Below the pieces are notes generated by a model. It worked only from the letters and a program-made list of their open reading frames with translations. It did no database searches and had not been told where the DNA came from. Shown piece after piece: positions 1 through 35,722 of a stretch of 35,722 nt of DNA. Positions within the stretch are counted from its first letter, which is position 1. Every line of letters starts with the position of its first letter. Location: assembly GCA_947454955.1 (NCBI GenBank), contig CANGLW010000021.1, positions 1 through 35,722 on the forward strand. Reading direction: 5' to 3'. The translations under genes and the position numbers were made by a program. The stretch comes from Comamonadaceae bacterium (lineage in GTDB: Bacteria; Pseudomonadota; Gammaproteobacteria; Burkholderiales; Burkholderiaceae_C).

Positions 1-54
1 GCGGTGATCAAAATTTTCCCGGGCATCACCTTGCCCCCCAAAGCAAACACTTGA
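1..54 (+). CDS. C-terminal tail of a probable L-threonate dehydrogenase (partial)
   Basis: The first 54 bases read as one open frame (frame 1) and end in TGA at 52-54. They encode 17 residues ending FPGITLPPKANT. This resembles the C-terminus of the 3-hydroxyisobutyrate-dehydrogenase-like L-threonate dehydrogenases (LtnD), which oxidise L-threonate to 2-oxo-tetronate. LtnD is commonly encoded with the denD/otnK/otnC/otnI genes that follow. The stop lies only 5 bases before the denD ATG, so the two are probably cotranscribed. Identity rests on a short tail plus context, so it is tentative. The body of the gene lies outside the window. Confidence 0.5.
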   Translation, partial: AVIKIFPGITLPPKANT

Positions 55-59
55 ACGCT

Positions 60-1073
60 ATGAACATTCTCATCACCGGTGGCAGCGGCTTTTTGGGCGC
101 TGCCTTGGCCCGCGAACTGCTCAAACACACCACCCTGAACCTGGAAGGCCGCGGCACCCAGGCCTTAAGCAAACTCATCCTGACCGACCGCGTGGCACCA
201 CCTGCTGACCTGGCTGCGGATGCGCGCGTGCAGGGCATCACTGGCGACTTGTTTGACCTGATTCAAAGCAAGCAGCTGAGCCTGTCCGGCGTGGATGCCA
301 TCGTGCACTTGGCCGCTGCGGTGAGTGGCGAATGCGAGGCCAACCTGGACCTGGGCTTGCACAGCAACCTCAACACCAGCTTGGCTTTGCTGCAAGCAGC
401 GCGTCATGCAGGTCAGCGCCCGGTGTTCGTGTTCCCCAGTTCAGTGGCGGTGTTTGGCGCGCCGGCAGGCAGCACGATGCCCAGCCCGATCACCGACAGC
501 ACCCTGCCCATGCCGCAAAACAGCTACGGCACGCAAAAGTTCATGGTGGAGCAGTTGGTGGCGGACTACGCACGCCGTGGCTTGGTCCATGGCCGCAATG
601 TGCGCCTCATGACGGTCTCAATCCGCGCAGGCAAACCCAATGGCGCGGCTTCAGGTTTTTTGAGCGGTATGCTGCGCGAACCACTGGCAGGCCTGCCCAG
701 CGTGGTGCCGGTGCCACCCGAAACTGCGGTGGCCTTGGCCTCACCAGAATCCACCATCGCGGGTTTGGTGGCGGCCATCACCACCCCGGCTGCGGTGTGG
801 GGACCAGCCAATGCGGTGAACTTCCCCGCCATCAGCACCACCGTGGGTGAGATGGCGCAAGCCTTGAAAGACGTGGCTGGCGATGCCGTGGCCGCGCACT
901 TGAGCTGGGTGCCTGATGCGAAAGTGCAAGGCATTGTGGCCAGCTGGCCCAGCCGCTTTGAAGCACAACGCGCCAAAGCCCTGGGCTTACCGGCCGATGC
1001 CTCGGTGCACAGCATCATCCAAGCGTATGCGCAAGCCCACCCACAAGCAGTCACTTGCCCTTTGAAGTTTTAA
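60..1073 (+). CDS. denD: D-erythronate dehydrogenase
   Basis: Predicted NAD-dependent oxidation of D-erythronate at C2 to 2-oxo-tetronate, the entry step of the pathway encoded downstream. The protein (337 aa) is an extended short-chain dehydrogenase: the Rossmann glycine motif TGGSGFLG is at residues 6-13, a VHLAAAVSGE segment follows, and the catalytic Tyr-x-x-x-Lys is YGTQK near residue 155. I chose the ATG at 60 rather than the upstream TTG at 51, because MNILITGG is the usual family start and the TTG overlaps the previous stop. No good Shine-Dalgarno is visible, so translation may be coupled to the preceding gene. The following kinase starts 5 bases after this stop. Confidence 0.85.
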   Translation: MNILITGGSGFLGAALARELLKHTTLNLEGRGTQALSKLILTDRVAPPADLAADARVQGITGDLFDLIQSKQLSLSGVDAIVHLAAAVSGECEANLDLGLHSNLNTSLALLQAARHAGQRPVFVFPSSVAVFGAPAGSTMPSPITDSTLPMPQNSYGTQKFMVEQLVADYARRGLVHGRNVRLMTVSIRAGKPNGAASGFLSGMLREPLAGLPSVVPVPPETAVALASPESTIAGLVAAITTPAAVWGPANAVNFPAISTTVGEMAQALKDVAGDAVAAHLSWVPDAKVQGIVASWPSRFEAQRAKALGLPADASVHSIIQAYAQAHPQAVTCPLKF

Positions 1074-1078
1074 GCCTC

Positions 1079-2374
1079 ATGAGTCACGCTGTTTTAGGCT
1101 GCATTGCCGACGACTTCACCGGCGCCACCGACCTGGCCAACAACCTGGTGCGCAGTGGTTTGCGCACCGTGCAAATCAACGGCGTGCCGCAAGACAACTC
1201 GAAGGTCGATGCGGATGCCTTGGTGATTGCGCTCAAATCTCGCACGATTGCGCCAGCTGATGCGGTGGCGCAGTCGCTCCAGGCTTACCAATGGCTCAAA
1301 GCGCAGGGTGTGCAGCAAATTTACTTCAAGTATTGCTCTACTTTCGATAGCACACCGCAAGGCAACATTGGCCCGGTGACCGACGCGTTGCTTGATGCCA
1401 TTCATGGCCCGGGCCAGGGCTTCACCATCGTGTGCCCGGCCTTCCCAGAAAACCACCGCACCGTTTTCAAGGGTCATTTGTTTGTGGGTGATGTGCTGCT
1501 GTCTGACAGCGGCATGCGCCACCACCCGCTCACGCCCATGACCGATGCCAATTTGGTGCGGTTCATGCAAGCCCAAACCAAGCGGCAAATCGGCCTGGTG
1601 CAGCACAGCACGGTAGCGCAAGGGCCGCAAGCCATGCGCGCTGCGTTTGCGCAATTGCAAGCCCAAGGTGTGGGTGTGGCGGTGGTGGATGCGATCAGCA
1701 ACCAAGACCTGATGCTCATGGGCCAAGCCCTGCAAGACATGCCTCTGGTGACCGCAGGTTCTGGCGTGGCCATTGGCCTGCCGCAAAACTGGCCTGACCG
1801 TCTTCAAAAAGGTTCATCGGCAAGCCAACTCCCCGCGGCTTCAGGCCACGGCGCGGTGATCTCCGGCAGTTGCTCGCTGGCCACCAACGCGCAAGTACAG
1901 CACTGGGTGCAATCAGGCCGCCCTGCCCTGGCCATCGACCCGCTGGCGCTGGCTGCGGGCCAAGATTTGGTGGCGCAAGCCCTGGCTTGGGCCAAGCCCT
2001 TGTTGGCTGCAGGCCCCGTACTGGTTTACGCCACGGCCAACGCTGAATCTGTCAAAGCCATACAAAACACCCTGGGTGCCCAACACGCTGGCGAGTTGGT
2101 GGAGCGCGCGCTCTCAGCCGTCGCGCAAGGCTTGGTGCAAATGGGTGTGGGCCAGCTGGTGGTGGCAGGTGGCGAAACCTCCGGCGCTGTGGTGCAAGCC
2201 CTGGGGGTGGAGCGCATGGTGATTGGCCCGCAGATTGACCCCGGTGTGCCATGGACAAGTGTGCGCACGCCTGCAGCGCCCGGGCGCGATGTGCATGTGG
2301 CGCTGAAGTCGGGCAATTTTGGTGGTGAAGATTTCTTTGTCAAAGCCTTTGCCATGCTGGAGACACACCCATGA
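1079..2374 (+). CDS. otnK: 3-oxo-tetronate kinase (DUF1537 family)
   Basis: Predicted ATP-dependent phosphorylation of 3-oxo-tetronate to its 4-phosphate. The 431-residue protein has the two-domain layout of the four-carbon acid sugar kinases. The N-terminal sugar-binding domain opens with GCIADDFTGATD, whose acidic residues are the family signature. The C-terminal nucleotide-binding domain shows SGSCSLATNAQ and the glycine-rich GGETSGAVVQALG. ATG 1079 gives the canonical N-terminus; an in-frame ATG at 1055 lies inside denD and is unlikely. The 3' end overlaps the next gene by 4 bases (ATGA), so the two are translationally coupled. Confidence 0.9.
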   Translation: MSHAVLGCIADDFTGATDLANNLVRSGLRTVQINGVPQDNSKVDADALVIALKSRTIAPADAVAQSLQAYQWLKAQGVQQIYFKYCSTFDSTPQGNIGPVTDALLDAIHGPGQGFTIVCPAFPENHRTVFKGHLFVGDVLLSDSGMRHHPLTPMTDANLVRFMQAQTKRQIGLVQHSTVAQGPQAMRAAFAQLQAQGVGVAVVDAISNQDLMLMGQALQDMPLVTAGSGVAIGLPQNWPDRLQKGSSASQLPAASGHGAVISGSCSLATNAQVQHWVQSGRPALAIDPLALAAGQDLVAQALAWAKPLLAAGPVLVYATANAESVKAIQNTLGAQHAGELVERALSAVAQGLVQMGVGQLVVAGGETSGAVVQALGVERMVIGPQIDPGVPWTSVRTPAAPGRDVHVALKSGNFGGEDFFVKAFAMLETHP

Positions 2375-3027
2375 ACCTGCATGACGCCAAAGCCGCCATC
2401 TGCGCCACTGGGGCATCGCTGTACGCGCGTGGCTATGTGCATGCCAGCGCAGGCAACATCAGCATGCGCTTGGAAGATGGCAGTTTTTTGATCACGCCGA
2501 CTGATGCGTGCCTTGGCAATTTGCAGGCTGCTGAGTTGGCCCATGTGGCGCATGTCCTGCAAATCAGCGGGGCACGTGCTTCCAAAACGCTAGCACTGCA
2601 CCAAGCTATTTATGCAGCGGAACCGAATGCGCGCTGCATCATCCACACTCACGCCACGAACCTGGTGTCGCTCACCCTGCAAGGGGTGTGGCAGGCCGAT
2701 GACATCGTGCCGCCTATCACGCCGTATTACGTGATGAAAGTAGGCCACGTGCCCTTGGTGCCGTACCACCGTCCGGGCCACCCCGAGGTGGCCAGGTTGG
2801 TCACGGCGCTCATTGAAAACAGACAAGCGCAAGGCAAGCCCCTGCGCGGTGTGATGCTCGACCGCCTGGGGCCTGTGGTGTGGCACGACAGCCCTGCCCA
2901 AGCCAGCGCGGTGCTGGAAGAGTTGGAAGAAACCGCCAAGCTCTGGCTCATGAGCCAACGTCAAGCCACGCCCTTGAGCGAATCACAGATTGAAGACCTG
3001 CGCCAAAGTTTTGGCGCCCTTTGGTAA
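2371..3027 (+). CDS. otnC: 3-oxo-tetronate 4-phosphate decarboxylase-like class II aldolase
   Basis: Class II aldolase/adducin-fold protein (218 aa). By position and similarity it should decarboxylate 3-oxo-tetronate 4-phosphate to dihydroxyacetone phosphate and CO2. The SAGNIS and [10 protein letters not shown] segments and the metal-binding pair HTHAT (near residues 91-95) are present, and the C-terminus has the [10 protein letters not shown] helix typical of OtnC. It is odd that the usual catalytic Glu in SKExxxH is Thr here (SKTLALH). The usual third metal ligand, the His of LANHGP, is also lost (LDRLGP). I believe related Burkholderiales proteins share this pattern, suggesting a subfamily rather than decay. 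The gene overlaps otnK by ATGA, and otnI follows 7 bases after its stop. Confidence 0.8.
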
Positions 3028-3034
3028 ACACACC

Positions 3035-3838
3035 ATGCCTAAATTTGCTGCCAACTTGAGCATGCTCTACAACGAGCATACTTTCCTCGACCGCTTTGCC
3101 GCTGCTGCGCAAGACGGCTTCCAAGCGGTGGAGTACTTGTTCCCCTATGAGTTTGAAGCCCAGGCCTTGCGCCAACGCTTGCAAGACCATGGTTTGCAAC
3201 AGGTGCTGTTCAACGCACCACCGGGCGATTGGGCGGCGGGAGAACGCGGCCTGGCTTGTCTGCCTGGGCGCGAGGCTGAGTTCCGTGCAGGTATTTTGAA
3301 AGCCATCGATTACGCGGTGACGCTGGACTGCCCACGCATCCATGTGATGGCTGGTTTAAAGCCTGCAGGCGCGAACTTATCCACCCTGCATGCCACTTAC
3401 ACCGCCAACCTGGCCTGGGCTGCCGAGCAAGCCGCCAAAGCCCACAAAAACATTTTGATTGAGCCCATCAACACCCGCGACATGCCTGGCTTCTTTTTGA
3501 ACTACCAGGCCCAAGCGCATGAGGTGGTGCAAGCTGTGGGCGCGGCAAACTTGCAGGTGCAGATGGACCTGTACCACTGCCAAATCATGGAAGGTGATTT
3601 GGCCAGCAAGCTGCGCCAGTACCTGCCCACCGGGCGTGTGGGGCATTTGCAAATTGCTGGCGTGCCCATGCGCCACGAGCCCGATCTGGGCGAGGTCAAC
3701 CACGCTTATTTGTTTGAGGTGATTGACGAGGTGTCAGCCGCCTGTGGCTGGCAAGGGTGGATCGGTTGCGAGTACCGCCCAGCTCGCGGCGCTGTGCCAG
3801 GTGGCACCAGCCAGGGCTTGGGCTGGCGGCCTAGATAA
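3035..3838 (+). CDS. otnI: 2-oxo-tetronate isomerase
   Basis: A 267-residue TIM-barrel protein of the hydroxypyruvate isomerase-like family. It would interconvert 2-oxo- and 3-oxo-tetronate, linking the dehydrogenases to the kinase. The start [14 protein letters not shown] is characteristic. Other family segments are [34 protein letters not shown] (metal-binding Glu), [13 protein letters not shown] (metal-binding Asp/His) and a late IGCEYRP (Glu). The C-terminal loop before GLGW is a few residues longer than I would expect. The gene closes the tetronate operon and converges on rdgC with 18 bases between the stops. I see no clear terminator in that gap. Confidence 0.88.
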
Positions 3839-3856
3839 GCTGAACGGCTTTGTGCT

Positions 3857-4750
3857 TCAGGCCAAAGCCAACTCGCCACCCAAAGCTTCGAGCAAATCCG
3901 GCAAGAGCTTGCGCAACTCACCGGTGGCAATGGCCACGTCGGCATCAAAGCCCTCGTCTTTGCTGCTGGTGTCATCGAACACCACATCTAAAAAATCCAG
4001 CTTCTTGAGCTGCAAACCTTCAGTCAACATGAAGGACACACGGCCGGCCCAGGTCATGGCCAAGCGTGTGGGCAGCTTGCCGCCTTTCACGTGGGCCTTG
4101 ACTTCTTCGGTGTCCAGCGCATGGCGTGCGTAACGCACCACGGCTTTGGATTCATCAGCCGCTTTGAGCTCGCAATCGCGGTCCACCGAAAAGCTTGCAG
4201 GCGCTTCTTGGGTGAGCAACCAATCAGCCATGGCTGCCATCGGAGAGACTTGCGTGTTGATGAGGTTCAGACCCAGACCATCCAGGCTTTTCACCAAGAG
4301 CGTCACCACCTCATCGGCCTTGGCTTGGCTGCCGGCATCAAGCACCAGCAAACGCGCTTGCGGGTCGATCCACACCCACACCGTGGCCTCTTTGCTGAAG
4401 GCCAGCGGCATGAGCGAGAGGCGTATGTCGTCTTTGATCTCGCGGGTTTCTTTCTTGCCAGGCTTGCGGCCGGTGGTGGCCTCGATCTGCGCGGCACGCT
4501 CTTTGGCTTTGCGCGTCACCACGGCACCTGGCACCACCTTGGTCTCGAGCTTGAGCTTGAGGATGAGCTGTCCACCCACCACTTCCACCAAAGGGCCATG
4601 CGCCTCGCCACGCGGCTCCACCCAGCCCACCGACTTGTCTTCATGCGCGCCGCAAGGCACAAACCGCAACGCATCCAAACCAGCCTCCACCTGCTGCTGT
4701 GTGGGCGCCCAATCCGGGCCGATGCGGTACATGATGATGTTTTTAAACAC
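3857..4750 (-). CDS. rdgC: Recombination-associated protein RdgC
   Basis: RdgC is a nucleoid-associated DNA-binding ring protein that modulates RecA-dependent recombination. The 297-residue product begins VFKNIIMYRIGPDW, the recognisable family N-terminus, which places the start at a GTG (4748-4750). An in-frame upstream ATG at 4816 would add an atypical 22-residue extension. Segments such as FVPCGAHEDKSVGWVEP, KKETREIKDDIRLSLMPLAF and FDDTSSKDEGFDADVAIATGEL match the family well. It stands alone on the minus strand between the tetronate operon and the toxin-antitoxin island. Confidence 0.93.
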   Translation of the reverse strand: MFKNIIMYRIGPDWAPTQQQVEAGLDALRFVPCGAHEDKSVGWVEPRGEAHGPLVEVVGGQLILKLKLETKVVPGAVVTRKAKERAAQIEATTGRKPGKKETREIKDDIRLSLMPLAFSKEATVWVWIDPQARLLVLDAGSQAKADEVVTLLVKSLDGLGLNLINTQVSPMAAMADWLLTQEAPASFSVDRDCELKAADESKAVVRYARHALDTEEVKAHVKGGKLPTRLAMTWAGRVSFMLTEGLQLKKLDFLDVVFDDTSSKDEGFDADVAIATGELRKLLPDLLEALGGELALA

Positions 4751-4904
4751 GAAAATTCCAAAAAAGAAATGGCCCCACAGGGCCAAACGCCAACAACTGG
4801 ATTGATGCCAGTTCACCTAACAACAACGCCATTGTGCCGCAGAAGACGAAGGCTGCTGGGCAACACAAAACAACCATCCATCATTGATTACACAGACCTT
4901 AATT

Positions 4905-4939
4905 TTGACAGAGAGACACAAGTTAGCTACATTTGTAGC
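4905..4939 (+). promoter_or_regulatory. Sigma70 promoter and operator of first TA operon
   Basis: TTGACA (4905-4910) and TACATT (4928-4933) are separated by 17 bases. A 14-base inverted repeat, GCTACATTTGTAGC (4926-4939, 6-base arms), covers the -10 box. This is the usual arrangement for autorepression by an antitoxin or toxin-antitoxin complex. A strong AAGGAG ribosome site follows at 4950-4955, 6 bases before the ATG at 4962. Confidence 0.7.
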
Positions 4940-4961
4940 AAAGTGATTCAAGGAGAAACAC

Positions 4962-5186
4962 ATGGGTATGCCCGTAAGAATTGACAGCGAGCTGTACGAC
5001 CAAGCGAAATCGTATGCCAACGCAGAGCGCAGAACCATCGCAGGTCAAATTGAGTTTTGGGCCATGATCGGCAAAGCGGCTTTGGATAACCCGGACCTGC
5101 CCATTGATTTTGTGCGCGACCTGCTGATTGCCAGGGCTGAGGGCCAGGCACTCGCCACCCCCTTTGTGCCCCAAGCCAAACGCTGA
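4962..5186 (+). CDS. ParD-like type II antitoxin
   Basis: A 74-residue protein resembling the ParD-like antitoxin family (short proteins beginning xxPVRID and containing a RTIAGQIEFWAxIG helix). The N-terminal strand and helices would form a ribbon-helix-helix DNA-binding fold and repress the operon, with the C-terminal part neutralising the toxin. The start is supported by AAGGAG 6 bases upstream. A second ATG two codons later is possible. The stop overlaps the toxin start as TGATG, so synthesis is coupled. The palindrome over its promoter is a plausible binding site. Confidence 0.8.
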   Translation: MGMPVRIDSELYDQAKSYANAERRTIAGQIEFWAMIGKAALDNPDLPIDFVRDLLIARAEGQALATPFVPQAKR

Positions 5187-5467
5187 TGGCGACCCAACCG
5201 GTCACGGTGCTTCAAACCTCGGCGTTCGCCAGGTCTTACAAGAAGCTGCACCCCCATCAACAGCAACATGTTGATGCGGCAGTGGAAGCGATTGTGTCCA
5301 ACCCACAAGCCGGCGAGGCCAAGCGTGGCGACCTTTCGGGTGTGTATGTCTACAAGTTCAAGAGCCATAGCCAATTGATGCTGCTGGCCTATGAATTTGA
5401 TCCAGCCACACGGCTCTTGCTGCTGCTGGGCTCTCACGAGAACTTTTACCGAGACCTCAAACGCTGA
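5186..5467 (+). CDS. RelE/ParE superfamily toxin
   Basis: A 93-residue protein with the RelE/ParE-type toxin layout: an N-terminal helix rich in Lys/Arg and His (FARSYKKLHPHQQ), a central GDLSGVYVYKF strand region and a C-terminal LLLGSHENFYRDLKR segment. Members of this fold are either ribosome-dependent mRNA interferases or gyrase inhibitors, and the sequence does not tell me which. It directly follows its antitoxin with one shared base. A 26-bp repeat shared with the region next to the tRNA-His integration site begins 10 bases after its stop. Confidence 0.8.
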   Translation: MATQPVTVLQTSAFARSYKKLHPHQQQHVDAAVEAIVSNPQAGEAKRGDLSGVYVYKFKSHSQLMLLAYEFDPATRLLLLLGSHENFYRDLKR

Positions 5468-5477
5468 AGACTTTCAA

Positions 5478-5503
5478 AGCTTCAGAAAGCAAAAAGCCCG
5501 AAC
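5478..5503. repeat. 26-bp direct repeat, copy 1 (fragment of tRNA terminator region)
   Basis: Identical to 7897-7922. At 7897 the sequence forms one arm of the terminator originally belonging to tRNA-His. Here only that arm and its flank are present, and the matching arm is missing. This suggests a duplication associated with insertion of the intervening 2.4 kb (vapBC, second TA pair, DUF3293 gene). Confidence 0.75.
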
Positions 5504-5600
5504 GGTCATCGTCGCCTCGTTCGACAGCTACAGCTATCGCGGGAAACTTGGCATTGCAGATGACGTACTTTTGTGTGACTGATGCAAGACCAATCGTCAA

Positions 5601-6011
5601 TTACTGTGCTGTGTGTACCCAATTTTCCAGTTCCAGCGCAGGCACCCGTTTGAACTCCCCCATGTTGTTCGTCACCAGCACCAGGCCTTCGCTGCGAGCG
5701 TGCGCTGCAATGTGCATGTCGTTCACACCAATAGGCTGACCGAGTTTTTCCAAGGCGGCGCGAATGGCTCCGTAATGCTGCGCGGCCTTGGGGCCATAGG
5801 GCAGAACTTCAAGGCGACTACAAAAGTCCTCGATAGCTGCCAGGTTCTCGCTGACTCGGTTGCTTTTCTCCGCACCGTGCAAGAGCTCGGCGAGGGTAAT
5901 GGAGGAAATCGCCATGCGACTAGCGTTGGCGTTGAAAATGGAAAGCACCTCGACAGGTCGCCGCTTCAGCACGTAGATGACGATGTTGGTGTCTAGCAGG
6001 TAACGCAGCAT
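5601..6011 (-). CDS. vapC: VapC toxin, PIN-domain ribonuclease
   Basis: A 136-residue PIN-domain protein of the VapC family, which are Mg-dependent endoribonucleases acting on tRNA or rRNA. The acidic pocket is visible: Asp7 in LLDTN, Glu42 in LAELLHG and Asp98 in VNDMHIAA. In the fourth motif, VTNN, the usual Asp is Asn116, a substitution common in the VapC group with VTNNxxEF. The ATG at 6011 matches the family start and shares one base with the vapB stop (TGATG); the longer upstream reading is vapB sequence in another frame. It is transcribed opposite to the first TA pair. Confidence 0.9.
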   Translation of the reverse strand: MLRYLLDTNIVIYVLKRRPVEVLSIFNANASRMAISSITLAELLHGAEKSNRVSENLAAIEDFCSRLEVLPYGPKAAQHYGAIRAALEKLGQPIGVNDMHIAAHARSEGLVLVTNNMGEFKRVPALELENWVHTAQ

Positions 6012-6244
6012 CAGAGCGCTTCCCGTTCCGGCTGTTGCTGGGTAGCGCGCTCGGGCAGGAAGTCGTCGCTCACTGTGGGGCCACCCAGAAAGAAGCTGTC
6101 CCAAGTTTGGCCTAGGGGGGAAATGATGCGCTCTTTACCTTTAACGCGTATCTCTACCTTGTGGACACCCTCAGGTAGACGCACGTCCAATGGCAGACGA
6201 ACGGCCTGGGTACGGTTATTGACGAAAACAGTGCCGATGGACAT
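6011..6244 (-). CDS. vapB: VapB antitoxin, AbrB-type
   Basis: A 77-residue antitoxin with the swapped-hairpin AbrB N-terminus (TVFVNNRTQAVRLPLDVRLP), which binds operator DNA. A C-terminal tail with WDSFFLGG and DDFLPER would wrap the VapC active site. I chose ATG 6244 because it gives the conserved short N-terminus, and the GGGGG/AAGG-rich stretch just upstream on the minus strand could serve as ribosome site. A longer in-frame ATG at 6274 would lie inside the -10 region of its own promoter. It is coupled to vapC by TGATG. Confidence 0.88.
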   Translation of the reverse strand: MSIGTVFVNNRTQAVRLPLDVRLPEGVHKVEIRVKGKERIISPLGQTWDSFFLGGPTVSDDFLPERATQQQPEREAL

Positions 6245-6263
6245 GATGAACCCCCAAGGAAAA

Positions 6264-6302
6264 GTATATAGCAATTGTATACAGCATATCCGAAGCAGTC
6301 AA
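6264..6302 (-). promoter_or_regulatory. vapBC promoter with operator
   Basis: On the minus strand TTGACT (6297-6302) is followed after exactly 17 bases by TACAAT (6274-6279). An imperfect inverted repeat GTATA...TATAC (6264-6268 and 6278-6282) straddles the -10 box and is a candidate VapBC autoregulatory site. Confidence 0.65.
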
Positions 6303-6516
6303 TCACAGGAGACGAACTTCAGACGTGACTCCAAAAAGCTTCGTGCGGGATCAGTTCGTAACTCCGGCAGCTCTCAAGGCGAATACTTATGAACTCTGTA
6401 AGCAATGTGGAACCACACATAACCCGAGGCGGTCTTAGCTCGGAAACGCCTTCGACCTTGACTGGGGCAAGTATCGTATTCGACCACTCCTAAATGGCCG
6501 CCAGTTCCGCCCGAAT
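6303..6516. other. Intergenic stretch without recognisable gene
   Basis: About 210 bases lie between the divergent vapBC and second TA promoters. No open frame here has a plausible start site or recognisable product, and I see no repeat or terminator. Confidence 0.5.
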
Positions 6517-6545
6517 TTGACATCGCATCGCAAACGCGATACATT
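6517..6545 (+). promoter_or_regulatory. Sigma70 promoter of second TA pair
   Basis: TTGACA (6517-6522) and TACATT (6540-6545) are spaced by 17 bases, the same hexamers and spacing as at 4905-4933. ATCGC copies at 6522-6526 and 6527-6531 and an inverted GCGAT at 6536-6540 lie in the spacer and could be an operator. A start 7 bases after the -10 falls on the ATG at 6552, predicting a leaderless transcript. Confidence 0.65.
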
Positions 6546-6551
6546 CAACCC

Positions 6552-6833
6552 ATGAAAACTGCATCAATTCCACCGATTCGCATCGAGTCTACTTTTCGCG
6601 AAGAAATAGAAATGGCGCTTGGCGATGGTGAAACCATGGCGTCGTTGGTAGAAAGTGCTGTACGTACCGAGGTAACTCGTCGTCGTGATCAAGCTGAATT
6701 CGTTCGGCGCGGTCTAGCGGCAATTGCTCGCTCAGAAGCGGATGGTGACTGGATTCCTGCTGAGGTGGTGATAGCCAAGCTAGAAGCGAAAGTAGCTGCC
6801 GCAAGAGCGCGCCAAAAGAACCATCAGAAGTGA
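6552..6833 (+). CDS. Putative type II antitoxin (YlcI/YnfO-like)
   Basis: A 93-residue protein. Its N-terminal half (IRIESTFREEIEMALGDGETMASLVESAVRTE) looks like a ribbon-helix-helix DNA-binding segment, and the C-terminal half is helical and charged. It resembles small antitoxins found ahead of ParE toxins, including YlcI/YnfO-like proteins. No Shine-Dalgarno is visible and the predicted transcription start coincides with the ATG. Its stop overlaps the toxin start by four bases (GTGA). Assignment as antitoxin rests mainly on this coupling and the downstream toxin. Confidence 0.7.
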   Translation: MKTASIPPIRIESTFREEIEMALGDGETMASLVESAVRTEVTRRRDQAEFVRRGLAAIARSEADGDWIPAEVVIAKLEAKVAAARARQKNHQK

Positions 6834-7147
6834 AGTATCAGATCGTTTTCAGCCGTGAGGCCGAGGAGGATCTCGAAAGATTGTTTGACTTCGCATTTGA
6901 GCGTGAGTTGAACAGTCCGACTGGTGATCTTGACAATCCAACAAAAGCGATCGAGGCGATACGACAAGCCTGCCAATTCTTAGCTATCAGCCCATTTAGC
7001 TGTCGCAAAGCAGATACAGGTCCATTCGCCCGAGAGTTGATTGTTCCTTTTGGAGCAACCGGGTATGTCATTTTCTTTGAAATCAAGACTTCAAATCGAG
7101 TCCATATCGGTGCTGTAAGGCACCAAAGAGAAAGTGATTACCACTAA
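6830..7147 (+). CDS. ParE/RelE-family toxin
   Basis: A 105-residue toxin starting at GTG 6830. It shows the ParE/RelE plan: YQIVFSREAEEDLERLFDF at the N-terminus, a middle helix region (AIEAIRQACQFLAISPF), then a FARELIVPFGATGYVIFFEI strand pair and the C-terminal VHIGAVRHQRESDY, which matches the IxxVRHxREDxY ending of ParE-like toxins. ParE proteins poison DNA gyrase, but whether this one does so cannot be told from sequence. It overlaps the antitoxin by 4 bases. Confidence 0.85.
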   Translation: MKYQIVFSREAEEDLERLFDFAFERELNSPTGDLDNPTKAIEAIRQACQFLAISPFSCRKADTGPFARELIVPFGATGYVIFFEIKTSNRVHIGAVRHQRESDYH

Positions 7148-7369
7148 ACCGAACCCACTTGGTTACCAATAGGTGCTGGCGGGTTTTCTATTTTCAGTGG
7201 CCTAACTCAACGGACTCAAACAAGGCTTTTGACTCTCCAAACAACGGGTAAAAGATCGTCCTCCTTAATGTATTTAATCGGGTTCTGCAGGCGACTCTCC
7301 ACATAACAGTTTCCAGAATCGTCAACGATACACAATAAAGAAAAGAAGCAAATATTTCGGGAGCAGCAA

Positions 7370-7810
7370 ATGACTCATCACGCGGCATCAGCAGACCTTA
7401 TCGCGGCTTTCCGCCGGACAAACTACTGCGTTCATACTGACCCGCGTATGACGCTTCACATCGGGAAGTCAAGCCCTCAGCTCTTAGACCTTCACCGCTC
7501 GCATAAAGTCAATTCAAGCGTCTTCATCACGGCTTGCAATCCTTTGAGCCAACTGTTGTCAGAGGACGAGAACGCGATACGAATGGACAGCCTGGGCAAG
7601 GAGTTGACCCAAAGGGGACTGACGTTCTTTGAAGGTTTGGGCCAGAGTCCATCGATGGAGTGGCCTGCCGAGCCCGGCTACTTGGTTCTGGACATGTCCA
7701 TGCAAGCGGCCATGGCGTTAGGCAGAAAGTACGAACAGCATGCCATCGTGTTTACCGAGTTCGATGCCTTACCCCAGCTCATCATGCTGACTGGTTCGCC
7801 CCCTGCTTAA
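7370..7810 (+). CDS. DUF3293 domain protein
   Basis: A 146-residue protein with family landmarks: FITACNPLSQ near residue 50, a spaced LGKELTQRGLTFFEGLGQSP, WPAEPGYLVLDM, and a C-terminal ALGRKYEQHAIVFTE. DUF3293 has no established function that I know of. GGGAG lies 6 bases before ATG 7370 and supports the start. The gene is the last before the integrative element and lies inside the pair of 26-bp repeats, so it may be cargo of an earlier insertion. About 220 bases upstream (7148-7369) hold no gene that I can support. Confidence 0.7.
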   Translation: MTHHAASADLIAAFRRTNYCVHTDPRMTLHIGKSSPQLLDLHRSHKVNSSVFITACNPLSQLLSEDENAIRMDSLGKELTQRGLTFFEGLGQSPSMEWPAEPGYLVLDMSMQAAMALGRKYEQHAIVFTEFDALPQLIMLTGSPPA

Positions 7811-7896
7811 CTCGTCGATGGTTTGATCGAAGATTTACCTTAAGTGATCTATCGATCCGCAAACTGACTTACATTTCCCACGTTGAGAAATTTAAG

Positions 7897-7922
7897 AGCT
7901 TCAGAAAGCAAAAAGCCCGAAC
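7897..7922. repeat. 26-bp direct repeat, copy 2
   Basis: Identical to 5478-5503. In this copy the sequence continues into the second arm of a terminator hairpin, so this is the complete context. The pair encloses 5504-7896. Confidence 0.75.
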
Positions 7923-7933
7923 TAAGTCGGGCT
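7910..7933 (-). terminator. Original tRNA-His terminator, now displaced
   Basis: On the minus strand a 7-bp stem (AGCCCGA at 7914-7920 with TCGGGCT at 7927-7933, 6-base loop) is followed by TTTTT. It lies 16 bases beyond the left copy of the tRNA 3' half. Before insertion of the element this would have been the terminator directly downstream of tRNA-His. Confidence 0.7.
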
Positions 7934-7949
7934 AAGTGCTTGATTTATA

Positions 7950-7997
7950 TGGGGTGGCTGATGGGGCTCGAACCCACGACAACAGGAATCACAATCC
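7950..7997. repeat. attL: 48-bp repeat, tRNA-His 3' half fragment
   Basis: Identical to 15123-15170. It corresponds to tRNA-His from the anticodon stem through the 3' CCA, in minus orientation. The sequence beyond 7997 does not continue into the tRNA 5' half, so this copy is a dead fragment marking the left junction. Confidence 0.93.
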
Positions 7998-8070
7998 CAT
8001 TAAATTATGATTTGCCATTGTTGATTGATGTTGTTACACTCTATATAAATCAACAGGTTACGCAATTTAT

Positions 8071-8088
8071 ACTGTTCATATAAACAGT
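8071..8088. promoter_or_regulatory. Inverted repeat in the left arm
   Basis: ACTGTT (8071-8076) and AACAGT (8083-8088) form a perfect 6-bp inverted repeat with a 6-base A/T spacer, between attL and the integrase gene. GTTGATTGA also occurs twice nearby (8020-8028 and 8095-8103). These could be regulator, excisionase or host-factor sites; the role is unknown. Confidence 0.35.
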
Positions 8089-8127
8089 GTCTCCGTTGAT
8101 TGAAATTCATCAAAATACCCTAAATTT

Positions 8128-8160
8128 GGCTACATGGTGGCTACATGGTGGCTACATGGG
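8128..8160 (+). repeat. Three tandem 11-bp integrase arm-type repeats
   Basis: GGCTACATGGT occurs at 8128-8138 and 8139-8149, with GGCTACATGGG at 8150-8160. The same 11-mer recurs inside the right end (15047-15068). Duplication near both attachment sites and proximity to the integrase gene fit arm-type binding sites for the integrase N-terminal domain. Confidence 0.75.
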
Positions 8161-8186
8161 ATTAGGAAGCAAGGAGCGAGAGGCAA

Positions 8187-9641
8187 ATGGCACGACCACC
8201 CAAAGACCTAAAAATTGACCTGGCCCAGCCCCACAACCTGACTGCCGGGCTGATTGAGCGCCTTACCTGCCCCGAAGGTAAGCAACAGGCTTTCATGCGC
8301 GACAGCGATACCAAAGGTTTGCGGGTACGCGTCACATCCAACGGTGCCAAGTCCTATGTATTTGAGAAAAAGCTATCTCGCCAGACAGTACGCCGCACCA
8401 TCGGGGATACAAGTAACTGGAGCATTGAAGCCGCCAGAGTGGAGGCCCGCCGCCTGTCTAGGATGCTTGATGAAGGTGTCGACCCACGACAAGTAGAGCG
8501 CGATTTACAGGCCGCCACCGCACAGAGAAAGGCCGATGCGATTGCCAAGATTGAGTCCGACAAGCTGGCCGCTATCACTGTCAAAGAGGTCTGGCTTAGG
8601 TATGTAGAGGAACGCCGCCCGTATTGGGGCGAAGCCCATTACCGCGACCACATAACCAAAATCCAACCAGGTGGAGAGAAGCCCAAAAAACGCGGCAGAC
8701 CCGGTGAGACAGTCGCCATGCCATTAGCGCCCTTAATGCCCCTGGCACTTAAAGGCCTCGACCAAGCCACGATTGAAGCATGGGCAGCCAAAGAAGGGCA
8801 GACTCGCCCAACCTCTGCCCGGCTTTCATGGCGACTCTTATCGGTGTTTCTGAATTGGTGCAGCGAACAGCCTGAATATGCAGCTTTACTGCCCGCCAAG
8901 AACCCAGCTAAGACCAAGAAAGCCCGCGAAGCCTTCGGCAAGGCCAGTGCCAAGTCGGATGCGTTGCAGCGAGAGCAACTAGCCGCGTGGTTTGCAGCCG
9001 TTCAAAAGATTCAGAACCCTGTTATTTCGGCATGCCTACAAGTCCTGTTACTCACTGGCGCTCGTTTGAATGAGGTCCTAACCATGCGCTGGGAGGACAT
9101 AAACACCCAATGGAAAGGCATCACCATCAATGACAAGGTAGAGGAAGCAAGAGAAATTCCTTTGACCCCTTACGTAGAAAGCTTAATTACCGCCCTGCCC
9201 CGTCGAAATCAATATGTATTTGCAAGCGCCAGAACATTGGACATGAGCGAACGAAACAAGTCCCGCCGCGAACGCAAGAGCGCCACCAGGGGGAAACCCA
9301 CACCGACAGGAGCCATCTTGGAGACTAGCGCAACTGGCTACATATCCGAACCGAACACCCCGCACACCCGTGCTTGCAGAACAGTTGGGATTGAGGGTTT
9401 GACATTGCACGGTTTGCGCCGCTCGTTCAAGAGCCTGTCTGAGTGGCTGGAATTACCTGTTGGCGCAATCGCACAAATCATGGGACATAAACCGAGCGCA
9501 ACCGCGGAGAAACATTACACGGTGCGCCCACTGGACTTACTACGAATTCACCATGAGAGGTTTGAAGCTTGGATTCTGGAACAGGCTCAAGTGCCGTTTG
9601 TAGCCAATGCGGAGCCGGGTAAGTTGCATGCAGTCAAATAA
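8187..9641 (+). CDS. int: Tyrosine recombinase integrase
   Basis: A 484-residue site-specific recombinase expected to insert and excise the element at tRNA-His. The N-terminal domain (about 1-100, with MRDSDTKGLRVRVT and SYVFEKK) resembles the DUF4102-type arm-binding domain of P4-like integrases. The catalytic residues are Arg293 (TGARLNE), His408/Arg411 (LHGLRRS), His434 (MGHK) and nucleophile Tyr444 (EKHYTV). It is longer than the usual 400-440 aa: there is a basic insertion around 355-385 (ERNKSRRERKS) between the catalytic Arg and the HxLRR box, and another Pro/Lys-rich stretch near 160-180. An AAGGAG lies about 10 bases upstream of the ATG. Confidence 0.95.
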   Translation: MARPPKDLKIDLAQPHNLTAGLIERLTCPEGKQQAFMRDSDTKGLRVRVTSNGAKSYVFEKKLSRQTVRRTIGDTSNWSIEAARVEARRLSRMLDEGVDPRQVERDLQAATAQRKADAIAKIESDKLAAITVKEVWLRYVEERRPYWGEAHYRDHITKIQPGGEKPKKRGRPGETVAMPLAPLMPLALKGLDQATIEAWAAKEGQTRPTSARLSWRLLSVFLNWCSEQPEYAALLPAKNPAKTKKAREAFGKASAKSDALQREQLAAWFAAVQKIQNPVISACLQVLLLTGARLNEVLTMRWEDINTQWKGITINDKVEEAREIPLTPYVESLITALPRRNQYVFASARTLDMSERNKSRRERKSATRGKPTPTGAILETSATGYISEPNTPHTRACRTVGIEGLTLHGLRRSFKSLSEWLELPVGAIAQIMGHKPSATAEKHYTVRPLDLLRIHHERFEAWILEQAQVPFVANAEPGKLHAVK

Positions 9642-9775
9642 AGCAGGCCTGATGCGAAACCTGCAATCTGACAAAACCGCCACCTCTAGCAAAAAGCTAT
9701 TGAGAAAAACTTTCAATCACGCTTAGGCTATGACTAATTCAAAATTGTCCCCGTTAACCACCAACGGAGACATTT

Positions 9776-10009
9776 ATGCCAAGCGAACACATTGCTGTCC
9801 AGATTGCCGACACCTACCGCACACACCTACAGACTGCGTTAAACATGGCAGAGAGCCTAATTCAAGCCAATGACTGTGTAGCCCTGTCCCAAGCAAAAGA
9901 AACGCTCAAGATGGTCTCTGAAGGCCTTGATTCCCTGTTCGACGATTTAGCCGCTGAATTCCCACTGATGGATGCCGACATGCTTCGTGAGTTATCCGAA
10001 GCCTCATAA
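9776..10009 (+). CDS. Small hypothetical protein
   Basis: A 77-residue, acidic, strongly helical protein (TALNMAESLIQAND...LKMVSEGLDSLFDDLAAEFPLMDADML). GGAGA sits about 6 bases before the ATG. I do not recognise a family. It occupies the place between integrase and replication genes where many satellites keep excisionase or small regulators, but its acidity argues against direct DNA binding; it could act on a protein partner. The 130 bases between integrase and this gene hold only a weak hairpin (9643-9664). Confidence 0.6.
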   Translation: MPSEHIAVQIADTYRTHLQTALNMAESLIQANDCVALSQAKETLKMVSEGLDSLFDDLAAEFPLMDADMLRELSEAS

Positions 10010-10022
10010 GTCGATTGCTTTT

Positions 10023-10109
10023 ACCCCGGCTAGGCCCGCGAACCGAAAAGCGGGAGACTTCACCCGCCTGCTGGGGTTTCGATTTGAAGTAACACCGGGA
10101 AGGGGTGTT
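10023..10109 (+). promoter_or_regulatory. Structured RNA leader with alternative hairpins
   Basis: An outer 8-bp stem pairs ACCCCGGC (10023-10030) with GCTGGGGT (10070-10077), including one G-U pair. Inside it, GCGGG (10050-10054) can pair either with CCCGC at 10035-10039 or with CCCGC at 10063-10067; the two are mutually exclusive. A further hairpin, AACACC (10091-10096) with GGTGTT (10104-10109), holds part of the GGGAAGGGG ribosome site of the next gene in its loop and stem. This looks like an attenuator, translation switch or small immunity RNA rather than chance. Confidence 0.5.
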
Positions 10110-10111
10110 TT

Positions 10112-10855
10112 ATGCAAGACCAAACAGGGATTAAGAAGCCTGAGACTCAGCAACAAAGTGAACGCGGGTTTATCGCGTATTTCGGTGAGTATGTGAACAA
10201 CACCAACCCTATCGATTGGAATTACTGGCTCCAACAAATGCCCAGACTTAGCGCCGCCGAAGCCGCCAGGCTCATGTGCGCATTAGACCCAGATGAATTT
10301 GAAAACCTCAAAGCAGACCCCAACCCCAAAGGCAACAGCACAGAAGGCCCACGGCAAAAAGCAAGGAACATTGAGCGTATAGCCGTGAGCGAGGACATGA
10401 AGAGCGCCACACCACGCGAGTGGGCCGAATGGGCGATTGAAAGAAGCATCCATGTGCACGATGTTTTTACCCTTGCGCTTGGCTCTGTTGACGAGGGAAA
10501 ACCTCAAGCAAACCAACCATCACAGAACAGTCAACCAGACCCATTGCCCACCCAAGATATTGCGGTGTTGTTTGCTGGCGTTAGATTCACGCGAGAGCGT
10601 TGGATTAAAAACATTGGACATGCGAAGTGGCTGGCCCCGGCCAATCGCACCAAAGGCCAGCAAGGCGGTGCGCCTGCTACGTGGTGCCCGCTGGAGCTCG
10701 CCCAGCTTATATGTGACAAAGAGAAGGACACCAGAGCCAAGCAAAAGACTCTGAAAAGTCTAAACAGTCGATTCCGTAAGAACCCCGCGCTCAAACCGTG
10801 GGTGGACGCGTGGAATGATTACTACGAACAGTTCAAAGATACTGACGAAGCCTAA
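10112..10855 (+). CDS. Hypothetical element protein, 247 aa
   Basis: The N-terminal part has WNYWLQQMPRLSAAEAARLMCALDPDEF, a W..L...P.LsaaEAA.L..aLDP pattern that I have seen in proteins of unknown function from proteobacterial islands. The middle is Pro/Gln-rich and likely a linker. The C-terminal part is basic and aromatic (SRFRKNPALKPWVDAWNDYYEQF) and could bind nucleic acid. The ribosome site GGGAAGGGG is embedded in a hairpin, so translation is probably regulated. Function unknown; expressed ahead of the replication block, it may be an early regulator or replication accessory. Confidence 0.65.
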   Translation: MQDQTGIKKPETQQQSERGFIAYFGEYVNNTNPIDWNYWLQQMPRLSAAEAARLMCALDPDEFENLKADPNPKGNSTEGPRQKARNIERIAVSEDMKSATPREWAEWAIERSIHVHDVFTLALGSVDEGKPQANQPSQNSQPDPLPTQDIAVLFAGVRFTRERWIKNIGHAKWLAPANRTKGQQGGAPATWCPLELAQLICDKEKDTRAKQKTLKSLNSRFRKNPALKPWVDAWNDYYEQFKDTDEA

Positions 10856-10927
10856 CCAATACCCTGGGATTAACCCCGTGGCTATGGCTGCAAATCAGCG
10901 TAAGTGATTGATTTAAAAGGATTATCA

Positions 10928-10941
10928 AATACCGGGGTATT
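10928..10941. promoter_or_regulatory. 14-bp palindrome upstream of the HTH gene
   Basis: AATACC GG GGTATT is an inverted repeat with 6-bp arms in the 154-base gap (10856-11009) before the HTH gene. It is a candidate operator for the element's regulator. I see no confident promoter hexamers. Confidence 0.4.
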
Positions 10942-11009
10942 AGCGCCAAAAGTGCGGAAATTTTCAATGCGACTGTCATCAACAACGCCATACGGCAAAG
11001 GACAGAAAC

Positions 11010-11246
11010 ATGGAAACACCGCAGACTATCAATGCACGGACGCAAGCCGCGCAACCTTACACACCTCTGGCGCAAGAGACACGCGCCAACCTCCCAACCA
11101 GTGAGGCGGCCTATCACCTGAATCGACGCGAGCAGACCTTGAGGGGCTGGGCTTGCTTGGAAAATGGCCCACTGCGCCCCATGCGTATCAATGGCCGTTT
11201 AGCCTGGCCTGTCTCAGAGCTTCGCCGTTTGCTGGGGGTGGCGTGA
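11010..11246 (+). CDS. AlpA/MerR-like helix-turn-helix protein
   Basis: A 78-residue protein. Its second half reads as a short winged HTH of the AlpA/excisionase type: LPTSEAAYHLNRREQTLRGW, then RINGRLAWPVSELRRLLGV, i.e. a helix-turn-helix, a strand with Gly-Arg and a final helix entering the DNA minor groove. Such proteins in satellites activate integrase or replication genes or act as excisionase. GGACAG is upstream of the ATG. The stop shares a base with the next micro-ORF (TGATG). Confidence 0.7.
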   Translation: METPQTINARTQAAQPYTPLAQETRANLPTSEAAYHLNRREQTLRGWACLENGPLRPMRINGRLAWPVSELRRLLGVA

Positions 11247-11323
11247 TGGTGGCCGCTCTCAAAGAAATCGCACTGCGAATCTGGTGCGCCACTCCAAGCC
11301 GCTGGTGGAGGGCCGCCAAATGA
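11246..11323 (+). CDS. Putative 25-aa micro-protein
   Basis: ATG 11246 opens a 25-codon frame ending at TGA 11321-11323. Its start overlaps the HTH gene stop (TGATG) and its stop overlaps the next start (ATGA at 11320), so it fills the gap exactly. The peptide is cationic and Trp-rich (MVAALKEIALRIW...SRWWRAAK), suggesting an amphipathic helix. It may be a real small protein or just a coupling device that carries ribosomes to 11320. No homologue is known to me. Confidence 0.4.
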   Translation: MVAALKEIALRIWCATPSRWWRAAK

Positions 11324-11670
11324 ATAAAGCCCCGACACACGCCAATGCATCCGGGGCTTACGGTGAACAACTTTCGTTTCTACCGACACCCGCATTATCG
11401 GTCAAATGGCCCAAAGAAACAACCGTGGCCGGGCTGGTATTGAGTGAGCTTTTAGAGGGCTCATTTCTGGACCATCAAGACCTCATTGATGGTGTTTCTT
11501 CGTGGCGCTTGGCCGCGTACATCAACCAACTTCGAAACGATGGCTGGCCCGTTGAAACGATAGAGCGACCTGCACCCTCTGAGGGCTGCCCTAGCCGCTG
11601 TATCGCTCTATATGCGCTGCCGCCCGCCGTGATTGCACAGGCCTTAGAGATGCGAGGTGCCCATGCTTAA
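11320..11670 (+). CDS. Hypothetical protein with winged-helix-like segment
   Basis: A 116-residue protein. GGAGG lies 8 bases before ATG 11320 and supports it over the in-frame ATG at 11284. The central part (VAGLVLSELLEGSFLDHQDLIDGVSSWRLAAYINQLRNDGWPVET) resembles the helix-turn-helix domains of phage proteins that sit beside replication genes, where an SWRLAAYIxxLRxxGWPI pattern is frequent. The C-terminal part contains a strand segment (RCIALYALP). Likely a DNA-binding regulator or replication accessory. It overlaps the primase/helicase gene by 8 bases. Confidence 0.6.
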   Translation: MNKAPTHANASGAYGEQLSFLPTPALSVKWPKETTVAGLVLSELLEGSFLDHQDLIDGVSSWRLAAYINQLRNDGWPVETIERPAPSEGCPSRCIALYALPPAVIAQALEMRGAHA

Positions 11671-13654
11671 CGGTCATGACACCAACCGCGCTCGTGATGC
11701 GCTTTACTCAATCCCCGCTGACCTCGACCGCTCTGAGTGGGTCAGTGTCGGCATGGCCGCCCATGCTGCTGGGCTGGACTTTGATGACTTCAATGACTGG
11801 TCGGCCCAAGGCGTTACCTACAACGAGCAGGCCTGTCGTTCTACCTGGCGAAGCTTCAAAGACGGCAAAGGCATCGGGGCTGGCACGCTATACGCCAAAG
11901 CACGCCAGTATGGGAATGGGCAAACCAGACGACCACATCCCAGCCCCAGGACTATCACCAGACCACTAGAAGCACCTATCAAGCCTCGCGCTGGCATGGG
12001 AGCCACTGAAATATGGGACCGCTGCGAAGCCGCGACTCGCGAACACTCTTACGTTTTGAAAAAACAGGCTTTCGGGGTTGCACTCGATAACCTTCGTGTG
12101 GTCCCAAGTGGTGACAGCCTCACAATTGCAGGTGAGCGTATGGCTGGGTCCCTTGTGGTGCCAGTCCAGCGACCTGATGGCACGCTATCGAGCCTGCAAT
12201 TCATCACGCCACCTGAGACTGCCGCACGCCTCAAAGCGCAAGGCAAAGCTGACAAACTGAACCTGCCTTCGCATCCCGTCGATGGCTGGTTTGTTGTCGG
12301 TGAGCTCGTGCCTGGTGGTGTTACGTACATAGTCGAAGGCATCGGCCAAGGGTGGGCCTGCTGGACCGCGACCGGGCAGACCGCGATTGTCTGTTTTGGC
12401 GCTGGAAACATGGGCAGAGTCGCCTCAGCCCTGCGAGAAAGGGACGCAAGCGCCCAACTCGTGCTGGTGCCTGATGTTGGCAAAGAAAAGCAGGCCGCTC
12501 AAATTGCCGCGGAAGTATCGGGCATGGTTGCCGCAATGCCTGATGGCTGGGAAAAGAACAGCGATGTTCACGACCTGGCCCAACGCGATGGCATGGAGGC
12601 GCTGGCGATGCTGCTGGATAACGCGACAGCACCGACCAAGGCCGAGCCCCGTTACAAGTTGCTCAATGCTGCCGACCTGCGTGACATGCCGCCAATGGCA
12701 TGGCGCATCAAAAACGTTTTGCCAACCTCGGGGCTGGCAGCTGTGTATGGCCCAAGCGCAAGCGGCAAAAGCTTTCTGGGTTTCGACATGGCCGCACACA
12801 TTGCAATGGGTCACACGTGGTTTGGATGCCGCGTAGAGCCTGTTCCAGTGGTGTACGCCGCCCTTGAGGGTGAGGCTGGTTTCAAGCTTCGCGCACAAGC
12901 GTGGGAGTCGCATCGTGGGCATGCTCTACCCAATGACTTGCATCTGATGCTGCAACCGTTCCAGCTAACGGAGGCTGTTGATGTGCAAGACCTGGCCGCA
13001 GTCGTTCCGTCTGGTGGCGTGGTGTTTATCGACACATTGAACCGTGCCGCACCCACCGCAGATGAGAACAGTAGCAAAGACATGGGTGAGATATTGCAAG
13101 CCGCCAAGCGCCTGCAAAGCCTCACCAATGGCCTGGTGGTACTCGTTCACCATACAGGCAAAGACGCGAGTAAAGGCCTACGCGGGCACTCCAGCCTGTT
13201 CGCTGCAATGGACGCGGCTATAGAGGTTTCTCGCGATGGTGACCGCAGACAGTGGCGACTAGCCAAAGCAAAAGACGGTGCGGATGGTGAGGCCCATGCC
13301 TTTTACCTACAGATTGAGGCGCTGGGGACTGATGCTTATGGCGACCCCATCACATCATGCACCGTGCGTGTCGATGGCAGTGCTGAGGATGTAAAGCGCG
13401 TGAAACTGCCCCAAGGTGGAAATCAACGCCTGGTCTATGAAGGCATCCGCGGCATGTTCAAAGATGGCGTGACCGGAAAGGCTGGAGCGCCACCACTTCG
13501 CCCCTGCATTGAGCTCGAAGCCGCTGTAACCGCTGGAGCCCTGAGCCTGACCTGCGAGACCCACCGCCGCGCGACTCGTGCCAGAGAGGCCATCACGGGG
13601 CTGGTTGCGCGTGGTGTTCTCGGATTACACGAAGGGTGGCTATGGACTGCTTAA
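11663..13654 (+). CDS. P4-alpha-like primase/helicase with RepA-type ATPase
   Basis: A 663-residue replication protein. The N-terminus (about 7-75, ALYSIPADLDRSEWVSVGMA) matches a PriCT-type domain. Around 205-290 is a Toprim-like segment related to P4-type primases, with YIVEGIGQGWA keeping the catalytic Glu and CFGAGNM following. Where a DxD-type acidic motif is expected there is VPDVGKEK, so the metal site may be degenerate. A RecA/RepA-like ATPase follows, with Walker A GPSASGKS (about 363-370), Walker B VVFIDT (about 453-458) and VLVHHTGKD. The C-terminus looks like a winged helix. I chose ATG 11663 (GAGG 5 bases upstream) over GTG 11657. It probably initiates replication of the excised element. 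Confidence 0.85.
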   Translation: MLNGHDTNRARDALYSIPADLDRSEWVSVGMAAHAAGLDFDDFNDWSAQGVTYNEQACRSTWRSFKDGKGIGAGTLYAKARQYGNGQTRRPHPSPRTITRPLEAPIKPRAGMGATEIWDRCEAATREHSYVLKKQAFGVALDNLRVVPSGDSLTIAGERMAGSLVVPVQRPDGTLSSLQFITPPETAARLKAQGKADKLNLPSHPVDGWFVVGELVPGGVTYIVEGIGQGWACWTATGQTAIVCFGAGNMGRVASALRERDASAQLVLVPDVGKEKQAAQIAAEVSGMVAAMPDGWEKNSDVHDLAQRDGMEALAMLLDNATAPTKAEPRYKLLNAADLRDMPPMAWRIKNVLPTSGLAAVYGPSASGKSFLGFDMAAHIAMGHTWFGCRVEPVPVVYAALEGEAGFKLRAQAWESHRGHALPNDLHLMLQPFQLTEAVDVQDLAAVVPSGGVVFIDTLNRAAPTADENSSKDMGEILQAAKRLQSLTNGLVVLVHHTGKDASKGLRGHSSLFAAMDAAIEVSRDGDRRQWRLAKAKDGADGEAHAFYLQIEALGTDAYGDPITSCTVRVDGSAEDVKRVKLPQGGNQRLVYEGIRGMFKDGVTGKAGAPPLRPCIELEAAVTAGALSLTCETHRRATRAREAITGLVARGVLGLHEGWLWTA

Positions 13655-13753
13655 CCGAAATTAACCGAAATCACCCTATTCGGTCTTTATCGGTAACCGA
13701 AATTAACCGCCACCCCTATAGGGGGGGTAGGTTTTCGGTGGTTTTTTCGGTGG
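13651..13753. repeat. Iteron-like cluster, candidate replication origin
   Basis: The core ACCGAA or its complement recurs through about 100 bases. Tandem TTAACCGAAA lies at 13651-13660 and 13661-13670, TTCGGT at 13679-13684, and TCGGT A ACCGA (inverted) at 13690-13700. TTTTCGGTGG occurs at 13732-13741 and 13744-13753. A 12-bp palindrome CCCCTATAGGGG lies at 13713-13724. The cluster starts at the stop codon of the primase/helicase, a typical place for an origin recognised by that protein. A regulatory operator array is the alternative. Confidence 0.55.
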
Positions 13754-13759
13754 TGCTCC

Positions 13760-14155
13760 ATGACTGATTTATTCGGACTGGAACACCAGGTAAAGCGTAC
13801 CAATAACCGCCCAGAGTCTGCCGCACTCATTGAAGTGCTGAAGGCTTTGAAGTCTCACCCATCGGTGGTGTGGTGCGAACGAATGAATAGCGGTGCTGCC
13901 AAAGTGGGTAACCGATTTATCCGCTTTGGATTTACTGGCTGCCCTGATGTGTTGGGGCAGTTGGACGATGGCCGCGTGCTGGCCGTGGAGGTTAAAAGCC
14001 CCACCGGAAAGCTAAGGCCAGAGCAATCAATTTTTCTGGACCGCATCAAAGCCGCTGGAGGCGTGGCCTTTGTCGCCAGAGATTGCCGAGACGTATTCAG
14101 AGAACTATCCAGCCACTGCAAACCTATTGCATTTTCAACAAAGGACGAACGATGA
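13760..14155 (+). CDS. VRR-NUC domain nuclease
   Basis: A 131-residue stand-alone VRR-NUC (PD-(D/E)xK) endonuclease. The core reads FTGCPDVLGQL (catalytic Asp), then LAVEVKSPTGKLRPEQ (Glu-x-Lys pair and following Gln), then GGVAFVARDCRDVFREL. The preceding GAAKVGNRFIRFG segment is the usual entry. Stand-alone VRR-NUC proteins occur in phages and islands and can cleave branched DNA; the substrate here is unknown. It follows the iteron-like repeats and overlaps the next gene by ATGA, so it begins a three-gene tail operon. Confidence 0.85.
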   Translation: MTDLFGLEHQVKRTNNRPESAALIEVLKALKSHPSVVWCERMNSGAAKVGNRFIRFGFTGCPDVLGQLDDGRVLAVEVKSPTGKLRPEQSIFLDRIKAAGGVAFVARDCRDVFRELSSHCKPIAFSTKDER

Positions 14156-14571
14156 CACCCAAACGACCCAAAGGATGGCAACCGGGCCAATCCGGTAACC
14201 CCAAAGGTAAACCCCCTGGCTCCGGAGAGCTCCAACGGCTGAGGGCAGCGATTGCACAGCACGTGCCGACCATCCTGGAGCAATTGATAGCCTCCGCCCA
14301 GGGTGGCGACATACAGGCCGCACGGCTGATACTGGAGCGCGTTCTGCCGCCCGTGAAGGCCACAGAACAGCCCGTAGAGATTCAATTGCCCGATGAAGGT
14401 ACGTTGACTGCAAAGGCTGAGGCCCTGCTGTCTGCCGCTGCTGATGGGGTCCTATCGCCAGGACAAGCCTCGCAACTTATCGCCGCTCTTGGCGCTGTTG
14501 CCAAAATTAATGAGATTGACGAACTGACCGCCCGAATTACCAAACTGGAAGCCCTCCATGTCAACACTTGA
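14152..14571 (+). CDS. DUF5681 domain protein
   Basis: A 139-residue protein. Its N-terminus KGWQPGQSGNPKGKPPGSG is the DUF5681 signature (xxxGQSGNPxGRPxG). It is followed by a helical domain with HVPTILEQLIASAQGGDIQAARLILERVLPP. I chose ATG 14152, which forms ATGA with the VRR-NUC stop; the longer frame from 14083 is unsupported. DUF5681 proteins are often found next to phage terminase genes and have been suspected of DNA-packaging or DNA-binding roles. With no large terminase here, an effect on a helper phage's packaging is conceivable but unproven. Confidence 0.8.
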   Translation: MTPKRPKGWQPGQSGNPKGKPPGSGELQRLRAAIAQHVPTILEQLIASAQGGDIQAARLILERVLPPVKATEQPVEIQLPDEGTLTAKAEALLSAAADGVLSPGQASQLIAALGAVAKINEIDELTARITKLEALHVNT

Positions 14572-14815
14572 AAAACGCATCGACAACCTAGAGCAAGCCA
14601 CCAACACCCATACAAACACCGTTGTCTTTGTCAGGTTTGACGAGCCAGGTGAGCCAGACAGAGAGCTTACAGGCCTAGAGGGCTCCTACAGCAAAGCCAC
14701 CTACCAGAAATGGGCACGCATCGATGGGGAGACTGAGCAGGCCTTCAAAGCACGCGCGTGCAGGGAAGTTAAGCGCAACCCAAATGGTGTAGCCCTGCTG
14801 TTCCAAAAAGACTGA
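14558..14815 (+). CDS. Small hypothetical protein, 85 aa
   Basis: The N-terminus (STLEKRIDNLEQATN) predicts a short coiled coil, followed by a strand segment VVFVRFDEPGEPDREL and a charged helical end. It overlaps the DUF5681 gene by 14 bases. No family is recognised. The gene is the last of the element and is followed directly by a strong terminator, so it closes the tail operon. Confidence 0.6.
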   Translation: MSTLEKRIDNLEQATNTHTNTVVFVRFDEPGEPDRELTGLEGSYSKATYQKWARIDGETEQAFKARACREVKRNPNGVALLFQKD

Positions 14816-14837
14816 CAATCAATAAAGGACCTACAAG

Positions 14838-14858
14838 CCCGCCATGTGCGGGTTTTTT
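14838..14858 (+). terminator. Terminator of the element's tail operon
   Basis: CCCGC (14838-14842) pairs with GCGGG (14848-14852) around a 5-base loop and is followed by six T residues (14853-14858). It lies 22 bases after the last stop. From here to the right attachment site (14859-15122) there is no gene; the stretch holds the right-arm repeats and the minus-strand terminator. Confidence 0.85.
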
Positions 14859-15033
14859 ACTTTGGAGCCACCTGAAGTCACCCATGCCGTTAAAGAACGC
14901 ATGCGCTGCGCTTGAGACTCGATGCAGAGCTAGTTACCAAAAGTTTAAAAATGGTTACACAAATTTCAGGCCCAGCCAGAACACCCAGACCAGGTGTCAT
15001 TCAATGCGTGGGGCTGGTCGAACATTGTGCAAA

Positions 15034-15068
15034 ACCATGTACCGCTGGCTACATGGTGGCTACATGAA
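15034..15068. repeat. Right-arm integrase repeats
   Basis: GGCTACATGGT (15047-15057) and GGCTACATGAA (15058-15068) repeat the 11-mer found three times at 8128-8160. ACCATGTA (15034-15041) is an inverted partial copy. They lie 55-90 bases from the right attachment repeat. Confidence 0.75.
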
Positions 15069-15075
15069 GGCAAAG

Positions 15076-15112
15076 AAAAAGGGCTTGCTACTATTTTCAT
15101 AGCGGCAAACCC
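15076..15112 (-). terminator. Replacement tRNA-His terminator supplied by the element
   Basis: On the minus strand GGGTTTGC (from 15112) pairs with GCAAGCCC (to 15081), with one G-U pair. An inner CTAT-GAAA-ATAG hairpin sits in the loop, and TTTTT follows at 15080-15076. It lies 10 bases past the tRNA CCA and inside the element. Confidence 0.75.
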
Positions 15113-15122
15113 TTGATTTAGT

Positions 15123-15170
15123 TGGGGTGGCTGATGGGGCTCGAACCCACGACAACAGGAATCACAATCC
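15123..15170. repeat. attR: 48-bp repeat within intact tRNA-His
   Basis: This is the functional copy of the 3' half of tRNA-His, identical to 7950-7997. It spans from the anticodon stem to the encoded CCA. It is continuous with the tRNA 5' half, so integration leaves the tRNA gene whole. Confidence 0.93.
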
Positions 15171-15199
15171 TGGACTCTACCAACTGAGCTACAGCCACC
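15123..15199 (-). tRNA. tRNA-His (GTG anticodon), CCA encoded
   Basis: The minus strand folds as a standard cloverleaf: acceptor GTGGCTG with CAGCCAC, D-arm with AGCTCAGTTGGTAGAG, anticodon loop ATTGTGATT, and a T-arm with GGGTTCGAGCCC. The extra 5' G opposite C73, the histidine identity element, is encoded (15199 with 15126). The 3' CCA is encoded at 15125-15123. The element's 48-bp repeat covers its 3' half. Confidence 0.97.
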
Positions 15200-15209
15200 G
15201 TAGGGCTAA

Positions 15210-15215
15210 ATTATA
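15210..15215 (-). promoter_or_regulatory. Probable -10 box of tRNA-His
   Basis: TATAAT on the minus strand lies 11 bases upstream of the tRNA 5' end and overlaps the ppiD stop codon (15211-15213). No convincing -35 hexamer is seen at the expected distance, so its strength is uncertain. Confidence 0.5.
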
Positions 15216-17112
15216 ACCCAGGCCGCGCCTCTTTGATGTTGGTCTTGAAGCGCTGTTGCAAGAGCTTGCTGTAAGCCTGGCTCTCGGCCTGGTTCCAGGT
15301 TTGTGCGTACTGCGCACGCTCTTGTTTTTGCACGTTCTCAGGGGTCTCACGCGGCACCACCTTGGCCACGCGCACCACGGCATAGCCCTGGTCGCCCAGG
15401 TCCACACCCAGCAACAAAGGCAGCTTGGCAGGGTCGGCGCGCAAGGCTTTGTCCACCACGGCAGGCGACAGGCTGGCCGACTGGTTGCGCGACACCGTCA
15501 CCGCTGCGGCCAAGCTGGCGCTCTCCGGTTTGGCTTGCCATGCGGCTAATTTTTCAGCGCCAGCTTGCTTGGCCAATTCAGCCGAGCGTGCGGCCACCAG
15601 GCGGTATTGCACCGCAGGGCGAACCTCGTCCAGCGCCAGGGTGCGCGGCGCGGTGTATTGGCTGATGCGGGCAGCTGCCAGCATGCTGGTGCCCACCTCG
15701 ACCGCTTCGGTGTTGCGCTTTTGCTCGACCGACTCGGGGCTGAACAAGGCGGCCAACAGCTTGGGGTTGGCCAAGGCGCCAGCCACACCCTGCGCTGGCA
15801 CGCGGCCGATGTTATTGGCAGTTTGGATCTCAAGCTTGAGTTTTTGTGCCACGGGCTTCAAGCTGTCAGACTGCTCATAAACCAGGTTGGTGAACACCTC
15901 AGCAGCCTCGGCAAATTTGGCACGGGCTTGTTGGTTTTTCAGCTCGTCTTCCAGGCTGGCGCGCAGCTCGTCAAACGACTTCTGCTTGGGCATTTTGATG
16001 TCGGTCACTTTGATGATGTGAAAACCAAAGTCAGATGTCACCACATCACTGATCTCGCCTTTTTTCAAGGCAAAGGCCGCTTCTTCAAACGGCTTGACCA
16101 TCGCACCACGGGCGAAGAAATCCAGGTCACCACCATTGGCGGCTGAGCCCGGGTCTTGCGAATTTTTACGCGCCACTTCAGCAAAGCTCTCCGGCTTTTG
16201 CTTCACAAGTTGTAGCAGCTCCTTGGCTTTGGCCAAGGCTTTGTCACGTTCTTCTTGAGAAGCGGTCTTGGCCGCGGTGATCAGAATGTGGCTGGCACGG
16301 CGCTCTTCCTGGCCGCTCAAACGGGCAGCGTTTTGCTCGTAATAACTCTTCACGTCCGCCTCACTCAAGGTGATGCTTTTGCGCACGGCGTTGATATCGA
16401 GCACCACGTATTCCACCGCGGCTTGTTCAGCCGCTTGGAACTGGGTGGTGTTGGCTTTGTAATAAGCCTCGATGTCGGCATCGCTGGGTTTGACTTGGGC
16501 TGCAAAGTCTTGCGCTTTGAAGTTGGCCACTTGAATTTCGCGGCGCTCAAAAAAAGCTTTCAAGGCTTCGTCAGCCGAGGTGTTGGCCGCCAAGGCGGTT
16601 TGGGTGATGCCCAACTCCACTTGACGCACCGCGATGTCGTTGCGCAAGCGGGCCTCGTACATCTCAGGCGACATGCCTTGGGCGCCCAGCAGCTGGCGGT
16701 AACGCTCCATGTCCAAAGAACCATCGGGCTTGCGCAAGCTGGCAATGGTGGGGTTCTCTTGCAGGTCTCGGGCCAGGCGAGCGTCGCTGGTGGTCAAGCG
16801 GGCGTCTTTGCTGGCTTGGGCCAAGGCACGCTCACGCACCATGCGCTCTAGCGTGACATAACGCGCGCTGGGGGAATCCAGCAGCTTGGGGTCGATGTTG
16901 GGCATGGCCGCGCGCAGGCGGTCCACCTCGTTCTTGTGGTTGGCGTCCCACTCGGCACGGCTGATGCTGTCATCGCCCACCGTGGCCACCACATCTCCAC
17001 CTTCACGAAAGCGGTTGTAGCCATCAATGCCGAAAAGCACAAAGGAAGGGATGATCAACAGGAACATCAGCCCCATCATGATCTTCGTATGCTTCCGGAC
17101 AAAATCAAACAT
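15211..17112 (-). CDS. ppiD: Peptidylprolyl isomerase PpiD, inner-membrane periplasmic chaperone
   Basis: A 633-residue protein anchored by one N-terminal membrane helix (about 10-30, [19 protein letters not shown]), with a large periplasmic part. This includes a SurA-N-like chaperone region (about 35-180) and a parvulin domain (about 265-365, RRASHILI ... [21 protein letters not shown] ... FGFHIIKV). PpiD assists proteins leaving the Sec translocon. AAGAGG lies 6 bases before the ATG at 17112; an in-frame TTG two codons upstream is unlikely. The stop overlaps the probable tRNA-His -10 box. It diverges from yhhQ across about 130 bases. Confidence 0.93.
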
Positions 17113-17244
17113 CCACAACCTCTTACAAATAGTCTGAACTCAACCGGCTATGGTAACTCAAGCCACCTGGCGTCCCGCCCTAGCGGTTTACCCTCGCTGG
17201 GGCGCTGTGGCTCCTAGAATGGGTCAACCACCAAGGCTTCCCAC

Positions 17245-17967
17245 ATGACCGCACACGCCAGCCAACCGCACCGCACTTACCGCTATTACGACCTGATCGT
17301 GGTGGCCTTTGTCACCGTGCTGTTGTGCGCCAACCTGATTGGCGCGGCCAAGGTGGTGCAACTCGACGTGCCGGTTTTGGGCACCCTGGTGTTTGGCGCA
17401 GGCGTGCTGTTTTTCCCCATCTCTTACTTTTTTGGCGACATCCTCACCGAGGTCTATGGCTACGCGCATGACCGCCGCGCAGTGTGGTGCGGCTTTGGCA
17501 CCTTGTTGTTTGCAGCCCTGATGGCCTGGGTGGTCACCCGCATGCCCGCCGCCCCGGGCGACTACAACAGCAGCCTGCAGTCGGGCATGGAAGTGGTGTT
17601 TGACAACACCTGGCGCATTGTGGCGGGCTCCATCATCGCGTTTTGGGCGGGTAGCCTGGTCAACAGCTATGTGCTCTCCAAGCTCAAAATTTACACCGGT
17701 GGCAAATACCTGTGGGTGCGCACCATCGGTTCGACCGCAGCGGGTGAGTTGGTGGACTCAGGTCTGTTTTACATGCTGGCCTTTTACGGCATTTGGGACA
17801 CCGCGCAGGTGATCCAGGTGGCGGTGACGCAATACTTTTTGAAAACAGGGTGGGAAGTGCTGGCCACACCTATCACTTACAAACTGGTGGGCTACCTGAA
17901 GCGCAAAGAAAACGAAGACTACTTTGACACCCACACCAACTTCACGCCGTTCAGCTTGAAGGTGTAG
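17245..17967 (+). CDS. yhhQ: Queuosine precursor transporter
   Basis: A 240-residue integral membrane protein of the YhhQ (DUF165/VUT) family, importing preQ0/preQ1 for tRNA queuosine synthesis. About six hydrophobic segments are visible. Signatures are LGTLVFGAGVLFFPISYFFGDILTEVYGY near residues 48-78 and VRTIGSTAAGELVDSGLFYMLAFYG near 155-180. An AAGG about 9 bases before the ATG may be the ribosome site. I looked for a preQ1 riboswitch upstream and found none. A bidirectional terminator follows. Confidence 0.92.
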   Translation: MTAHASQPHRTYRYYDLIVVAFVTVLLCANLIGAAKVVQLDVPVLGTLVFGAGVLFFPISYFFGDILTEVYGYAHDRRAVWCGFGTLLFAALMAWVVTRMPAAPGDYNSSLQSGMEVVFDNTWRIVAGSIIAFWAGSLVNSYVLSKLKIYTGGKYLWVRTIGSTAAGELVDSGLFYMLAFYGIWDTAQVIQVAVTQYFLKTGWEVLATPITYKLVGYLKRKENEDYFDTHTNFTPFSLKV

Positions 17968-18000
17968 GTCTTCAGAGCTTTACAAACATGCGCCCAAGAA

Positions 18001-18024
18001 AAAAGCCACCTGAAGGTGGCTTTT
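18001..18024. terminator. Bidirectional terminator between yhhQ and tRNA-Val
   Basis: AAAAGCCACC (18001-18010) pairs with GGTGGCTTTT (18015-18024) around a TGAA loop. T-runs on both strands let it end yhhQ (plus) and the hupB-tRNA-Val transcript (minus). Confidence 0.9.
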
Positions 18025-18029
18025 TGTTT

Positions 18030-18105
18030 TGGTGGGTGATGACGGGCTCGAACCGCCGACCTACGCCTTGTAAGGGCGCCGCTCTACCAACTGAGCTAAT
18101 CACCC
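18030..18105 (-). tRNA. tRNA-Val (TAC anticodon), CCA encoded
   Basis: The minus strand gives acceptor GGGTGAT with ATCACCC, a D-arm with TAGCTCAGTTGGTAGAG, anticodon loop CTTACAA (anticodon TAC), T-arm GGCGGTTCGAGCCC, and 3' ACCA. It begins 6 bases after the hupB stop, so it is probably cotranscribed with hupB. Confidence 0.96.
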
Positions 18106-18111
18106 AGCAGA

Positions 18112-18384
18112 TCAGTTCAGCGCGTCTTTCAAGGCCTTGCCTGGACGGAACTTAGGCACCTTGGCAGATTTGATTTTGATGGCAGCGCCAGTGCGGGGAT
18201 TGCGGCCGGTGCGTGCAGCACGCTTGGTCACCGCGAAAGTACCAAAGCCCACCAGCGACACGGTGCCGCCTTTTTTCAGGGTGGTCTTCACAGCACCCAT
18301 GGTGGCTTCCAGTGCGCGGGTTGCGGCCGCTTTGGAAATGTCGGCTTGCTTGGCGATGTGTTCAATCAGTTCGGTTTTATTCAC
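18112..18384 (-). CDS. hupB: DNA-binding protein HU-beta
   Basis: A 90-residue HU protein, the abundant nucleoid architectural dimer. It shows [37 protein letters not shown], the DNA-clamping arm [16 protein letters not shown] with the intercalating Pro, and the final [12 protein letters not shown]. The start is GTG 18384, with AGAGG 6 bases upstream; a longer frame to 18459 would add an atypical N-terminus. An imperfect inverted repeat at 18489-18510 overlaps a TAGAAT that could be the -10 box of its promoter. Confidence 0.95.
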
Positions 18385-18488
18385 AAAGAACCTCTTAAGG
18401 CTTAAGGTGGTTGAGCGATTCGTTCTTGCTGTGTCATCGACGAAAACACAGACTTTCATTTGCCTGAATATGAACAGGTAAAGAAATT

Positions 18489-18510
18489 CTAGACGGTTTT
18501 TCCGGTCTAG
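18489..18510. promoter_or_regulatory. Inverted repeat in hupB upstream region
   Basis: CTAGACGG (18489-18496) and CCGGTCTAG (18502-18510) pair with one bulged base around TTTTT. On the minus strand TAGAAT overlaps its end and TTGTAA lies 19 bases upstream. It could be an operator at the hupB promoter or a weak terminator for the DMT transporter gene. Confidence 0.4.
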
Positions 18511-18551
18511 TTACAAGGTCTTCATACAAAAATATTTCTGGAAAACCCGCA

Positions 18552-19427
18552 TCAACGCTGGCTTGGCGGGGTGCGCACCACCCAACTCACGCCCCATGCC
18601 GCCAGAGCCGTACCGATCAAGGTGTAGGTGGTCACCGGCTCGTTGAACAAGAGCCAAGCCATCAAGGCCGTGGTGGGCGGCACCAGGTACAACAAACTCG
18701 TGACCGCGGTGGCCGCACCGCGTTGAATCAACATGAAGAGCAAAGAGCTGCCCCCCAAAGTCACCGCCAGTACCGACCAGGCCATGGCGCCAATGAGTTC
18801 GCCCGTCCACACCATGGCCTCGGTTTCCATGGCCGCCAGTGGCGTGACCGCCAAAAACGCGGCCATGAGTTGCACCGTGTTGGCAGTGCGCACATCACAC
18901 GGCTGAACAAAGTGTTTTTGGTACAGCGTGCCCACGGTGATCGAGACCAGCGCCAACACGGTGAGCGAGAGGTTCCAGGCATTGGCCTCGCCCGCGCCGA
19001 GCTTGTGTAAGACCACCAGTGTCAAACCACCAAAGCCCAGGGCCAAGCCTGCCCACTGCCGATTGCTGACACGTGCGCCGCGGCCTGAGACCCACAGCGC
19101 GGTGAGGATGGGTTGCAAACCCACGATGAGTGCGGTCAAGCCCGACCCCATGCCGGCTTTGACCGCCTCCCACACGCCACCTAAATACCCCACATGCATG
19201 AACACACCGGTCATGCCAATGTGAAACCACTGCGCACGGTTTTGCGGCCAAGCCACTTTGGACCAACGCACCCACACCAAAAAACACACGATGGAAATCA
19301 GAAAACGCAGCCACAAAAAGCGCATGGGAGGCGCGTAGGGCATGCCGTAACGCGCCACGATGAAACCTGTGCTCCAGATGAGCACGAACACCCAAGGCAT
19401 GGCACGCAGCCAGTTTTTGTCTTGCAT
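18552..19427 (-). CDS. EamA/RhaT-family drug/metabolite transporter
   Basis: A 291-residue membrane protein with about ten hydrophobic helices arranged as two EamA repeats (start WVFVLIWSTGFIVARYG; second repeat from about 150). It includes the late VPPTTALMAWLLFNEPVTTYTLIGTALAAWGV typical of the family, which are efflux or exchange carriers of small metabolites. The substrate is not predictable. I chose ATG 19427 because the longer frame to 19520 lies within pgsA. It starts 8 bases after the pgsA stop and is probably cotranscribed with it. Confidence 0.87.
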   Translation of the reverse strand: MQDKNWLRAMPWVFVLIWSTGFIVARYGMPYAPPMRFLWLRFLISIVCFLVWVRWSKVAWPQNRAQWFHIGMTGVFMHVGYLGGVWEAVKAGMGSGLTALIVGLQPILTALWVSGRGARVSNRQWAGLALGFGGLTLVVLHKLGAGEANAWNLSLTVLALVSITVGTLYQKHFVQPCDVRTANTVQLMAAFLAVTPLAAMETEAMVWTGELIGAMAWSVLAVTLGGSSLLFMLIQRGAATAVTSLLYLVPPTTALMAWLLFNEPVTTYTLIGTALAAWGVSWVVRTPPSQR

Positions 19428-19435
19428 GGCGCGCC

Positions 19436-20011
19436 TCAGCGCACGTGCGCGCGAATATCGGGCAGGGCTTTTTGCAGGTAATACACCATGGACCACACGG
19501 TGAGCACCGCAGCACCCCAAATGAGCAAGGTGCCCCAGAAGTGGGTGTCGAGCAAGCCAAACAACACGCCATCAAACAGCAAGAAGGGAATGGCCACCAT
19601 CTGCACCGTGGTTTTCACTTTGCCCAGCATGTGCACCGCCACGCTTTTAGACGCGCCAATTTGTGCCATCCATTCACGCAAAGCCGAGATGGCGATTTCA
19701 CGGCCGATGATGATGAGCGCCACAAACACATCGGCCCGGTTCATGTGCACCAGCACCAAAAGCGACGCGCACACCAAAAACTTGTCAGCCACCGGGTCCA
19801 GGAAAGCACCGAAAGACGAGGTTTGGTTGAGCTTGCGCGCCAAGTAGCCGTCAAGCCAATCGGTCAGGGCAAACAGCACAAACATGACAGTGGCCACCAG
19901 GTTGCGCGTGGCCATGTCCCAAGGCAGGTAAAACACACCCACGATCAAGGGGATCGCGATGATGCGCGTCCAGGTCATGAGGGTCGGGATGGTCCAGAAC
20001 ATGCGCAGCAT
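19436..20011 (-). CDS. pgsA: CDP-diacylglycerol-glycerol-3-phosphate 3-phosphatidyltransferase
   Basis: Membrane enzyme making phosphatidylglycerol phosphate from CDP-diacylglycerol and glycerol 3-phosphate, the committed step to PG and cardiolipin. The 191-residue protein contains the complete CDP-alcohol phosphotransferase motif DGxxARx8Gx3Dx3D (Asp54, Gly55, Ala58, Arg59, Gly68, Asp72, Asp76) and several membrane helices. ATG 20011 is used; an internal ATG three codons later (20002) is equally possible. It follows uvrC by 49 bases in the same direction. Confidence 0.94.
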   Translation of the reverse strand: MLRMFWTIPTLMTWTRIIAIPLIVGVFYLPWDMATRNLVATVMFVLFALTDWLDGYLARKLNQTSSFGAFLDPVADKFLVCASLLVLVHMNRADVFVALIIIGREIAISALREWMAQIGASKSVAVHMLGKVKTTVQMVAIPFLLFDGVLFGLLDTHFWGTLLIWGAAVLTVWSMVYYLQKALPDIRAHVR

Positions 20012-20060
20012 TGTGGCATGTAATTAAGACCCATCCCCTGCGTGGGTCGTGAGGCATCGT

Positions 20061-22040
20061 TCAGCGCAGCGCGCGGTAAATCGCTTCGGCCAGGTCTTTG
20101 GAAATGCCGTCCACCGTGCACAGGTCGTCCACGCTTGCTGAGGCCACGCCGCGGATGCCACCAAAACGCTGCAACAACTTGGCGCGGCGCTTGGGGCCTA
20201 CGCCTGGAATCTCTTCAATTTTGCTGCCGCCCACACGCACCTTGGCGCGTTGCGCGCGCATGCCGGTGATGGCAAAGCGGTGCGCCTCATCGCGAATTTG
20301 CGCGACCAGCATGAGCGCAGCCGAGTCTTTGCCCAGGTACACCTTCTCACGCCCATCGGCAAACACCAACTCTTCCAAACCCACTTTGCGGCCCTCGCCT
20401 TTTTCCACACCGACAATGCGCGAGAGGTCCAGGCCGAGTTCTTCAAACACCTCGCGCGCCATGCTCACCTGGCCTTTGCCGCCGTCAATCAGCACCAGGT
20501 CGGGCAGCTTCAAGCTAGCGGCATCGCCCTCCTCACGCAGGGCTTGCGCCACCTTGCCGTAGCGACGCATCAAGACCTGGCGCATGGCGGCGTAGTCATC
20601 GCCACCGGTGATGCCTTCAATGCCGTAGCGGCGGTATTCGCCACTTTGCATTTTGTGCTGGGCAAACACCACACACGACGCCTGCGTGGCTTCACCCGCG
20701 GTGTGCGAGATGTCAAAACACTCGATGCGCAAATCATCCAGGCTGTCTTGCGGCAAGTCCAGCGCCTCGGCCAAAGCGCGCGTGCGGGCTTGCTGCGAGC
20801 CTTCTTCAGCCAGCAAGCGGTTGAGCTGCAGGGCTGCGTTGGTTTGCGCCATCTCCAGCCAAATGCGACGTTGCTCGCGCGGGTTGTGCACCACGCTGAT
20901 CTTCACGCCGCTTTGCTCGGTGAGCGCCTTGACCAGGGCCTTGCTCACCGGGCTGCTGGTGATGATGCTGGGCGGCACAGCAATGTCCACATAGTGCTGG
21001 GCCATGAAGGCTTCCAGCACACGCACCTCGATCGGCGTTTGTGGCTTTGATTTAGCAGCCGGGCCCTCGGGGGCATCACTGTTGGCTGGCGCTTCTGCAT
21101 CAGCGCTGAGTTCATCAGCCTCGTCGTCAAAAATCGCGTCTTCCACATGCACGGGAAAATAAGGCCGGTCGCCCAAGTGGCGCCCGCCGCGCACCATGGC
21201 CAGGTTCACGCAGGCGCGCCCGCCTTGCACTTTCACCGCCAGGATGTCCACGTCTTTGTCATCCACCGTGTCCACCGCCTGCTGGTGCAGCACATTCGAC
21301 AAGGCGCCAATTTGGTCGCGCAACTCGGCGGCTTGTTCAAACTCAAGTTGCTCGGAGTGCGCCATCATGCGCGACTCCAGGGCCTTCATCACATGCTGCG
21401 TGTCGCCGCGCAAAAAGCTCGCGGCGTTGGCCACGTCTTGCGCGTAGCCCTCGGCCGTCACGTGCCCCACACAGGGCGCCGAACAACGCTTGATTTGGTA
21501 GAGCAAACACGGGCGCGTGCGGTTGTTGAACACCGCCTCGTCACAGGTACGCAACCTGAAGACTTTTTGCAGCAGCTGAATGGCTTCTTTGACCGCCCAG
21601 GCACTGGGGTAAGGGCCGAAGTATTGATGCTTTTTCTCCACCGCCCCGCGGTAATACGACACCCGCGGAAACTGCGAGCCCTGGTACTTGGGGCCGTTGA
21701 CCTTCAAAGGAAACGTGCCGCTGAACTTCAGGTAGGGGTAGCTTTTGTCGTCCCGAAACAGGATGTTGTACTTCGGGTGCTGCGTCTTGATGAGGTTGTT
21801 TTCCAGCAGCAGCGCCTCCGCCTCGGAGCGCACCACCGTGGTCTCCATGCGCGCGATTTTGCTCACCATGTGGCCGATGCGCGTACCGCCATGGTCTTTC
21901 TGAAAATAGCTGGAAACCCGCTTTTTCAAACTGCGCGCTTTGCCCACATACAGCAGGTTGCCCTGCTCGTCAAAATAGCGGTACACGCCAGGCAACAAAG
22001 GCAGCGAGGCCACCTGGCTCAACAAAGCTTCAGAATGCAT
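20061..22040 (-). CDS. uvrC: Excinuclease ABC subunit C
   Basis: A 659-residue nucleotide-excision-repair nuclease making both incisions around a lesion with UvrB. Order: GIY-YIG domain (about 13-90, [27 protein letters not shown]); Cys-rich segment [21 protein letters not shown] motif ([16 protein letters not shown]); an acidic Ala/Glu/Pro insert near residues 280-315; RNase H-like nuclease domain ([20 protein letters not shown]); and C-terminal helix-hairpin-helix pair ([18 protein letters not shown]). ATG 22040 matches the family start. The longer open frame upstream runs antisense through earP and is rejected. Its start is only 15 bases from the divergent earP start. Confidence 0.96.
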
Positions 22041-22055
22041 GCTGGTATTGTGCAC

Positions 22056-23189
22056 ATGATGTTCGATATTTTCTGCAAGGTCATCGACAACCACGGCGAC
22101 TTGGGTGTGTGCTGGCGCTTGTGCTGCGAGCTGGCCCGCCGTGGCCAATCGGTCCGCCTGTGGGTGGACGATGCCAGTGCCCTGGCCTGGATGGCGCCAC
22201 AAGGCCAGCCCGGCGTGACGGTGCATGCCTGGACTGAGCCCCTCAACTTGCAGGGCCTCACTCCCGGCGAGGTGTTGGTGGAGGCCTTCGGCTGCGAAGT
22301 TGCTCCTGAATTCATAGCTGCATTTGCAAGCAGCACTATGCCTAAAGCCTGGATTAACCTGGAATACCTGAGTGCCGAGCCCTATGTGGAACGCAGCCAC
22401 GGCCTGCCTTCACCCGTCATGAGCGGACCGGGCAAGGGGTTGACCAAACACTTTGTTTACCCCGGCTTCACTGCGCGAACAGGCGGGTTGTTGCGCGAAG
22501 CGGACCTCAAGCAACGCCAGCAAAACTTTGATGCCGCGGCTTGGCTGCAAAGCCTGGGCGTCCCCCCTTCAGCAGAACGTCGCATCTCCTTGTTTTGTTA
22601 CGAGCCGCAAGCATTGGGCGAGTTGCTCGAGCAGCTGCAAGCCAGCGAACAAGCCACGCAACTCTTGGTGACCGCGGGGCGTGCGCATGCGGCAGTGGCC
22701 GCATGGTTGAAAGCGCAGGGCCATGAGGTGCCGTGGGGTTCATCGCAGCCCATGAACATGGCAAATTTCAAGCTCGAAGGGTTCAAGCTAGGGCACTTAA
22801 GCATCTACGCCCTGCCCTACCTCACCCAACATGATTACGACCACCTGCTGTGGGCCTGTGACCTGAACTTTGTGCGCGGCGAGGACTCGGTGGTACGCGC
22901 CTTGTGGAGCGGCGCGCCTTTCGTGTGGCACATCTACCCGCAAGAGGATGAGGCGCACCACGCCAAGCTGCTCGCATTTTTGAAGCAACTGCAGCTACCC
23001 CCCAGCTGGTGTGCGTTTCATCAGGTGTGGAACGGTCTGCAGGCCGGGCCGCTGCCCAAGCCGGATGCGTTGCTGGATGCTTTGCGGGGTGAGACGGCTG
23101 ACTTCAAGAGGGCTGCCGACGCCTTGTGGCAGCAAGACGACCTGAGCACCCAGCTTTTGGCTTTTGTGCAGGCCAAACTGCAGGCATAA
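22056..23189 (+). CDS. earP: EF-P arginine rhamnosyltransferase
   Basis: Transfers rhamnose from dTDP-rhamnose to Arg32 of EF-P, activating it for polyproline translation. The 377-residue GT-B protein begins [22 protein letters not shown], where the DNHGD Asp residues are catalytic in the family. Near the C-terminus it has the nucleotide-sugar-binding [30 protein letters not shown]. The substrate gene efp follows directly. ATG 22056 or 22059 may start it; the open frame extends far upstream only because it runs antisense to uvrC. No Shine-Dalgarno is clear. Its promoter must lie within the uvrC 5' region. Confidence 0.95.
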
Positions 23190-23221
23190 GGCACCCCGGG
23201 CACTGGATGCCTGGGTCTGTA

Positions 23222-23250
23222 GCCACCAGCCTCTGCGCGCCCCTGGTGGC
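23222..23250. other. Hairpin after earP, without T-run
   Basis: GCCACCAG (23222-23229) pairs perfectly with CTGGTGGC (23243-23250). No T-tract follows, so it is more likely an mRNA 3' stabiliser or weak attenuator between earP and efp than a full terminator. Confidence 0.4.
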
Positions 23251-23253
23251 GTC

Positions 23254-23282
23254 ATGAAAGGGCCTCAAAAGCGGGTTAAAAT
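23254..23282 (+). promoter_or_regulatory. Probable efp promoter
   Basis: ATGAAA (23254-23259) and TAAAAT (23277-23282) are spaced by 17 bases. They lie about 84 bases before the efp ATG, leaving a G/C-rich leader. This would allow efp to be transcribed independently of earP. Confidence 0.45.
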
Positions 23283-23365
23283 AGCGGGTTTAGCGAGACA
23301 CCCGTTTTGCGCCCCTCTACCGCCCTGCGCTGTGCGTGCAACCGCGGTCAACCTCTGGAAACCCT

Positions 23366-23920
23366 ATGAAAATCGCTCAGGAAATTCGCGCCGGTAACGT
23401 GATCATGCACGGCAAGGACCCCATGGTCGTTCTGAAAACCGAATACAGCCGTGGTGGCCGCAACGCCGCCACCGTGCGCATGAAGCTCAAGAGCCTGATT
23501 GCCAACTTCGGCACCGAAGTCGTGTTCAAAGCCGACGACAAGATGGACCAGATCATTCTGGACAAGAAAGAGTGCACCTACTCTTACTTTGCCGACCCCA
23601 TGTACGTGTGCATGGACACCGAGTACAACCAGTACGAAGTGGAAGCCGAGAACATGGGCGACGCCCTGAACTACCTCGAAGACGGCATGGCGGTTGAAGT
23701 GGTGTTCTACGACGGCAAAGCGATTTCTGTGGAACTGCCCACCAGCGTGGTGCGTGAAATCACCTGGACCGAGCCCGCTGTCAAAGGCGACACCTCTGGC
23801 AAGGTGCTCAAGCCTGCCAAGATTGCCACTGGCTTTGAAATTGGCGTGCCAATTTTCGTGGCCCAAGGCGACAAGGTCGAGATCGACACCCGCACCGGCG
23901 AATACCGCAAGCGCGTCTAA
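23366..23920 (+). CDS. efp: Translation elongation factor P
   Basis: A 184-residue three-domain factor that relieves ribosome stalling at consecutive prolines. The N-terminus [22 protein letters not shown] is the KOW-like domain. The modified loop reads [10 protein letters not shown] with Arg at position 32, the residue rhamnosylated by EarP in this branch; the Lys-type pathway (EpmA/B) is not used. The C-terminal OB domain ends [15 protein letters not shown] chose ATG 23366 from the family; the in-frame ATG at 23336 adds an atypical extension. Confidence 0.97.
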
Positions 23921-23967
23921 AACAGTTGCCATCAAGTACCTCGGGTATTTGATGTGCATCAAGATCA

Positions 23968-24000
23968 AAGCTCCTGCCCGCAAGGGTCAGGGGCTTTTTT
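23968..24000 (+). terminator. efp terminator
   Basis: An AGCTCCTGCCC arm pairs with GGGTCAGGGGCT (one bulge, one G-U) around GCAA and is followed by six T residues ending at 24000. It lies about 50 bases after the efp stop. Confidence 0.8.
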
Positions 24001-24024
24001 CATGGCTCGGGTGTATGCTGGGTC

Positions 24025-25650
24025 ATGGTCGACACCCCCGCCAGCGCCCTGACCGGCCCAGCCAAACTCAGTCGCTTGCGCCTGCGGCCGGTGGGCATCG
24101 ACACCTACCACGAGAACGTGGCCTACCTGCACCGTGACTGCGAGGTCTACCGGGCTGAGGGTTTCAAAGCCCTGTCGAAAATTCAGCTGCACTTGAACGG
24201 CAACAGCATCTTGGCCACCCTCAATGTGGTGGACGACACGCGCATCGTTGACTGCAACGAGGTGGGTTTGTCCAAGTCGGCCTACCTGCAACTGCGCCAA
24301 CTCAGCTGCCCGCCCAGCGCGCTGACCTGTCCAAGCAGCCCCGATGAAGAAGTGGTGATGGTCACCATCGGGCAGGCCGAGCCACCCGCGTCCATGGGGG
24401 CGCTGCAAAGAAAAATCATGGGTGAGCGCATGACCCAGGATGACCTGCAGGCCATCGTGCACGACATCGCGCAGCACAAGTATTCCAAGATTGAGCTCAG
24501 CGCTTTTTTGGTGGCCACCAACCGCGATGAACTCGATCGCGAAGAGGTGTTCTTCCTCACCCAAGCCATGGTGCAAGCCGGGCGGCGCCTGGACTGGCAC
24601 GAACCCATGGTGGTCGACAAGCATTGCATAGGCGGCATTCCGGGCAACCGCACCTCGATGCTGGTGGTGCCCATCGTGGCAGCGCACGGTTTGCTTTGCC
24701 CCAAAACATCGTCGCGCGCCATCACCTCGCCAGCCGGCACGGCCGACACCATGGAGGTGCTGGCCAAGGTGGAGCTGCCGATTGATGAGCTGCATGACAT
24801 CGTGCGCCGTCACCGCGCCTGCCTGGCTTGGGGCGGCACCTCCAACCTCTCACCGGCCGATGATGTGCTGATCTCGGTGGAGCGCCCTTTGTCGCTGGAC
24901 GCACCGGGGCAAATGGTGGCTTCGATCTTGTCGAAAAAAGTAGCGGCGGGCTCCACCCACTTGGTGCTCGATATTCCCATCGGGCCGAGTGCCAAAGTAC
25001 GGTCCATGCCCGAGGCGCAACGCCTGCGCCGTTTGTTCGAGTACGTGGCGGGCCGCATGAACTTGGCGATCGATGTGGTCATCACCGACGGGCGCCAGCC
25101 CATTGGCTTAGGCATCGGCCCGGTGCTTGAAGCGCGCGATGTGATGCAGGTGCTGGAAAACGACCCCGCCGCCCCGATGGACCTGCGCCAAAAAGCGCTG
25201 CGCTTGGCTGGGCGCATGATCGAGTTTGACCCTGATGTGCGCGGTGGTGATGGCTTTGCGATTGCCCGCGACATCCTGGATTCGGGCCGCGCACTGGCCA
25301 AAATGAACGACCTCATCCAGGCGCAAGGCAGCGCTGGTTTTGACCACCACCACCCCAGCCTCGCGCCCCTGTGCTTGGAAGTCAACGCCCCACGCAGCGG
25401 CATGGTGACCGGCATCGACAACCTGCAGCTCGCACGCATTGCACGCTTGGCCGGTGCGCCCAAAATCAGCAACGCGGGGGTGGACTTGTGCCACCAACTT
25501 GGCAGCGAGGTGCAAGCAGGCGAGGTGCTCTACCGCGTGTACGCAGCCTACCCGGCCGACCTGGCCTTTGCCCAGCAAGCGGTGGGCAAGTCCGACGGCT
25601 ACACCCTGGGCGAAGCGGTGGATTTGCCGCATGTGTTTGTGGAGTTTTGA
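24025..25650 (+). CDS. AMP phosphorylase / thymidine-phosphorylase-like protein
   Basis: A 541-residue member of the nucleoside phosphorylase family that has an extra N-terminal domain (about 1-95), like archaeal AMP phosphorylase (DeoA type) and the bacterial 'putative thymidine phosphorylase' group. The catalytic core shows [66 protein letters not shown] and a C-terminal [15 protein letters not shown]. By family knowledge it may cleave AMP with phosphate to adenine and ribose 1,5-bisphosphate, or cleave pyrimidine nucleosides. Its stop overlaps the next start (TGATG), tying it to a PRPP-synthetase-like protein and favouring a ribose-phosphate role. Confidence 0.85.
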
Positions 25651-26564
25651 TGCTGCTGCACTTTGAACCCCCCGTCCCACGCACCGATGCCAAAGCCTTG
25701 CGCTTGGACACACCCGCGCAAAACTTTGCACGGGCGGCGGGCTTGTGGTCCAGCCCCATCGTGCAGCACTGGTTCCCGGACGGCGAAATCAAGCTCAAGC
25801 TGCCGCCCAACTTGCCGGCAGAGGTGGTGATTTACTGCTCGCTGCACCAGCCCAACGACAAGCTGGTCGCGCTCTTGCTGGCCGCCCGCACCGCGCGCGC
25901 ACTGGGTGCCAAGCACCTCACCTTGGTGGCGCCTTACCTGGCCTACATGCGCCAGGACATGGCGTTCAGCCCAGGCGAGGTGGTGAGCCAACAGGTGGTG
26001 GGCCGCTTTCTGGCGGATTTGTTCGATGCGCTCATCACCGTTGACCCACATTTGCACCGCGTTTCTCGCTTGCAAGATGCGGTGCCGGTGCGCCAGGTGC
26101 AAGTGCTCAGTGCTGCAACGCTGTTGGCCGACCATGTGGCCGCGCACGTTGCCAAGCCTTTGTTGCTCGGGCCGGATGAAGAGTCTTGGCAATGGGTGAG
26201 CAAAGCTGCGCACCAACACGGCTTGGGCTTTGCGGTGTGCAACAAAATTCGCCGTGGTGACCAGGACGTGCAAATCACCCTGCCACCTATGGATTTTTCA
26301 GGCCGCAACGTGGTGCTGATGGACGATGTGGCCAGCAGCGGCCACACCCTGGCGCAGGCTGCGCGCATGGCTTTGGCAGCCGGTGCGGCCAAGGTGCATG
26401 TGGCCGTGACACACGCGCTCATGGCCGACGACGCACACCTGCTGATGGCCAAGGCGGGCATTGATCAGATCTGGAGCAGCAACAGCATCGTGCACCCCAG
26501 CAATGTGCTGAGCTTGGCGCCTTTGCTCACCCAGGGTTTGCGTCAGATTTATAAGCTGGCCTGA
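25650..26564 (+). CDS. Ribose-phosphate pyrophosphokinase-like protein
   Basis: A 304-residue homologue of PRPP synthetase with two phosphoribosyltransferase-fold halves. WFPDGEIKLKLP and APYLAYMRQDMAFSPGEVVSQQ correspond to the FxDGE and RQD regions of Prs. VDPHLHR is the metal-binding segment, and VVLMDDVASSGHTL is the PRPP-binding loop. The loop KIRRGDQDV replaces the usual KxR region, and the protein is clearly divergent from housekeeping Prs, so a changed substrate is possible. It is translationally coupled to the AMP-phosphorylase-like gene. Its 3' end overlaps the convergent MFS gene by 38 bases. Confidence 0.85.
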   Translation: MLLHFEPPVPRTDAKALRLDTPAQNFARAAGLWSSPIVQHWFPDGEIKLKLPPNLPAEVVIYCSLHQPNDKLVALLLAARTARALGAKHLTLVAPYLAYMRQDMAFSPGEVVSQQVVGRFLADLFDALITVDPHLHRVSRLQDAVPVRQVQVLSAATLLADHVAAHVAKPLLLGPDEESWQWVSKAAHQHGLGFAVCNKIRRGDQDVQITLPPMDFSGRNVVLMDDVASSGHTLAQAARMALAAGAAKVHVAVTHALMADDAHLLMAKAGIDQIWSSNSIVHPSNVLSLAPLLTQGLRQIYKLA

Positions 26565-27744
26565 GCCGCCAGGCCAGCTGCGCGCCACCCCCCACCACCG
26601 CGCCCACCAACCAAAACACCACCGACACCCCAACGGCCGCACCCAGCGTGCCAAACAGCAGGGGCATGACCACGCTTGAGCCATTGAGTGACATGAGCCG
26701 CAGCGCCAGCGCCTCGCCGTGTCGGTGCGCCGGGGTGATCTGGTGCAAGGTGCTCATGATCATCGGCTGCACCGAGCCCAGCACCAAGCCCAACAACACC
26801 GAGCACAAGCCCATGGTCAGCGGCGTGGGCATCAATGGGTAGACCGCAAACAAAGCGGCAGTGAGCAACATCGAGCCGGTGATGACCACATGCTCGCGCA
26901 GGTGCGAAGCCACCAAAGGCAGGGCCATGCGCACCAGTGCTGCAGACACCGCGAACACGCCCAGCAAGGTGCCGATGGTCGAAGCGTCATACCCGCGCTC
27001 ATGGCTGATGACCGGCACCACAAAGGTGTGCACGTCCCAACACGAAGACAAAAACCAATTCACCAGCAGCAAGCGGCGCAACATGGGCTCACGCAGCAAG
27101 TCCCACACGCGGCGCGGGCCCTCGTCCACCTCATGCGTGGGCAACTCTTGGGTGTGGCGCACCCACCACCAGCTCCACAGTGGCAGCACCGCCATGAGCA
27201 AAAACGCGGCGCGAAAACCGGTCACATCGCCTTTGACGCCACCCAGCCACACACCAGCGTGGTCAATCAACAAGCCCGCGACAAACGGGCCTAAAAAATT
27301 GGAAAACGCCGGGCCAATCGCCAACCAACTGAACACCACCTTGAGTTCGGTGGCGTCTTGCGCAGCGCGTCCGGCGTGGCGCTGCAAAGCAATCGACGCT
27401 GCACCCGTGGCGCCACCGGTGCACAGCGCAGCCACACACAGCGCCCAAAATTCTGCAAACACCAAAGCCACCGCTGTGCCCAGCACCGCGGCCAACACCG
27501 CCCAGGCCACTGGGCGCTTCACGCCCACGCGGTCGGTGTAGCGGCCGGCGGGCAATGCCAGAAACACTTGCGTGAGTGCAAACAGCGACAAGAGCACACC
27601 CAACGACAAAGCGCTGTAACCCTGCTTGAGCGCAAGCAGAGGTGCAGCCATGCGCATGCCAGCCATGCCTGCGTGCAGGCAAATTTGACCGGCGATCAAA
27701 CGGGCAATCAGGTCGCGGGTTTTGGAACGGCGGTTGGCGCTCAA
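26527..27744 (-). CDS. MFS transporter
   Basis: A 405-residue major facilitator superfamily protein with about twelve hydrophobic helices. The loop-2/3 motif appears as ALPAGRYTDRVGVKRP (about 64-80). A charged central loop lies near 195-215 (HTQELPTHEVDEGPRR). The substrate is unknown; it resembles drug or metabolite exporters. It starts 6 bases after the rmuC stop, so it belongs to the same transcript. Its last codons run antisense to the end of the PRPP-synthetase-like gene. Confidence 0.85.
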   Translation of the reverse strand: MSANRRSKTRDLIARLIAGQICLHAGMAGMRMAAPLLALKQGYSALSLGVLLSLFALTQVFLALPAGRYTDRVGVKRPVAWAVLAAVLGTAVALVFAEFWALCVAALCTGGATGAASIALQRHAGRAAQDATELKVVFSWLAIGPAFSNFLGPFVAGLLIDHAGVWLGGVKGDVTGFRAAFLLMAVLPLWSWWWVRHTQELPTHEVDEGPRRVWDLLREPMLRRLLLVNWFLSSCWDVHTFVVPVISHERGYDASTIGTLLGVFAVSAALVRMALPLVASHLREHVVITGSMLLTAALFAVYPLMPTPLTMGLCSVLLGLVLGSVQPMIMSTLHQITPAHRHGEALALRLMSLNGSSVVMPLLFGTLGAAVGVSVVFWLVGAVVGGGAQLAWRLRPAYKSDANPG

Positions 27745-27750
27745 ACCGGT

Positions 27751-29202
27751 TTACTCGGGCTTGTCCGCTGCGTCCTTGGGACCGAGCTCAAGGTCTGCGC
27801 CATCCAAAGATTCCAAGGGCAACAGCGCTTTGGCTTGTGGCTCGGGCAAGGCCTGCACCTGGCGCAAAGCGCGGTCCATGGCGCGGCTGCGGGTGTGGGC
27901 ACTGTCGATGGTGTTGAGCACGGTTTGGGTTTGCGCCTTGACCTTGGCCAGCACATCGCCAAACTTGCCAAACTCGGTCTTGACCGCGCCCAGCACCTGC
28001 CACACCTCGCTGGAACGCTTCTCCAAAGCCAGGGTGCGAAAACCCATTTGCAGCGAGCTGAGCATGGCGAGCAAGGTGGTGGGGCCAGCCAGGGTGATGC
28101 GGTGATCGCGCTGCAGCGATTCCATCAAGCCCGGGCGGCGCAGCACCTCGGCGTACAGCCCTTCGGTAGGCAAAAACAAAATCGCGAAGTCGGTGGTGTA
28201 CGGAGGCTCCACGTACTTCTCGGCGATCGACTTGGCTTCTAAGCGGATGCGTGCCTCCAGGGCTTTGGCCGCTGCGTCTGCCGCAGGTGCATCGGCGCGG
28301 CCTTGGGCATCGAGCAAACGCTCGTAATCTTCATTCGGAAACTTCGCATCGATAGGCAGCCACAAGGGTTGGCCGTCGTCTGACTTGCCCGGCAAACGCA
28401 CCGCGAAGTCCACCACATGCTTGCTGCCCGGGCGTGTGGGAATTTGCGTGGCGTACTGATCGGGCACAAACATTTGTTCGAGCAAACCAGCCAGTTGTGC
28501 CTCGCCAAACATACCGCGGGTTTTGACATTGGAGAGCAAGTGCTTCAAGTCGCCCACACCCGCGGCCAGGGTTTGCATTTCACCCAAGCCTTTGTGCACT
28601 TGCTCAAGCCGGTCAGCCACTTGCTTGAAGCTCTCGCCCAAACGTGCGTGCAGCGTGGCTTGCAGTTTTTCGTCCACCGTGGCGCGCATTTCATCGAGCT
28701 TGGTGGCGTTGTTGCTTTGCAGTTGGGTCAGCTGGGCTTCCAGGGTTTGACGCACCTCTTGCAAGCGGCGTGCATTGCTTTCACTCAGGTCGGTCAGCTG
28801 GCGCGCCAGCGTGTCGGAGAGTGTTTTTTGCAGCAGGGTGAGCTGCTGCCCAAAGGCGTCAATTTGCGTGTTTTGCGTGCGCGTGGCCTCAGCACTTTGC
28901 TGCACCAAGCCTTGCTGAAAGGTGGCGAGGTTTTGCGTGAGTTCCAAGCGTGAGGTACGCGCGCTCTCGCCAACTTCAGCGCGCAGTTGCACGGCGAGTT
29001 GGTCCAATCGCTCCCCGGTGCGCAAGACCTCCGACTGCAACACAGCTTGCTGCGTCAAGGCCTGTTGCATGTGCGCTGCGAGTTGCTCACGCATCGCAGC
29101 ATCACCCTCTCGCCCAGACCGGACCACGCGCAGCAAGGCCAGCATGAGCACCACGCTCACGCCACCCAGCAACAACAAAAGGACCGGCGAGAAATCAGCC
29201 AT
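27751..29202 (-). CDS. rmuC: DNA recombination protein RmuC
   Basis: A 483-residue RmuC protein, which limits recombination at inverted repeats in E. coli. It begins with a membrane helix (about 6-28, PVLLLLLGGVSVVLMLALL), then a long coiled-coil region (about 35-210, Gln/Leu-rich). The nuclease-like domain (about 230-430) includes GMFGEAQLAGLLEQM, VVDFAVRLPG, LPIDAKFPNEDYERLL and FLPTEGLYAEVLRRPGL. The D-A-K triad in IDAKFP fits a PD-(D/E)xK core. ATG 29202 lies 8 bases after the preceding stop, so it belongs to the minus-strand operon. Confidence 0.94.
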   Translation of the reverse strand: MADFSPVLLLLLGGVSVVLMLALLRVVRSGREGDAAMREQLAAHMQQALTQQAVLQSEVLRTGERLDQLAVQLRAEVGESARTSRLELTQNLATFQQGLVQQSAEATRTQNTQIDAFGQQLTLLQKTLSDTLARQLTDLSESNARRLQEVRQTLEAQLTQLQSNNATKLDEMRATVDEKLQATLHARLGESFKQVADRLEQVHKGLGEMQTLAAGVGDLKHLLSNVKTRGMFGEAQLAGLLEQMFVPDQYATQIPTRPGSKHVVDFAVRLPGKSDDGQPLWLPIDAKFPNEDYERLLDAQGRADAPAADAAAKALEARIRLEAKSIAEKYVEPPYTTDFAILFLPTEGLYAEVLRRPGLMESLQRDHRITLAGPTTLLAMLSSLQMGFRTLALEKRSSEVWQVLGAVKTEFGKFGDVLAKVKAQTQTVLNTIDSAHTRSRAMDRALRQVQALPEPQAKALLPLESLDGADLELGPKDAADKPE

Positions 29203-29210
29203 GCTATGAA

Positions 29211-30194
29211 TTACGCAGCAAGCACCTCAGGGTTCAAGGGGGTGATAGGCTTGTTGGTTGTCAAGTACGCAATCAGGTTGTCAGCCGCCAAGTTGGCCAT
29301 GGCCAAGCGGGTGGGCACGCTCGAACTCGCGATGTGCGGAGTCAAGACCACATTAGGCACGGTCAGCAAATCAGGGTGCACCGAGGGCTCGCCTTCAAAC
29401 ACATCCAAACCTGCCGCGGCAATTTGTTGGTTCTTCAAGGCTGCTGCCAAAGCGGCGTCATCCACAATACCCCCGCGCGCGATGTTGACCAGCGTGGCAG
29501 TGGGTTTCATTTGCGCAAGCTCTGCCGCACCAATGGTGTGGTGCGAAGCAGCCGAGTACGGCAGCACCAGCACCAGGTGATCCGCAGTTTTGAGCAACTC
29601 TTCTTTGCTCACATAGCGGGCTTTGCACTCGGTCTCGAGTTCAGCCGAGAGACGTGAACGGTTGTGATAAATCACGTTCATGCCAAAGCCGTGCGCGCCG
29701 CGCTTGGCAATGCCCTGGCCAATGCGGCCCATGCCCAAAATGCCCAAGGTGGCACCGTGGATGTCGGAGCCGGCGAACATGTCGTAGCTCCACTTGGTCC
29801 ACTTACCGGCGCGCAGGTAATGCTCGCTCTCGGTCATGCGGCGGGCGGTGGCCATCAGCAAGGCAAAGCCAAAGTCGGCGGTGGTTTCGGTCAACACATC
29901 GGGGGTGTTGGTGGCCAGCACGCCGCGCGCGGTCATGGCGGGAACGTCGAAGTTGTTGTAACCCACGGCCATGTTGGCGCAGATTTTCAAATGCGGTGCA
30001 GCGGCGAGCACCTCGGCGTCAATGCGGTCGCTGCCGGTGGTGAAGGCACCGACTTTGTCGGCGAGTCGGCGGGCCAATTCGGCTTTGGACCAGGTCTCAT
30101 CGGCCTGGTTGGATTCAACATCGAAGTGCTGCGACAAACGCGCGATGGTTTCAGGGAACACAGCGCGGGCAACAAGAATTTTGGGTTTGCTCAT
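29211..30194 (-). CDS. D-2-hydroxyacid dehydrogenase (GhrB-like)
   Basis: A 327-residue NAD(P)-dependent dehydrogenase, probably a glyoxylate/hydroxypyruvate reductase or related 2-ketoacid reductase. The Rossmann motif GMGRIG is at 154-159. The catalytic Arg240 (NIARGG), Glu269 (FEGEP) and His287 (TPHIAS) are all present, and the substrate-loop segment MAVGYNNFD is near 75-83. The exact substrate is not certain. Its neighbours (nitroreductase upstream, rmuC downstream) give no pathway hint. Confidence 0.9.
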   Translation of the reverse strand: MSKPKILVARAVFPETIARLSQHFDVESNQADETWSKAELARRLADKVGAFTTGSDRIDAEVLAAAPHLKICANMAVGYNNFDVPAMTARGVLATNTPDVLTETTADFGFALLMATARRMTESEHYLRAGKWTKWSYDMFAGSDIHGATLGILGMGRIGQGIAKRGAHGFGMNVIYHNRSRLSAELETECKARYVSKEELLKTADHLVLVLPYSAASHHTIGAAELAQMKPTATLVNIARGGIVDDAALAAALKNQQIAAAGLDVFEGEPSVHPDLLTVPNVVLTPHIASSSVPTRLAMANLAADNLIAYLTTNKPITPLNPEVLAA

Positions 30195-30225
30195 GGTGAT
30201 TTTTTAGTGAGGTTCGTCGAAAAAA

Positions 30226-30924
30226 TTAAGACAGCCAGTGGGTGAACTCAGCGGCTGGCACACGCGGGGTGTGGAAGGTGTTGACCTTGTCGGACGCATC
30301 GGCATAACCCAGGGCCATGCCGCAGACCAGCATCTCGTTGTCTTGCGCGCCGATGTGCGGCAAGATGATTTTGGCAAAGCCGTTCCAGGCCGCTTGCGGG
30401 CAGGTGTGCAAGCCATAAGCGCGCGCGGCCAGCATGATGTTTTGCAGGAACATGCCGTAGTCCACCAGCGAGCCGCGGCCCATCACTTTGTCCAGCGTGA
30501 ACATGAGGCCCACCGGTGCGTCGAAAAATTTGTAGTTGCGCTGGTGCTGGGCGTGCATGGCGTCTTTGTCGCCCTTGCCGATGCCCAACAAGCCATAGAG
30601 GCTCCAGCCGTTTTCGCGGCGACGGTCAATGTAGGGGCTCACCCATTTTTCAGGGTAGTAGTCGTATTCTTCGCGGTACTCAGCAGCCAGCTCGGGGTTG
30701 GCGCGAATGGCGTCGTGCGCGGCGCAGACCTTGGTCACCAAGTCGTTACGGCTTTGGCCTTGCAACACATAGACCTTCCAGGGCTGGGTGTTGGTGCCCG
30801 AGGGCGAGCGCGCGCTGAGTTGCAGCAGGTCTTCGAGCACCTGGCGCGGCACCTCTTGCTGGGTGAAGGCGCGCGCCGACATGCGCGTGTTGATGGCGTC
30901 GATCAAAGACAGGGGCGTGGTCAA
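30226..30924 (-). CDS. Nitroreductase family flavoprotein
   Basis: A 232-residue FMN-dependent NAD(P)H oxidoreductase of the nitroreductase family. The start RMSARAFTQQEVP carries the phosphate-binding Arg-Ser-Arg-like element (MSARAF), and SARSPSGTNTQPWKVYV is the conserved FMN-binding loop. GRGSLVDYGMFLQNIMLAARAYGLHTCPQAAW forms the C-terminal flavin site. Such enzymes reduce nitroaromatics, quinones or enones; the natural substrate is unknown. Its start overlaps the thioesterase stop by 4 bases. Confidence 0.9.
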   Translation of the reverse strand: MTTPLSLIDAINTRMSARAFTQQEVPRQVLEDLLQLSARSPSGTNTQPWKVYVLQGQSRNDLVTKVCAAHDAIRANPELAAEYREEYDYYPEKWVSPYIDRRRENGWSLYGLLGIGKGDKDAMHAQHQRNYKFFDAPVGLMFTLDKVMGRGSLVDYGMFLQNIMLAARAYGLHTCPQAAWNGFAKIILPHIGAQDNEMLVCGMALGYADASDKVNTFHTPRVPAAEFTHWLS

Positions 30925-31391
30925 AGCAAAGTCTCCAAAGTGGTTTTGAGTTGTGAGGGAAGCGGCACGGGGCGGCGGGTTTGCCGGTCCACGTACACAT
31001 GCACAAAATGGCCTTGGGCCGCAGCAGTAGGCGCGCCTTGTTCAAACAGACCCACCTCGTAGCGCACGCTGGTGTTGCCCAGTTTGGCCACGCGGATGCC
31101 AGCCTCGATGGTCTGCGGAAACGCCAAGGGCGCGAAGTAATTGCACTGGGTTTCAATCACCAGGCCGATGGTGCTGCCAGCGTGGATGTCCAGCGCGCCC
31201 TGCTCGATCAAATGGGCGTTCACCGCGGTGTCAAACCAGCTGTAGTAAACAACATTGTTCACGTGGCCATACACATCGTTGTCCATCCAACGGGTGGTGA
31301 TGGGGCGCCAGACGCGGTAGTGGCTGCGGTCGTGCGCTTGGGGCTTGGGCGCGGGGGTTGAAGTCACGGGGGAATTCTTGGGGGTGTTCAT
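30921..31391 (-). CDS. Hotdog-fold acyl-CoA thioesterase
   Basis: A 156-residue 4-hydroxybenzoyl-CoA/YbgC-like thioesterase. It shows the catalytic stretch TTRWMDNDVYGHVNNVVYYSWFDTAVN, with the active Asp in the D-x-D-x-x-x-H-V-N-N motif, followed by IETQCNYFAPLAF and a strand pair up to the C-terminus. A disordered Pro/Ser N-terminal stretch of about 20 residues precedes the domain. ATG 31391 is preferred over 31448. It hydrolyses short- or medium-chain acyl-CoA; specificity is unknown. It is coupled by 4 bases to the nitroreductase gene. Confidence 0.88.
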   Translation of the reverse strand: MNTPKNSPVTSTPAPKPQAHDRSHYRVWRPITTRWMDNDVYGHVNNVVYYSWFDTAVNAHLIEQGALDIHAGSTIGLVIETQCNYFAPLAFPQTIEAGIRVAKLGNTSVRYEVGLFEQGAPTAAAQGHFVHVYVDRQTRRPVPLPSQLKTTLETLL

Positions 31392-31444
31392 AAGCTCAAG
31401 CCCCTGATTCTGCCAGTGCGCCACGCCACGCTGGGTTAGCAGTG

Positions 31445-32398
31445 TCACGCATGCTGCGCCTCACGCGCAGCGGCCAGGCGAACCTGCCAACGCTGCCAGT
31501 AGTGGTGCGCCACGCGGTAGGTGTTGAGTTGCACCTGCACGGTGTCCGTCAGGTCTACCCCGTAGCCTCCACCCATGCACAGGGCTGCGGGCAACTGCTT
31601 TTGAAAACACCAGTCCAGCACCCGCCGGTCGCGGGCCTCCAGGCCATCGAAACTGAGTTTGAGGCGCCCCAAACGGTCGCCCTCGTGCGGGTCGGCACCG
31701 GCCAGGTACAACACCAGGTCAGGCTCAAAACGGGCTTCAAGCGCCATCAGGGCTTGCTCGAGCGCTTCCAAATACATAGCGTCGCCCGTGCCGTCGGGCA
31801 GCGCGATGTCCAGGTCGCTGCTTTCTTTGCGAAAAGGGAAATTCTTCTCGCCGTGGATGGACAAGGTGAAGACGCTCGGGTCGTTCGCAAAAATGCGTGC
31901 CGTGCCGTTGCCTTGGTGCACATCCAGGTCGATCACCGCCACCTTCAAAGGCTGGCGCTGCAAGCGGCCCCGCTCGGCCTGCATCAGGCGCGCGGCCACC
32001 GCACAGTCGTTGAACACGCAAAAGCCCCCGCCCTGGTCGGCATAGGCGTGGTGGGTGCCGCCTGCCAGGTTGGCGGCCACGCCTTGGGCCAGAGCCACCC
32101 GGGCCGCCGCCACCGTGGCCCCGGCCGAGCGGCGGGAGCGCTCCACCATGGCCGGGCTCCATGGAAAACCAATCTCGCGCTGCTGTGCCGCGCTCAACTG
32201 CCCCTGGGCCACGGCCTGGATGTAGGCCGGCGCATGGGCCAGGGCCAACTCGCCGTCACTGGCCGGTGGGGCTTCATGCAGGGTGATGCCCGGCAGGTCG
32301 CTGGCCAGTTTTTCCCGCAATAAGGCGTACTTGGCCATGGGGAAACGGTGCCCTTCAGGGAGCGGCAGCACGAAGTGGTCGGCGTAATACGCTTGCAT
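31445..32398 (-). CDS. Histone-deacetylase-family hydrolase
   Basis: A 317-residue class-II HDAC-like (AcuC/acetylpolyamine amidohydrolase) zinc enzyme. The catalytic pair is GGTHHAYADQGGGFCVFND (His116/His117). Zinc ligands are Asp159 and His161 (VIDLDVHQGNGT) and Asp236 (LAGADPHEGDRLG). The GGGYG active-site loop lies near residue 278. It would deacetylate proteins, polyamines or small amides. ATG 32398 gives the usual N-terminus (MQAYYADHFVLPLPEGHRFP). It is the first gene of the minus-strand run and diverges from phaP. Confidence 0.92.
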   Translation of the reverse strand: MQAYYADHFVLPLPEGHRFPMAKYALLREKLASDLPGITLHEAPPASDGELALAHAPAYIQAVAQGQLSAAQQREIGFPWSPAMVERSRRSAGATVAAARVALAQGVAANLAGGTHHAYADQGGGFCVFNDCAVAARLMQAERGRLQRQPLKVAVIDLDVHQGNGTARIFANDPSVFTLSIHGEKNFPFRKESSDLDIALPDGTGDAMYLEALEQALMALEARFEPDLVLYLAGADPHEGDRLGRLKLSFDGLEARDRRVLDWCFQKQLPAALCMGGGYGVDLTDTVQVQLNTYRVAHHYWQRWQVRLAAAREAQHA

Positions 32399-32463
32399 GA
32401 AAGCATTGTGACCCAGGGTTTGCGCAGGCTCAGAAACCGTGGGTTTTAGAACGCCACCTCTAA

Positions 32464-32543
32464 AAATGCTGCGTTGCAACAAAAAGTGCTTGCAAGGGGC
32501 TGGGTTATCCCTATAATTCGTTCTATGTTGCACCGCAGCATTT
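32464..32543. promoter_or_regulatory. Inverted 18-bp operator pair around the phaP promoter
   Basis: AAATGCTGCGTTGCAACA (32464-32481) matches the reverse complement of 32526-32543 at 17 of 18 positions. The first copy holds the palindrome GTTGCAAC. The two copies flank the promoter, the second lying just downstream of the start point. This fits repression by a PHB-responsive regulator such as PhaR, whose known sites contain TGC/GCA-rich sequence. Confidence 0.65.
32490..32517 (+). promoter_or_regulatory. phaP promoter
   Basis: A perfect TATAAT (32512-32517) lies 16 bases after TTGCAA (32490-32495). Transcription would begin near 32524, just before the second operator copy, leaving a leader of about 50 bases. 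Confidence 0.7.
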
Positions 32544-32572
32544 CTGTTTGTAACTTACTTTTGGAGTTAACT

Positions 32573-33115
32573 ATGATGACCGTTGAACAAGTGATGGCTT
32601 CCCACAAAGCTAACGTTGAGACCCTCTTCGGTCTGACCAACAAGGCTTTCCAAGGCGTTGAAAAGCTCGTCGAGCTGAACATGACCGCCTCTAAAGCTGC
32701 TCTGAACGAAGCCGCTGCCCAAACCAGCACCCTGCTGAGCGCCCGTGACGCCCAAGAACTGCTGGCTCTGCAAGCCAACATGTTCCAGCCCCTGGCTGAG
32801 AAGACCGCTTCTTATAGCCGTCACCTGTATGACATCACTTCCAGCACCACCGCTGAGTTCAGCAAAGCTGCTGAAGCCCAAGCCGCTGAAGCCCAGAAAG
32901 CTTTCATGAGCCTGGTGGACAACGCTGCCAAGAACGCCCCCGCTGGTTCCGAAACCGCTGTGGCCGTGATGAAGAGCACCGTGGCTGCCGCCAACAACGC
33001 CCTGGAATCTGTGCAAAAAGCTGTCAAGCAAGCCACCGACCTGGTCGAGTCCAACATCAGCGCCGTGGCTGCCCAAGCCACTGAAGTGACCAAAACCACT
33101 TCTAAAAAGCGTTAA
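32573..33115 (+). CDS. phaP: Phasin, PHB granule-associated protein
   Basis: A 180-residue PhaP-family phasin that coats polyhydroxybutyrate granules and controls their size and number. It is Ala-rich and almost wholly helical, with the family start [36 protein letters not shown] and repeated amphipathic stretches; the C-terminus is Lys/Thr/Arg-rich. GGAG lies 6 bases before ATG 32573. Codon use is strongly biased to preferred codons, as expected of an abundant protein. It is controlled by the operator pair upstream and diverges from the HDAC-family gene. Confidence 0.94.
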
Positions 33116-33139
33116 TCCATTTGTTGTATCTGGGCGAAT

Positions 33140-33164
33140 GTTGGTGTGAATTTTTCACGCCAAC
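33140..33164. other. 10-bp perfect hairpin downstream of phaP
   Basis: GTTGGTGTGA (33140-33149) pairs with TCACGCCAAC (33155-33164), with one G-U, around a 5-base loop. No T-run follows. It may protect the phaP mRNA 3' end or be a processing site, since the true terminator is 110 bases further on. Confidence 0.5.
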
Positions 33165-33272
33165 AAGGGAAAACCCTGATACAATTCACATCATCGGCAG
33201 ACGTTGAAAAACACTGCCCACTGATTGTCTCCTCGGGTCCTTTCGAAACCATCGTGGTTCAGGGATCCCTTC

Positions 33273-33304
33273 AAGGCCTCGTCTCTGACGAGGCCTTTTT
33301 TTTG
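33273..33304 (+). terminator. Strong terminator downstream of phaP
   Basis: An 11-bp perfect stem, AAGGCCTCGTC (33273-33283) with GACGAGGCCTT (33287-33297), has a TCT loop and runs into a nine-residue T tract (33296-33304). It ends the phaP transcript and possibly a small RNA lying between. Confidence 0.93.
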
Positions 33305-33311
33305 TTGGTAC

Positions 33312-34343
33312 TTAGCGCGCGCGTGCTTCCAGGGCAAGCTTGAGCTCGGGCAGGCGCAGCTGCATGGCCGCGCGGCCTGCAGCAATCGAGCGTTTGCGGG
33401 CGTTGAAGTCGGCGCTGCCCACCCCAACCAACGAGGGGCGCACCACCACATCGGCCTCGCGCAGTTCCAGGTTGTTGATGCTTTTGCCCATGATGTTGAA
33501 GGTCTGCATCAAGATCTGGAACGTGTCGCCCGAGGGGCTGGACTCGGGCGGGGTGGAAATGTCCACCGCAATCACAAAGTCAGCGCCCATTTGCTTGGCA
33601 AAACGCACCGGCACGGGCGAGACCAAGCCGCCATCCACATACTCGCGGCTGCCTATGCGCACCGGCTGAAAAATAGCCGGCACCGCACTTGAGGCGCGTA
33701 CCGCAGTGGCCGTGTCGCCCCGACGGAACAGCACGCCCTGCCCGTTTTGCAGGTCGGTGGCCACGATGCCCAGGGGCAGCGGCATGTCTTCGATCAAACG
33801 GCTGTTGACCTGGTTTTGCACATATTTGGCCAGCGCGTCGCCACGCAAAATACCGCGGCTGAAGATGGGCAGCGTCCAGTCGGTGAAGGCGGCCTCGTCC
33901 ATGGTTTCAGCCACATGCTGCAGCTGCGCGCCGGTTTTGCCGCTGGCGTAAAACGCCGCCACCAGGCTGCCGGCTGAGGTGCCGGTGACCAAGCTGGGCT
34001 TGATGCCGTGCTCTTCCAAGACCTGAATCACCCCCACATGGGCAAAGCCGCGCGCCGCCCCGCCTCCCAGAGCCAGGCCGATGCGTACCGGTTTAGGCGG
34101 TGGCGGCGTGACGACCGCAGGGGGTGCGTCGTTGGACAGGTCTTTAGCGGCGCCGTTGGTGCCGGGCTGCGTGCGGTCCGTCGAGCCGGCAACCGCAGGG
34201 CTGGGCGCGGGCTTGCTGGGCGCTTGATTGACCGGTGCGGTGCTGCAACCCAGCAACACCGCAGCCACCAGACCCAACATGGTCATTCGCCAGGACTTAT
34301 TGATAATGATTCTCGTTTGTTGTAACATGATCTCTGCTGTCAT
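33312..34343 (-). CDS. Patatin-like phospholipase lipoprotein
   Basis: A 343-residue predicted lipoprotein of the patatin family. The N-terminus has a basic region (RIIINKSWR), a hydrophobic stretch and lipobox LLGC, then a Pro/Ala/Ser-rich linker to about residue 85. The domain carries the oxyanion loop LGGGAARGFAH, the nucleophile motif GTSAGS and the catalytic DGG (YVDGGLVSP). Expected to be a serine hydrolase on phospholipids, anchored to the inner or outer membrane. ATG 34343 has AGGGA 4 bases upstream; starts at 34331 and 34289 are also possible. With the 34343 start, the Fur box lies inside the 5' coding region. Confidence 0.87.
   Translation of the reverse strand: MTAEIMLQQTRIIINKSWRMTMLGLVAAVLLGCSTAPVNQAPSKPAPSPAVAGSTDRTQPGTNGAAKDLSNDAPPAVVTPPPPKPVRIGLALGGGAARGFAHVGVIQVLEEHGIKPSLVTGTSAGSLVAAFYASGKTGAQLQHVAETMDEAAFTDWTLPIFSRGILRGDALAKYVQNQVNSRLIEDMPLPLGIVATDLQNGQGVLFRRGDTATAVRASSAVPAIFQPVRIGSREYVDGGLVSPVPVRFAKQMGADFVIAVDISTPPESSPSGDTFQILMQTFNIMGKSINNLELREADVVVRPSLVGVGSADFNARKRSIAAGRAAMQLRLPELKLALEARAR
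34300..34328 (+). promoter_or_regulatory. Iron-regulated promoter with Fur box
   Basis: TTGATA (34300-34305) and TAACAT (34323-34328) are spaced by 17 bases. A 19-bp window from 34302 begins GATAATGAT and matches the Fur consensus at about 13 of 19 positions. The downstream gene encodes an iron(III)-binding protein, which supports Fur control. The site may also affect the divergent patatin gene. Confidence 0.6.
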
Positions 34344-34367
34344 TCTTTTCCCTGAGTCCAAAAACAA

Positions 34368-35486
34368 ATGCCTCAAACGCTGTTCCCTAAGCTGTCAAGC
34401 CCACAGACCCCAAGCCTGACCCCAAGCCTGACCCTAAGTCTGACTCAAAGCCTGATCGGCGCTGGCCTGCTGCTCGCTGCTTTGGCCGCTCCCCTACAGA
34501 GCCAAGCCCAGGAAGCCACCCTCAACATCTACTCGGCACGCCACTATCCCACGGATGAGGCGCTGTACGGCAACTTCACCAAGTCTACCGGCATCAAAAT
34601 CAACCGGGTGGACGCGGACGATGCTGGCATCCTGGCCCGCCTCAAGGCCGAAGGCTCAGCCTCCCCGGCCGATGTGATTTTGCTGGTCGATGCCGCGCGC
34701 CTGGTCAAAGGCGAGAACGACGGCTTGTTTGCGCCGGTCAAGTCTGCCGCCCTGCAAGCCGCCATTCCAGCGCAGTACCACGCCAAAACCGTTGATGGCG
34801 GCGTGGCCTGGTTTGGTTTTTCCACCCGAGCCCGCGTGGTGGTGTACGACAAAGCCCGCGTGAACCGCGACGATGTGGACACCTACGAAGAGCTGGGCGA
34901 TGCGAAAAACAAAGGTCGCCTGTGCATCCGCTCGGGCTCGCACCCCTACAACCTCTCGCTGTTTGGCGCGGTCATGGAACACCTGGGCGACAAAGCCACC
35001 GAAGACTGGCTCAAAGGCATGGTGGCCAACATGGCGCGCGCACCCAAGGGCGGCGACACCGACCAGATCCGCGCCGTGGCCTCGGGCGAGTGCGCGGTAG
35101 CGGTCACCAACACCTACTACCTGGCGCGTTTGATGCGTTCCACCTCGGCCGAGGACAAAGCGGTGGTGGAAAAAATTGGTGTGGTCTTCCCCAACCAAAA
35201 CACCTGGGGCACGCATGTGAACATTGCCGGCGGTGCCATGGCCAAGTACGCCAAGAACAACGCCAACGCCATCAAGTTCCTCGAGTACCTGGCCAGCCCC
35301 TCAGCGCAGGAACACTTTGCCAACGGCAACAACGAGTGGCCGGTGGCCAAGGGCGTTTCTTTAAGCAACCCGGCCCTGCAAGCCATGACCGGTGGCAATT
35401 TCAAAAGCGAAACGATCCCGATCAGCGCGGTGGGTGCGAACCAAATCAAGGTTCAGCAAATGCTGGACCGGGTGGGTTTCCGTTGA
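34368..35486 (+). CDS. fbpA: Iron(III) ABC transporter substrate-binding protein
   Basis: A 372-residue periplasmic ferric-ion-binding protein of the FbpA/FutA type. An extended signal peptide (about 1-47) ends at a probable cleavage after SQAQ. The mature protein opens LNIYSARHYPTDEALYGNF, with the first iron-ligand Tyr region, and has VAVTNTYYLARLM, carrying the paired Tyr ligands. The signal peptide's n-region contains four repeats of a S-L-T-x pattern encoded by 12-bp tandem repeats. No permease or ATPase gene is adjacent within the window. A Fur-box promoter lies upstream and a bidirectional terminator follows. Confidence 0.92.
   Translation: MPQTLFPKLSSPQTPSLTPSLTLSLTQSLIGAGLLLAALAAPLQSQAQEATLNIYSARHYPTDEALYGNFTKSTGIKINRVDADDAGILARLKAEGSASPADVILLVDAARLVKGENDGLFAPVKSAALQAAIPAQYHAKTVDGGVAWFGFSTRARVVVYDKARVNRDDVDTYEELGDAKNKGRLCIRSGSHPYNLSLFGAVMEHLGDKATEDWLKGMVANMARAPKGGDTDQIRAVASGECAVAVTNTYYLARLMRSTSAEDKAVVEKIGVVFPNQNTWGTHVNIAGGAMAKYAKNNANAIKFLEYLASPSAQEHFANGNNEWPVAKGVSLSNPALQAMTGGNFKSETIPISAVGANQIKVQQMLDRVGFR
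34412..34459 (+). repeat. Four 12-bp tandem repeats in the fbpA signal peptide
   Basis: Units AAGCCTGACCCC, AAGCCTGACCCT, AAGTCTGACTCA and AAGCCTGATCGG run end to end and encode the repeated Ser-Leu-Thr/Ile-x. The repeat is a multiple of three, so copy-number change would lengthen or shorten the signal peptide without a frameshift. Confidence 0.75.
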
Positions 35487-35515
35487 CACGTTAAGCTACG
35501 AATTTCATAGCAAAA

Positions 35516-35548
35516 AAGCCCGCCAAGGCAAGGCCTGACGGGCTTTTT
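35516..35548. terminator. Bidirectional terminator between fbpA and clpA
   Basis: AAGCCCG (35516-35522) pairs with CGGGCTT (35539-35545), with T-runs on both strands (35544-35548 on plus; the A-run 35512-35517 for minus). It serves the convergent fbpA and clpA genes. Confidence 0.85.
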
Positions 35549-35581
35549 GACTTCTAAACTTAGAAGTTAGAGGACCAAGAT

Positions 35582-35722
35582 TTAACCCGCCGTGGCTTCC
35601 TCAGGCTTGGCCTTGCCTTCTTTCTTCGGCAAAGGCTGGATATCGAGCAGCACCTCGGTTTTGCTCTCGTCCTTGTCGTCCAGGTCCACCGTCAAGCGGC
35701 CGCCATCGGTCAGGCGACCAAA
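35582..35722 (-). CDS. clpA: C-terminal end of ClpA (partial)
   Basis: Minus-strand open frame running off the window end, 46 residues, stop TAA at 35582-35584. The sequence FGRLTDGGRLTVDL then VLLDIQPLPKKEGK resembles the extreme C-terminus of ClpA, the AAA+ unfoldase of the ClpAP protease, in Comamonadaceae. The Lys/Glu/Pro-rich end lies beyond the folded domain. Only the last part is visible, so the assignment rests on a short match. Confidence 0.7.
   Translation of the reverse strand, partial: FGRLTDGGRLTVDLDDKDESKTEVLLDIQPLPKKEGKAKPEEATAG

Follow-up and report, generated by a model that had tools for sequence, protein, structure and literature searches.

The window analysed here, a 35,722-bp stretch of DNA from a Comamonadaceae bacterium, carries a compact tRNA-bounded unit with its own integrase and replication gene. 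Is this unit a phage satellite and, if so, of which kind, or could it be an island that is not itself packaged, or the remainder of a prophage?

Boundaries, gene content and relatives of the element

The unit spans 7,173 bp, and the 3' half of tRNA-His is repeated exactly, over 48 bp, at either end (Table 1), in agreement with the preliminary description; with its flank, this core forms a 59-bp repeat (97%; 7939-7997 / 15112-15170). The integrase and arm repeats described at the same time were recovered as a protein matching Phage_integrase and Arm-DNA-bind_3 and as five flanking copies of GGCTACAT, starting at 8128, 8139 and 8150 on the left and at 15047 and 15058 on the right; an extra copy lies within int, at 9336. 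The unoccupied site is present in the closest same-genus genome (one relative). This site and the anatomy of the unit indicate that the integrase recombines the 48-bp tRNA-His core, thereby restoring the tRNA gene.

Neither a structural nor a relaxase family was matched by the 10 ORFs of the window element in Pfam and PHROGs, which upholds the earlier picture of an element devoid of structural and conjugation genes; one correction to that picture is that the DUF5681 gene is itself terminase-type by context. In NCBIfam, the integrase matched recombinase models far below the cut-off and the other nine ORFs matched nothing. The proposed tail of VRR-NUC and DUF5681 proteins was recovered by the respective Pfam models, whereas the HTH regulator has a weak match, below cut-off, and owes its assignment to a homologue in 22/22 bounded relatives. 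A promoter scan returned 2 hits against 4.1 expected, so no promoter call was made; the scan for terminator-like structures returned 22 against 9.6 expected.

Table 1. Features of the integrative element, in window coordinates
Feature	Position	Strand	Evidence
attL core, 48-bp copy of tRNA-His 3' half	7950..7997		exact repeat of 15123-15170
Three tandem arm-type repeats TGGCTACATGG	8127..8160
Tyrosine integrase	8187..9641	+	PF00589 (Phage_integrase), PF13356 (Arm-DNA-bind_3), phrog_1
77-aa ORF of unknown function	9776..10009	+	no family match above cut-off
int-alpA RNA (RF02996)	10023..10090	+	49.4 bits vs gathering 35.8
Two sites complementary to RNA apical loop	10085..10107	+	covariation with loop (10057-10062)
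247-aa ORF, first gene of operon	10112..10855	+	homologues in some relatives
AlpA-like HTH regulator	11010..11246	+	HTH_17 E 0.026, below cut-off
Small winged-helix protein o128	11320..11670 (listed ORF from 11284)	+	HTH_39 E 5e-4, just below cut-off
Primase/helicase with C-terminal winged helix, putative initiator	11657..13654	+	PriCT_2, AAA_25; Toprim_3 below cut-off
Putative replication origin	13652..13759		ACCGAAA iterons flanking CCCCTATAGGGG palindrome on both sides
VRR-NUC nuclease	13760..14155	+	PF08774 2e-8
DUF5681 protein, small-terminase-type by genome context	14152..14571	+	PF18932
85-aa ORF	14558..14815	+	no family match above cut-off
72-aa ORF at right end, doubtful gene	14884..15102	+	no family match
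Two arm-type repeats, other attP arm	15046..15067
attR core, 3' half of intact tRNA-His	15123..15170		exact repeat of 7950-7997
tRNA-His (GTG), attachment gene	15123..15198	-	ARAGORN, Rfam

The window unit, compact and integrative, belongs to a coherent family. We found 69 related loci, mostly in Burkholderiales by record title, 22 of which are bounded by tRNA repeats and measure 6.6-12.4 kb (median 7.8 kb). Comamonas badia DSM 17552 carries two bounded elements (L273 and L278), the TerS-type gene of L273 being of the c10 type. All 22 retain prim and alpA and 21 retain int, while homologues of o128 occur in 15 and those of the 247-aa ORF in seven (own profile). In other genera, syntenic copies occupy tRNA genes for His, Thr, Met, Lys, Phe and Asn, which answers the refuting condition set in the preliminary description as far as synteny is concerned. 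Among 115 other ORFs of the relatives (at least 85 aa), no structural family appeared in the 25 of 67 PHROGs and the 25 of 33 Pfam families listed. PADLOC assigned 20 families to these 115 ORFs, most with one or two weak members; one strong match was to DrmD (9e-38). A DNA search of plasmids with the whole element matched 40 records, and the 20 listed are tRNA-sized pieces, apart from a single 190-bp stretch matching Burkholderia stagnalis.

Putative replication origin and leader RNA

The replication protein was initially taken for a P4-alpha-like primase, an assignment that we abandoned: its domains are PriCT_2, Toprim_3 and AAA_25, and no P4-alpha model is among the matches. A C-terminal winged helix is present in the structure model, and a PDB sequence search with the primase returned no match. 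The iteron-like cluster noted before (13652-13709) exceeds chance: its 109 bp hold 8 core matches, while 2000 mononucleotide shuffles gave 0.06 on average and never more than 2, for a motif picked after the sequence was seen. By sequence, the region 3' of the primase is origin-like.

The iterons vary together with the primase. In 26/26 loci (the window and 25 relatives), a single iteron base corresponds to primase residue 640; the best primase window for this base is 601-640, and none of 1000 label shuffles did as well. The near-duplicates of L233 (L235, L256) were kept out of this test and moved to the held-out set of 21 loci, from which two duplicates were dropped (L068, L294) and four loci with a differing iteron core left unscored (L074, L248, L257, L297); the correspondence held in 15/15 scorable held-out loci. 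The remaining loci of the 69 have a primase C-terminus of other type or lack it, and were left out. Co-variation thus establishes the initiator-iteron pairing, from which we infer that the winged helix would bind the iterons behind its own gene and start replication. Across the family, exact 7-mers indicate iteron enrichment in 30/66 loci at p<0.02, and the C-(AT)-G palindrome occurs in 29/66; a stricter form occurs in 20/66 loci versus 23/6165 background windows, a background that includes the origins themselves. Distant relatives have other iterons, or iterons that lie within the gene.

The int-alpA RNA, overlooked in the preliminary description, exceeds the curated threshold of RF02996 in the window and was found in 17/21 tested bounded elements. 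Beyond what this family describes, the window copy has two sites further downstream that are complementary to its apical loop, namely TGAAGT (10085-10090) and a hairpin (10093-10107) that covers the Shine-Dalgarno of the following gene; among the relatives compared, the loop covaries with this ribosome-binding-site hairpin. The RNA heads the replication operon, recalling the P4 CI RNA by analogy, though both complementary sites lie downstream here, as opposed to one upstream and one downstream in the CI RNA as described in PMC4825925. This covariation and the analogy suggest that, in the resident state, the leader RNA represses the replication operon through pairing of its loop with the hairpin. 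An incoming helper phage might relieve this repression, and AlpA together with the small winged-helix protein could turn on the operon.

Recurrence of the compact gene order at different tRNA genes and in several genera, the open main ORFs and the compensatory change in origin and RNA across relatives argue against a decayed prophage that kept its integrase and early genes. Such a remnant would be favoured by the partial primase homologues in viral contigs and in phage records (1010 records, every match covering less than 80% of the primase) and by the frequency of DUF5681 in viral contigs, but the syntenic bounded copies largely refute it and we give it hardly any credence.

The DUF5681 gene and the question of packaging

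DUF5681 is common in viral contigs (80 loci), and a large terminase (phrog_2) comes next after it in 40/44 scanned neighbours. These 44 were selected: we examined 59 loci out of the 80, and 55 of the 59 have a downstream ORF of at least 150 aa (none in L124, L125, L160 and L180), and 11 neighbours that were short, cut or near-duplicate remained unscanned (L116, L119, L130, L133, L136, L138, L140, L141, L157, L158 and L167). Since those of L116 and L119 are short and different-looking, the omission raises the large-terminase share. For L120, L126, L128 and L161, we took the nearest ORF downstream rather than the longest. By context, DUF5681 would be small-terminase-type. Two tail proteins of other family members match the small-terminase families phrog_83 and phrog_641, and two TerS types, c10 and P27, occur together in L230 and again in L250 (own profiles; one protein each checked in PHROGs). 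A search of 50,697 phage records with the window DUF5681 protein (E 1e-5) returned nothing; its structure model (pLDDT 77, pTM 0.41) gave no PDB match at E 0.001 and no small terminase among the matches listed. A TerS-type gene was recognised in 8/22 bounded relatives and none in 14/22, and ten tail proteins of relatives without a recognised TerS yielded no TerS family when scanned. One of these ten showed a weak superinfection-exclusion match (0.0049).

A search of the host genome found no phrog_2 large terminase and hence no sign of a resident helper. Viral contigs searched with the primase alignment yielded no relative, hence no virome copy; an earlier search with the single protein had matched 14 loci in part (28-52% identity). 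Our own large-terminase profile matched 0/69 related loci but also only 1/14 other viral contigs, so this miss is weak evidence of absence.

These results could also describe a minimal replicating island that is not self-packaged and spreads by chance transduction, natural transformation or conjugation hitchhiking, DUF5681 having another role, e.g. DNA binding in replication. The lack of a virome copy and of a helper in the searches above, the recognition of TerS-type genes in only eight of the 22 bounded relatives and the lack of a small-terminase match to the DUF5681 model among the PDB matches listed are in its favour. We nevertheless consider it unlikely, given that DUF5681 immediately precedes the large-terminase gene in phages, that L230 and L250 each have two TerS types, and that no relaxase family was matched by the 10 window ORFs.

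Relation to known satellites

P4-like satellites integrate in tRNA genes, and P4 hijacks capsids through psu, sid and delta. Neither Psu nor any other P4 capsid-hijack family was matched by the 10 window ORFs in Pfam and PHROGs, and P4 membership was rejected because no P4 family is among these matches. The element shares with P4-like satellites a replication gene of its own (PMC8628076) and, by analogy, antisense RNA control of replication genes (PMC4825925), whereas its primase domains differ from those of P4 (PMC8628076). The P4-type layout first proposed gives way to an order nearer PICI and PICMI, with a fused primase-initiator, then the iteron region, then the TerS-type gene.

Published criteria describe PICIs as typically 12-15 kb long, induced and packaged by way of a helper phage, with attachment sites never occupied by prophages; in Gram-negative PICIs, the origin is immediately 3' of the initiator and has an AT-rich core between two sets of iterons (PMC6092414). 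The window element has an integrase, a replication module and a master regulator in conserved order, as these criteria list, alpA being recognised by family conservation with a Pfam score below cut-off. As in the Gram-negative PICIs of PMC6092414, an AlpA-type regulator, a fused primase-initiator and sometimes terS accompany the integrase, structural genes are absent, and the putative origin, directly 3' of the primase, has a core (here the C-(AT)-G palindrome) flanked on either side by iterons. An ordinary, merely small Gram-negative PICI is nonetheless very improbable: this likeness is one of layout, and the element is half the published size, lies in a tRNA gene, has alpA separated from int by a regulatory RNA (the int-alpA leader) and the 247-aa gene, and showed no known interference or capsid gene.

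PICMI of Vibrionaceae, as described in PMC10803314, are about 6-7 kb long with a very small gene set around an int-alpA-prim core, integrate at fis, often with a gene overlapping int, and are modelled to be packaged as multimers without capsid remodelling; for PICMI115, that account reports no terS homologue. The window element resembles them in core and size, but it lies at tRNA-His, with relatives at other tRNAs, and has a TerS-type gene and VRR-NUC. The same source counts 135 PICMI-like elements in complete genomes; since only 67 are from Vibrionaceae, the others may include some relatives of the family described here. Overall, the interpretation in the preliminary description is partly supported.

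In our judgement, the window element is probably a phage satellite of minimal size that varies on PICI and PICMI and not on P4, with putative packaging, induction and helper. Judging from gene context, its DUF5681 protein may recruit the large terminase of the helper and thereby bring satellite DNA into helper heads. At 7.2 kb and with no capsid-size gene seen, the element may be transferred in multimeric form, which has been reported for PICMI. If this satellite reading is true, a likely function for DUF5681 would follow.

New here are the terminase-type context of DUF5681, the primase-iteron correspondence and the covariation of the int-alpA RNA loop. We tentatively raise the possibility, short of probable, of a separate satellite family in which an antisense RNA switch like that of P4 is combined with an initiator-origin pair of the PICI type and a gene for small-terminase hijacking, its RNA loop and initiator-iteron contact being split into private specificities. 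If true, immunity groups and replication groups would be readable from sequence, the latter through a code in which threonine, serine or glutamate at residue 640 corresponds to an A, G or C iteron; this would be a natural case of one residue in a replication initiator matching one base in its origin. Furthermore, the int-alpA RNA would gain a testable mechanism, minimal phage satellites would extend to a large group of environmental bacteria, and the number of satellites able to share one cell would be readable from genome sequence.

Boundaries and gene content of the element

As proposed in the preliminary description, the element is bounded by exact copies of the tRNA-His 3' half, and arm-type repeats are located just within both of its ends. 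Its G+C content is 54%, versus 59% in the remaining window. In the best-matching genome of the same genus (G012, locus L196), 147 bp of the window left side including the core (7851-7997) are matched at 89% and continue directly, without an insert, into a full tRNA-His and the gene next to it; thus, an unoccupied site exists. Since the remaining same-genus loci match over the tRNA part alone, this flank is shown in one relative only. The tRNA-His and neighbouring gene, used as query, have a match in 26/26 genus genomes (own included; some partial). In another same-genus genome (G021, contig C298), a 49-bp tRNA-His 3' fragment (10526-10574), separate from the full tRNA-His, hints at a different island at the same site. 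Left of the element, the window carries two toxin-antitoxin-like gene pairs, 5601-6274 and 6552-7147 (PIN-type, ParDE-like, by eye).

The element content was assigned with Pfam, PHROGs and Rfam, 10 ORFs being submitted. The integrase, HTH regulator (by a weak match), primase/helicase, iterons, VRR-NUC and DUF5681 previously named were all recovered. Pfam and PHROGs gave none of these ORFs a match to a structural, lysis or relaxase family. In the Toprim region of the window primase (residues 227-277), the glutamate is kept and a D-x-G occupies the place of the usual D-x-D motif, a pattern that eight relatives share with the window.

Features of the tRNA-His element, in the order of the listed content
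Feature	Position	Remarks
48-bp tRNA-His 3'-half copies	7950-7997 and 15123-15170	exact repeat enclosing the element
Intact tRNA-His	15123-15198	minus strand
Integrase		first in listed content; family match
77-aa ORF		between integrase and int-alpA RNA
int-alpA RNA		between 77-aa and 247-aa ORFs; Rfam, 49.4 bits
247-aa ORF		after int-alpA RNA
AlpA-like HTH		after 247-aa ORF; weak, E 0.026
Small winged-helix protein		after AlpA-like HTH; E 5e-4, just under cut-off
Primase/helicase, 665 aa		after small winged-helix protein; PriCT_2, AAA_25; Toprim_3 below cut-off
Iterons		between primase/helicase and VRR-NUC
VRR-NUC		after iterons
DUF5681		after VRR-NUC
Two small ORFs		end of listed content

Pairing of the primase with the origin-like region

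Directly 3' of the primase stop, the alignment of the window with 25 relatives runs through iterons and a C-(AT)-G palindrome to an inverted iteron. The inverted half-sites co-vary: pairing holds in 91.3% of cells, both sides have changed in 15 cells, and these two values and the covariation score are each reached by 0/500 shuffles; two further measures are ordinary (198/500 and 151/500).

The 26 loci were grouped by the base preceding the iteron core CCGAAA (A 11, G 10, C 5). Over primase residues 601-640, identity is higher by 0.12 among loci of one group than between loci of different groups (0/1000 label shuffles), versus a mean difference of 0.015 (sd 0.013) for other stretches. Labels from the left and right arms gave 2/1000 and 57/1000 shuffles, respectively, and with a different label the N-terminal primase windows also differ slightly (0.03-0.05). 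Residue 640 is T in 11/11 A-type, S in 10/10 G-type and E in 5/5 C-type loci. From 21 further loci, all 15 scorable ones agree, namely L235, L256 and L067 (A-type), L084 (G-type) and L249, L251, L252, L253, L289, L295, L296, L298, L299, L300 and L301 (C-type), though these agreements are not independent events since the sequences are related. Of these loci, L235 and L256 closely resemble L233, which belongs to the first set; L084, with a G/T letter tie, was scored by the palindrome-adjoining iteron, as for other G-type loci.

In the primase C-terminal model (pLDDT 78), helix 635-651 is followed by a beta wing; its PDB fold list has no entry at E 0.001 and includes many winged-helix proteins. 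According to this model, residue 640 would probably fall where the recognition helix begins. Loci L257 and L297 have a different recognition helix (KRGTY) and a different iteron core, GCCACAAA.

Distribution of the probable satellite family

The whole-genome primase search matched 26/399 genomes of the taxonomic family at E 1e-40 (own included; some partial), 9/399 genomes of the order sample at 1e-100 (own included) and, at 1e-60, the own genome alone among 369 of the class sample. A species-genome scan gave 69 loci, mostly labelled in their records as Burkholderiales taxa or 'beta proteobacterium', some only as Proteobacteria, Gammaproteobacteria or uncultured bacterium, and one as Crenobacter; one Saccharibacteria-labelled and one Mycobacteriaceae-labelled locus may be mis-binned. 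Syntenic copies do occur at other attachment sites, which the preliminary description had proposed as a check: in 22 of the 69 loci the primase is enclosed by a tRNA repeat (at least 30/34 bases; 34/34 in 19), the genes used being tRNA-Met, Thr, His, Lys, Phe and Asn. These bounded elements measure 6,648-12,426 bp (median 7,841.5). According to our own profiles, each built on few sequences, they carry the primase (22/22), AlpA-like HTH (22/22), integrase (21/22), small winged-helix protein (15/22), VRR-NUC (12/22), 247-aa ORF (7/22) and a small-terminase-type (TerS-type) gene (8/22).

A large-terminase profile matched 0/69 loci, which is weak evidence since it misses most other viral contigs (1/14 matched); it matched 35/36 DUF5681 viral contigs outside its building set, some being near-duplicates of that set. 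Among the 25 listed of 67 PHROGs and 25 listed of 33 Pfam families for the 115 non-core ORFs (at least 85 aa), none is structural; they include toxin-antitoxin, HTH regulators, K+ transporter, sensor kinase and IS21-type transposition proteins. The Noviherbaspirillum humi element (L247, 13566-17802) carries a sensor kinase, and the response-regulator and K+ transporter matches probably belong to the two ORFs adjoining the kinase, judging by size and place. Locus L080 (G407:C33, 13.8 kb) has primase, VRR-NUC and DUF5681 beside a type I restriction-modification-like set (by eye). Locus L074 (5479-14265, reversed orientation) is a tRNA-Cys island with a complete tRNA-Cys copy at either end (84-bp repeat); one of its ORFs, of 942 aa, resembles a serine-protease autotransporter (by eye).

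DUF5681, leader RNA and relation to known satellites

The DUF5681 protein of L110, another island, matched 189 places in viral contigs, of which 80 were retained; the next gene was scanned at 44 chosen loci among these, and in 40 it matches the large-terminase family phrog_2. The tail proteins of L063 and L071 match small-terminase families, phrog_83 (1e-8; Pfam Terminase_4 0.013, below cut-off) and phrog_641 (7e-10), respectively, the remaining TerS-type members being assigned by own profiles. On the other hand, a search of 50,697 phage records with the window DUF5681 protein gave no match at 1e-5, and the PDB matches listed for its fold include no small terminase, both of which count against a small-terminase reading. 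DUF5681 or unnamed proteins are among its best matches in a viral-protein structural library. A Salmonella phage virion proteome lists a DUF5681 protein (PMC8954984), a listing that neither supports nor excludes a terminase role. Several of 12 further bacterial DUF5681 genes belong to short islands in which an integrase-like ORF lies upstream (by eye). In the short islands L107, L108, L109, L111 and L113, such an ORF precedes DUF5681 with differing genes between (by eye).

The int-alpA RNA is present in 17/21 tested bounded elements (L233 outside the set; eight via another locus id on the same contig), L234, L251, L261 and L270 being negative. Two stretches further downstream are complementary to its apical loop; the second of them forms the loop of a hairpin that covers the next gene's Shine-Dalgarno. 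Across 20 distinct rows, own versus shuffled partners gave 5.25 versus 4.18 and 5.85 versus 4.71 complementary bases, shuffled partners being as good in 0/5000 trials for both stretches; the first has only 3 matching bases in 5/22 loci. In the loop-hairpin contact, 5/6 pairs changed on both sides (1/500 shuffles), while pairing holds in 93.7% of cells with a covariation score of 0.336 (0/500 each); the count of further pair types is ordinary (118/500). In the window, the first stretch is the better loop partner (6 pairs versus 4), and the leader by itself folds no better than shuffles (z -0.91). By analogy, this RNA may be comparable to the P4 CI RNA, an antisense RNA that pairs with two sites, terminating transcription (PMC4825925).

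Judged by PMC6092414 (PICI criteria and origin layout), PMC10803314 (PICMI) and PMC8628076 (P4-like), the element resembles all three in build, but is smaller than the PICI criteria call for and does not use the PICMI fis site. No description of such a Burkholderiales family was found among the matches listed in a literature search short of most subscription papers, so its novelty is not proven. The element would presumably be packaged with a helper. Among minimal phage satellites, we consider it a new variant, one in which the initiator-origin pairing is unusually readable.
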